DNA from: a virus
Direction: 5' to 3' (one strand)
DNA: 36,569 nucleotides
IMG/VR virus record: IMGVR_UViG_3300037452_000037
Coordinates: 1-36,569 of that record
In this document: piece by piece, positions 1-36,569 of the stretch
Position numbering within the stretch: position 1 is the stretch's first letter
Layout of the letters: every line of letters starts with the position of its first letter
Notes under the pieces: generated by a model
The model's database searches: none
What the model was told of the DNA's origin: nothing
What the model saw: only the letters and a program-made list of their open reading frames with translations
Made by a program: the position numbers and the translations under genes

Positions 1-52
1 TTCTATGCATTTCATTAGGTATATCAATACTAAGTCGTGTGTATTTTTCCAT
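1..52 (-). CDS. 5' fragment of the RHH DNA-binding protein (duplicate of the right end)
   Basis: The minus strand begins at the ATG complementary to 50-52, with an AAGGA ribosome site just upstream, and encodes the first 17 residues (MEKYTRLSIDIPNEMHR) of the ribbon-helix-helix protein found whole at 36292-36474. It runs off the window edge. It is the same gene seen again through the terminal overlap, not a second copy. Confidence 0.85.
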   Translation of the reverse strand, partial: MEKYTRLSIDIPNEMHR

Positions 53-101
53 ATTATTCCTTATAGTTAACTTAAACCACAAATTGATATTACTACATAT
101 G

Positions 102-146
102 TTAATAAAAGTAAATGTTGATTTTAGAATTTGTTCATGTTATATT
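102..146 (+). promoter_or_regulatory. Putative sigma70 promoter(s) of the rightward early operon
   Basis: Two overlapping promoter candidates lie between the divergent genes. One has TTAATA (102-107), a 17-base spacer and TAGAAT (125-130). In the right-end copy the same -10 box reads TATAAT because of the single mismatch between the terminal repeats. The second has TTGATT (118-123), a 17-base spacer and TATATT (141-146). Both would drive the operon starting at 182. The region also holds the palindrome ACATATGT (95-102), a possible operator for the adjacent RHH protein. This is inferred from consensus matches only. Confidence 0.5.
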
Positions 147-181
147 AAGATTAGTTAAATGAATAAACAATAAGGGAATAA

Positions 182-463
182 ATGAAAATTAAATTTTACA
201 CAAGACATTCTTCAAAACAAACCAAATCACTTAATATACATCCTGCTATTTTTGAAATGATTTGGCACTTACAAGAAACTTTATCCAAAGATGCTTATCA
301 AAAATGGACTGGATCAGAAGTTGTAGAAATGGCAGTACATAAATTAGCCATGCAAGTTTATGGAGATGAGAATAAATATATAGCTGCTCATTTTAAGCCT
401 GGTTCTCACTTATTAACCCGTGATAAGTTTGATGACTTCATGTCTACCTTAAATAAAAATTAA
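182..463 (+). CDS. Hypothetical protein, first gene of the rightward operon
   Basis: 93 residues starting at an ATG with AAGGGAATAA just upstream. I do not recognise the family. The middle (about residues 20-60) reads as mixed helix with a conserved-looking IHPAIFEMIWHLQ segment; there is no membrane segment or cysteine motif. It is first in a tight operon (9-base gap to the next gene) directly behind the putative early promoter. That position suits an early host-takeover or regulatory role, but nothing in the sequence shows one. Confidence 0.8.
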   Translation: MKIKFYTRHSSKQTKSLNIHPAIFEMIWHLQETLSKDAYQKWTGSEVVEMAVHKLAMQVYGDENKYIAAHFKPGSHLLTRDKFDDFMSTLNKN

Positions 464-472
464 AGGAAATAA

Positions 473-847
473 ATGAATTATACAAAAGAACAAATAGAAG
501 CATTAATAAGTGATGGTTTAACGGCTAAATGTAAATCATTATTAATATTAGATCATTTAATGAGATTAGTGGCAGTAGGCATCCCAGATAATAAAGAATA
601 TGGAAACTTTAAACATATCTTTTTTGAAGCTGGCTGCAAATTTGGTTATGCAGTTTATAACGATTTGGGTAAAAATGGAAGAAAAAATCTTCTAAAAGCT
701 CTTGAAGATAATGAAGAATTAAATCTTATAAAACATATCTTTGATAACATAGAAAAATTCAAAGATGATCCAACTAGTCTAATAAATTGCAAGATCGATC
801 ATGGTGCTGATTTATTAAAGGAAATATCCGATGAATACAAAGCATAA
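473..847 (+). CDS. Hypothetical protein, mostly helical
   Basis: 124 residues with an excellent start (AAAGGAAATAA-ATG). It is predicted largely alpha-helical, with an acidic and lysine-rich second half (about 60-110) and no recognisable catalytic motif. Its 3' end overlaps the zinc-ribbon gene at 831 by 17 bases, so the two are translationally linked. Function unknown. Confidence 0.8.
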   Translation: MNYTKEQIEALISDGLTAKCKSLLILDHLMRLVAVGIPDNKEYGNFKHIFFEAGCKFGYAVYNDLGKNGRKNLLKALEDNEELNLIKHIFDNIEKFKDDPTSLINCKIDHGADLLKEISDEYKA

Positions 848-983
848 AGCAGATTTCAAATGTGCTGATTGTAAAACTGAAACCCAAGTATATGTAAATA
901 GATGTTATCCCTGTAAGGTGAAATGGTATGACTCTATGGAAGACTATATACCTTTTGATAAAGATGAAGAAATATATGAATAG
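831..983 (+). CDS. Small zinc-ribbon protein (50 aa)
   Basis: A 50-residue gene starting at the ATG at 831, preceded by AAAGGAAAT, and overlapping both neighbours. It carries CxxC at residues 11-14 and a second CxxC at 25-28, a classic four-cysteine zinc knuckle, followed by an acidic tail. Such small phage zinc ribbons often bind nucleic acid or host polymerase, but the role here is unknown. Confidence 0.7.
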   Translation: MNTKHKADFKCADCKTETQVYVNRCYPCKVKWYDSMEDYIPFDKDEEIYE

Positions 984-1146
984 TTTTATAATAGCTTTCC
1001 TTAAAACTGTTGGATTATTAATCGTTGGATTTGGCTTAATGGGGTTTATAGCAATCATAGTCCTACTATGTTATATAGCTTCTAAGTTTGGTGAGATTCT
1101 AGTTAAAAAGATTGATAGATATTTTGAAGAAAGAGAAAAAAGATGA
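976..1146 (+). CDS. Small single-pass membrane protein
   Basis: 56 residues from the ATG at 976 (overlapping the stop of the previous gene). In-frame ATGs at 964 and 928 could extend it by 4 or 16 residues. A long hydrophobic stretch (about residues 5-38, FLKTVGLLIVGFGLMG then IAIIVLLCYIAS) is followed by a charged tail rich in K, R and E. It overlaps the SPFH gene by 4 bases, so the two are probably co-translated, and it could be a membrane partner of that protein. Start choice is uncertain. Confidence 0.65.
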   Translation: MNSFIIAFLKTVGLLIVGFGLMGFIAIIVLLCYIASKFGEILVKKIDRYFEEREKR

Positions 1147-1922
1147 ATGAAAAAACTTTAATTAAATATGTAATTAGTGCAATTAGCTTTATTATTATTT
1201 TGGCGTTTTTATATTTTAATTTACCTTTTTATATAGTTAATCCCGGTTATACTGCATTACAATTACGCCTTGGAAATATAATAAATGCTAGACGTGAAGG
1301 TGGAATGTACTTCAAGATGCCGATTATTGATACTATTGTAGAAATGCCCAATGGCATAATTAAGGCTGCTATTGAGACAGATGCCTTATCAAAAGATTTA
1401 CAGCAAATCTCAATAGGAATTGATGTAAATTATCGCTATGTAAATGAAACTGAATTATATAAGGCAACTCGTGGAACTCCTGAATCTATTATCTTGGTTC
1501 CTTTTTGTCATGAAAGCATAAAAGCTGTGATATCTCAGTACACTGCTGAACAACTAATTCATAATAGACATGAAGCTAAAGATAAAATCTATGTGGACCT
1601 TAAAGAAAGATTAAAGCCTCATTATATAGAATTCATTGAGGTTAACTTTTCACATGCAGACTTCTCACATGCTTTTATAAAGGCAGTAGAAGATAAGCAG
1701 ATTGCTACTCAAGAATCTATGATGGCTAAGAATCTAACTGAAAAGATCAAAGAAAAAGCCCTACAGACTAAACTTATTGCTGATGCTGAGGCATATGCTC
1801 AACAAGTCAAAAAACAATCAGCTACAAAGGAATTAGCTCAATTAAAGGCTATAGAAAAATGGGACGGAGTATTACCTAAATATGTTACCGGATCAATTCC
1901 CTTTATAAGTCTACAGGATTAA
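1143..1922 (+). CDS. SPFH/prohibitin-like (Band 7) membrane protein
   Basis: 259 residues. One N-terminal membrane anchor (about 8-29) is followed by a beta-rich SPFH domain (about 30-190). Segments resembling HflC/prohibitin include NPGYTALQLRLGNI, then ISIGIDVNYRYV and a helix with QYTAEQLIHNR, then a C-terminal helical stalk (about 190-240) rich in A, K, E and Q. In bacteria, HflK/HflC form membrane cages around the FtsH protease and modulate its access to substrates, including lambda CII; prohibitins behave similarly. A phage copy may act on host membrane proteolysis or envelope organisation, but this is inference. It starts in a 4-base overlap with the upstream membrane protein. Confidence 0.82.
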   Translation: MNEKTLIKYVISAISFIIILAFLYFNLPFYIVNPGYTALQLRLGNIINARREGGMYFKMPIIDTIVEMPNGIIKAAIETDALSKDLQQISIGIDVNYRYVNETELYKATRGTPESIILVPFCHESIKAVISQYTAEQLIHNRHEAKDKIYVDLKERLKPHYIEFIEVNFSHADFSHAFIKAVEDKQIATQESMMAKNLTEKIKEKALQTKLIADAEAYAQQVKKQSATKELAQLKAIEKWDGVLPKYVTGSIPFISLQD

Positions 1923-1923
1923 T

Positions 1924-2070
1924 ATGCGTGGAGATAATTTGTTTCCTTTTCAACGCACCATTTTATATATATTAGTTGTGATGTGTATGGTAGATTCTTT
2001 ATTTTTTCAGAATTTTACACCTTTTCAAAGATGGACATTAATATTCCTTTGTTGGAATACAATTAAATAA
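1924..2070 (+). CDS. Small hydrophobic protein (48 aa)
   Basis: 48 residues starting one base after the SPFH stop codon, with AGGATTA as ribosome site. Two hydrophobic stretches (about residues 13-29 and 38-45) suggest one or two membrane segments. No family recognised. Being tucked between two membrane-protein genes suggests a shared membrane role. Confidence 0.6.
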   Translation: MRGDNLFPFQRTILYILVVMCMVDSLFFQNFTPFQRWTLIFLCWNTIK

Positions 2071-2081
2071 TTAGGAACAAT

Positions 2082-2357
2082 ATGGAATTAAAAGACTTTG
2101 TAATATTTGTATTAATAGCCGTGGGGGTTCATTGGTTAATGAGGTGGTTATTTTTGGATGCCTCTTTTATAGCTGCTTTATTGGCTGCCTGCGGTACAAT
2201 AGTTGCTGCTTCATTATATGTGGCCTATAGTAACAATAAATTATTAGAAGAATTAACGGGACATAGAGACGAAGCAAGAAAGATACTAGTAAGCACAGAG
2301 AGATTAGTTAAGGAACAAAAGGATTTAATTAATGGAAAATCAGACAAACAAGTATAA
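2082..2357 (+). CDS. Two-helix membrane protein with coiled-coil tail (holin-like topology)
   Basis: 91 residues starting after TTAGGAACAAT. Two hydrophobic helices (about 5-24 and 28-48) are followed by a charged coiled-coil tail (about 52-85). The topology fits small holins or spanin/Rz-like proteins, but no endolysin is adjacent, so a lysis role is only one possibility. The 3' end overlaps the ERF gene by 26 bases. Confidence 0.7.
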   Translation: MELKDFVIFVLIAVGVHWLMRWLFLDASFIAALLAACGTIVAASLYVAYSNNKLLEELTGHRDEARKILVSTERLVKEQKDLINGKSDKQV

Positions 2358-2928
2358 CGAATTATTTGCAGCTCTAGCTAAAGCACAGGCTGAATTTGAT
2401 ATTGTTGGAAAAAATAGATCATCTCATTATGGTGGCTATGCAGACTTGGAAGAACTAATAGCTGCTACAAGACCTGCTTTAACAAAATATGGCTTAAGTG
2501 TAAGTAGACGAATTGATATCGTAGATGGCAAACAAATTTACATTGTAACGTTGGGTCATTCATCAGGACAGTTCATTGAGTCTAGAATGTTATTGGTTCC
2601 TGAAAAGGCAACCATGCAAGGCCTCGGAGCCTGCCTGAGCTATTTGGCTCGTTATACTTATAGAGAGCTTTGTGGTGTATCAATTGCACAAGATCCAGAA
2701 GACAATGACGCTGGAAATGCAACTTATTCCCCACCACCTGCACCTAAACCTGTAAGTAAGCCACAAGAGTTCATTACAGCTGAACAACATGAAATGTTAC
2801 AAAATGAGCTTAAGGATAATCCTGATATAGCAAAGATGATTCTGGGTGCTCTTAAGATTAATACTTTTAAAGAGATGCCTAAAGATGTATTTTTAGCTAC
2901 TATAAAAAGAATTAGAGAAATAAAGTAA
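2332..2928 (+). CDS. erf: ERF-family single-strand annealing recombinase
   Basis: 198 residues. The ERF core spans about 1-125: an N-terminal helix (LFAALAKAQAEF), the segment SSHYGGYADLEELIAATRPAL, then GLSVSRR, and the second hallmark GACLSYLARYTYRELCGV followed by the acidic EDND. These match P22 Erf-like proteins, which bind ssDNA as rings and anneal complementary strands, allowing circularisation and recombination of phage DNA. A proline-rich linker (about 133-146) leads to a C-terminal helical domain. It should work with the RusA resolvase at 32971-33474. Confidence 0.88.
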   Translation: MENQTNKYNELFAALAKAQAEFDIVGKNRSSHYGGYADLEELIAATRPALTKYGLSVSRRIDIVDGKQIYIVTLGHSSGQFIESRMLLVPEKATMQGLGACLSYLARYTYRELCGVSIAQDPEDNDAGNATYSPPPAPKPVSKPQEFITAEQHEMLQNELKDNPDIAKMILGALKINTFKEMPKDVFLATIKRIREIK

Positions 2929-2946
2929 TTGAAAGGAAACTTAGTA

Positions 2947-3147
2947 ATGGAAAAGCCTTTTGTAATAACCAGACATTCCAGACCTACAATATTAGACACA
3001 GCTCAAAAAGGAACATTATGTAAAGTATTCGAAGGGTTTGATATTCCTTTTTCCTTTTACATTCAAATTAGCCCTAATGAAGAATTACCTAACTGGGTTA
3101 AATTAGAAGCGAAGACTGAAGAAGAAGCTATAAAAGAATTCATTTAA
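2947..3147 (+). CDS. Hypothetical small protein (66 aa), last gene of the early operon
   Basis: 66 residues from the ATG at 2947, which has AAAGGAAAC upstream; a TTG at 2929 is a less likely start. It looks like a compact alpha/beta domain ending in an acidic helix (KTEEEAIKEF). No known motif. The gene ends 13 bases before a strong stem-loop at 3161, so it is the last gene of the rightward operon. Confidence 0.7.
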   Translation: MEKPFVITRHSRPTILDTAQKGTLCKVFEGFDIPFSFYIQISPNEELPNWVKLEAKTEEEAIKEFI

Positions 3148-3160
3148 CTCTTCTATTACA

Positions 3161-3186
3161 TAGGCGGGAAGTAAAAAACCCGCCTA
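3161..3186. terminator. Stem-loop between convergent operons
   Basis: TAGGCGGG (3161-3168) pairs perfectly with CCCGCCTA (3179-3186) across a 10-base A-rich loop. It sits between the ends of the rightward early operon and the leftward late operon. Neither side has a clean U-tract after the stem, so termination may be partial or factor-dependent. Confidence 0.55.
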
Positions 3187-3214
3187 CTGTTAAAGAAGGA
3201 ATAAATGAGTGAAG

Positions 3215-3361
3215 CTAAATTTGTGCCACTTCTTCTTTAATTACCTCTTCTGCTACTTTTTCTACCAATTGCTTATCTTTATCACTTGGAATAAATCTAG
3301 AAGCTATTGCCACTGCTATTGCAGCTGCAACTATCATTGCCTTGATTCCTAAATCTGACAT
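3215..3361 (-). CDS. Small single-pass membrane protein (48 aa)
   Basis: Starts at the ATG complementary to 3359-3361 behind a strong AGGAGG site. An N-terminal hydrophobic helix (about residues 7-21, KAMIVAAAIAVAIAS) is followed by a charged, partly amphipathic tail. It is the last gene of the leftward structural operon, directly after the two large fibre genes. This is a common place for a holin or other lysis component, but no endolysin is present nearby and the role is unproven. Confidence 0.72.
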   Translation of the reverse strand: MSDLGIKAMIVAAAIAVAIASRFIPSDKDKQLVEKVAEEVIKEEVAQI

Positions 3362-3369
3362 AGTACCTC

Positions 3370-5067
3370 CTAAAATATTCTATAGCCTTGGAAGAATGTT
3401 CTTCCTTGACCACCAACATATCCAGTATTACCACCAGAACCACCTAAGAGAACCTGAAGAGCTACAGTAGTACCAGCTGTTATGAATGTCATCCATGATC
3501 CGCCAAATGCCATTCCTGTTGCTGCTATAATTGCTTGATATAAATTAGGATTAAAACTCATAGGACCAAATGTTCCTGAACCTGCAGAAGGAGCAAATGA
3601 CATAGTACATTCAGTAATTGTATTAGGAACTGCAGTTAAAGTTACCATGGCATTAAACCAATAATAACCTGTGCTAGGAACTGTATAAAGTGATGTTCCT
3701 GTATTAAAATTTGCACCTAAATCAAAAACCGCTGTATCTAATCCAATAGTAACAAATGCACCTAAAGTGAAATAATTAGCAGGACTTGTGGAATTTGTAG
3801 CCATAAATCCAGTCGTTGCAAATGGATTTGGACCTACACCAGCCATAGTTCCAAGTTGACCATTCATATCTTGAACCATGGTTTGAACTCCTCCTCCTGG
3901 AGGGTTAACACCATAAGAACCTTGGACAAATGCTCTGGTCAAGCCAGCTGCTGTAGCTACCCTGAAGGTGTTTGACTCTCCAACTGTACCTGTATTGCCT
4001 GATCCAATGGTCACATTTCCAGATTCATTACCCACGTATGCGCTTCCCGCATTATAACCAAATGCTGAATTATTCGATCCAGTCGTCACTTGCAGAGCTA
4101 AGTCACCAAATGCACTATTCTGGGTCCCCGTCGTCAGACCATTCGAACTGGTGCTTCCACACGAGGTATTTTTTCCGCCTCCTCCGTTACATGCGATCCC
4201 ACAAGCATATCCGATAAAAGTGTTATTATTCGAAGTTTGATTTGCATTGCCCGCCAAGCTGCCCACGTAAGTCGATTGTGCCGCTGTAGTGGTGGCTGTG
4301 CCTGCCTGATATCCTATAAAAGTATTATTTTGAGCTGCGGCAGTTGTAAGACCTAAGGAACCACTTTGTGATCCAAGGAAAGTATTATGGGTTCCATAGT
4401 TATACATAAATCTATCAGTTACAAAGTTATTTGAAGGCCCTAAAGCATACATACCTTGGGTTGCAGTTATATTTGTAACTGGTTGGCCTATAGAACTATT
4501 TAAAACTGTACCAACGGTATTAACGTTAATACCTCTTAATGTAGAAAGATTACTATAAACATTCCCTACAGAAAGAACTCCAGTTCCAGTCACTGTTAAT
4601 TGACCAGCGGCATTTGGTACTTCGACTTGAGCATCATCAGTTAAGTATGATTGTGTTGCCACACCACCACCAACAAGTGACCATGTTAAAGTATTAGTTG
4701 CTGGGTTTCCTGTGACAGTTATACCAACACCATCACCAAGAGTATTAATATTTTGATTAACATCACCTGGAACTGCACCGCCTACATTTCCTGTCAAGGT
4801 AAGCAATGCATTTCCACCACTAAAGTTAATCCATGTAGCATTATTAATTCGTTTATTTTTACTAACTAACATCCATACATCTTCTGCCCTTGGAGCAGTT
4901 GGTGGACTATTAGATAAACTGGCTGTATTCAGCCACAAATCTCCAGTATTAAAGTTTGCAAAATCATTTACAGTAGGAGCTCTATTAAGGGCCACCAGAT
5001 TTGGTGGTTGTGGAGCTTCTACTCCTAAGCTAGCAAGTGAGGGTAAACCCGTTAATCTTGTAGGCAT
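3370..5067 (-). CDS. Tail fibre with YadA-head-like repeats and C1q-like tip
   Basis: 565 residues. The N-terminal part (1-90) has a motif seen in fibre attachment regions (NFNTGDLWLN, then W-containing strands). It is followed by the LTLTGNVGGAVPGDVNQNI module and, at about 225-360, seven or so repeats of the form N-[ST]-x-x-G-x-x-[AS]-G (NTFLGSQSG, NTFIGYQAG, STYVGSLAG, NTFIGYACG, NSAFGYNAG). These resemble the left-handed beta-roll of YadA heads. The last ~135 residues form a C1q/TNF-like jelly roll (VFDLGANFNTG near its start, TFFQGYRIF at the end). It is probably a trimeric receptor-binding fibre, paralogous to the gene at 5092-6432. The repeat segment (about 3960-4320) is visibly richer in G+C than its flanks, suggesting module exchange. 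Confidence 0.85.
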   Translation of the reverse strand: MPTRLTGLPSLASLGVEAPQPPNLVALNRAPTVNDFANFNTGDLWLNTASLSNSPPTAPRAEDVWMLVSKNKRINNATWINFSGGNALLTLTGNVGGAVPGDVNQNINTLGDGVGITVTGNPATNTLTWSLVGGGVATQSYLTDDAQVEVPNAAGQLTVTGTGVLSVGNVYSNLSTLRGINVNTVGTVLNSSIGQPVTNITATQGMYALGPSNNFVTDRFMYNYGTHNTFLGSQSGSLGLTTAAAQNNTFIGYQAGTATTTAAQSTYVGSLAGNANQTSNNNTFIGYACGIACNGGGGKNTSCGSTSSNGLTTGTQNSAFGDLALQVTTGSNNSAFGYNAGSAYVGNESGNVTIGSGNTGTVGESNTFRVATAAGLTRAFVQGSYGVNPPGGGVQTMVQDMNGQLGTMAGVGPNPFATTGFMATNSTSPANYFTLGAFVTIGLDTAVFDLGANFNTGTSLYTVPSTGYYWFNAMVTLTAVPNTITECTMSFAPSAGSGTFGPMSFNPNLYQAIIAATGMAFGGSWMTFITAGTTVALQVLLGGSGGNTGYVGGQGRTFFQGYRIF

Positions 5068-5091
5068 AGCTCTCCTTATTCTTTGTTACTT

Positions 5092-6432
5092 CTATAATCC
5101 AACATAGTAACCACTAAATGTAGTACTTGGATTTGTTGTACCAAATACACCTACAGTTTTAGTAGATCCATTAACTTCAAACTCAACAAAACAAGTATCT
5201 GTAGCTGTCATGTCTATAAATGCTGTACCTTGAATTGTTAAGAATCCTGAACTGGACATTGCAAATGGATTCAATGATTGTTGGAATGTGAAGTTTCTAG
5301 ATGTTGCTGTGAATCTAAAGAAGGATGCATTATGACCAGAGCTTAAGTTTTCCATTGTAATGGAAGTAGTGAACATATATTTACCAGTCTTTGGAGCTGT
5401 AAATACGCCAGTTCCATTGTTATATCCTGATCCATTATTAAATACCACAGTATCAAATATTGGAGAATAGAAGGTTCCATCACCAGTTTTGTTATCAGTA
5501 GTTGATGCACTTTGATATGCCGTGAAACTAGGAAGAACTGCTGTTCCAAGTTGTCCAGCTGAGTCTATAAGAACTGGAATAGCATCATTATTTCCTGTTG
5601 TAATACCTCTAATACCATGAATAAAGGCTTTATTGAGTTGCTGTGTTCCTGCTCCAGTTGAGGCCCCGATACGTAACGTGTTATTATCGGAAGCCACACC
5701 ACCAGAATTCAGTAAAACGTTCGATGACTCGGAGCCGGTGAAATTTGCACCCCCAAAATAACCTATAAATATGTTATAAGAGCCACTAGTGCTATTATTG
5801 GTGCCGGCCTGCATTCCAAATGCACAATTATATTGCCCTGTTATATTTGTAACGCCGGCAGTGTATCCAAAATATGAATTCGCTATCCCTGTGCTATTTA
5901 AACCAGCACCCCAGCCAAAAAAATGTGAGAAATTAGAATTTGTTATTGATTGTCCGGCTAACCCTCCAACAACGGTACAATTTGTAGCCGAAAGTGTGAA
6001 GTTACCTGCTTGTGCACCTTGAGCTCCTACAAATAGATTATTTGTTCCAAAGGTATGAAATACTGGAACACCATTTATATTTATAACACCATGGGTATTA
6101 TTTGATGTTGTAGGTAAGTTTAATTCAGTGAATGCTAGAGTTAGAGTATTAGCTGCACCTGCAAATAAACCACCAGATGTTCCACCTGTTATTGTTATAG
6201 CTGGACCTGATTGGGCTCCTCCAGAATCACCTGTTATTGAAGTAATTCCTCCTCCTGAATCAGAAATAGTTAGAGTGCTTGTACCTGGATTGCCTGTTAC
6301 TGTAATAGAGCCTGTGCCTACTACATTTATATTACCGGCTGTGGGACCAACCGCACCACCACTGTTTCCAGTCAAGGTAAGCACGTTTGAACCACCACCT
6401 CCACCAAGGACAAATGCTGTAATTTGACTCAT
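5092..6432 (-). CDS. Second C1q-tipped tail fibre
   Basis: 446 residues with the same architecture as the neighbour at 3370-5067 but shorter at the N-terminus. It has SNVLTLTGNSGGAVGPTAGN and TVTGNPGTSTLTI modules (about 15-60), then G-repeats at about 125-240 (NLFVGAQGAQAG, CTVVGGLAGQ, SYFGYTAG, CAFGMQAG, IFIGYFGG). The C-terminal C1q-like domain (about 305-446) shows NNGTGVFTAPKTGKYMF and ends TTFSGYYVGL, close to the TFSGxL end of true C1q domains. It is predicted to be a trimeric host-recognition fibre. The repeat block (about 5650-6010) again differs in base composition from its flanks. Confidence 0.85.
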   Translation of the reverse strand: MSQITAFVLGGGGGSNVLTLTGNSGGAVGPTAGNINVVGTGSITVTGNPGTSTLTISDSGGGITSITGDSGGAQSGPAITITGGTSGGLFAGAANTLTLAFTELNLPTTSNNTHGVININGVPVFHTFGTNNLFVGAQGAQAGNFTLSATNCTVVGGLAGQSITNSNFSHFFGWGAGLNSTGIANSYFGYTAGVTNITGQYNCAFGMQAGTNNSTSGSYNIFIGYFGGANFTGSESSNVLLNSGGVASDNNTLRIGASTGAGTQQLNKAFIHGIRGITTGNNDAIPVLIDSAGQLGTAVLPSFTAYQSASTTDNKTGDGTFYSPIFDTVVFNNGSGYNNGTGVFTAPKTGKYMFTTSITMENLSSGHNASFFRFTATSRNFTFQQSLNPFAMSSSGFLTIQGTAFIDMTATDTCFVEFEVNGSTKTVGVFGTTNPSTTFSGYYVGL

Positions 6433-6441
6433 CGTATCTCC

Positions 6442-6792
6442 TTAACCGTTTCTGCCATATGTTACGCCTACATAAACAGAACCACTTGATGGAGCACTTC
6501 CTTGCTTAACATATATCTGTGTTCCTTGTGGATATGCTAAAGCTCCGCCTGTTTCGGTCTTGTTGGCTTCATAATCTAGAATCATTTGACCACCGCTAGG
6601 TAATGTCCATTTACCTGCTGATACTGTTGTATCATCTGAAAAAAACATTTGTTGATCAGTGAAATTTTGTAAAGTTAACATTCTGCATGGATTTGCAAAA
6701 GGTGTACCTACTGCTGCATAAGCACCTGAAATTGATCCAAATGCTAAAGATCTTAACGGCTCAGTTGCGGCCATTACTGCATTATTTGACAT
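6442..6792 (-). CDS. Conserved small phage structural protein
   Basis: 116 residues, probably all-beta. The segment LAFGSISGAYAAVGTPFANP, then LQNFTDQQMFFS, a LPSGGQMILDYEANK stretch and GSVYVGVTYG at the end match a small protein often found among virion genes of podovirus-like phages. It probably forms a compact beta-sandwich attached to the virion. The start has a good AGGAGA site. Exact function unknown; placement between fibre genes supports a virion role. Confidence 0.7.
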   Translation of the reverse strand: MSNNAVMAATEPLRSLAFGSISGAYAAVGTPFANPCRMLTLQNFTDQQMFFSDDTTVSAGKWTLPSGGQMILDYEANKTETGGALAYPQGTQIYVKQGSAPSSGSVYVGVTYGRNG

Positions 6793-6808
6793 ACTACTCT
6801 CCTAAATT

Positions 6809-7075
6809 TTAATTCGCTTGATTTACTACTTCTGCCTGTACTTCGGGCGAAGCTACTGCAGCTTCATCTGCTGGTTTTGGCAACATTTGCTTGGTAGCTT
6901 CTTGAATCATACCACTCAAAGCATATAAAATTTCTGCGCACGAATCATAAGCTACACCCAATGGTGTTCCATCAGGCACAGAAAAGATATATCTCTTGCC
7001 ATTTTTATCTAGCTGAATGTTATATCTTTTGTCTTCTGATTGTGTTTCTTTATGATTAATTATTTGGTCTTCCAC
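6809..7075 (-). CDS. Hypothetical protein between fibre genes
   Basis: 88 residues starting after AAGAAGGAATGACG. The first half has beta character (RYNIQLDKNGKRYIFSVPDGTPLG), followed by a helix (about 42-66) and an A/E/V-rich tail. Similar small proteins accompany fibre genes and could be fibre chaperones or structural parts. No catalytic motif. Confidence 0.65.
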   Translation of the reverse strand: MEDQIINHKETQSEDKRYNIQLDKNGKRYIFSVPDGTPLGVAYDSCAEILYALSGMIQEATKQMLPKPADEAAVASPEVQAEVVNQAN

Positions 7076-7101
7076 GTCATTCCTTCTTCTTTAAATTGGG
7101 G

Positions 7102-7128
7102 GGCTTCCTAGGACCATCCTAAGAAGCC
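7102..7128 (-). promoter_or_regulatory. Strong stem-loop in the late operon
   Basis: GGCTTC-C-TAGGA (7102-7113) and TCCTA-A-GAAGCC (7117-7128) form a 12-pair stem around a three-base loop. On the minus-strand transcript the non-Watson-Crick pair becomes a U-G wobble. It lies in the 74-base gap after the 284-residue fibre gene. No U-tract follows, so it may be a processing or 3'-end-stabilising hairpin or a weak terminator. Confidence 0.5.
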
Positions 7129-7149
7129 TGAACGTTAAATAGGGTCTTT

Positions 7150-8004
7150 TTATGCAGCACAAGTTATATTGGTCCATGTTCCTGCTGCTGTAGCTATATA
7201 CATACGAGTTACAGCTGATGCTGCAGTTGTATTGATATATAAATCACCAACATGAAGAGCTAGGCCGTTTCCGGGAGCTCCTGCACCAGTGTAGATATAA
7301 ACAGGTCCAGGAAGAGCAACAAAGGGAGCTGTTAAAGTTATACCGGATGTACCACCACGAACTGTTGTAGCAGAAGCACCAGTAACTGATCCAACAGAAA
7401 CTGGATGATCTACAGCATTTGTTCCTACTGTAACTCCGCCAGTACCACCATTGATAGTTACTAGAGAAACTCCTGTGCTGCTACCAATACCAATTGATAC
7501 ATCATTTGCAGTTGTACCAATATTTATGGCACCTGCACCTGCTGTTCCACCATTGATAGATACTGCAGTTGCTCCAGTATTATTACCTATATTTATGGTG
7601 TTTGCTGCGGCATCTGATCCAATTCCTATAGTGTGGCCATTCCCATTAAGAGCAAAGTTACCTGTACCAACACTAATAGTTACTGCACCTGTGTTAGTTG
7701 CATTACCTATTGTGACTGCACCGTTTCCTACGGTTGATAAATTTGTTGGACCTGGATTTACTGTTAATGAACTAAATACTCCAGCTCCTCCTCCAGCTAT
7801 GCTTAGCCAAGTTGCTGCGCCAGCTGCTACATTAACAAGTAGATAAGCTGCACTTCCGCCTTTAACAACCCATACTTGTCCTATTGGATAGCCGATATCA
7901 TTTGCACCCGGTGCACGGATACTTGATATTGGTGGTGGAAATATAGGTGATAAAGGACCTTGACCAAGACTAAATGCTGTATTCAGCACTTGATTGTTTG
8001 ACAT
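7150..8004 (-). CDS. Repeat-rich tail fibre/appendage protein
   Basis: 284 residues starting behind AAGGAGATATTA. The N-terminal region has PGANDIGYPIGQVWVVKGG. The centre (about 85-215) is built of T/V-I-x-I/V-G and NGGT-type beta repeats (NTINIGNNTG, AINIGTTAN, VTINGGTGG, HPVSVGSVTG), typical of triple beta-helical fibres. The C-terminus ends GDLYINTTAASAVTRMYIATA, then a W-containing strand, a pattern common in fibre caps. It is probably a trimeric fibre. It is the first gene of this leftward block, divergent from the small cassette at 8134. Confidence 0.78.
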   Translation of the reverse strand: MSNNQVLNTAFSLGQGPLSPIFPPPISSIRAPGANDIGYPIGQVWVVKGGSAAYLLVNVAAGAATWLSIAGGGAGVFSSLTVNPGPTNLSTVGNGAVTIGNATNTGAVTISVGTGNFALNGNGHTIGIGSDAAANTINIGNNTGATAVSINGGTAGAGAINIGTTANDVSIGIGSSTGVSLVTINGGTGGVTVGTNAVDHPVSVGSVTGASATTVRGGTSGITLTAPFVALPGPVYIYTGAGAPGNGLALHVGDLYINTTAASAVTRMYIATAAGTWTNITCAA

Positions 8005-8096
8005 TAATATCTCCTTAATTTGAAGAAAATTACTACTTAAGGAAATATAAGCAAAAAATTTGTTCCACTTCTAGACATTGTGTAAATTTAGTTGTA

Positions 8097-8125
8097 ACAT
8101 TTATACATAGATACATTTATACATA
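8097..8125. repeat. Tandem 13-base direct repeat upstream of RHH gene (candidate operator)
   Basis: ACATTTATACATA occurs at 8097-8109 and again at 8113-8125, 16 bases apart, ending 8 bases before the GTG start of a ribbon-helix-helix protein. RHH proteins typically bind tandem or palindromic half-sites and regulate their own promoters, so this could be its operator. Both repeats contain TATACA, a -10-like element. Confidence 0.45.
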
Positions 8126-8133
8126 AGGAAGAT

Positions 8134-8322
8134 GTGGTTGACAAAAAAAGGCTAACTTGTGAAATACCTGAAGAGTTTCACACTAGATTGAAATATATAG
8201 CATTAAAATATAATATTAGCGTTGCAAAACTAATGAATAGATGGATATATGAAAAGATTCAAAAAGAGGACGAAATAGACTATGGAAGAAAAGAAGTTAG
8301 AGAAAGCGACAGCAAGATGTAA
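8134..8322 (+). CDS. Ribbon-helix-helix (Arc/MetJ-type) DNA-binding protein
   Basis: 62 residues from a GTG start with AAGGAAGAT upstream. The fold is readable: a short strand (RLTCEIPEEF), helix 1 (HTRLKYIALKYN), the turn ISVAKLM, and helix 2 (NRWIYEKIQKE). RHH proteins dimerise and insert the strand into the major groove. It probably controls its own three-to-five-gene rightward cassette embedded between leftward virion genes. Its end overlaps the next gene by 41 bases. Confidence 0.75.
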   Translation: MVDKKRLTCEIPEEFHTRLKYIALKYNISVAKLMNRWIYEKIQKEDEIDYGRKEVRESDSKM

Positions 8323-8509
8323 GACTTGTGTGGTGCAATTCGAGTACTTGAAGTCTCAAAGAAAGAATGCACAATACTGCTCACGGGCTTGCTATAATGA
8401 GTTTTTAAAAAGACCTTCTAGCAAGCCTGTAATTGAAGAAAGTATAACAATAAATAAGAATAATCCAAACTGGTTGAAACAGTTCTTTGGTTTCTTAACA
8501 GGAAAATGA
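8282..8509 (+). CDS. Small zinc-finger protein
   Basis: 75 residues. CKTC at 13-16 and CSRAC at 33-37 (CxxC, then CxxxC) look like a zinc-binding treble-clef or C4 finger with SQRKNAQYCSRACYNEFLK, a pattern also seen at the N-terminus of the HNH-type nuclease two genes downstream (residues 8-33 there). The tail is basic and aromatic. It is likely a nucleic-acid-binding accessory factor. Confidence 0.65.
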   Translation: MEEKKLEKATARCKTCVVQFEYLKSQRKNAQYCSRACYNEFLKRPSSKPVIEESITINKNNPNWLKQFFGFLTGK

Positions 8510-8512
8510 CCA

Positions 8513-8668
8513 ATGAGGATCGCCAAGATTGCATTATTTTTAATAATGCTGAACTTTGTATCGAAAGATACAGAAGATGCTAGTATGGAGCATTGTTGTT
8601 TGAATTGTTATGTATGTAATCATTTTAATAGAAATGATATTGAATTTTATAGTTTAGATGTTGAATAG
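8513..8668 (+). CDS. Small cysteine-rich protein (51 aa)
   Basis: Begins at the ATG at 8513 with CAGGA upstream, 3 bases after the previous stop. The first 15 residues are hydrophobic (IAKIALFLIMLNFV), perhaps a signal or anchor, followed by HCCLNCYVCNHF with four cysteines. It could be a small exported or membrane-associated metal-binding peptide. Support comes from tight packing within the cassette and the ribosome site. Confidence 0.5.
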   Translation: MRIAKIALFLIMLNFVSKDTEDASMEHCCLNCYVCNHFNRNDIEFYSLDVE

Positions 8669-8674
8669 GGAATA

Positions 8675-9400
8675 ATGAGTAAGTTAAGTAAAAATTGTTT
8701 GTATTGCAATAAAGAATATTCATGCAAAGATAATTATGCATATAAAAATCAAAAATATTGTTCTCCTTCATGCCAATATGTTGCCCTAAAAAATAAATTC
8801 ATACAGCAAGCTTTAAAAAACTTTGAGCAATACAGAAATCAAACAATTGGACGACTTACTATTTTAGAATATGACTTTGATAAATCCACAGGACCTAAAA
8901 GATCCTATTATAAAACCAAATGTGAATGCGGAGAAATCAAGTCTATAAGATCTGATTCTATTAAAATATCAAGTGAAAATGGCTGTTATAAATGTGGTAC
9001 TTTCAAATATGGTATCTCTAGAAAAGGCCTTAGTCATACGCCTACTTTTACTATCTGGAAAGGTATGATGCAACGTTGTTATTCTGAGACTAGTTTCAAT
9101 TTCTATTTATATGGTGCAAGAGGAATAAAGGTCAGTGAAAGATGGCATGACTTTGAAAAGTTTTTAGAAGACATGGGAGAAAGACCTTCTGAAGAAAATA
9201 AAGGTAAAGCTTCCAAATACCATATAGATAGAATTAATCCAGATGGAGATTACGAACCTGGAAATTGCAGATGGATCAGTGCAAGCGAAAATCAAAAAAA
9301 TAGAAGAAATATTCATAAGAATGGATACGTGTTTATTAAAAAGGATAGTTTATGTTCTGAATGCTTATCAAAAACCTATAACATAAACTTAAAGGATTAA
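8675..9400 (+). CDS. HNH-type (homing-like) endonuclease with N-terminal zinc finger
   Basis: 241 residues. Residues 8-33 form a C4 finger (CLYCNKEY, then CSPSC). Residues 83-107 carry more CxC/CxxC pairs (KCECGE, CYKCG). The C-terminal core has WKGMMQRCY, YGARGIKVSERW, FLEDMGERP, HIDRINPDGDYEPGNCRW and ENQKNRRN. This arrangement is typical of a phage HNH-like nuclease family that spreads as free-standing homing endonucleases; the H-D in HIDRI and the N in GNCRW would be active-site residues. It sits in a rightward cassette foreign to the leftward structural operon. Confidence 0.78.
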   Translation: MSKLSKNCLYCNKEYSCKDNYAYKNQKYCSPSCQYVALKNKFIQQALKNFEQYRNQTIGRLTILEYDFDKSTGPKRSYYKTKCECGEIKSIRSDSIKISSENGCYKCGTFKYGISRKGLSHTPTFTIWKGMMQRCYSETSFNFYLYGARGIKVSERWHDFEKFLEDMGERPSEENKGKASKYHIDRINPDGDYEPGNCRWISASENQKNRRNIHKNGYVFIKKDSLCSECLSKTYNINLKD

Positions 9401-9401
9401 A

Positions 9402-9521
9402 ATGTACGGAGAAACTTTAAAGCAATTGATTGGTATACCTATTGGCCTTTTAATATTCTGGGCAATAAACCCTATTACCTGGATTTATTATGCAGTTAAA
9501 TGGCTAAGAAAAAATGATTAA
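9402..9521 (+). CDS. Tiny membrane protein (39 aa)
   Basis: 39 residues from the ATG at 9402 behind AAAGGATTAAA. Two closely spaced hydrophobic stretches (IGIPIGLLIFWAI and ITWIYYAVKW) are followed by a basic end (LRKND). It is the last gene of the cassette; its stop overlaps the end of the convergent ejection-type gene by 4 bases. Function unknown. Confidence 0.6.
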   Translation: MYGETLKQLIGIPIGLLIFWAINPITWIYYAVKWLRKND

Positions 9522-10660
9522 TAGGTTAAGCCTAATCCTTGACCAAGTCTTTTTAAAATAGTCGTATCTTCAGATTCTAATCCGCTTTCAAATTTGTTAG
9601 CTAATGCATCTAATTCAGGTTTGGCTACTTTTTCTACAAGGCTATCGTAATTTCTTGGACGCCTACCATGATTAGCTTCTATTATCTTTTCAGAAGCGTT
9701 CTCTCTTATTTCTGATGCTTCATTAAAGTTTTTAAAGTTATTTATGATTCGCCTTCTGCCTTCTTTGCTTTGGCTAAGTGTTGGTATTCTATCCATAAAT
9801 GCACGAAGATCCTGATCTGTTATTCTGGCACCAAAGATAGATTTAGCATCTTTAATGAAATCTTTACTCAATTTATCAAATTCTTGAGCATCTGCTGTCA
9901 TTAAATAATTGATATCAAAGCCGTGACCAAAGATTCCATGAGAAGCCGCTTTAACAATGGAATTCAATAAAGGAAATCCTAGGTTGCCTTCATTGTTTAA
10001 TTTTTCCATTCTAGATAATCTTTTTTTAGATTCTTGAGAAGCCTTATAATCCTTTTTAATTTCATCATAAACAGGCTTAGTTTCTTTATCTATTTCCATT
10101 TGTTGTTTATGAGATAACTTTTGTTCTTCGGCTCTTTGTTTAGCTGTAGGTTGTTTTAATACCTCTGATCCTTTAGGCGAAGGTTTTTGTGGAGACAGTT
10201 GAGGCTTTCTTTCAGTTCTTTCAGGAACAATCGGCTGCACTTCTCTTTCATTATTAAAAGAAGGTGGTTGTGAATTTTGATTATATAAATTCGCTAAATT
10301 ATTAGGTTGTTGATTGAATTGATCATTTTCAGAAGATGATAGTCTTTGTAACATATCAGCTTCTTGAGGTGCTTGATTTGTAAAAATATCAGATTCTGGA
10401 GCTGTATTATTTAATCTTTCAAAATAATTTTTTAAAAATATTCCTTGTACGCTTGGAGATTGAAAAGATAAGGCAGTGGCTAAATCATTAGGTATGCCTG
10501 CATCTTCAAATGACTTGGCAGCTCTTTGTTGATTAATATTTTTATTCATATTTCTAATACGTTCACTTGCAAGTTGTTGCAATCCTGTTGACAACCCTTG
10601 ACCTAATCCTTGACCAAATAATTCGCCAATATTCTGCTTACCTTGAAGAACTTTAACCAT
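9518..10660 (-). CDS. Putative internal virion/DNA-ejection protein
   Basis: 380 residues, hydrophilic. The N-terminus has GELFGQGLGQGLSTGLQQLA. A long Q/N/P/S-rich low-complexity region follows (about 90-180), then charged coiled-coil segments (about 180-220). A conserved C-terminal domain contains FDKLSKDFIKDAKSIFG, ARITDQDLRAFMDRIPTLSQ and GRRRIINNFKNF. This last pattern recurs in proteins placed after tail-hub genes of podovirus-like phages, where ejected internal proteins are encoded. Neighbours (glycine-rich partner upstream, tail genes beyond) fit a P22 gp7/gp16/gp20-like role; this is inference. Confidence 0.68.
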   Translation of the reverse strand: MVKVLQGKQNIGELFGQGLGQGLSTGLQQLASERIRNMNKNINQQRAAKSFEDAGIPNDLATALSFQSPSVQGIFLKNYFERLNNTAPESDIFTNQAPQEADMLQRLSSSENDQFNQQPNNLANLYNQNSQPPSFNNEREVQPIVPERTERKPQLSPQKPSPKGSEVLKQPTAKQRAEEQKLSHKQQMEIDKETKPVYDEIKKDYKASQESKKRLSRMEKLNNEGNLGFPLLNSIVKAASHGIFGHGFDINYLMTADAQEFDKLSKDFIKDAKSIFGARITDQDLRAFMDRIPTLSQSKEGRRRIINNFKNFNEASEIRENASEKIIEANHGRRPRNYDSLVEKVAKPELDALANKFESGLESEDTTILKRLGQGLGLTY

Positions 10661-10669
10661 CTTTTCTCC

Positions 10670-11326
10670 TTAGAATCCACCTTGGCCAAATTGACTTGCA
10701 AAGTTTTGACCACCAAAATTACTACCTCCTAAACCACCACTTAATGCAAAAGCTGGATTAGAAAGTTGCCCTGATTTACCACCCGAGCTTCCTAATAACA
10801 TATTTAACAACCCCATCAAAGCACCGCCTGAACCTCCTCCAGCAAATAATGAAGGTAACTGCCCTAATCCATAACCAAGGCCTCCAGAAAATGCACCTAA
10901 TGCTCCTTGTTGACCTGGTAAAAATACATTTTCAAAAGAAGGTTGCTGAGAATGACCTAAAAGAAGTTTTAATAGACCTTGATCCTGTTGTCGGTTTTGC
11001 ATGTTAAATAATTGTTGTTGACCTGCCAAATTCGCCTCCAGACCAGTTCCAGCTGAACCCAATGCTCCCTGAAATGCACTGGAACGTTGTCCACCTTGCC
11101 CTCCTGTCATTGCAGTAAATCTCTCACTTAATGAGGGTATTGTACTTGTTTGAAATTGCGTTCTAGCCTGCTGAGCCAAAGGAGCAAAATCTGGTCGATT
11201 GCTAAGTAAATTTTGCAATAAAGGTGCTATTTGATTCCCCAATTGAGATTGAATATCTATTTGTTGTGGATTTCTGGTAGGCAACTGTTTAAATTGATTT
11301 TCGGAGCCAGTAAAAAAGTTTGCCAT
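10670..11326 (-). CDS. Glycine/glutamine-rich ejection-type protein
   Basis: 218 residues from the ATG overlapping the upstream stop (TGATG); a GTG one codon earlier is also possible. Sequence is Q-, G-, L- and S-rich: LGNQIAPLLQNLL, then SLSERFTAMTGGQGGQRSSA and LEANLAGQQQLFNM in the middle, and hydrophobic glycine-rich stretches after residue 130 (GALGAFSGGLGYGLG, GALMGLLNMLLG). It resembles the small ejection proteins that precede larger internal proteins in P22-like and related phages and may insert in membranes during DNA entry. Confidence 0.68.
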   Translation of the reverse strand: MANFFTGSENQFKQLPTRNPQQIDIQSQLGNQIAPLLQNLLSNRPDFAPLAQQARTQFQTSTIPSLSERFTAMTGGQGGQRSSAFQGALGSAGTGLEANLAGQQQLFNMQNRQQDQGLLKLLLGHSQQPSFENVFLPGQQGALGAFSGGLGYGLGQLPSLFAGGGSGGALMGLLNMLLGSSGGKSGQLSNPAFALSGGLGGSNFGGQNFASQFGQGGF

Positions 11327-11673
11327 CACTCACCTTTCAGGTTTTGTATTTTTTCAAGAACCTGATTGATCATATCAGCGTTCTTTTCATTTCTTAAGGA
11401 TAATATTTCTCTTTCCATTGTTTCAATATCTATCATATTTTCATTGTATAGATCTTCAACCAACTGCTTAATTGCTTCTATCATTACATGTGCATAATAA
11501 GTCTTACATTTAAAAGGACAATCTACATGATTATCAATTTTGCATGCTCCATTAAGTCTAGCAATTCTATCATTTGGAGAGTTCCAATCTGAACTTTTGA
11601 CTGACCCACATGTTCCATCTGACATAGCATTACAATTAACAACAAATAACAATGAAAATAAAAGCTTCTTCAT
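11326..11673 (-). CDS. Exported cysteine-containing protein
   Basis: 115 residues with a clear Sec signal peptide (MKKLLFSLLFVVNCNA, cleavage likely after NCNA). The mature part has four cysteines (TCGSV, ACKID, DCPFKCKTYY), probably paired as disulfides in the periplasm, then a long C-terminal coiled-coil helix (about 65-112). Export of a phage protein from within the tail operon suggests an envelope role: superinfection exclusion, lysis, or a periplasmic helper for virion entry or exit. Overlaps the next gene by one base. Confidence 0.7.
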   Translation of the reverse strand: MKKLLFSLLFVVNCNAMSDGTCGSVKSSDWNSPNDRIARLNGACKIDNHVDCPFKCKTYYAHVMIEAIKQLVEDLYNENMIDIETMEREILSLRNEKNADMINQVLEKIQNLKGE

Positions 11674-11726
11674 TAAACACCTTAAAAATAAGTTAAATTC
11701 AAACTACAATCATCTTAGATCATGTT

Positions 11727-12137
11727 TCATTGGTTGTTAAGTATAATTGTAATGATTGCTGTAGCCGTTGAAGATAGGGCAGTTAGCAATGCAATCTTAA
11801 GCTTTGTACTTGAATTACAACATTTGTTTTTATTAGCTAATTCTTTTTCAAGTTCTTTGTTTTTAAATGCTTGGTGAATAGAAGCAGACACTACTCTTCT
11901 TATAACTTCCTGAACTTCTGGATCATTAATATCTAAAACAATATTGCGTTCTTCTACATTGACTGGAGTAAATACTTCGTCTATTTCTTCAACTTTTTTT
12001 CTATTAGCACCCCAAACTGGACTTTGTGGTTCGTGTTCTTCTTTTTTTTCTCTACCTTCATCGACATCAAATTTAATTCCTAATTCTAGAGCAGAACAAC
12101 TATAAGACATACATAAAAGAAAAAATAACTTCTTCAT
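11727..12137 (-). CDS. Exported protein with C-terminal membrane anchor
   Basis: 136 residues. A signal peptide (MKKLFFLLCMSYSCSA) is followed by a charged region rich in E, K and V, a helical segment (about 75-100), a CC pair, and a hydrophobic C-terminal helix (about 113-132, ALLTALSSTATAIITIIL). With both ends membrane-targeted, it could span the periplasm; spanins do this, but the layout is not a textbook spanin. It starts similarly to the neighbour at 11326-11673, so the two may have related export and function. Confidence 0.68.
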   Translation of the reverse strand: MKKLFFLLCMSYSCSALELGIKFDVDEGREKKEEHEPQSPVWGANRKKVEEIDEVFTPVNVEERNIVLDINDPEVQEVIRRVVSASIHQAFKNKELEKELANKNKCCNSSTKLKIALLTALSSTATAIITIILNNQ

Positions 12138-12144
12138 ATATCTC

Positions 12145-12693
12145 CTAGAACTTTAAGATCTCTATCACTACATAGCATAAATTATAATTAGATCTATCGA
12201 TTGCACCTGTTCTGATGTTAACATTAACTGCATCTAAATCTAATTGTATATTTTGATTTAATGTAGACGATGCAAAAGGTATAGGTATATAAGTTAATCC
12301 AGTTGTATCTGAAGCAGCTGCGTATATTCTTGTAGCTGAGAATGCAAAATTAAAAGGTATATTATGAGGTACTGATTTAACAGGATTAATGGTTCCATTT
12401 GGCAAAGCTCCAAAATTTACAACTGTCCTAAATACAGGTCTTTGTGTTGGGTTAGTTTGCGTAGAAGAATTGTTTGCTGGATTAGCAAAGTATTGTTGTC
12501 CATTAACAAATTCATATTGAGTGTTGTAGAATCCAATATCGGCAACATTAAGTACATTGGCCATTAAGTTTAAGTTCTGATACATACGTATAAATAATTC
12601 TTTAAGAATTGGATCTATATTCTGCGGAATAGTACTGGGATCCCAGACACTAGTTGTAGGTATCTTTGCACTATATTGTCCTGACGTTGCCAT
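12145..12693 (-). CDS. Tail-associated structural protein
   Basis: 182 residues starting at the ATG at 12693 (TTGGAGTAAT upstream), directly after the hub gene; an earlier in-frame start inside the hub gene is less likely. Residues 15-60 are helical (DPSTIPQNIDPILKELFIRMYQNLNLMANVLN). The rest is beta-rich, ending in strands with RTGAIDRSNYNLCYVVIEIL. The layout suggests a trimeric tail appendage or fibre-attachment protein. No specific family assigned. Confidence 0.68.
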   Translation of the reverse strand: MATSGQYSAKIPTTSVWDPSTIPQNIDPILKELFIRMYQNLNLMANVLNVADIGFYNTQYEFVNGQQYFANPANNSSTQTNPTQRPVFRTVVNFGALPNGTINPVKSVPHNIPFNFAFSATRIYAAASDTTGLTYIPIPFASSTLNQNIQLDLDAVNVNIRTGAIDRSNYNLCYVVIEILKF

Positions 12694-12694
12694 A

Positions 12695-15139
12695 TTACTC
12701 CAATCTTTGACTTGTTGGTTGGGTGTATAAAATGAAAGCCTGAAGTTGGAAATCACATAAGGTGACATTAGGATTAATCATTTGTTCATCAGTAAAGAAC
12801 AGAGCAAGCTGAATAGATTCGCCAGTTGTTTGGAAGTATACTGGATGCCATAATATTTCTTGTGAAGCTTCTAATGGATATAAGGCATATGGTGATGTTT
12901 CCAGAACGCCTGTTCCTAATAAGGCACCTGAAGCTGCACCTTGATCCAACATTGAAACAGTTGATGAAGATGGATAATAATCTACAGTTATTGCACCGGC
13001 TTCTGTTCTTGTTACAGAAAAATCAACCTTGTACAAATATAAACTTCTATCTTTATTGAAGTATGGATTGATCCACTTTGTTTCCATTTGTATGTTAGAA
13101 ACACGGGTTCCGGTTCCTCCTCCATAATAAGTATTAGCTAAAAGGGCACCATACGTATTGATAGTTATATTATTCGCATCAACAACAGTTGCTACCGGGA
13201 AAGTTGTTCCATTCATAAATAGCATTGTTGCTGCATCTGCTACTATATTTTCTGTTAAGATGTAATCAGTGTTACTATAATTTGTTGGGTTAGCAGTAAA
13301 GTTATGATTTATAATAGTTAATGTAATAATTCCTGTTCCGTCATTTACCAAGTTAGTTATCTGCATTGCAGGTGCATTTCTTGCTACGTCTGCTCCGATA
13401 ATAACTACATAGCCTTCAGGAGTTCCTGCTAAAATTTGTCTCTTATTGGCTTCAACTATGTTATCGTTCCATGCAAAGTTAGATTCTTGCCAAGTTAATG
13501 GAATTGAACTAGCCCAAGTCATATCTATAGATTGTTCGAAATAGCCAAATGTAGTATAGCAATCATCAAATAATGCCCATGAACCAGTCTTATAGTTATA
13601 GACTAAGATTTGATTATCAAAGTTCTGAAACTCTGTGACTGCTGTATTCTGGAATATCCAGTAAACAAGCTCAGTATAATAATCTCTTATTCCACATATT
13701 CTTAAAGTGGCACTTCCACTTGTCTTAAAATCATTAAATACTTCGTATGGGATTTTTTGATCTATTCTATCTACGTTACTTCCGTTACAAGCATGGATCC
13801 CAGTATTTCCAGTGACCATAACTTGAGTGTCAAATGGAACTGAACTAAAGGTTCCTTGAGATCCTAACTCAGTGTTAAGCTTCTGCCATATAAAAGGAAG
13901 TATTTCGTTACCAGTATATGCAAGTTCCCAAGTTGATCTTTCAAAATACACAATAAGTCTATCTTTTATAAATTCTGCACTAACAATTTGTTCATCCGTA
14001 GCAGCATCTATGAATCCACCACCGTCTGCATTAACTACACCAGTTGCAAATGGATTATAAGTTTGATTTTGTTCAAGCCATGCATTGGTAGCAAATGGAC
14101 TTCCATTATGTGAATATCTACATCTTGCTGGAAATGCTGTATTTGTTGAAGTTGCATATGTAGCTGGCGTAACTCCAGCCATAGCGGTTGCTCCGTTAGC
14201 GTTATTTTCAATGGTATTCAGCAAGATTAAACGATTTTTAAATGGGAGTATTATTCTACATTGCTGAACATAGTTTGCTATAATTTGATTATTACCAGTA
14301 GTTGTGCGTGTTACTGTAATTGGTTGTAAGTTTGCTGGATTTTGAACCACATCAGGTGAATAACTGAAAGGTGTCCATGCGTTTACACCATTTGCCTGAC
14401 TAAATGTCCAAATAGGATCATCTGTAAGAGCTCCTAATCCTGTACCTTGAGGAGCTGGTACGTTTACTAAGTAATCATTCGTTACAAATAGGGTTTCACT
14501 TGAGCTTGTTATGCCTGTCCAATTGGTTGCCCAAAAATAGTTATTATTTGCTCCGTGAAATAATGGTCGTGCTGGTACACCAGCGTCTACTGATCTGGAC
14601 CAGCCATTTGTATAAACATAAGCAAATTCTTGATCAAAAGCATAACTTGGATGATTATTAATTGCTCCAATTTCATATTGGGTTAATCCCATAACTGGCA
14701 ATGCGGGATACCAATAAATTGGAGTTGCTCCTGCTAAACCTGTACCTGCTATGGTAAATGCACCGTTTGTTGTGCTAAATGTCATATTACCCGCTGATGG
14801 CAAATTGGTTGCTATATCGGCACCTAAAGTTGGTTGCAATACGCCTGCTGTTATAACTGTAAATACCTGGCTGCCTGCTGAGAACATAGAACCTATAGGA
14901 AATATTAAGCCTGGCACGGGACTAATGGGAGCACCGACTGTTCCAACCTGAACTCTTAACCTTGTTAATAATTGATTCCCTTCACCCATCCATATAGAGC
15001 CAAAACGTTTTCTAACACGGCCCCTAAATACATAACAATTTTGCAATAAAGTAAAAGCATCATCTGCTATCAAAAATGGCTTTAGATCTCTTTCTAGACC
15101 TGTATTTATTGGACCAACAAGAAATCTATCAAATGCCAT
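12695..15139 (-). CDS. Large tail hub/nozzle protein (P22 gp10-like)
   Basis: 814 residues, the largest protein of the genome. The N-terminus (FLVGPINTGLERDLKPFLI, then NCYVFRGRVRKRFGS) matches the start of gp10-type 'packaged DNA stabilisation'/tail-hub proteins of short-tailed phages. The rest is beta-rich with W/Y-rich strands, consistent with a beta-propeller hub that closes the portal channel and carries fibres. A module at about 600-690 with INHNFTANPTNY and VATVVDANNITINT resembles the small beta module in the proteins at 17421 and 18281. It lies between the gp53-like fibre gene and the appendage gene, as expected for a tail hub. Confidence 0.72.
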   Translation of the reverse strand: MAFDRFLVGPINTGLERDLKPFLIADDAFTLLQNCYVFRGRVRKRFGSIWMGEGNQLLTRLRVQVGTVGAPISPVPGLIFPIGSMFSAGSQVFTVITAGVLQPTLGADIATNLPSAGNMTFSTTNGAFTIAGTGLAGATPIYWYPALPVMGLTQYEIGAINNHPSYAFDQEFAYVYTNGWSRSVDAGVPARPLFHGANNNYFWATNWTGITSSSETLFVTNDYLVNVPAPQGTGLGALTDDPIWTFSQANGVNAWTPFSYSPDVVQNPANLQPITVTRTTTGNNQIIANYVQQCRIILPFKNRLILLNTIENNANGATAMAGVTPATYATSTNTAFPARCRYSHNGSPFATNAWLEQNQTYNPFATGVVNADGGGFIDAATDEQIVSAEFIKDRLIVYFERSTWELAYTGNEILPFIWQKLNTELGSQGTFSSVPFDTQVMVTGNTGIHACNGSNVDRIDQKIPYEVFNDFKTSGSATLRICGIRDYYTELVYWIFQNTAVTEFQNFDNQILVYNYKTGSWALFDDCYTTFGYFEQSIDMTWASSIPLTWQESNFAWNDNIVEANKRQILAGTPEGYVVIIGADVARNAPAMQITNLVNDGTGIITLTIINHNFTANPTNYSNTDYILTENIVADAATMLFMNGTTFPVATVVDANNITINTYGALLANTYYGGGTGTRVSNIQMETKWINPYFNKDRSLYLYKVDFSVTRTEAGAITVDYYPSSSTVSMLDQGAASGALLGTGVLETSPYALYPLEASQEILWHPVYFQTTGESIQLALFFTDEQMINPNVTLCDFQLQAFILYTQPTSQRLE

Positions 15140-15140
15140 A

Positions 15141-15758
15141 TTAGTATCCTATTACGCAATAATATACATTGGCAGCTACATAAGTATTTATAGCTACTCC
15201 TCTATTTATGACAGTTATTGCTACAGTGCTTAATGCAGAAATCTGAGATGAATAATTTGCTCCTCCTGAATTTCCATTTCCAAGCCAAGCAGCAAAAAAT
15301 CTTGTAAATGGCACAGTATTATCAAAATTGTCCATTCCACCCGCTGCTAGATTTGGTACAGCCACTAATCCCCATTTCATAATTAGACCTGAGGGCAAAT
15401 AGGTCCATCCTTTAAGGCCATTTACCGGAGCAACAGCAGTACTTAAAATTGACTTTGTAAATGGTATCTGAACAGGACCAGCTTGATTATTTTTGTTTAC
15501 AAATAACTCATTAACACCTGCTACAGCAGAAGAATAGAAGGCATTACTATTAGCAAACACTGAGCCTGCTGGCGGATTATTACCAGCGTTTAAAAATAAA
15601 TAGTTAAAACCTGCACCTGGGGCAGTATTTATTCCTGAACTATTATTTATTCCTGGAATACCACCTATAGCACCTAAGATCTGAAAATTCCCGTTAATAT
15701 CACCTTGTGATCTAGATAATTGATCGGGAGCTAACGGAATATTATTTTGATAAGGCAT
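15141..15758 (-). CDS. Tail fibre protein with gp53-like C-terminal tip
   Basis: 205 residues. The N-terminus (LSRSQGDINGNFQILGAI) is a common phage-fibre start. The C-terminal domain (about 115-205) begins GWTYLPSGLIMKWG, the hallmark of the gp53-like or putative-tail-fibre C-terminal beta-sandwich, and ends AANVYYCVIGY. It is likely a small trimeric fibre or tip on the hub encoded next to it (1-base gap). Confidence 0.76.
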   Translation of the reverse strand: MPYQNNIPLAPDQLSRSQGDINGNFQILGAIGGIPGINNSSGINTAPGAGFNYLFLNAGNNPPAGSVFANSNAFYSSAVAGVNELFVNKNNQAGPVQIPFTKSILSTAVAPVNGLKGWTYLPSGLIMKWGLVAVPNLAAGGMDNFDNTVPFTRFFAAWLGNGNSGGANYSSQISALSTVAITVINRGVAINTYVAANVYYCVIGY

Positions 15759-15766
15759 TTACTCTC

Positions 15767-16885
15767 CTATTGGTAACCTGATCCATAACCCCATGTCCAA
15801 CCACCACCTAAACCATTGTTTTCAGTGTAAATAGTAGCCGTTCTGGTATTTGTATATTGAACTATAGTTCTACGCAAACATAATCTTTCTTGTACTTTAA
15901 ATTCAGGCATAATTAAATTAACTGAATCTAGATCCATTTTATCCTGCAGAACCTTAATGGCTGCTCCATAAGCAATGTATTGCCAGTATTCATCAAGATT
16001 TGGTACATCACCTGCTAATATTAATTGGGTTGGTCTTACAAAAACTTCAAAGTTAACTGCATAAGTCTGATCCGGAACTGGTCTCACTGTAAATTGATTA
16101 TTATGAAACATTAGAGATTGAGGTAATGCATATTGTTGTGGAACTGTCTGACTATTAATTGGAGTTCCTGCCAAAGTATTCATTGAGAAATTAATAGTAA
16201 ATACACCAGTTAAATAATTTATATTATTGTTTGGATCAACTACCGTTGGAGGATTAACTAATGCTGTTCTATAAGCCAATGAGTTTGGATCATAAAGATT
16301 ACCTATATTAAGTTTAAATCCTGTTCCTCCATCAACTACCGGTACATCTACTAGAGCCATACCTTCTGCTTCACCTGTACCTGGTGTACCTATACCTGAA
16401 AACAAAACATTACTTTGTAATAAGCCTATATTCTGCATGGTTCCAGGTGGCACTATAGATTGTTGAGTATTTATTACTCCTATGAAAGGACCAGCGGTAC
16501 CATTTCCTGTTACACCTATAGAAGAAATACTATTAATTATGGGATATATGCCAAAGAATTGTTGTCTATCTTGTGTATATAACGCAGGGAAACCAGCAAT
16601 ATATACTGGCTCATGTACAGTTAAATACAAGTTTTGAAAGTTATATAAAATATTGTTGGTCGCCCCTGCGAAGGACAAAATGTTAGTGTCGTAAACATCT
16701 TGACCTGGGTTAGTGTAAAAGGAGAACGGTTTCAGTAAGTTAAAAGTTCTTAATTGCTCTGGAAAATCATAAAGAATGAATGTATTTATATAGTTATCTA
16801 AATCTGCTTGAGATAATTGAGCAGTGCTTGGTAGTCGTGTAAGTAACCTAACCTTTTTTTCTATATCCGCTAAGGTTGCTGGCAT
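15767..16885 (-). CDS. Head-to-tail adaptor/connector-type protein
   Basis: 372 residues starting behind AGGAGATAGA. The N-terminal helix pair (LADIEKKVRLLTRLP, LDNYINTFILYDFPEQLR) and the C-terminal helical part (PNLDEYWQYIAYGAAIKVLQDK, then a FKVQERLCLRRT segment) frame a beta-rich middle. This is the pattern of gp4/gp11-like adaptor or tail-tube-A proteins that sit under the portal. An inserted beta module (about 110-260) enlarges it relative to the ~200 residues of T7 gp11. It is adjacent to the fibre and hub genes, which fits. Confidence 0.66.
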   Translation of the reverse strand: MPATLADIEKKVRLLTRLPSTAQLSQADLDNYINTFILYDFPEQLRTFNLLKPFSFYTNPGQDVYDTNILSFAGATNNILYNFQNLYLTVHEPVYIAGFPALYTQDRQQFFGIYPIINSISSIGVTGNGTAGPFIGVINTQQSIVPPGTMQNIGLLQSNVLFSGIGTPGTGEAEGMALVDVPVVDGGTGFKLNIGNLYDPNSLAYRTALVNPPTVVDPNNNINYLTGVFTINFSMNTLAGTPINSQTVPQQYALPQSLMFHNNQFTVRPVPDQTYAVNFEVFVRPTQLILAGDVPNLDEYWQYIAYGAAIKVLQDKMDLDSVNLIMPEFKVQERLCLRRTIVQYTNTRTATIYTENNGLGGGWTWGYGSGYQ

Positions 16886-16956
16886 TCTATCTCCTAATCT
16901 TTTTTATATTCCTAGTTATACTAAGAGGAATGTTCGAAATCAATAGAAGGAATAAA

Positions 16957-17142
16957 ATGAAAAGAAGAAGAATAAATAGTGGTGCTAATTCTGTATTTCG
17001 AAAAAAAAAGACAACCGCTGCCGGTTCATATCAAATACCAATATGTGGACATTGCAAACTCAATATACTTACCAAAAAATTCACATCTAGATATAAGGGA
17101 GATTTAGCTATCTGTAGATGCAATTATCCAAAAATTAGATAG
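16957..17142 (+). CDS. Small basic zinc-binding protein
   Basis: 61 residues from the ATG at 16957 with GAAGGAATAAA upstream. In-frame starts at 16876 and 16930 would add a hydrophobic N-terminus but overlap the divergent adaptor gene. The N-terminus is very basic (KRRRINSG, FRKKK), followed by CGHC and CRC pairs that could bind zinc. First of two rightward genes set between leftward virion genes. A TATACT -10-like box lies at 16917-16922, but no good -35. Confidence 0.6.
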   Translation: MKRRRINSGANSVFRKKKTTAAGSYQIPICGHCKLNILTKKFTSRYKGDLAICRCNYPKIR

Positions 17143-17152
17143 GAGAAGTTTA

Positions 17153-17404
17153 ATGGAACTTTCAAAAGCAATTCAAATGTATAATGAACTTTTGGATTAT
17201 TATTTTAGTGGAACACTCTTGGATCAAGATTCTAGAGATCGCCTATCTCAGAAAATAACTTTACTTAAAGGTTATATTGATACTATGAACCTAAGCAATA
17301 TAGCTGATTATGTATTAGATATTTCAACAGGAATAGAAGATATTACAGGTAATCTAACTTTAATTGAAGACAATATAAATAAAATACAGACCGAAATGGA
17401 TTAA
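17153..17404 (+). CDS. Small helical (coiled-coil) hypothetical protein
   Basis: 83 residues behind AGGAGAAGTTTA. It is all-helical with heptad-like spacing of I/L/M (MELSKAIQMYNELLDYYF, then two helices to the end), and acidic. Second gene of the moron-like pair, 10 bases after the zinc protein, ending 16 bases before the convergent structural gene. The organisation resembles the second cassette protein at 21367-21672, which is also a helical acidic protein with the SLPDVLDDI type of end. Function unknown. Confidence 0.68.
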   Translation: MELSKAIQMYNELLDYYFSGTLLDQDSRDRLSQKITLLKGYIDTMNLSNIADYVLDISTGIEDITGNLTLIEDNINKIQTEMD

Positions 17405-17420
17405 TTTTAAAGATAAATTC

Positions 17421-17792
17421 CTAATAAGGTAAAACGTTATTTACAGCACCAGTAATCTGACCATTAATCTCTGCAAAAGGAACACTTTGTGAATATTGCG
17501 AAGTTAATGGATATGCCACAGGAAAAGAAAAAGTATCATACATTGTAGTATCTATAGCTATTGTAAACTGAGTAGGACTAACGACTGTTATTGGTGCAAA
17601 CTGTTGATTAATTTGACCCATTCCATATCCAGGAGCAATATCTATTCTAATTATTAAACCATCTATGTATTGGTGATTTCCCGGATTAACACCATCGAGT
17701 GTGGTGGTAACCAATGCCGGGTTGGCATTGGTTATACTTAGTATTCCACACATTTTTGGTTGATAAGTAGGAAATGGTTGGGCTACGATCAT
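17421..17792 (-). CDS. Structural protein with FCCH-like beta module
   Basis: 123 residues, beta-rich. Residues 45-100 (HQYIDGLIIRIDI, YGMGQINQQF, ITVVSPTQFTIAIDTTMYDTF) match the small beta module sometimes annotated as 'ubiquitin-activating E1 FCCH-like' in phage virion proteins. The same module occurs in the 399-residue protein at 18281-19480. It probably decorates the head or connector. It overlaps the preceding gene by 4 bases (ATGA). Confidence 0.65.
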   Translation of the reverse strand: MIVAQPFPTYQPKMCGILSITNANPALVTTTLDGVNPGNHQYIDGLIIRIDIAPGYGMGQINQQFAPITVVSPTQFTIAIDTTMYDTFSFPVAYPLTSQYSQSVPFAEINGQITGAVNNVLPY

Positions 17793-18214
17793 ACTGATCT
17801 TCCTGGATAATATACAGCAGTATTAACTCTTTCACCGGAAATATCTCTTATATCATCATAATCACTAAATTCCATACTTTGGAAACTCATTCTAGGTATC
17901 TTCTTTGTAACCTGTTGAAGATCTTGTCCTTCAGTTCTTCTATAAGAATATTCAGGATACCAGCAATTATCTGTTAAATGTTTTGCTACTCCTAATGGAA
18001 TAGTATGAACTTCTCCATCTGTCATTTTGTACCATTCCATTGGATCGGCAGCATATTTCTTAAATGGAAATTGGATCATGCCGCCTGGGCATTCATGAAA
18101 ATGATATTTTCCTCTAACAAGAGTACGATCCTTTATTCTCATTTTCTCTATTTCTTCAGGAGTTAGTTTTTTACCTGTTGATTGCTTAGGGGTCAAATTT
18201 TTTGGTGATGACAT
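17789..18214 (-). CDS. Hypothetical virion-region protein
   Basis: 141 residues from the ATG at 18214, which follows AAAGGAATAAA; an upstream in-frame start at 18265 would lie inside the terminator stem. The N-terminus is K/P/T-rich and disordered. The core has KYHFHECPGGMIQFPFKKY, TIPLGVAKHL and CWYPEYSY segments, typical of a small conserved head-completion-like protein, then RMSFQSMEF near the end. No family named. It lies between capsid-associated and connector genes, so a head or neck role is plausible. Confidence 0.65.
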   Translation of the reverse strand: MSSPKNLTPKQSTGKKLTPEEIEKMRIKDRTLVRGKYHFHECPGGMIQFPFKKYAADPMEWYKMTDGEVHTIPLGVAKHLTDNCWYPEYSYRRTEGQDLQQVTKKIPRMSFQSMEFSDYDDIRDISGERVNTAVYYPGRSV

Positions 18215-18227
18215 ATTTATTCCTTTA

Positions 18228-18263
18228 ATTAAAAGGGAGAGGGGGTCATTACATTCCTCTCCC
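18228..18263 (-). terminator. Rho-independent-type terminator after the capsid genes
   Basis: On the minus strand GGGAGAGG (complement of 18256-18263) pairs with CCTCTCCC (complement of 18235-18242) and is followed at once by TTTTAATT. It lies just past the stop of the 399-residue capsid-region gene. It would end or attenuate the highly expressed capsid transcript before the connector genes. Confidence 0.72.
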
Positions 18264-18280
18264 ATAAGTCCATTAATTAC

Positions 18281-19480
18281 TTAGAGTCCGCCAAGTGATG
18301 ATTTACCAGCTACCCAGTAAACTGTATCACCTGTAGCAACGTTACCAGCAGACCAAGATATAGCACCAGAAGGTCCTAATATCGGTGTGGTTAGAGCATT
18401 TCCATTTCCACCATTGCCTAGCAACATTCCAAGAAACCCAGTGTTAACTGTAGAATCTGAAAGTACGCCAACGTTAGTGCTGTAGATTTGCTGACCTTGA
18501 TATATCGGTGTTTGAGGCTGAAGTGACATTAATGCACTTGCAGAATCTTCACCAACCGGATTAACTTCAGGGAATGAACTTGGCTGTTGTGATATTGTTG
18601 GCCAAGTAAATGTTGTAAATGCAGTTGTATCGATATTAATTGTGAAATTATAATCATCAACTACTGTTACAACAGTTGCGGTTTGATAGTTATTAAATAC
18701 AGTAGAATTCAATTGAACCATTCCAGACACTGCAGGAATTTCGAATCTTACTGCTTGACCAGCTACATATCTATGAGCAACAGATGTAGATACTTGAGCA
18801 TTAACTGCCTTTGTAATATTAACTACATATCTGCGTCTTGGATAAAATAGTCCGTCAGTATTAACTAATCTATAGAATCCTGCACCACCAATTGCTCCTG
18901 GAGCATTAGCTAGAGGATTAGATGCTGTCAATAATGTAAAGCTGGTATTTGCAGTAACTGCACCAACTACAAAATCAACACCATTAACATCTGTTTGAGC
19001 TGTATTGCTTAAACGAACAACTGACCCAACTATAACGCCTGCTGTATTTCCTGTGGAAACAACTGGTCTTGTTACGTTAGTAGAAGCTGTTGTTGCAACC
19101 GCATTACCTAATAGAGGTAAAGCACCTGCACTTTGTCCAGATGGATCATAAAGTGTGAAACCACCTGAAACTAATGTGTCACCATCAAGTACGTTAGATG
19201 CTGCACCATAATATTTAACTATACCTGTTCCTGGAGCCATGCCACGTTGCCAGTAGAATTCTACACCTACTGAAGCGTTAGCTGTTCCATTGAAATACGC
19301 ACCGGTTGTTCCAACTGTGCCATATCTTGTATAGTTCCATACTGATAGCCAATCAACATTGCTTGGTATTACTATAAGTTGGGCATTTGCCTGACCAATA
19401 GAAGCATTACCTGCATTAGGATTTGATAATCCAGTTGAGTTAGCTATAAATGAACCTTGACATAATATTGTACCATCCAT
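18281..19480 (-). CDS. Capsid-associated beta-rich structural protein
   Basis: 399 residues, starting behind AAGGAGATAGCCC, immediately downstream of the capsid gene. It is entirely beta-rich with low charge. Residues ~225-300 hold an FCCH-like module (STSVAHRYVAGQAVRFEIP, then VVTVVDDYNFTINIDTTAF), shared with the protein at 17421-17792. The C-terminus is G/S-rich with a final beta strand (GDTVYWVAGK). It may be a decoration protein or head-vertex component. Its large size and position directly after the capsid suggest an abundant virion protein. Confidence 0.68.
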   Translation of the reverse strand: MDGTILCQGSFIANSTGLSNPNAGNASIGQANAQLIVIPSNVDWLSVWNYTRYGTVGTTGAYFNGTANASVGVEFYWQRGMAPGTGIVKYYGAASNVLDGDTLVSGGFTLYDPSGQSAGALPLLGNAVATTASTNVTRPVVSTGNTAGVIVGSVVRLSNTAQTDVNGVDFVVGAVTANTSFTLLTASNPLANAPGAIGGAGFYRLVNTDGLFYPRRRYVVNITKAVNAQVSTSVAHRYVAGQAVRFEIPAVSGMVQLNSTVFNNYQTATVVTVVDDYNFTINIDTTAFTTFTWPTISQQPSSFPEVNPVGEDSASALMSLQPQTPIYQGQQIYSTNVGVLSDSTVNTGFLGMLLGNGGNGNALTTPILGPSGAISWSAGNVATGDTVYWVAGKSSLGGL

Positions 19481-19491
19481 GGGCTATCTCC

Positions 19492-20127
19492 TTATGAGTG
19501 TGTGCATCTTGAGTTAAGTACCCATAGATCATTTGTGATTCTAGGTACAAAAGCTGCTTTCCAACCAACAGACGCATTAAGAGCCAATGGACCATCATAG
19601 ATAGGTGGTCGATAGATGAAGGAAGCGGAGTATCCGTCTTGCTGTATTATGGCATAAGCTTCCATTCCGACTACCATGTTGTTATACACGGTATTGCCTA
19701 AAGATGATGCATTAGGGCTGATTGAACCTATGCTAGATACCAAGATTCTGAGGTTGCTAATTGCACCCCATTCTGATGGCAGAGCATTGGTAGGTGCTGC
19801 ATATTGTGCTTTAGCTACAAAACCTGCTACGGCTTCAAAGTCACCGATAAGGCCTGTAGATGCTAGCATGAAATAAGCATCACGAATTGGTGATGTTGCA
19901 TATTTATCTTCACCTTCAATGTTGTCCATAATTGTTTGTGCATTGTTATTTTTCAATGTCGCAATCAATAGATCAACATCAGAACGTGTTAATTCAGTAG
20001 GAACGTCACCATTTACGCCACCTGTACAGTTTATGAAAGCAGCTGTAGCCGCTAACATATCACGTGTCAATTGATCTTCTGTTTGACGAAGACATACACC
20101 TAAACGTGCTGCTGCTTCGTTAAGAAC
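19492..20127 (-). CDS. Major capsid protein, exon 2 (C-terminal 211 residues)
   Basis: Spliced to 20861-21172 this gives a 315-residue N4-gp56-type major capsid protein. The exon begins GTT CTT AAC GAA GCA (VLNEAAARLG), which follows exon 1's NQDP in frame, giving the family's NQDPVLNEAA junction. A leading ATG at 20128-20130 belongs to the intron's last bases. It includes DQLTRDMLAATAAF and PTELTRSDVDLLIATLK, then a beta-rich core (FVAKAQYAAPTNALPSEWG, SNLRILVSS, YNNMVVGMEAYAII) and ends with a W-containing strand. Its HK97-like fold would build the head. Confidence 0.87.
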   Translation of the reverse strand, partial: VLNEAAARLGVCLRQTEDQLTRDMLAATAAFINCTGGVNGDVPTELTRSDVDLLIATLKNNNAQTIMDNIEGEDKYATSPIRDAYFMLASTGLIGDFEAVAGFVAKAQYAAPTNALPSEWGAISNLRILVSSIGSISPNASSLGNTVYNNMVVGMEAYAIIQQDGYSASFIYRPPIYDGPLALNASVGWKAAFVPRITNDLWVLNSRCTHS

Positions 20128-20250
20128 CATTCTGTTACTTTTATGACCTATTTCTAGGCGGAGAAACCTCTTCGGATCTCTCTCTCTGTCTTTCGATCAG
20201 AGGTCAGACTATCGCATCCCAAATGGGCTTTCTCATTTAGTCGTTCAGCG

Positions 20251-20295
20251 TGGACTTTCTTTTCGTTTAATGTTATGCTGTTGTAAACGAAAGGG
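20251..20295 (+). promoter_or_regulatory. Possible promoter and RBS hairpin of the homing-endonuclease gene
   Basis: TGGACT (20251-20256), a 17-base spacer and TATGCT (20274-20279) form a weak sigma70-like promoter (4/6 at each box) oriented toward the endonuclease. TTTCGTTTA (20261-20269) and TAAACGAAA (20284-20292) form a perfect 9-bp stem whose right arm overlaps the ribosome site (GAAAGGG, 20289-20295). This could limit translation from read-through transcripts. Inferred from sequence only. Confidence 0.4.
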
Positions 20296-20300
20296 TCATC

Positions 20301-20804
20301 ATGGCAAAAACCGTTCAATTTAAAACTAATCATTCTATTGCCGAAATAGCCTATCTTGCTGGTATTGTAGATGGTGAAGGTTGTTTTTATATCGGCCGAG
20401 TTAAACAAGGCAAATATGGTAATGGCTATCAATGGCACACACTTCTTAAAGTAACCAGTTGTGATGTAGAATTGATTATATGGCTTGAACAAATTTTTGG
20501 CGGTCATAAAGATTCGCGTTATAGATGGACTAGTAAAAAAGCTTTTACGCGTCCAGTTTATAATTGGCAAGCTACAGGTCCTATGTTGGACTATATTTTG
20601 CCGCTTATTCAACCTTATCTCATCATTAAATCTGAACAATGTGCTATTATGAAAGTTTATCGCACTACCTGTAAAAATATTGGAAGTAAACGACTTTCTG
20701 AAGATGTGATTACTCAGCGTAATGTTTGTTTGTTTATGATGAGAAAAGCTAACTCGCGTTTCCATAATCATGCCCTTAAAAATCCTTCGCCCTTGTCACC
20801 ATAG
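20301..20804 (+). CDS. LAGLIDADG homing endonuclease inside the intron, antisense
   Basis: 167 residues starting after GAAAGGGTCATC. It has one LAGLIDADG motif at residues 18-27 (YLAGIVDGEG), so it would act as a homodimer, followed by the usual beta-alpha-beta layout (CFYIGRV, TSCDVELIIWLEQIFGG, then NWQATGPMLDYILPLIQPYL). Such enzymes cut the intron-less allele and copy the intron. The gene is on the opposite strand from the capsid transcript, so it is not in the intron RNA's sense and needs its own transcript. Its C-terminal codons reach close to the 5' intron core (P1 begins at 20860). Codon use is richer in G+C than the neighbours. Confidence 0.88.
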   Translation: MAKTVQFKTNHSIAEIAYLAGIVDGEGCFYIGRVKQGKYGNGYQWHTLLKVTSCDVELIIWLEQIFGGHKDSRYRWTSKKAFTRPVYNWQATGPMLDYILPLIQPYLIIKSEQCAIMKVYRTTCKNIGSKRLSEDVITQRNVCLFMMRKANSRFHNHALKNPSPLSP

Positions 20805-20860
20805 CTATTGCTGTAGGTTTCCAAGTCAATTAGAGAAAGTTTAGAGACCCCATTCATTTT

Positions 20861-21172
20861 AGGGTCTTGGTTTTGTAGTGTAACTTGTTCATTTAACTGA
20901 ATATATGTTCCATAAAAGGAGATCTTAGCATCAATGTCCAACGCTGTTAGATTTTGAGCTGGAGGTGTGATACCAGAATTTCCAAGTGGAACCATTGCTG
21001 TGTTTAATGGATTATATCTTCTCATTCTTAGTGTTGTACCACCGTTTCTAGGCATCTGCTTTTTCATAGCAGGTATGCGATAGATAAAATCAGGCACTGG
21101 AACACTTAAGAGTTTGTAGCTAAAACTAGCTTGAATAGGTGCTGGCAAAGTACTTGTCGTAGTTATCGCCAT
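20861..21172 (-). CDS. Major capsid protein, exon 1 (N-terminal 104 residues)
   Basis: Starts at the ATG complementary to 21170-21172 after AAGGAGAATAGAT. Residues include FSYKLLSVPVPDFIYRIPAM, then MPRNGGTTLRMRRYNPL and AKISFYGTYIQLNEQVTLQN, typical of N4-gp56-family capsid N-arm and E-loop. It ends NQDP at the 5' splice site; reading on gives a 30-residue unrelated tail and a stop. Joined with exon 2 it is 315 residues. The gene follows the scaffold-like gene and a convergent two-gene insert. Confidence 0.87.
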
Positions 21173-21197
21173 ATCTATTCTCCTTAAGATAAGAAAA

Positions 21198-21350
21198 ATG
21201 ATTTATAACGATAAGATGACGAATCTTAAAACAGATTTTACGTCCTTTTTTGAAGTAGACGAGCCTTCATTACGTCTAAATTTAGAAGTTAGCGATGCTT
21301 CATATTACGCTACAAATAGATATACTAATATTTATTTTCAAAAGCAATAG
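21198..21350 (+). CDS. Small hypothetical protein (50 aa), cassette gene 1
   Basis: 50 residues from the ATG at 21198, 25 bases from the divergent capsid start, with only a weak AAG-type ribosome site. Acidic and aromatic (FTSFFEVDEPSL, SYYATNRYTNIYFQ). TTGTCG (21154-21159), 16 bases and TATTCT (21176-21181) could be its promoter, lying inside the 5' end of the capsid gene. First gene of a two-gene rightward cassette; function unknown. Confidence 0.5.
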   Translation: MIYNDKMTNLKTDFTSFFEVDEPSLRLNLEVSDASYYATNRYTNIYFQKQ

Positions 21351-21366
21351 TACTAAGGAGTATCTT

Positions 21367-21672
21367 ATGATTTCAGATTACAAAGACAAAGAAATAATAT
21401 ACGAACGTTTAATTAATAAAGTAATAGAAGATGAAGAAGCTATTACAGAAAAAGATAAGTTAAAAATGAATGTACTAAAAGACTGGCTTATTATAAGAAA
21501 CTTATGTGGAATGCATGATTATCTAAGTGATATGAAAGATTATACTGAATTGATTAATGATAAACTTATAGATATGAATTCTAACTTTAAAAACCTTTCA
21601 GAATCATTACCTGATGTATTAGATGATATTCGCATTGCTATCAAAAGCTTAAAGAAATCTAAAGAAGATTAA
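21367..21672 (+). CDS. Acidic helical hypothetical protein, cassette gene 2
   Basis: 101 residues from the ATG at 21367 with ACTAAGGAGTATCTT upstream; earlier in-frame starts lack a ribosome site. It is helical throughout with heptad spacing (DYKDKEIIYERLINKVIEDEE, then a LSDMKDYTELINDKLIDM helix), and highly acidic and lysine-rich. Its last bases abut a large hairpin (21678-21784). It resembles in character, not clearly in sequence, the helical cassette protein at 17153-17404. Confidence 0.7.
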   Translation: MISDYKDKEIIYERLINKVIEDEEAITEKDKLKMNVLKDWLIIRNLCGMHDYLSDMKDYTELINDKLIDMNSNFKNLSESLPDVLDDIRIAIKSLKKSKED

Positions 21673-21677
21673 AAATT

Positions 21678-21784
21678 GTGCCCGTAGATTAAGAAAAATT
21701 ATAAAAAATGTACCTAAATCAAAAACGGAGAGCTCAAAATAAACATATTAAATCATAAAAAAATATACTTTAATCCACGGGCAC
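21678..21784. terminator. Long-range hairpin between convergent genes (terminator or structured RNA)
   Basis: Arm GTGCCCGTAGATTAAG (21678-21693) pairs with CTTTAATCCACGGGCAC (21768-21784): 8 perfect pairs, one mismatch, then 7 more. The 74-base loop is A-rich. On the minus strand the closing GGGCAC is followed by AATTTTTAATC, a terminator-like U-stretch. It lies between the end of the cassette gene at 21672 and the scaffold gene's stop at 21815, so it could stop both transcripts. The very large loop is odd for a simple terminator. Confidence 0.55.
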
Positions 21785-21814
21785 AGTCGAGCGTACTAAA
21801 AGCGACGGAAGAGA

Positions 21815-22648
21815 TCAATAATTTCTTCTAGCTGCCTGCATCTCTTTATATAGCTGATCTTTTAACTCAGGGGTCAATCCATTAGCAAAAGCATTGGCCT
21901 GAGATAAGGCAGATTCTCCCTGCTGAGGATTTATACTAACCATTGGTTTTGGCTTTACTGCATTAGTCTGTATTCGTTTTATATCAGATTCATAATTTGC
22001 TTCAGGTTTCAATCCCAAGTTCTTAATAATATTATAAGCTGTAACTCCAGCTGCATAAATATCCTGAGTTGAATTCAAAGTTTGAGCTATTTCAGGCTGA
22101 AGAACCTGTAACATTTCTATAGTTTCTTGGTTTACTACCTGTTCAAAGTCATTAAACTTTGCCTTTAAACGTAATTTAGAATTTTCATTGTAAGATTGCT
22201 GTTGTTGTCTTAATAATTGTTGTTTTAATTGCTGTAATTCATCATCAAGTTCATTAACATGACTTCCGTCTACAAGTTCCTCAGGTCTTAATCTATTACG
22301 TGACTTGGTAACCTGTTTTTCTTCTTGTGGTTTATTTAGAGCATTATTCATCTGTGCTAATCTTAGTATATCATCACGTTCTCTTTCAGCCTTTTCCTTG
22401 GCTAACCTAAGGGCTTTTATCCTCATATTAACTTTATAACCACTTTCCTCAGATTCTGGTGCTGGATCATTAATAGGTTGAGGAGTTTGTTCTTGCGCTT
22501 GTTCTTGTTCCATTTGTTCAACTTGTGGCTGTACTGGTTGAGGTGCCGGAGCTGGAGTTGGCTGAGCTTGTTGAATAGGTTTCCCTCTTTTAGCTGCTTC
22601 TGCTAGCTCTGCTGCTATTTCTGGATGCACTTCATAATTTTCCATCAT
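21815..22648 (-). CDS. Putative head scaffolding protein
   Basis: 277 residues after AAAGGAATAA. A Q/P/A-rich disordered stretch (about 20-65) is followed by a basic helix (MRIKALRLAKEKAERERDD) and coiled coils (LDDELQQLKQQLLRQQQQS). A C-terminal helical part has QTLNSTQDIYAAGVTAYNIIKNLG and GLTPELKDQLYKEMQAARRN. High charge, extended coiled coil, and position just before the major capsid gene are typical of scaffolds, which drive procapsid assembly and leave. The family is inferred from context. Confidence 0.72.
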   Translation of the reverse strand: MMENYEVHPEIAAELAEAAKRGKPIQQAQPTPAPAPQPVQPQVEQMEQEQAQEQTPQPINDPAPESEESGYKVNMRIKALRLAKEKAERERDDILRLAQMNNALNKPQEEKQVTKSRNRLRPEELVDGSHVNELDDELQQLKQQLLRQQQQSYNENSKLRLKAKFNDFEQVVNQETIEMLQVLQPEIAQTLNSTQDIYAAGVTAYNIIKNLGLKPEANYESDIKRIQTNAVKPKPMVSINPQQGESALSQANAFANGLTPELKDQLYKEMQAARRNY

Positions 22649-22656
22649 TTATTCCT

Positions 22657-23151
22657 TTAACTTATAAGTAACGGACTATCTTCTTTCTCATTGTTATACT
22701 TTTTCATCATCTTAGTTAGGCTGCCATTAACAGCCATTATTACAAACCCCAATAGTTGTTTTTCACCAGTATGATCTGGTTGTTTCATAATTTCTTTGGA
22801 ATGTTCAGCCATATAATATGCTTCGTTCATTCCAGGCAATGTCCATAGATATTCTATTTGTCCATCGAATCTGTTGTATCTAAAAACCGTTTGATCCCAA
22901 AAAGGAGCAGGACACGCCAAAAGAGGAGTAAACATATCCCTATAAACTCTATCAAGTAATCTTTCCTTTTTTGAACTTACCTCAATGTAAAAATTTCCTG
23001 GGAACATTTTACAGCCACGATCAACTGCTTCTAAAAGATTATCCATATATTCCGATTTCATTTCAGCAGCTTTAAGTAATACAGGAACCATTTCAGGGGT
23101 TTGCTGCTTATTAAGATCGGTAACTATACTTCCTAATGTTTTCTTAGTCAT
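22657..23151 (-). CDS. Conserved phage protein of unknown function, head region
   Basis: 164 residues from the ATG at 23151, just after the 23-residue peptide gene; the TTG at 23160 is less likely. A conserved-looking core is visible: FYIEVSSKKERLLDRVYRDMF, then CPAPFWDQTVFRYNR and IEYLWTLPGMNEAYYM, ending LLGFVIMAVNGSLTKMMKKYN. Similar proteins occur upstream of scaffold genes in many uncultured podovirus-like phages, but no biochemical role is known to me. Confidence 0.68.
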   Translation of the reverse strand: MTKKTLGSIVTDLNKQQTPEMVPVLLKAAEMKSEYMDNLLEAVDRGCKMFPGNFYIEVSSKKERLLDRVYRDMFTPLLACPAPFWDQTVFRYNRFDGQIEYLWTLPGMNEAYYMAEHSKEIMKQPDHTGEKQLLGFVIMAVNGSLTKMMKKYNNEKEDSPLLIS

Positions 23152-23153
23152 AT

Positions 23154-23225
23154 TCACCAAGTCTTATAAATTAATATTATTAAAAGGCCCATAAGGGCTA
23201 ATAATAAGTAATCTGTAAATTCCAT
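23154..23225 (-). CDS. Micro-gene for a hydrophobic peptide (23 aa)
   Basis: Starts at the ATG complementary to 23223-23225 behind TTAGGAAGCT, ending 2 bases before the next start. The peptide is almost entirely one transmembrane helix (YLLLALMGLLIILIY) with a short K-T-W end. The good ribosome site and close coupling support translation; function unknown. Confidence 0.5.
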   Translation of the reverse strand: MEFTDYLLLALMGLLIILIYKTW

Positions 23226-23241
23226 AGCTTCCTAATTTAAA

Positions 23242-23265
23242 GGGTAGTGTGTGAGAGCACTACCC
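23242..23265 (-). promoter_or_regulatory. Stem-loop upstream of the micro-gene
   Basis: GGGTAGTG (23242-23249) pairs perfectly with CACTACCC (23258-23265) across an 8-base loop in the gap between the DUF6496-like gene and the 23-residue peptide gene. On the transcript it is followed by UUUAAAUU. It could be a weak terminator or a processing site. Confidence 0.5.
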
Positions 23266-23289
23266 ACATAGCAATAATAGAATCAGTAA

Positions 23290-23487
23290 TTATTTCTTTT
23301 TCTTAGGAACTTTCATTCCTTTTTTACGAACTTCAGAGATTGCGATAGCAATTCCCTGTTTAGGATTCTTTACAATAGGTCCTTTTTTGGAACCTGAATG
23401 TAATTTACCTTCTTTATACTCGTGCATGACTTTCTCTATCTTCTTCTTCGCTTTAGGTGATTCTTTAGCCTTTTTTTTGTGTGCCAT
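23290..23487 (-). CDS. DUF6496-like small basic protein
   Basis: 65 residues, extremely lysine-rich at both ends. The middle KVMHEYKEGKLHSG, then SKKGPIVKNPKQGIAIAIS, is the core of small proteins annotated as DUF6496, found in many bacteria and phages. The basic ends suggest DNA or RNA contact. The start codon overlaps the previous stop (TAATG). Confidence 0.78.
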   Translation of the reverse strand: MAHKKKAKESPKAKKKIEKVMHEYKEGKLHSGSKKGPIVKNPKQGIAIAISEVRKKGMKVPKKKK

Positions 23488-23579
23488 TACTTTCCTTTTA
23501 CTCGTACAGGATAGCCTTTATTATCTTTCATTTTGCATTTACCTGAATGCATTTTGCCACATTTTGCGCATTTTTTCAT
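23487..23579 (-). CDS. Tiny zinc-motif peptide (30 aa)
   Basis: Starts at the ATG complementary to 23577-23579, overlapping the preceding gene (ATGA) behind GGAGAAAG, and ends in a TAATG overlap with the next gene. It has the pattern C-x2-C-x4-H-x3-C (residues 4-15) with many lysines, ending PVRVKGK. This small zinc-knuckle peptide is translationally coupled on both sides. Function unknown. Confidence 0.6.
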   Translation of the reverse strand: MKKCAKCGKMHSGKCKMKDNKGYPVRVKGK

Positions 23580-23863
23580 TCTTTCTCCTTATTCTTTTTC
23601 AATTGAGGGTATTTAGCATAAACTTTTCTTCTAATTCCTGACGGATCTGGTGCAAAGTGAGCTCTAGCTAAAGCATTTCTAGCTCTAGCCAAAGTATCTA
23701 TAGGAAATGAATACTTACTGGTTCCTCCTGATGCACCTGCAAATGACTTAGGAGAAACGTTTTTATATTTGCCAGAGTTACTACCACCTGGTTTGGATCT
23801 TTCTTTTTCTTCCTTACCACGTGATACCTTAACGCCTTTAGCAACTGTCACCTTTTTCTTCAT
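23576..23863 (-). CDS. Small basic conserved phage protein
   Basis: 95 residues. The basic, S/G/K-rich N-terminal half looks disordered. The C-terminal half carries FPIDTLARARNALARAHFA, then PSGIRRKVYAKYPQL. This LARARNALAR/RRKVYAKYP pattern recurs in small phage and bacterial proteins of unknown role. Overlaps both neighbours by 4 bases, so it is one of a translationally coupled chain between portal and scaffold. Confidence 0.7.
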   Translation of the reverse strand: MKKKVTVAKGVKVSRGKEEKERSKPGGSNSGKYKNVSPKSFAGASGGTSKYSFPIDTLARARNALARAHFAPDPSGIRRKVYAKYPQLKKNKEKE

Positions 23864-24174
23864 TCAGATCCTTCATAAAAACCCTTTTGGGCTTTACGTA
23901 TAAATCCAATTTCATTATGTGACCAATCAGGAGATCCTGCAGAAACACTATTATATTTAAATTTATCAACATTGAATTCATGATGAATCGCCTGCCTAGG
24001 CAAATTAGCCATAGCATTTTGATCCTCACGAACCATATAGGCATCATGCATCTCTTGGCGTCTACGTGGATCTATATTTCCATAAAAGTTATCTTCTTCG
24101 ATACCTTTCTGTACTATATAATCCCTTTCCGCTTGAGATTCACGGCCTTCAACTTCTTTTCTATTTTTTTTCAT
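23860..24174 (-). CDS. Hypothetical protein, paralogue of 24389-24727
   Basis: 104 residues behind AAAAGGATGTTAGT. The centre DPRRRQEMHDAYMVREDQ, then NAMANLPRQAIHHEF, aligns with the stretch RMEAQKDGMIREDHRAIANL of the upstream protein. The two probably arose by duplication and share a helical MxREDxxAxANLPxxx motif. The N-terminus is highly charged. Found between portal and scaffold genes; possibly a minor head component. Confidence 0.68.
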   Translation of the reverse strand: MKKNRKEVEGRESQAERDYIVQKGIEEDNFYGNIDPRRRQEMHDAYMVREDQNAMANLPRQAIHHEFNVDKFKYNSVSAGSPDWSHNEIGFIRKAQKGFYEGSE

Positions 24175-24192
24175 ACTAACATCCTTTTCGCT

Positions 24193-24227
24193 GGCGGGAG
24201 GACTAAAAAGGAGGAGAACCTCCCGCC
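24193..24227 (-). promoter_or_regulatory. GC-rich stem-loop before the paralogue gene
   Basis: GGCGGGAGG (24193-24201) and CCTCCCGCC (24219-24227) pair perfectly over 9 bp with a 17-base loop, in the gap between the 48-residue gene and the gene at 23860-24174. No U-tract follows; the next gene's ribosome site comes directly after. It may be a partial terminator, an RNase barrier or a translation control. Confidence 0.5.
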
Positions 24228-24239
24228 TTGTATTGGAGA

Positions 24240-24386
24240 TTATTTCAATCGACTAGATTCTTCAACCTTTAATCGATCGTTAATCATTTTTTGCCTTTTA
24301 GTTAACTTAACTAAGTTAGGCGGTCTTCCTAAAACAGAATATAGAATTCTGGTGGCCTTATTATTTGGCCTTGGTGCTGCTGCCAT
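24240..24386 (-). CDS. Small basic protein (48 aa)
   Basis: From the ATG complementary to 24384-24386, preceded by AAAGAAGTAATC and 2 bases after the previous stop. It has a basic, proline-containing N-terminus (MAAAPRPNNKATR) and a basic helix (VKLTKRQKMINDRLKVEESS). No recognised family; coupling supports a real gene. Confidence 0.6.
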   Translation of the reverse strand: MAAAPRPNNKATRILYSVLGRPPNLVKLTKRQKMINDRLKVEESSRLK

Positions 24387-24388
24387 GA

Positions 24389-24727
24389 TTACTTCTTTGG
24401 TGAGAAATAACGAGATCTTTGCTCATCATTATCATCCATTTGCATATCCGCACCACGGATTGTATCATCAATTCCTTCAGGAAGATATGGTCCAACTTGT
24501 TCATAAGGCTTGATCATAACTTCTTGTGGAAGATTGGCGATAGCTCTGTGATCTTCTCTGATCATGCCATCCTTTTGAGCTTCCATTCTATCTCTAGCTC
24601 TTAAACCAGAAACATAATCTTCCATATCTAAAGAACTACGATCTTTAAAACCATCATTCATTGCATATTCTGGACCTGGCTGTGATTTACCAGATCTTTT
24701 CATTGAATGCATATATCTTTTTGCCAT
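24389..24727 (-). CDS. Conserved phage protein downstream of portal
   Basis: 112 residues. The middle RMEAQKDGMIREDHRAIANL, then PQEVMIKPYEQ, GPYLPEGIDDTIRGAD and a D-rich end resemble small conserved proteins encoded next to portal genes in uncultured podovirus-like phages. A partial paralogue is at 23860-24174. Charged and helical; no catalytic motif. Possibly a minor virion or portal-associated protein. Confidence 0.7.
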   Translation of the reverse strand: MAKRYMHSMKRSGKSQPGPEYAMNDGFKDRSSLDMEDYVSGLRARDRMEAQKDGMIREDHRAIANLPQEVMIKPYEQVGPYLPEGIDDTIRGADMQMDDNDEQRSRYFSPKK

Positions 24728-24761
24728 TACGGTACTCCTATGTAGAAACTGCTTTTCAACC

Positions 24762-24842
24762 CGTGACGTTTCTTCACACTTTCAGTGTGCGACGTTTTGT
24801 CACGTACTCAGTCACTTCCATTTTGTCGGCAACTGAAAGTTG
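24762..24842 (-). promoter_or_regulatory. Structured intergenic region between portal and downstream gene
   Basis: The 137-base gap holds nested inverted repeats: CGTGAC (24762-24767) with GTCACG (24799-24804) enclosing CACAC (24775-24779) with GTGTG (24785-24789), and a separate CAACT/AGTTG hairpin (24830-24842). The repeated GACGTTT half-sites (about 24765 and 24791) are also notable. It could end or process the portal transcript or bind a regulator. No convincing ORF is present. Confidence 0.45.
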
Positions 24843-24864
24843 ATAGCAAGATTTCAATCTCTAT

Positions 24865-26892
24865 CTACGCAGCAGAACCATTCTGCTGGTTTATATTCAT
24901 ATTATTTTCATTGGCCTTTAATAAATTAGCCATATTAATTAGCTTAGCTATTTCATCTAAGTCCATATGACCAATCTCTTTAATAATCTTAACTTTTTCA
25001 AGTAGAGCTTGTTCATCATTTTTATTAGCTTCTGCTAACTTCTGCATAGCCAATGCTCTATTCTCTTCAACACGTGATGTTCTTTCAACAGCCAATCCTT
25101 GATCGGCAGCAGCTCTTGCATGAGCCAAGTTAGTTCTAGCTTGCATTTCCTGCATTTGAACTTGAGATTGTTGTTGCTGTTGTTGCTGAGCAGCCTGCTG
25201 CTCTTTTACCATATTATCAATAACCATTTTCTTGTTTTGAAGCGTTGAAGCTTCAAGTAGATCTTGATTAGATATTGGAACTCCAGCTTCTCTAAGCATA
25301 AGCATTTGAGCCATTTGCATTTGTTTTTGTGTGGTAGTATTGAGACCTTCTTCAACAGCGGCATGGTATTTACCAAAAGCTTTATTATAAAATAATGGTT
25401 GAGGCTCTTGTCCTTCCAAAATCTTTTTAATCTTTCCAGGAGTATAGTTAATCTGAATTATTTCAGCCATTCTATCACCTAATAATTTTATAGAGCGGTC
25501 AAGGTGATCAAATAGAATTTGTAGCGTTGTGGTTGAAGCTGATTGTTTTAACATTGAATGAAAACCTGAAAGGGTATCCTTATTGTCGAATCCTAAGAGT
25601 TCTTCAGACACACCGGCAATTTGATTTATTTCCTCACCTAACATTTTAGATAATTCAATTGTAGTAGGAGGAATCTGTGGAGACTGAATTTGTTGTACAT
25701 CAGTCATTTGCGCTTCTTCTTTTAGAGCCAGTCCCCTTCCCTGACCTGACAAGAAGACATCTTTCGGATTAACGAGCGCATTTTCCTTGTAAATAAAGCC
25801 AGAATTGATTTGAGACTCGAGAATATCCAGCTCAATAATCTTCCTACGATTGTACAAGAACTGGCTGTCTCTGAGTCCTCTAACGACGCCCTGGATGCGG
25901 TTTTCGAAATAAGGTATCTGAGGGTTATAATAGGCAAAAACAGGAATGAAAGGATAATTATCAGCCCCAGTAGGTAATCGATCATTATAAAATACCTTTC
26001 CTTGAATCACTATTGCTAGATTGACTGTTGGAATTTCAGTTTCTAATACTGTCACAGAAGGATGAAGTTGTAAGAATAGCTTAAGCGCATCTTCATCTTT
26101 ACCTTTCCATTCCATAACTTCACCAGTTTTAGAATCAGCTAATAATCTTTGCTGTCTAAAATCACGATAGTAAAATTCATCATATGCTAATAAATTTTTA
26201 TAGCCATATTGATAAGATTCAGGCATAAACTGGAACTTGCCGTCTTTATTTCCATACTGGTTACCTGGTAATCCTAAGATTTCGTCAGTAAACTGTGGCA
26301 TCAAAGAAATACATTCACGTTTAGTTAAGTAGCTACGTTTCCAGATCCCATTACAATCTGAGAGATCTGCTTTCCTAAAATAAGGATCAATAAGGAAAGA
26401 ATTATAAGAACAGTTATTTACTTTGATATCGCCTGATATTGGATCATTTCTATAATCTAACCAAACATGTAATAGATTCATGCCTGTAACCAGACCACCA
26501 TGAAAAGAATCTGAGATTGTTTCTAATATTCCTTCTTGCTGGCATAGAGTCATTATTATCTTTGTGAATTGATCAGCAGTCTCATTATCACCATTTTCCT
26601 TAGGAGTCATAATAATAGACTTGCGATTGCGTCTTTGATGACCATCAATCATATTAACAACCCGCATTATTCTATTAAATGCCAAGTTACGTCGTCTATT
26701 AGCCGGAAGATTACCATAAAGGTTCTGCCATAAAGTTTGGTCGTTACAATAGAATCTAGTGTCAGTATCTGCCTCACCCCAATAAGACTGATTTATCGTT
26801 ATGGATTCAGAGTAAAATGATTCCATACGAGCAATGATGCCTCTATCTCGCTCATTAAGGTAAACATCGCCTAGCATGGGGAATAATGACAT
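24865..26892 (-). CDS. Portal protein (P22-type)
   Basis: 675 residues behind AGGAGATGAAGT. The N-terminal wing region has FYCNDQTLWQNLYG, then ANRRRNLAFNRIMRVVNMIDGHQRRNR. The core has YNSFLIDPYFRKADLSDC, PFIPVFAYYNPQIPYFENRIQGVVRGLRD (29 positions, about 325-353) and IAGVSEELLG. The C-terminal part (about 540-665) is a long Q/A/E-rich coiled coil, the 'barrel' seen in P22-like portals. The portal dodecamer forms the vertex through which DNA enters and leaves and docks the terminase and the adaptor. Confidence 0.86.
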   Translation of the reverse strand: MSLFPMLGDVYLNERDRGIIARMESFYSESITINQSYWGEADTDTRFYCNDQTLWQNLYGNLPANRRRNLAFNRIMRVVNMIDGHQRRNRKSIIMTPKENGDNETADQFTKIIMTLCQQEGILETISDSFHGGLVTGMNLLHVWLDYRNDPISGDIKVNNCSYNSFLIDPYFRKADLSDCNGIWKRSYLTKRECISLMPQFTDEILGLPGNQYGNKDGKFQFMPESYQYGYKNLLAYDEFYYRDFRQQRLLADSKTGEVMEWKGKDEDALKLFLQLHPSVTVLETEIPTVNLAIVIQGKVFYNDRLPTGADNYPFIPVFAYYNPQIPYFENRIQGVVRGLRDSQFLYNRRKIIELDILESQINSGFIYKENALVNPKDVFLSGQGRGLALKEEAQMTDVQQIQSPQIPPTTIELSKMLGEEINQIAGVSEELLGFDNKDTLSGFHSMLKQSASTTTLQILFDHLDRSIKLLGDRMAEIIQINYTPGKIKKILEGQEPQPLFYNKAFGKYHAAVEEGLNTTTQKQMQMAQMLMLREAGVPISNQDLLEASTLQNKKMVIDNMVKEQQAAQQQQQQQSQVQMQEMQARTNLAHARAAADQGLAVERTSRVEENRALAMQKLAEANKNDEQALLEKVKIIKEIGHMDLDEIAKLINMANLLKANENNMNINQQNGSAA

Positions 26893-26955
26893 ACTTCATC
26901 TCCTAATTTGTATTTTCCCTTATTCTAGAATTGTGTTGCTTCAATATCAAGTATT

Positions 26956-27630
26956 TTAAAATTCTTTACACTTTAATTTCCACATTATTGGCCTATTATC
27001 TAAGTTGGCAATCATCAAAGGTTCTGATCTACAAATAACACCTTCAATGGTCATTGGTCTAACCGCTGTAAGACTATTAGGTTTAGACTTCACAAGTTCT
27101 ATTATCTCTTCTTCAGTCATTAACCCATAATCATATGGTGTTGGTAAATTTAAAAGAACCGCTAACTCTTTCAGTTCCTGTCTGGTTGACCATCTAGAAC
27201 CTGCCCAACAATCAAATAGAATAAAACCTACATCATCTCTATAATTGCCTCCGCCCTTTTGTATTTTAGGACCATAACCTTCACCAAAAAGAACAATTTT
27301 AGTAGCAGAAGGAATCAATTTGAATAATAATTCTTTTAAACCAGGTGTAAAAGTTTGTGTTAAGTATTTATATAGATGAGCAGGTAACATTGCATCATCA
27401 GTTCTACCACCAAATTCTATACAAGAATCATTGTAAATCGTAACTCTTATATTAGTTCCATCTATTTTCTCTTCAACTCGCCACTTCTTTATCATAGGAA
27501 ATTCATCACAAGCATAATCACCTATAATAAAGGATTGCCTGCCCGCTTGGTAATCACGATTATGCTTTTTACCTTCATCTAAATACCAACCTTGTCTTTT
27601 CCAAAGGCTATTTATTTTCGGATACAACAT
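26956..27630 (-). CDS. RNA ligase (Rnl2-like nucleotidyltransferase)
   Basis: 224 residues. All nucleotidyltransferase motifs are readable: motif I EEKIDGTNIRV (lysine 55 would carry AMP), motif Ia FGGRTDDA, motif III IVLFGEGYG, motif IIIa VGFILFDCWAG, motif IV IEGVICRSEP, and motif V MWKLKCKEF (lysines 218 and 220). This is the catalytic domain of ATP-dependent RNA ligases of the T4 Rnl2 type, which seal nicked RNA; the C-terminal domain of full Rnl2 is absent. It starts 23 bases inside the previous gene, near the SpoU methyltransferase and terminase. Confidence 0.85.
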   Translation of the reverse strand: MLYPKINSLWKRQGWYLDEGKKHNRDYQAGRQSFIIGDYACDEFPMIKKWRVEEKIDGTNIRVTIYNDSCIEFGGRTDDAMLPAHLYKYLTQTFTPGLKELLFKLIPSATKIVLFGEGYGPKIQKGGGNYRDDVGFILFDCWAGSRWSTRQELKELAVLLNLPTPYDYGLMTEEEIIELVKSKPNSLTAVRPMTIEGVICRSEPLMIANLDNRPIMWKLKCKEF

Positions 27631-28147
27631 TTTCAGTTCCTTTTACTTTTTCTGTACACTTTCCATCGCATTCTATTGCCATTTCTGCTTCTTGTAATCC
27701 ATAGCATTTACATGGTTTTATTCTTTTAAGAATCAATGAGTCTTTCCCATCTATTTCTACTCTTTCTAGATCCAAACTGTTATCTAATTCATCTATTCCA
27801 ATTTCATATTTTTCACCAACTGGAACAGATATAGCTAAATCAGTTGCATGCATAGATATCATATCGTTTATAAAATCAAATGAAGGATCAGAATAATCCT
27901 CATCAATATCCTTATATTTATAATGAATATCTATGTACTTATTAATGGACTTCTTTAACATAGCCTTAATTAATTGTTCTCTTTGTTTTGCAAGCTTGTC
28001 TTTATCTTCTTGAAAGATTGGATCAGTAAAGTTATATCTATGCTTACAATAAGTGATATCATATTTGATAAATGGATCAGAAAATAATTTTTCTAAAATC
28101 TCAATCACATTTCTAATATTACTTCTTAACTCAAATACTTCTTTCAT
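27608..28147 (-). CDS. Hypothetical protein next to the RNA ligase
   Basis: 179 residues. The first two thirds are helical and charged (IRNVIEILEKLFSDPFIKYD, LKKSINKYIDIHYKYKD). The last third is beta-like with cysteines (CKCYGLQEAEMAIECDGKC). No known family. It overlaps its neighbour by 4 bases upstream and the ligase gene by 23 downstream, so it is co-expressed with the ligase. Confidence 0.68.
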   Translation of the reverse strand: MKEVFELRSNIRNVIEILEKLFSDPFIKYDITYCKHRYNFTDPIFQEDKDKLAKQREQLIKAMLKKSINKYIDIHYKYKDIDEDYSDPSFDFINDMISMHATDLAISVPVGEKYEIGIDELDNSLDLERVEIDGKDSLILKRIKPCKCYGLQEAEMAIECDGKCTEKVKGTENVVSENK

Positions 28148-28443
28148 TCTATTCTCTTCTTGGTTATTGCATCAACAACATAAGTAGCCACAATTTTATC
28201 AGGAACCCGAACAAAGCAAGGATCTTTATCACAACTTATATGATCCATACACGTAGGATCATGCTGTTTAAGGGCTCTCATTAAAACATTTTGTTCCTGT
28301 TGATCATAATGCTTATTAAAACGTTTCTTTGCCTGTTCATCTCTAATATCAGATTGAACTGTCTTATGTGTCGACTTAATAGGATCTTCTAAAGTAACAG
28401 TAATTTGCTTAGCTTTAACCCAATCTATTATCTTCTTTAACAT
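28144..28443 (-). CDS. Hypothetical protein with histidine/cysteine cluster
   Basis: 99 residues. The region about 62-80 (HDPTCMDHISCDKDPCF) has three cysteines and two histidines in a possible metal-binding knot; the rest is charged. No known family. It starts immediately after the zinc protein at 28444 and overlaps the next gene by 4 bases. Confidence 0.62.
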   Translation of the reverse strand: MLKKIIDWVKAKQITVTLEDPIKSTHKTVQSDIRDEQAKKRFNKHYDQQEQNVLMRALKQHDPTCMDHISCDKDPCFVRVPDKIVATYVVDAITKKRIE

Positions 28444-28701
28444 TTACCATCCACCTAATTTAAAAGCTTTTAAATTAGGATCTGCTGGCCATTGTTGAAC
28501 GTGTCCATAATCTATAGGTTCTTCTCTAACTATATGTAACTTCTTATATCCAGGAGATCCATCAGACATTCTAGGAGCATGTTCCACACATAAAAGCACC
28601 CATGGATCACAATAAACTAAAGCATAAATAACTTTTCCATCACATTTATTACATCTTTTATATCTAAACGCTCTACCATCTATCTTTTTTATTCTCAACA
28701 T
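28444..28701 (-). CDS. Small zinc-binding protein
   Basis: 85 residues with CNKC at 17-20 and C-V-E-H around 38-41 (LLCVEHAP), a plausible zinc site of the CxxC...CxxH type. The start follows the previous stop directly (TAAATG). Other segments (KKLHIVREEPIDYGHVQQWP) are not recognised. Function unknown. Confidence 0.64.
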   Translation of the reverse strand: MLRIKKIDGRAFRYKRCNKCDGKVIYALVYCDPWVLLCVEHAPRMSDGSPGYKKLHIVREEPIDYGHVQQWPADPNLKAFKLGGW

Positions 28702-28881
28702 TTATTTCTCCCACGACCTTAACATTTTAAATCTTTTCATATATTCCAATCCTTCAGGACTTTTTTCTTTATAAATTGCACCAAATTCTTCTTTGCAAAT
28801 AGGGCAAATAATGAAAGTTATATTCTTACTTTCATCATGGTCAAATTGAAAGGGTCCACATTTAGGACATTTTCCGTCCAT
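28702..28881 (-). CDS. Small zinc-ribbon protein (59 aa)
   Basis: Starts at the ATG complementary to 28879-28881 (AAAGGAAATA upstream), one base inside the SpoU gene's stop (TAATG). Two CPxC pairs (CPKC at 5-8 and CPIC at 27-30) form a classic C4 zinc ribbon, followed by a charged helix (KEKSPEGLEYMKRFKM). It could bind RNA or polymerase and may work with the neighbouring RNA methyltransferase. Confidence 0.7.
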   Translation of the reverse strand: MDGKCPKCGPFQFDHDESKNITFIICPICKEEFGAIYKEKSPEGLEYMKRFKMLRSWEK

Positions 28882-29345
28882 TATTTCCTTTGTTTTATCG
28901 CTCTATCATACATAATTATAGTACCAGCTGTCGATACGTTCATAGACTGTGGTTTAGGAGAATATATTTGTATAACTGATTCACATTCAGGAAGAACTTC
29001 AGCAGGAATACCAAAACCTTCAGAACCTAATAAGTAAACTGCATTATCTGGATGTTTAAATGTAGATAAACATTGGGAATTGTCAGCTAGTTCTATAGCT
29101 AATAACTCTGCATTGATAGGAATGCTGTCTCTGAAATGTTTAAATGTTTCATAATAATACAAAGGAATATGTCTAGTTGATTTAGATGTTTCAGTAGGTT
29201 GTTTCTTATAACGAGCCCCAATTGTAAAGACAAAAGATGCGTTATAAAGATAAGCATGTCTCCACAAAGTTCCTATATTTTCATCAAACTTAGGTTCATA
29301 AACTCCAATGCCAAAAAATCCTCTATTATTGCTTGTTTCTTTCAT
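28881..29345 (-). CDS. SpoU/TrmH-family RNA 2'-O-methyltransferase
   Basis: 154 residues, the length of the minimal SPOUT enzyme TrmL. The three SpoU motifs are readable: NIGTLWRHAYLYNA (23-36), LGSEGFGIP (106-114) and QSMNVSTAG (133-141), which shape the SAM-binding trefoil knot. Such enzymes 2'-O-methylate tRNA or rRNA riboses as dimers. A conserved arginine sits in the first motif. Its role in phage infection is unknown; together with the RNA ligase it suggests tRNA protection or repair. The start has AAGGAAGTGA. Confidence 0.84.
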   Translation of the reverse strand: MKETSNNRGFFGIGVYEPKFDENIGTLWRHAYLYNASFVFTIGARYKKQPTETSKSTRHIPLYYYETFKHFRDSIPINAELLAIELADNSQCLSTFKHPDNAVYLLGSEGFGIPAEVLPECESVIQIYSPKPQSMNVSTAGTIIMYDRAIKQRK

Positions 29346-29353
29346 TCACTTCC

Positions 29354-29587
29354 TTAACTTGTTATAACTTCCTTATTAAATTCGTCTAAGTGATCAAATA
29401 TATCCGTAGCATTTGGGTGATCTTTACGTAATTTATCAGTTAAATTATACTTTTTAAGTTCCTTCCAGACATCAGCAGCTTTCTGAAATGCAGCCCTAAT
29501 TTGTTCATCGGGTGCTTGTTCATCACATAATTCACTAAATTCATCTAAGAAATAAAAAAATTTGTTCTCTAAATTATTTAAATCCAT
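29354..29587 (-). CDS. Small acidic helical protein
   Basis: 77 residues, strongly acidic and mostly helical (LENKFFYFLDEFSELCDEQ, then AAFQKAADVWKELKKYNL). No motif found. It sits directly after the terminase gene with a 2-base gap. The TerL C-terminus repeats near this start (AAATATGGATTT twice), a small local duplication. Function unknown. Confidence 0.64.
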   Translation of the reverse strand: MDLNNLENKFFYFLDEFSELCDEQAPDEQIRAAFQKAADVWKELKKYNLTDKLRKDHPNATDIFDHLDEFNKEVITS

Positions 29588-29589
29588 AT

Positions 29590-30955
29590 TTAAAATCCAT
29601 ATTTGTTATCAAAATCTCCGTTAAATACTCCAGGTAAACTCTCAGGGAATAGGGTCTCACGATAACGTCTATCTAATTCCTCTGGAGTTGTACCTACTAT
29701 CATAGCTTTCTTAAGAGCAACACAAAGATATCTCATTGCATCTGCTGCGTGGGAATGAGTATCGTGTTTTGGGATTTCTTTATATCTACCACGAGATGCA
29801 TCCCATTCTTGCGAATAGGACGACAAATGCTTAATCAAATCTTTACATTTAACTTCATCTATCCACATAGTTGGAAGCTTAGCTTTAACTAATTCAATTC
29901 CATCAAGAAGATCTATGTTATAAATCTCAGAAAAGTTAATACCTAATTGTTTATATTGCTCTCTGCGTGTTAAACCAGAACCCTGCTCACGAACCATTAT
30001 ATCATGAGGGGGGTAATGAGCTTTGTAAGTATATTCTTTATTAAGTACATAATTAGCAAAATGGGATATAGAACGTGAATGATTTTCATAATAGTCAAAT
30101 ACATGTATGCTTTTTCCACAAATATTTGCAAATATTATAACAGTTGGATCATTGATACCTAAATCCCAGCTCGTTATGACTGGATATCCTGGTTCATAAG
30201 GCACTTTACCTATCTGGCCATTAAGTCTCATTTTATCAATAATAGAAGTATAGAAGAATCCATCTTGGCCTTCATCAAAAGATGTCCAATATTCCTGCTT
30301 AGCAAAGGATTCTGATATTTCACCTGAGTCTATTTCACGTTGAATGTCTTCTATTGATATATGGTGAGTATCATCAACAGTAAGTTTAGAAATATACCAG
30401 TCCTTTGGATTATGCTGAGCAATCTCGTAAAGATCCCATAAATGATTGTGGCCACGTGGGAGTGCTCAAAAAAAGAGCAACACCTCCGTTCGCAGTCAAT
30501 ATAGGTCTGGCAAACTGATATGCTCTAGGATCTTGTAATGAATACTCTGAAAAGACAATAAATTGAGGATTAGTACCAACAAGGGAATGATTAAAGTCAT
30601 TGCTACCAACAATCTGTATAACTGAACCATTAATGAACCTGAGTCGCATCTGTTGTTCATTACGTGAAGCTACATCCTCTGGGCAGTAATCCAAAACGCG
30701 TTGGCCTTCCGAAGTAATAGCATCCCACAATATGCGACGTCCACTTGCAAAACTTGGGAAAACATAGAAAATAGTTTGAGTTTTACGCAAGGCTGCCCTT
30801 ATGCATAACTGAAAGGCTAAAATATCTTTGCCGGCTCTTCTAGGCCAAATAGCCAATACACGCTTGTAGTGCTTCTTTTCAATAGCATCACAAATAGGAA
30901 CTTGATAGTGTCTTGCTTTGAATTTATTTAGCTTTATTTGAGTTTCTATGTTCAT
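29590..30955 (-). CDS. terL: Terminase large subunit, reading frame broken by a +1 shift
   Basis: Two frames together give a full TerL of about 454 residues. Frame 1 (30955-30458) holds the ATPase: Walker A WPRRAGKD (37-44), the Walker B region FIVFSEYSLQDP, and the conserved STP of the coupling motif (164-166). After the CCC codon the reading moves +1 (skipping the A at 30457) and frame 2 continues RGHNHLWDLY, down to 29590. It contains the nuclease domain with all three acidic sites (SWDLG, PPHDIM, SHAADAMRYL). Without the shift, translation ends ~16 codons later. It is either a programmed frameshift, a sequencing/assembly error or a mutation. TerL cuts and pumps DNA through the portal. Confidence 0.88.
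30457..30460 (-). other. +1 frameshift site in terL (CCC-A)
   Basis: In the minus-strand reading the sequence is agc act ccc a cgt ggc cac. The 0-frame encodes S-T-P; the conserved continuation R-G-H-N-H requires one base to be skipped at CCC-A. A TGA stop lies in the downstream frame four codons earlier (complement of 30466-30468), so the shift must occur within about 9 bases of this point. A T7 run just upstream is a possible error site but is on the wrong side of that stop. Confidence 0.8.
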
Positions 30956-31301
30956 TTTCCATCACATATTTGGATAATGTTTGCATATTACAAGTACCGA
31001 TTAAATACCATGGAGTTTCTAAGTCTCGTAAACTGGAAAACTTTAACTCAGGTTGCCCATTTAAAGATTCAAAAAAGGTAGGTGTTCTAGTAGAAAGCCA
31101 TTCAGAGAATTCTTTTTCTGCCTGCTGCTTAATCTTTAAATTATATTGCCTTAATTCCTCTTCAATTCTGCACATTTGTTCCTGTAAAAAGGAACGAGAA
31201 CTTAAGAGCTTAGAATATTTATAGCAGGCAAGTTTATATCCAATCAAAAAAACAACTATTTCACTAAACAAAAAACAGACCATTAATAATTTTATATCCA
31301 T
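30924..31301 (-). CDS. Membrane-anchored coiled-coil protein
   Basis: 125 residues. A single N-terminal membrane helix (about 3-24, LLMVCFLFSEIVVFLIGYKLA) is followed by a long charged coiled coil (about 32-70) and a C-terminal region with FFESLNGQPELKFS. Overlaps the terminase gene by 32 bases. Phages carry such proteins for exclusion or lysis control, but nothing specific is visible. Confidence 0.62.
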   Translation of the reverse strand: MDIKLLMVCFLFSEIVVFLIGYKLACYKYSKLLSSRSFLQEQMCRIEEELRQYNLKIKQQAEKEFSEWLSTRTPTFFESLNGQPELKFSSLRDLETPWYLIGTCNMQTLSKYVMENEHRNSNKAK

Positions 31302-31678
31302 TATCTTTTCCTTTTCTTTAACTTAATAATACGTTTTGGTTTCCAATCTGGACCCCTTAAATTAATTATCCATTGATCGTGAGTTATTATATTATTTCTA
31401 TACCTATTCCAATGACACCATTTACTTACACCAGCCTTATACAATAAACGACTACGACATTTATCAGTCTTAGCCATATATTGACAACGTGGACAAACAT
31501 CCCATGAATGAAATCTGTAGTGTACTTTTACATTTTCAGTCAAAGGATCATAATCAGGTAATGAATCTGGATTAGGTCTATAAATAAATTGTGGTGGTGA
31601 ACTGCTAATTTCAATTACCAAAGGTTTTTCATAAGAATCAGTATCAGGATTGTATAGCAAGCCATATTTATTTTCCAT
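31301..31678 (-). CDS. Hypothetical protein with cysteine motif
   Basis: 125 residues from the ATG at 31678; an ATG at 31690 would add four residues. The core has HYRFHSWDVCPRCQYMAKTDKC with four cysteines counting a later C (KWCHW), a likely zinc site, and the C-terminus is basic (WKPKRIIKLKKRKR). The cysteine pattern CPxC...KC...C suggests nucleic-acid binding. No family recognised. Confidence 0.62.
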   Translation of the reverse strand: MENKYGLLYNPDTDSYEKPLVIEISSSPPQFIYRPNPDSLPDYDPLTENVKVHYRFHSWDVCPRCQYMAKTDKCRSRLLYKAGVSKWCHWNRYRNNIITHDQWIINLRGPDWKPKRIIKLKKRKR

Positions 31679-31679
31679 A

Positions 31680-31907
31680 TCATAAACCATCTGGATGCTC
31701 TACAGTAGGCAACTCAAGTTTTATATCAACAAGTTCTTCAATACATTTGATAAATTTGTCATCAGATACATAAAAACAATCGCCTTTAAATGCCCCTTGT
31801 ATTAGCTGTCCCAATCTATAATCAGGAACTTTACACCAAGCAGTATAAAGACGCTGTATTACTTGCAACTTTTCTTCAGGAGTTCTGGCTCTTTTTATAT
31901 CGTTCAT
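31680..31907 (-). CDS. Small conserved phage protein of unknown function
   Basis: 75 residues. The centre YTAWCKVPDYRLGQLIQGAF, then CFYVSDDKFIKCIEELV, matches a common small phage protein pattern (W-x-x-x-P-D-x-R-L-G-Q-L-I). Its role is unknown. Overlaps the upstream DUF551-like gene by 32 bases. Confidence 0.66.
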   Translation of the reverse strand: MNDIKRARTPEEKLQVIQRLYTAWCKVPDYRLGQLIQGAFKGDCFYVSDDKFIKCIEELVDIKLELPTVEHPDGL

Positions 31908-32199
31908 TACATATCCTACTAATTTCTTCCATATGGTGTTTTTTTTCTTCTTTACTTAACTCAGGCAATGGCATCCAACAAAATGAATCTTCAAAACTAT
32001 ATATATTATTCCCATCGAAATCTTTAGATGCTATAAGGGGTTTTCCATCTTTATTTAGGTAAAATTTATAATTTTGATCAGGATAAATAAGAGTAACTAT
32101 TTCTGGGTAATCATCGTTATAAACATATTGTAATAATACTCTTTGACCCAATTTAGGCCATGTCGTAGGGTCGTCAATGTTTATTCTAATCCAATTCAT
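31876..32199 (-). CDS. DUF551-like protein
   Basis: 107 residues. The N-terminal MNWIRINIDDPTTWPKLGQR and the later FCWMPLPELSKEE follow the DUF551 layout (W-I near the start, WMPLP near the end), as in the gene at 35422-35889. This short all-beta phage domain has no known function. The ATG overlaps the stop of the 44-residue zinc gene (TAATG). Confidence 0.7.
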   Translation of the reverse strand: MNWIRINIDDPTTWPKLGQRVLLQYVYNDDYPEIVTLIYPDQNYKFYLNKDGKPLIASKDFDGNNIYSFEDSFCWMPLPELSKEEKKHHMEEISRICNERYKKSQNS

Positions 32200-32333
32200 T
32201 ATTCACGCCTCCATTTATTTTCTTTATATTCTGTAAAACACTCATCACTGCATACTTTAGAAATAAGAGGATGTTCAAACATTGACGTGTCTTCTTCTTC
32301 AAATTCCATTTTACAATTTATACATTTTATCAT
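32199..32333 (-). CDS. Small zinc-motif protein (44 aa)
   Basis: From the ATG complementary to 32331-32333, behind GAGAAGA and 5 bases after the terminase small-subunit stop. It has C-x2-C at residues 4-7 and C-x3-C at 28-32 (CINC, CSDEC), then an aromatic charged end (FTEYKENKWRR). The pattern is a C4 zinc finger like those in other small genes here. Coupled to the next gene by a one-base overlap. Confidence 0.62.
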   Translation of the reverse strand: MIKCINCKMEFEEEDTSMFEHPLISKVCSDECFTEYKENKWRRE

Positions 32334-32338
32334 TCTTC

Positions 32339-32824
32339 TCATTTATGATCCTCATGAGAACACATAGATTCCAATACAACAACTTTCTTCTCATTGCCTT
32401 GTTCCTGATCCTTTAACTTAGCGTGGTATTGGTTAATTTCTAACCATTCAGGATCGTATTTGTGTATGTCCTTAAACACCACATCTTTATCAAGACGTTT
32501 AGTAAGAGCACCAACACGACGAGTAGAAGCAATATTAATTCTTACATCTTCAATAGTCTGTCTAATATCTGGATATTTATCTCTCCAGAAATATAGAGTC
32601 CTACGTGGTATACCGTAAGCTTTACAAAATTGTTCAATCTCAAACGAGTTATTCTCATCGGCCCACCATAGCATTGTATATCTCAATCGTAGTCGCCAAT
32701 TGTCCTTCTCAGGAAAAAGCCGACCAGAATTATCAGACAAATAATCCAAATATGTGCAATCTTTGCCCAACGGCTCAATTCTTGTGTTATCTTGTATGGC
32801 TTTCAGCTTAGATTTACTCTTCAT
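32339..32824 (-). CDS. terS: Terminase small subunit (putative)
   Basis: 161 residues. A helix-turn-helix is visible in the middle (IEQFCKAYGIPRRTLYFWRD, about 64-83), followed by a helix with RRVGALTKRLDKD and a charged C-terminal stretch. HTH plus oligomerisation helices are typical of TerS, which recognises the pac/cos site and loads TerL. It is the first packaging gene, about 1.4 kb upstream of TerL, separated by small genes. Assignment rests on HTH and position. Confidence 0.68.
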   Translation of the reverse strand: MKSKSKLKAIQDNTRIEPLGKDCTYLDYLSDNSGRLFPEKDNWRLRLRYTMLWWADENNSFEIEQFCKAYGIPRRTLYFWRDKYPDIRQTIEDVRINIASTRRVGALTKRLDKDVVFKDIHKYDPEWLEINQYHAKLKDQEQGNEKKVVVLESMCSHEDHK

Positions 32825-33023
32825 TGACTTCCTCTATATATTCGAAGATCTCAAAAAAGATATTTTGTTCATTATAATTATCGAATTGTTCGTGAAATGT
32901 GTCAGTTGGAACTATAACTTGTTGGATCTTGCCTTTAGAATTAAGTACAAATCCACATTTATCAAATCCTTTAGGTGGTCTTTTTCTTGGCATAAGCTTC
33001 TTCACTGCCTTCTCGTGTTTCAT
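32814..33023 (-). CDS. Hypothetical small basic/acidic protein
   Basis: 69 residues, starting behind AAGGAAGTAA inside the RusA gene (overlap 53 bases). The basic first third (KLMPRKRPPKGFDKCGF) is followed by a beta strand region and an acidic tail (IFEYIEEVNEE). An internal ATG at 32993 is an alternative start. Function unknown. Confidence 0.58.
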   Translation of the reverse strand: MKHEKAVKKLMPRKRPPKGFDKCGFVLNSKGKIQQVIVPTDTFHEQFDNYNEQNIFFEIFEYIEEVNEE

Positions 33024-33474
33024 TTACTTCCTTCAGCGTTATTACAACTCGGGCTCCTTGGCCGTCATCATAGAACTTTTCAGCAGAAATTGCCACTATT
33101 TGTGAATCATCTTTGTAAATGCCTATGTCCTGCATAACATCTTCATAAAATTTAAAACAATTAGAAGTATCCGGACGGGACCCTTTTCTTTTTCCCGCAA
33201 CTTTTTCTTTTTTCTTAGCAGACCATGAAGCTGGCATCTCGAAATAGAACTTTATATCTAGGGATAAATTTCCATTAAGAGAAGAATAATCATATTTAAA
33301 ATTAATCTGCGATTTTAGTTGTATCCCTATTTGGTATTTTAGATCTTTCTGCGGATCATAGGTTATTCCTCTTTTAGTAGATCTTGCTCTTTGCAAAGGT
33401 ATAGGATCCCCTTTAATCCAAACGACGATCGATTTGTTTAAACGATTGCTATCTTGGTCAGTCAAGTACTTCAT
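32971..33474 (-). CDS. rusA: RusA-type Holliday junction resolvase
   Basis: 167 residues. The RusA core is clear: GDPIPLQRARSTKRG near the N-terminus, then SRPDTSNCFKFYEDVMQDIG (99-118) and KDDSQIVAISAEKF. Aspartates 102, 112 and 122/123 are candidates for the catalytic metal-binding set of RusA. The enzyme cuts four-way junctions and resolves recombination or replication intermediates before packaging. It overlaps the replication gene by 17 bases and pairs functionally with the ERF recombinase. Confidence 0.86.
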   Translation of the reverse strand: MKYLTDQDSNRLNKSIVVWIKGDPIPLQRARSTKRGITYDPQKDLKYQIGIQLKSQINFKYDYSSLNGNLSLDIKFYFEMPASWSAKKKEKVAGKRKGSRPDTSNCFKFYEDVMQDIGIYKDDSQIVAISAEKFYDDGQGARVVITLKEVNETREGSEEAYAKKKTT

Positions 33475-34873
33475 CGTAGTCCGTTTCGTTTATTGCAATT
33501 GATCCTGGTTCGTTTTTAAGATTATCGGGCGTTGCCACCGGATTAACATTGGTCGGGGTATCAAGATTGCTTGGTTCCTGTTTACTCTCTACAGTGTAAC
33601 CTATCTGTTGTTCCCTTAACATCTTCAAAAGCATATCTCTTTGGGGTGTAGCATCTTTCTTGGGCAGTTCAGGCTCTTCTGCCATTCCTAATTCTTTTAA
33701 TCTTTCAGCAAGTGAAGGAGCAGATTCAAACTCTTTCTTCTTTTTGTTTATGTATTGTATTGCTAAGTCTTCTCCCTCTTCTCCGGTTGTTTGATATTCC
33801 ATCTCAGATATTCCCTTGATGGCATACTTAGCAAACTCATTGCCTGATTTTAACATTTCTGCTGCTTTAGCCAGATTATTTGCAATTTCCATTGCTGTTT
33901 CTTTTTGCCTGGTTACTTCTGTTGGTTTCCACTCTGCTCTAGGCACATATCTCTTCTCTTCTTGCTTATTTTTTTCTTTAAATTGCTTACCTGCCGATAC
34001 ACCAAGCGTTGCAGATGGTCGAGATTCCCTAAAAGCTTCCATGTCCAGCTCAGCCTCACCTTCCACAATCGGAATCTGACTGCGATCCTTCAAAGATAAT
34101 TGCCGCTTTGTACTTTCACTCTTGCAGATTCCTTTTACATAAGCATATGGCCTGCTGATATCTTTAGAAACTGCCAGCTTGGCAAAAGCATGCTGAATTA
34201 TTACCTCGTTAAAAACTGCCAAATCCATTTTGGCTGCCAAATTTAAAAAGGCAGCTTCTTCTAAAACTCTAGGCAAAGTAAACTGTGACATTACTCGATC
34301 TCTTTCTATTATAGTTATACTGCTATCCTGCTTTAGTCTCTCTCCCTTAAGCAGTCTTCTCCTACGTAAGAACTTTATACTGTTATTAGCAGCGTCTGTG
34401 TTTTTAAATAAATTATTAGAGAAATACTTAATACCTGTAACAATCCTGTCGTAGTGCTTGAATCCAGAGGCTATAAAACTCTCGAAATTTGATATGATTT
34501 TGGCATATAAAAGTGACTTAAATTTATGTGCATATTTTCTTCTAATTTCTATGACATCAAAAAGACGAGAAATTATGTAATAACATGTCTTCTTTATGCG
34601 AGTTCTTTCTTCTTTCCATCCTCTATCTATTTTCTGTATAAGATTAAGTTCAGCCAATTTCTTTAAGGCTCTGTTTATTGTTGCCCTACAAAGGCCTAAT
34701 TTATACGCTAAATATGTTTGAGATAGAAAGATTCTATGAGTTATGTTCCCCATTCCTATAAGATGGTTATATACTAGAACTTCTGATCCAGTCAGAATAT
34801 TGATATTAATATCTAAAGTTGATATTTCTTGTTGACTTAGAGGGGAATTTGAATTATGATTAACGGTACGCAT
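33458..34873 (-). CDS. Winged-helix replication initiation-type protein
   Basis: 471 residues from the ATG at 34873 (GAAAAAGAATAG upstream; a TTG at 34915 is weaker). The N-terminal part has a winged HTH (about 35-95: LTGSEVLVYNHLIGMG, FLSQTYLAYKLGLCRATINRALKKL) followed by basic strands. The middle has helices (NLAAKMDLAVFNEVIIQHAF, then RPYAYVKGICKSE), similar in feel to phage O or DnaD-type loader regions. The C-terminus is long, charged and disordered. This layout suits an origin-binding initiator that recruits host replication proteins; no polymerase or helicase is present. It is a plausible but not proven assignment. Confidence 0.62.
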   Translation of the reverse strand: MRTVNHNSNSPLSQQEISTLDININILTGSEVLVYNHLIGMGNITHRIFLSQTYLAYKLGLCRATINRALKKLAELNLIQKIDRGWKEERTRIKKTCYYIISRLFDVIEIRRKYAHKFKSLLYAKIISNFESFIASGFKHYDRIVTGIKYFSNNLFKNTDAANNSIKFLRRRRLLKGERLKQDSSITIIERDRVMSQFTLPRVLEEAAFLNLAAKMDLAVFNEVIIQHAFAKLAVSKDISRPYAYVKGICKSESTKRQLSLKDRSQIPIVEGEAELDMEAFRESRPSATLGVSAGKQFKEKNKQEEKRYVPRAEWKPTEVTRQKETAMEIANNLAKAAEMLKSGNEFAKYAIKGISEMEYQTTGEEGEDLAIQYINKKKKEFESAPSLAERLKELGMAEEPELPKKDATPQRDMLLKMLREQQIGYTVESKQEPSNLDTPTNVNPVATPDNLKNEPGSIAINETDYDEVLD

Positions 34874-34978
34874 ATTATTACTATTCTTTTTCAGTTGGTA
34901 ATAGCTAGTAAACAATCTGGCCCTGGTAAGTTCGAGTGTTTATTTAGCAAGCAGTTAATATCGTAAATTAAAAGTCGA

Positions 34979-35003
34979 GAGTCATCCTTAAAACGGGTGG
35001 CTC
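34979..35003. terminator. Terminator-like hairpin upstream of the replication gene
   Basis: GAGTCATCC (34979-34987) pairs with GGGTGGCTC (34995-35003), with two G-U pairs, around a 7-base loop. On the plus strand TTTCTTTT follows and on the minus strand GACTTTTAATTT follows, so it can act both ways. It separates the gene ending at 35093 from the replication gene. The 177-base gap also has a small inverted repeat (TGAAGG/CCTTCA, 35035-35051). Confidence 0.6.
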
Positions 35004-35092
35004 TTTCTTTTAATCTTTATATTGTTATTTCAATTGAAGGGACATCCTTCATTAACTTCGTGAAGCTAACAATTTCATTTTTGTTTGTCAAT

Positions 35093-35413
35093 TTATTTAA
35101 ATGGATTCCAGCTTTTCTTTGGTGAATATTGATTGACTAATCCTTCATGAAACTTTTTTAACTCTTCATCATTTAATCTAAATTTATCAGCCACTTCTAT
35201 AGCAAAATTAATGTAATCTTTACACAATTCAAAACGACCACTTTGCATGCTATTAGTTTCTTGCTTCAGTATATCCATTAACATGTTATTTTTTATAATC
35301 GGATCTTCTATGTCATTAGATCTTTTTAAATTCTGTAATGTATTTTCTCTTTCTGATAATTCCAAGGTAATAACATCTTGAATTTGTTTTAAATTTAATC
35401 TTAATTCTTTCAT
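35093..35413 (-). CDS. Hypothetical helical protein
   Basis: 106 residues behind TTAAGGAGTTAA. Helical throughout (LNLKQIQDVITLELSERENTL, then NFAIEVADKFRLND), charged, ending SPKKSWNPFK. No family recognised. It is the last gene of the leftmost leftward block before the terminator-like hairpin. Confidence 0.66.
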   Translation of the reverse strand: MKELRLNLKQIQDVITLELSERENTLQNLKRSNDIEDPIIKNNMLMDILKQETNSMQSGRFELCKDYINFAIEVADKFRLNDEELKKFHEGLVNQYSPKKSWNPFK

Positions 35414-35421
35414 TTAACTCC

Positions 35422-35889
35422 TTAATTACAATAATGACATGGTGGTCTATTACACTTATCACATTTAATAGTTTCTCCCCATTGTTTCTTAGTTTCAAGT
35501 TCTTCGGGAAGGCATTCCTCTGAACATTCTTTAATAAATTCCACATCTGGTATCGGTGATTCACTTATACCAATAAAATGCCATTCAGTTTCTCTTTTTA
35601 GCCACCATTTATCATTCATAACATTTTTCCAACAATCTCCTGTTTCTGTAGGGTTTTTAGGCAACGGCATCCAATGAGTTATTTCCCACCCAAAGGACCA
35701 AGCATTACAACAACAACCTTCTGACCAAACAATCTCTACAGGATATTTATCTTTTCTTGTTCTAGCAGCATCTCGTTTTACTTTATTCTTATCAAAAAGA
35801 TGAGACATTTCACAATGTAAGTATTTTCCAGTTACTAATACTATCTCATTAAGTTGTGGCATACGTTCAGAACATTTAATCCACTTCAT
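35422..35889 (-). CDS. DUF551-like protein with C-terminal cysteine motif
   Basis: 155 residues. The DUF551 layout is clear at the N-terminus (MKWIKCSERMPQLNEIVLV) and around 68-76 (ITHWMPLPK). The C-terminus has clustered cysteines (CSEECLPEE, CDKCNRPPCHYC), probably zinc-binding. A second, shorter DUF551-like protein is at 31876-32199, so this domain occurs twice in the genome. Function unknown. The start overlaps the upstream gene by 14 bases. Confidence 0.72.
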   Translation of the reverse strand: MKWIKCSERMPQLNEIVLVTGKYLHCEMSHLFDKNKVKRDAARTRKDKYPVEIVWSEGCCCNAWSFGWEITHWMPLPKNPTETGDCWKNVMNDKWWLKRETEWHFIGISESPIPDVEFIKECSEECLPEELETKKQWGETIKCDKCNRPPCHYCN

Positions 35890-36094
35890 TTTCTAATTCC
35901 CTATAATACCAACTTTTAATATGTTTCTTATTTACATAATAACCACTACCATATTTTCTTGTTGGTAATTTAACCCAACAAGTTTCATCAAAAAATTCAG
36001 TTTTAATATCACTTAATTGAGTAGATGAAATATTTTTATGTTCTGCACGAGTCCCATCAAAAAAAGATATCTCTAGAAAGTACTTAACATCCAT
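35876..36094 (-). CDS. Hypothetical small protein (72 aa)
   Basis: 72 residues behind AAAGGAAAAA. A beta-rich, charged protein (YFLEISFFDGTRAEHKNI, then CWVKLPTRKYGSGYYV). No family recognised. Starts 11 bases inside the gene at 36084 and overlaps the next by 14 bases, so it is part of a tightly coupled leftward operon. Confidence 0.62.
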   Translation of the reverse strand: MDVKYFLEISFFDGTRAEHKNISSTQLSDIKTEFFDETCWVKLPTRKYGSGYYVNKKHIKSWYYRELENEVD

Positions 36095-36308
36095 TTTTTC
36101 CTTTCAGCCAGGGATAATTTGCTGTATGTATTCTCATTGTTATTTTACTTCCCCCATTACCTACGAATCCTTCATTATCAACATATACTTCTATATCAAT
36201 ATGATCTGGCATAAAAGCTTTATGAGTATCTGATTCATTATTCACTTCAGTGATAGCATTTCTAATACTTAATATTGCTGACTCAATAAATTCATTTAAT
36301 CTCATCAT
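36084..36308 (-). CDS. Small alpha/beta protein (74 aa)
   Basis: 74 residues behind AAAGGAATCAA. An N-terminal helix (MRLNEFIESAILSIRNAITEV) leads into beta strands (IDIEVYVDNEGF, GGSKITMRIHT). The pattern weakly resembles small bacterial LxEFIxxxLxxI proteins of unknown function. Overlaps the RHH gene by 17 bases, so it is co-translated with the likely regulator. Confidence 0.62.
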   Translation of the reverse strand: MMRLNEFIESAILSIRNAITEVNNESDTHKAFMPDHIDIEVYVDNEGFVGNGGSKITMRIHTANYPWLKGKNGC

Positions 36309-36474
36309 TTGATTCCTTTTGTTTATCTAATTCTTTTTCTAGCTTTCTGATTTGTACTTCAACAGCATCAAGCAAAAGTTCTCTCATACTTAACCCATGA
36401 ATGGCTGTAATAGATTTTAACTTTCTATGCATTTCATTAGGTATATCAATACTAAGTCGTGTGTATTTTTCCAT
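36292..36474 (-). CDS. Ribbon-helix-helix DNA-binding protein (putative repressor)
   Basis: 60 residues from the ATG complementary to 36472-36474 with AAGGAATAAT upstream; ten extra residues further out are unlikely. The strand RLSIDIP, then the helix NEMHRKLKSITAIHG, the turn LSMRELL and helix DAVEVQIRKLEKELD define an RHH protein with a coiled C-terminal tail. It diverges from the rightward early operon across the region with candidate promoters and the ACATATGT palindrome, so it may regulate both directions. Its 5' end is duplicated at bases 1-52 of the window. Confidence 0.78.
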   Translation of the reverse strand: MEKYTRLSIDIPNEMHRKLKSITAIHGLSMRELLLDAVEVQIRKLEKELDKQKESNDEIK

Positions 36475-36569
36475 ATTATTCCTTATAGTTAACTTAAACC
36501 ACAAATTGATATTACTACATATGTTAATAAAAGTAAATGTTGATTTTATAATTTGTTCATGTTATATTA
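36423..36569. repeat. Terminal direct repeat, right copy
   Basis: Repeats bases 1-147 with one difference (T at 36549 instead of G at 127). The change turns TAGAAT into TATAAT (36547-36552), a perfect -10 box with TTAATA 17 bases upstream. It shows that the two ends join, giving a genome of about 36,422 bp. Confidence 0.93.

Follow-up and report, generated by a model that had tools for sequence, protein, structure and literature searches.

A candidate mobile group I intron with an antisense LAGLIDADG gene in a phage major capsid gene, and core-less inserts in the capsid genes of its relatives

The major capsid gene of the virus studied here lies in two parts on one DNA strand, and the DNA that separates them carries a predicted endonuclease gene on the other. 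What is the interruption, how would a complete capsid protein be made across it, and is the interrupting element mobile? We addressed these questions in the window (the whole stretch of DNA that was analysed, a virus record 36,569 bases long) and in related capsid genes. The reading that we favor, with a probability of about 93%, is that the capsid gene contains a mobile group I intron that would splice itself out, carry an antisense endonuclease gene expressed from its own promoter, and home to intron-less alleles of the same gene. The features of the locus are listed in Table 1.

Capsid exons, group I core and splice sites

The capsid gene (21172-19492, minus strand) is split after codon 104 by a 733-nt element (20860-20128) that we assign to the group I introns. 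Joining the two exons gives 315 residues with no stop, and both match phrog_1357, the PHROG profile of a major head protein, the first over positions 22-140 and the second over 132-338. A P22-like portal protein gene is present upstream of the capsid gene. A first-pass annotation of this DNA, made from the sequence alone, had proposed these exon boundaries and an in-frame capsid protein of 315 residues, and both are borne out by the reading frames and by the match of each exon to phrog_1357. The two capsid parts could instead be separate genes that are never spliced, since each has an open frame and an ATG stands directly 5' of the first codon of exon 2. However, the covarying core, P1 and P10 described below all indicate a single junction, and the uninterrupted allele is a single gene of 315 codons with the same residues. 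We give the two-gene explanation almost no weight.

To characterize the interruption, capsid-protein relatives were collected from viral contigs, and interruptions were located by a purpose-written protein-to-DNA spliced alignment. The aligner gave a reward for U and G at the boundaries; P1, P10 and the docking helix discussed below lie outside that reward. From these genes we built an alignment (A1) of 36 introns that carry no ORF, are ~190-262 nt long and come from ~20 sites in the relatives' capsid genes, with the window excluded. A group I structure (P1, P3, P4, P5, P6, P7, P8, P9, P9.1 and P9.2) was drawn by hand on A1. In this structure 92.3% of cells are paired, and 46 of the 55 pairs show changes on both sides. 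The covariation score was 0.611, compared with 0.187 in shuffles, none of which (0/500) scored as high, and it fell below 0.17 when the pairing partners were slid by one to three columns.

A covariance model built from A1 (R1) matched the window intron twice on the minus strand, at 102.3 and 53.2 bits, with the two matches flanking the endonuclease ORF. R1 matched nowhere else in the window, and it had no match in the uninterrupted relatives L003 and L005. The window intron has the P7 strands GACUA/UAGUC together with P3, P4, P5, P8, P9, P9.1 and P9.2. An Rfam search of the window returned nothing at the gathering threshold; at E up to 10, RF00028 (gpI) reached only 13.7 bits against a cut-off of 50, a gathering score that is a database threshold and not a biological feature, from a broad model applied to a core that is split here by a 504-nt ORF. 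The assignment is therefore decided by the family-specific model and the covariation and not by the RF00028 score. On these sequence criteria the capsid interruption is confirmed as a group I intron with a complete core, in agreement with the P7/P8 core that the first-pass annotation had read in its 3' half and with the covariance-model test that it had suggested.

The splice sites are defined by pairings of the intron with both exons. The guide 5'-GAAUGGGGUC-3' is predicted to pair with the ligated exons GACCCU/GUUC. Of the 36 introns of A1, 35 retain U.G at the 5' splice site, and the remaining P1 pairs vary freely with compensation. L008 and L066 have AAGATCCT with GGGATC. The P1 proposed earlier, GACCCT with GGGGTC and U-G at the splice site, thus belongs to a helix that covaries in the relatives. 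P10, which defines the 3' splice site, had been overlooked in that annotation. Among introns at the site used in the window, it covaries with the 3' exon (GTTC/GAAT, GTAT/ATAT, GTAC/GTAT and GTGC/GCAT), and the splice junction is therefore fixed independently of the protein alignment.

Table 1. Predicted features of the interrupted capsid gene in the window.
Feature	Position	Strand	Basis
Capsid exon 1, codons 1-104, ending NQDP / GACCCT	20861..21172	-	ORF and phrog_1357; continuous with exon 2 in the uninterrupted L003-L005
Capsid exon 2, codons 105-315 and stop, starting VLNEAA	19492..20127	-	phrog_1357 profile 132-338
Group I intron, 733 nt, phase 0 after codon 104, terminal G	20128..20860	-	Held-out covariance model R1; spliced alignment; exact absence in L003/L004
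5' half of catalytic core (P1, P3 5', P4, P5, start of P6), model-matched extent	20712..20868	-	R1 53.2 bits, E 1.5e-15
3' half of core (P7, P3', P8, P7', P9, P9.1, P9.2, 3' splice site), model-matched extent	20122..20324	-	R1 102.3 bits, E 9.3e-31
Internal guide GGGGUC, P1 with exon GACCCU (20866-20861), U.G at splice site	20846..20851	-	Covarying P1 in relatives
P10 strand GAAU, pairing with initial bases GUUC of exon 2 (20127-20124)	20852..20855	-	Covarying P10 at this site
Promoter-like TGGACT-17-TATGCT upstream of the endonuclease gene	20251..20279	+	Position conserved in most relatives
Predicted LAGLIDADG homing endonuclease gene, 167 aa, single LAGIVDGEG motif, in intron P6 region, antisense to capsid	20301..20804	+	Profile matches; relatives; I-MsoI
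Sense ORF of 205 aa opposite the endonuclease gene, judged non-coding	20154..20771	-	Not conserved

Related introns may not be limited to the capsid gene. In one relative, a strong group I model match (203 bits) lies ~6 kb from the capsid gene (L137:4005-4231, plus strand), which suggests that other genes of these phages may carry introns of the same kind. In the window itself, a candidate intron between two terminase ORFs was rejected in favor of a one-base frame change. This change in the terminase large subunit lies at 30455-30466 (minus strand), near ...FLSTP/RGHNH..., splits the gene into the ORFs 30410-30955 and 29590-30231, and is either a sequencing error or a frameshift. The window also contains an RNA ligase-like protein gene (26956-27630, minus strand; phrog_548, E 6e-13).

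The antisense endonuclease gene and proposed intron mobility

The protein families leave the type of the predicted enzyme mixed: Pfam LAGLIDADG_1 scored 21.3 bits, just below its cut-off of 23.1, and the 167-aa protein strongly matched a PHROGs family labelled 'HNH endonuclease'. Solved structures settle the matter in favor of LAGLIDADG. In a phmmer search of the PDB the best match was I-MsoI (3fd2; E 1.2e-5), I-SmaMI matched at E 2.7e-4, and the PDB relatives are LAGLIDADG enzymes. Against cultured phages, tblastn found no relative of the endonuclease, and its matches to the capsid protein were all distant (22-31% identical among the matches listed). Separately, the window encodes a free-standing HNH endonuclease-like protein (8675-9400, plus strand; phrog_374, E 9e-45).

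On the opposite strand, the 205-aa ORF of the window exceeds the endonuclease ORF in length, and it could be argued that it is the real intron gene and the LAGLIDADG frame its shadow. This is extremely improbable: in several relatives that keep 167 aa and the LAGLIDADG motif in the antisense ORF, the sense ORF is cut to 40, 43 or 118 aa, and both the protein families and the solved structures match the antisense frame.

The antisense placement recurs in the relatives. Endonucleases with 64-74% identity to that of the window are encoded antisense in capsid introns at site 104.0 and, two bases away, at 104.2. Over all large capsid introns of the relatives, we counted 59 antisense LAGLIDADG ORFs and 5 sense ones. 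The sense genes are in L009, L037, L116 and L199 (site 104.0) and in L183 (96.2), at sites that usually have antisense genes, and the orientation has therefore switched at the same site. Antisense LAGLIDADG genes are thus the rule and not an oddity in this phage clade. The first-pass annotation was right to call an antisense LAGLIDADG gene within the intron, given the I-MsoI match and the conserved relatives; its further claim, that such an arrangement is unusual, is weakened by this count and by the precedents in the phage LittleE (PMC3706429) and in rDNA introns (PMC9548176).

Expression of the endonuclease was predicted earlier to be uncoupled from capsid transcription. In most relatives the antisense start is preceded by TGGACT, then 16-17 bases, TATAAT or a near form, a surrounding inverted repeat, and AAAGGA. 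In the window, a 9-bp inverted repeat (20261-20269 with 20284-20292) overlaps the promoter-like element and is followed by AAAGGG, which resembles a ribosome-binding site; its -10 sequence, TATGCT, is among the weaker copies. The summed promoter score was 100, compared with a mean of 87 in dinucleotide shuffles, and 0 of 500 shuffles were as high. A plain consensus scan gave no promoter excess at this place. The conserved promoter-like element and the ribosome-binding site upstream lend indirect support to uncoupled expression, and it is plausible that the endonuclease is transcribed separately from the capsid gene.

Intron-less capsid alleles, which the first-pass annotation had proposed to look for, are present in relatives. 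In L003 and L004 the capsid protein is 100% identical to that of the window and the intron is exactly absent. L003 is collinear with the spliced window over 5.4 kb at 96.9% identity and without gaps. Within the capsid gene the window and L003 differ at 18 positions, 7 of which fall in the interval from -18 to +29 around the insertion site. Such clustering is what homing with co-conversion of flanking exon bases predicts; the argument relies mainly on a single comparison, with L003 and L004. Apart from the capsid gene, L003 has ~507 extra bases (L003:6707-7228, opposite 17405-17421 of the window) with an extra ORF of ~150 codons.

In the mechanism that we propose, the intron would splice itself from the late capsid transcript, so that the capsid protein would be made normally. 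The endonuclease would be transcribed from its own promoter on the opposite strand and would cut, near codon 104, those capsid alleles of co-infecting phages that lack the intron. The break would then be repaired from the intron-bearing genome, and both the intron and nearby exon bases would be copied. Alternatively, the intron could splice while its antisense gene is unexpressed or inactive, and thus be an immobile passenger. The weak -10 of the window and the sub-threshold Pfam score would agree with a passenger. Yet relatives with 64-74% identity retain an intact ORF of near-equal length, in which 45 residues, the acidic ones of LAGxxDGEG among them, are invariant, and the mismatch cluster at the insertion site also speaks against immobility. 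We consider a passenger intron unlikely, at something like one chance in five, and retain the mobile intron as our preferred reading.

The capsid genes of these phages are an intron hotspot. No insertion interrupts 65 of the 154 complete capsid genes, and the others have one to six, at ~30 positions in total; the hotspot genes are found in L002-L263 (e.g., L162, L034, L109 and L150), with the maximum of six in L162. A 40-nt insert called in L109 at codon 112 was discarded as an alignment artefact. Three metagenome bins belong to unrelated phyla and give no clue to the hosts. The hotspot and the antisense rule make these phages a good natural system for homing between phages, and the same genes could be used to ask how a structural gene whose product is required in bulk tolerates several introns.

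Core-less inserts at codon 88 in the relatives

A different kind of insert, absent from the window, was found in 64 loci of the relatives. It is 28-41 nt long, follows capsid codon 88 (usually TTTTACGGT) and ends in G. It occurs in L012, L020 (L020:3661-3698), L033, L036, L057, L078, L090, L092, L109, L127, L158, L162, L276 and ~50 more. Because 28-41 nt is too short for any group I core, these inserts do not have one. Several explanations were rejected: (i) a restart gene, for which only some of the longer inserts have an in-frame ATG; (ii) ribosomal bypassing, in which the take-off codon GGU and the triplet before the landing codon, NNG, do not match; (iii) read-through, for which none of the 64 inserts is in frame without a stop; and (iv) an assembly error, given the presence of the insert in many independent metagenomes.

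What the inserts do have are the pairings by which a group I intron recognizes its splice sites. GCCGUA in the insert pairs with UACGGU in the exon, with U.G at the boundary (P1), and the four bases 5' of GCCGUA pair with the 3' exon (P10). All four bases are seen at the third position of codon 89, and in all 57 cases the insert carries the complement. A pattern scan found a C-G pair of P1 changed to U-A (TAT...ATA) in three capsid inserts, one of them previously seen, while the mismatched C-A form was absent from all capsid genes that the scan found. One pattern scan selected loci with the common P1, and it is the remaining loci that provide the evidence for P1 covariation; neither P10 nor the docking helix was selected for.

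The 3' half of the insert can form a helix of ~9-13 bp with exon bases directly 5' of P1 of the full group I intron that comes next, regardless of which intron it is. Examples of such full introns are those of L162 (96.2, 195 nt) and L020 (104.2, 251 nt). Where the full intron is at 96.2, 104.2 or 116.2, 7-8 bases usually separate the end of this docking helix from the 5' splice site that follows. At 96.2 an insert forms 7.9 of 9 Watson-Crick pairs with its own exon arm and 5.7 when arms are swapped between loci, and at 104.2 the values are 9.7 of 10 and 7.8; in each case 0 of 10,000 permutations did as well, counts that are inflated by related sequences. Duplex energies agree for the helices at both sites. 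At 116.2, where the four cases have one common exon arm, own and swapped pairs were indistinguishable. When helices were sought over 130 bases of spliced exon, the best one lay at a distance of 3-12 bases from the true 5' splice site of the next intron for 47 of 51 inserts, compared with 165 of 2,040 shuffled inserts. A full intron is present in all 50 complete genes with the insert and in 39 of the 104 without it (Fisher p 3e-16).

We think it probable, from these pairing patterns, that the codon-88 insert is a guide-only group I intron, with P1 and P10 of its own, and that the next full intron, to which it docks through the helix, cuts it out with its active site. The presence of all four third-base variants and of several independent helix variants argues against a single inherited event. 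The 96.2 site is 26 bases away, and co-occurrence with introns there could be due to co-conversion alone, but co-conversion could not explain why the helix partner changes according to which intron lies downstream.

An engineered system works in a similar way. The Tetrahymena spliceozyme (Amini et al. 2014) removes separate core-less introns of 64 or 100 nt by means of P1 and a 9-bp P9.2 helix formed in trans (PMC4094466). As proposed for the codon-88 inserts, a group I core there removes a separate core-less intron through P1 and an additional helix; the spliceozyme differs in being engineered and in having longer introns, and it has no bearing on the window's own intron. A search of the literature that reached a minority of the subscription journals found no account of core-less group I mini-introns in nature, and guide-only mini-introns that borrow a neighbor's ribozyme would be new. 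If the proposal is correct, they would do in nature what the spliceozyme does by design, and they would parallel, among group I introns, the transition from introns that splice themselves to introns served by a common catalyst. They would also show in nature the loss of an intron's own catalyst, a step that accounts of how spliceosomal introns arose usually have to infer. The capsid gene would then depend on retaining the full intron, and one idea for the purpose of the mini-intron is that it makes precise loss of the full intron lethal.

Comparison with known introns and endonucleases

The introns described here share with those of T4, SPO1 and Twort that they are mobile, self-splicing elements (here by prediction) in conserved phage genes. 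The group I introns of those phages are mostly of the IA type and have sense GIY-YIG or HNH genes, whereas the capsid introns have no room for P7.1/P7.2 between P7 and P3'. The predicted endonuclease resembles I-MsoI and its relatives in its size near 170 aa, its single motif and its sequence. The well-studied LAGLIDADG enzymes of the I-MsoI type come from organelle introns, in contrast to the phage origin of the protein predicted here.

Another case of antisense homing endonuclease genes is provided by group I introns in the nuclear rDNA of myxomycetes, such as Didymium L2066 (PMC9548176). As in the window, the endonuclease gene there is opposite in strand to both the ribozyme and the host gene, but the enzymes are of the His-Cys box type, the setting is eukaryotic rDNA, and spliceosomal introns are present (PMC9548176).

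The closest precedent is the mycobacteriophage LittleE (Pope et al. 2013), whose major capsid gene contains a group I-like intron with splicing verified by RT-PCR (PMC3706429). That intron is ~820 nt long, begins after U and ends in G, its type was called unclear by the authors, and it has a 177-aa LAGLIDADG-like endonuclease encoded on the bottom strand (PMC3706429). The arrangement in the window, a group I intron in the major capsid gene with an antisense LAGLIDADG gene, is thus already known in kind. LittleE is an unrelated phage with another insertion context, and the core of the window intron is supported by covariation and comes from a clade with ~30 intron sites in one gene. With the window intron, the LittleE arrangement has a second case, and a well-supported one.
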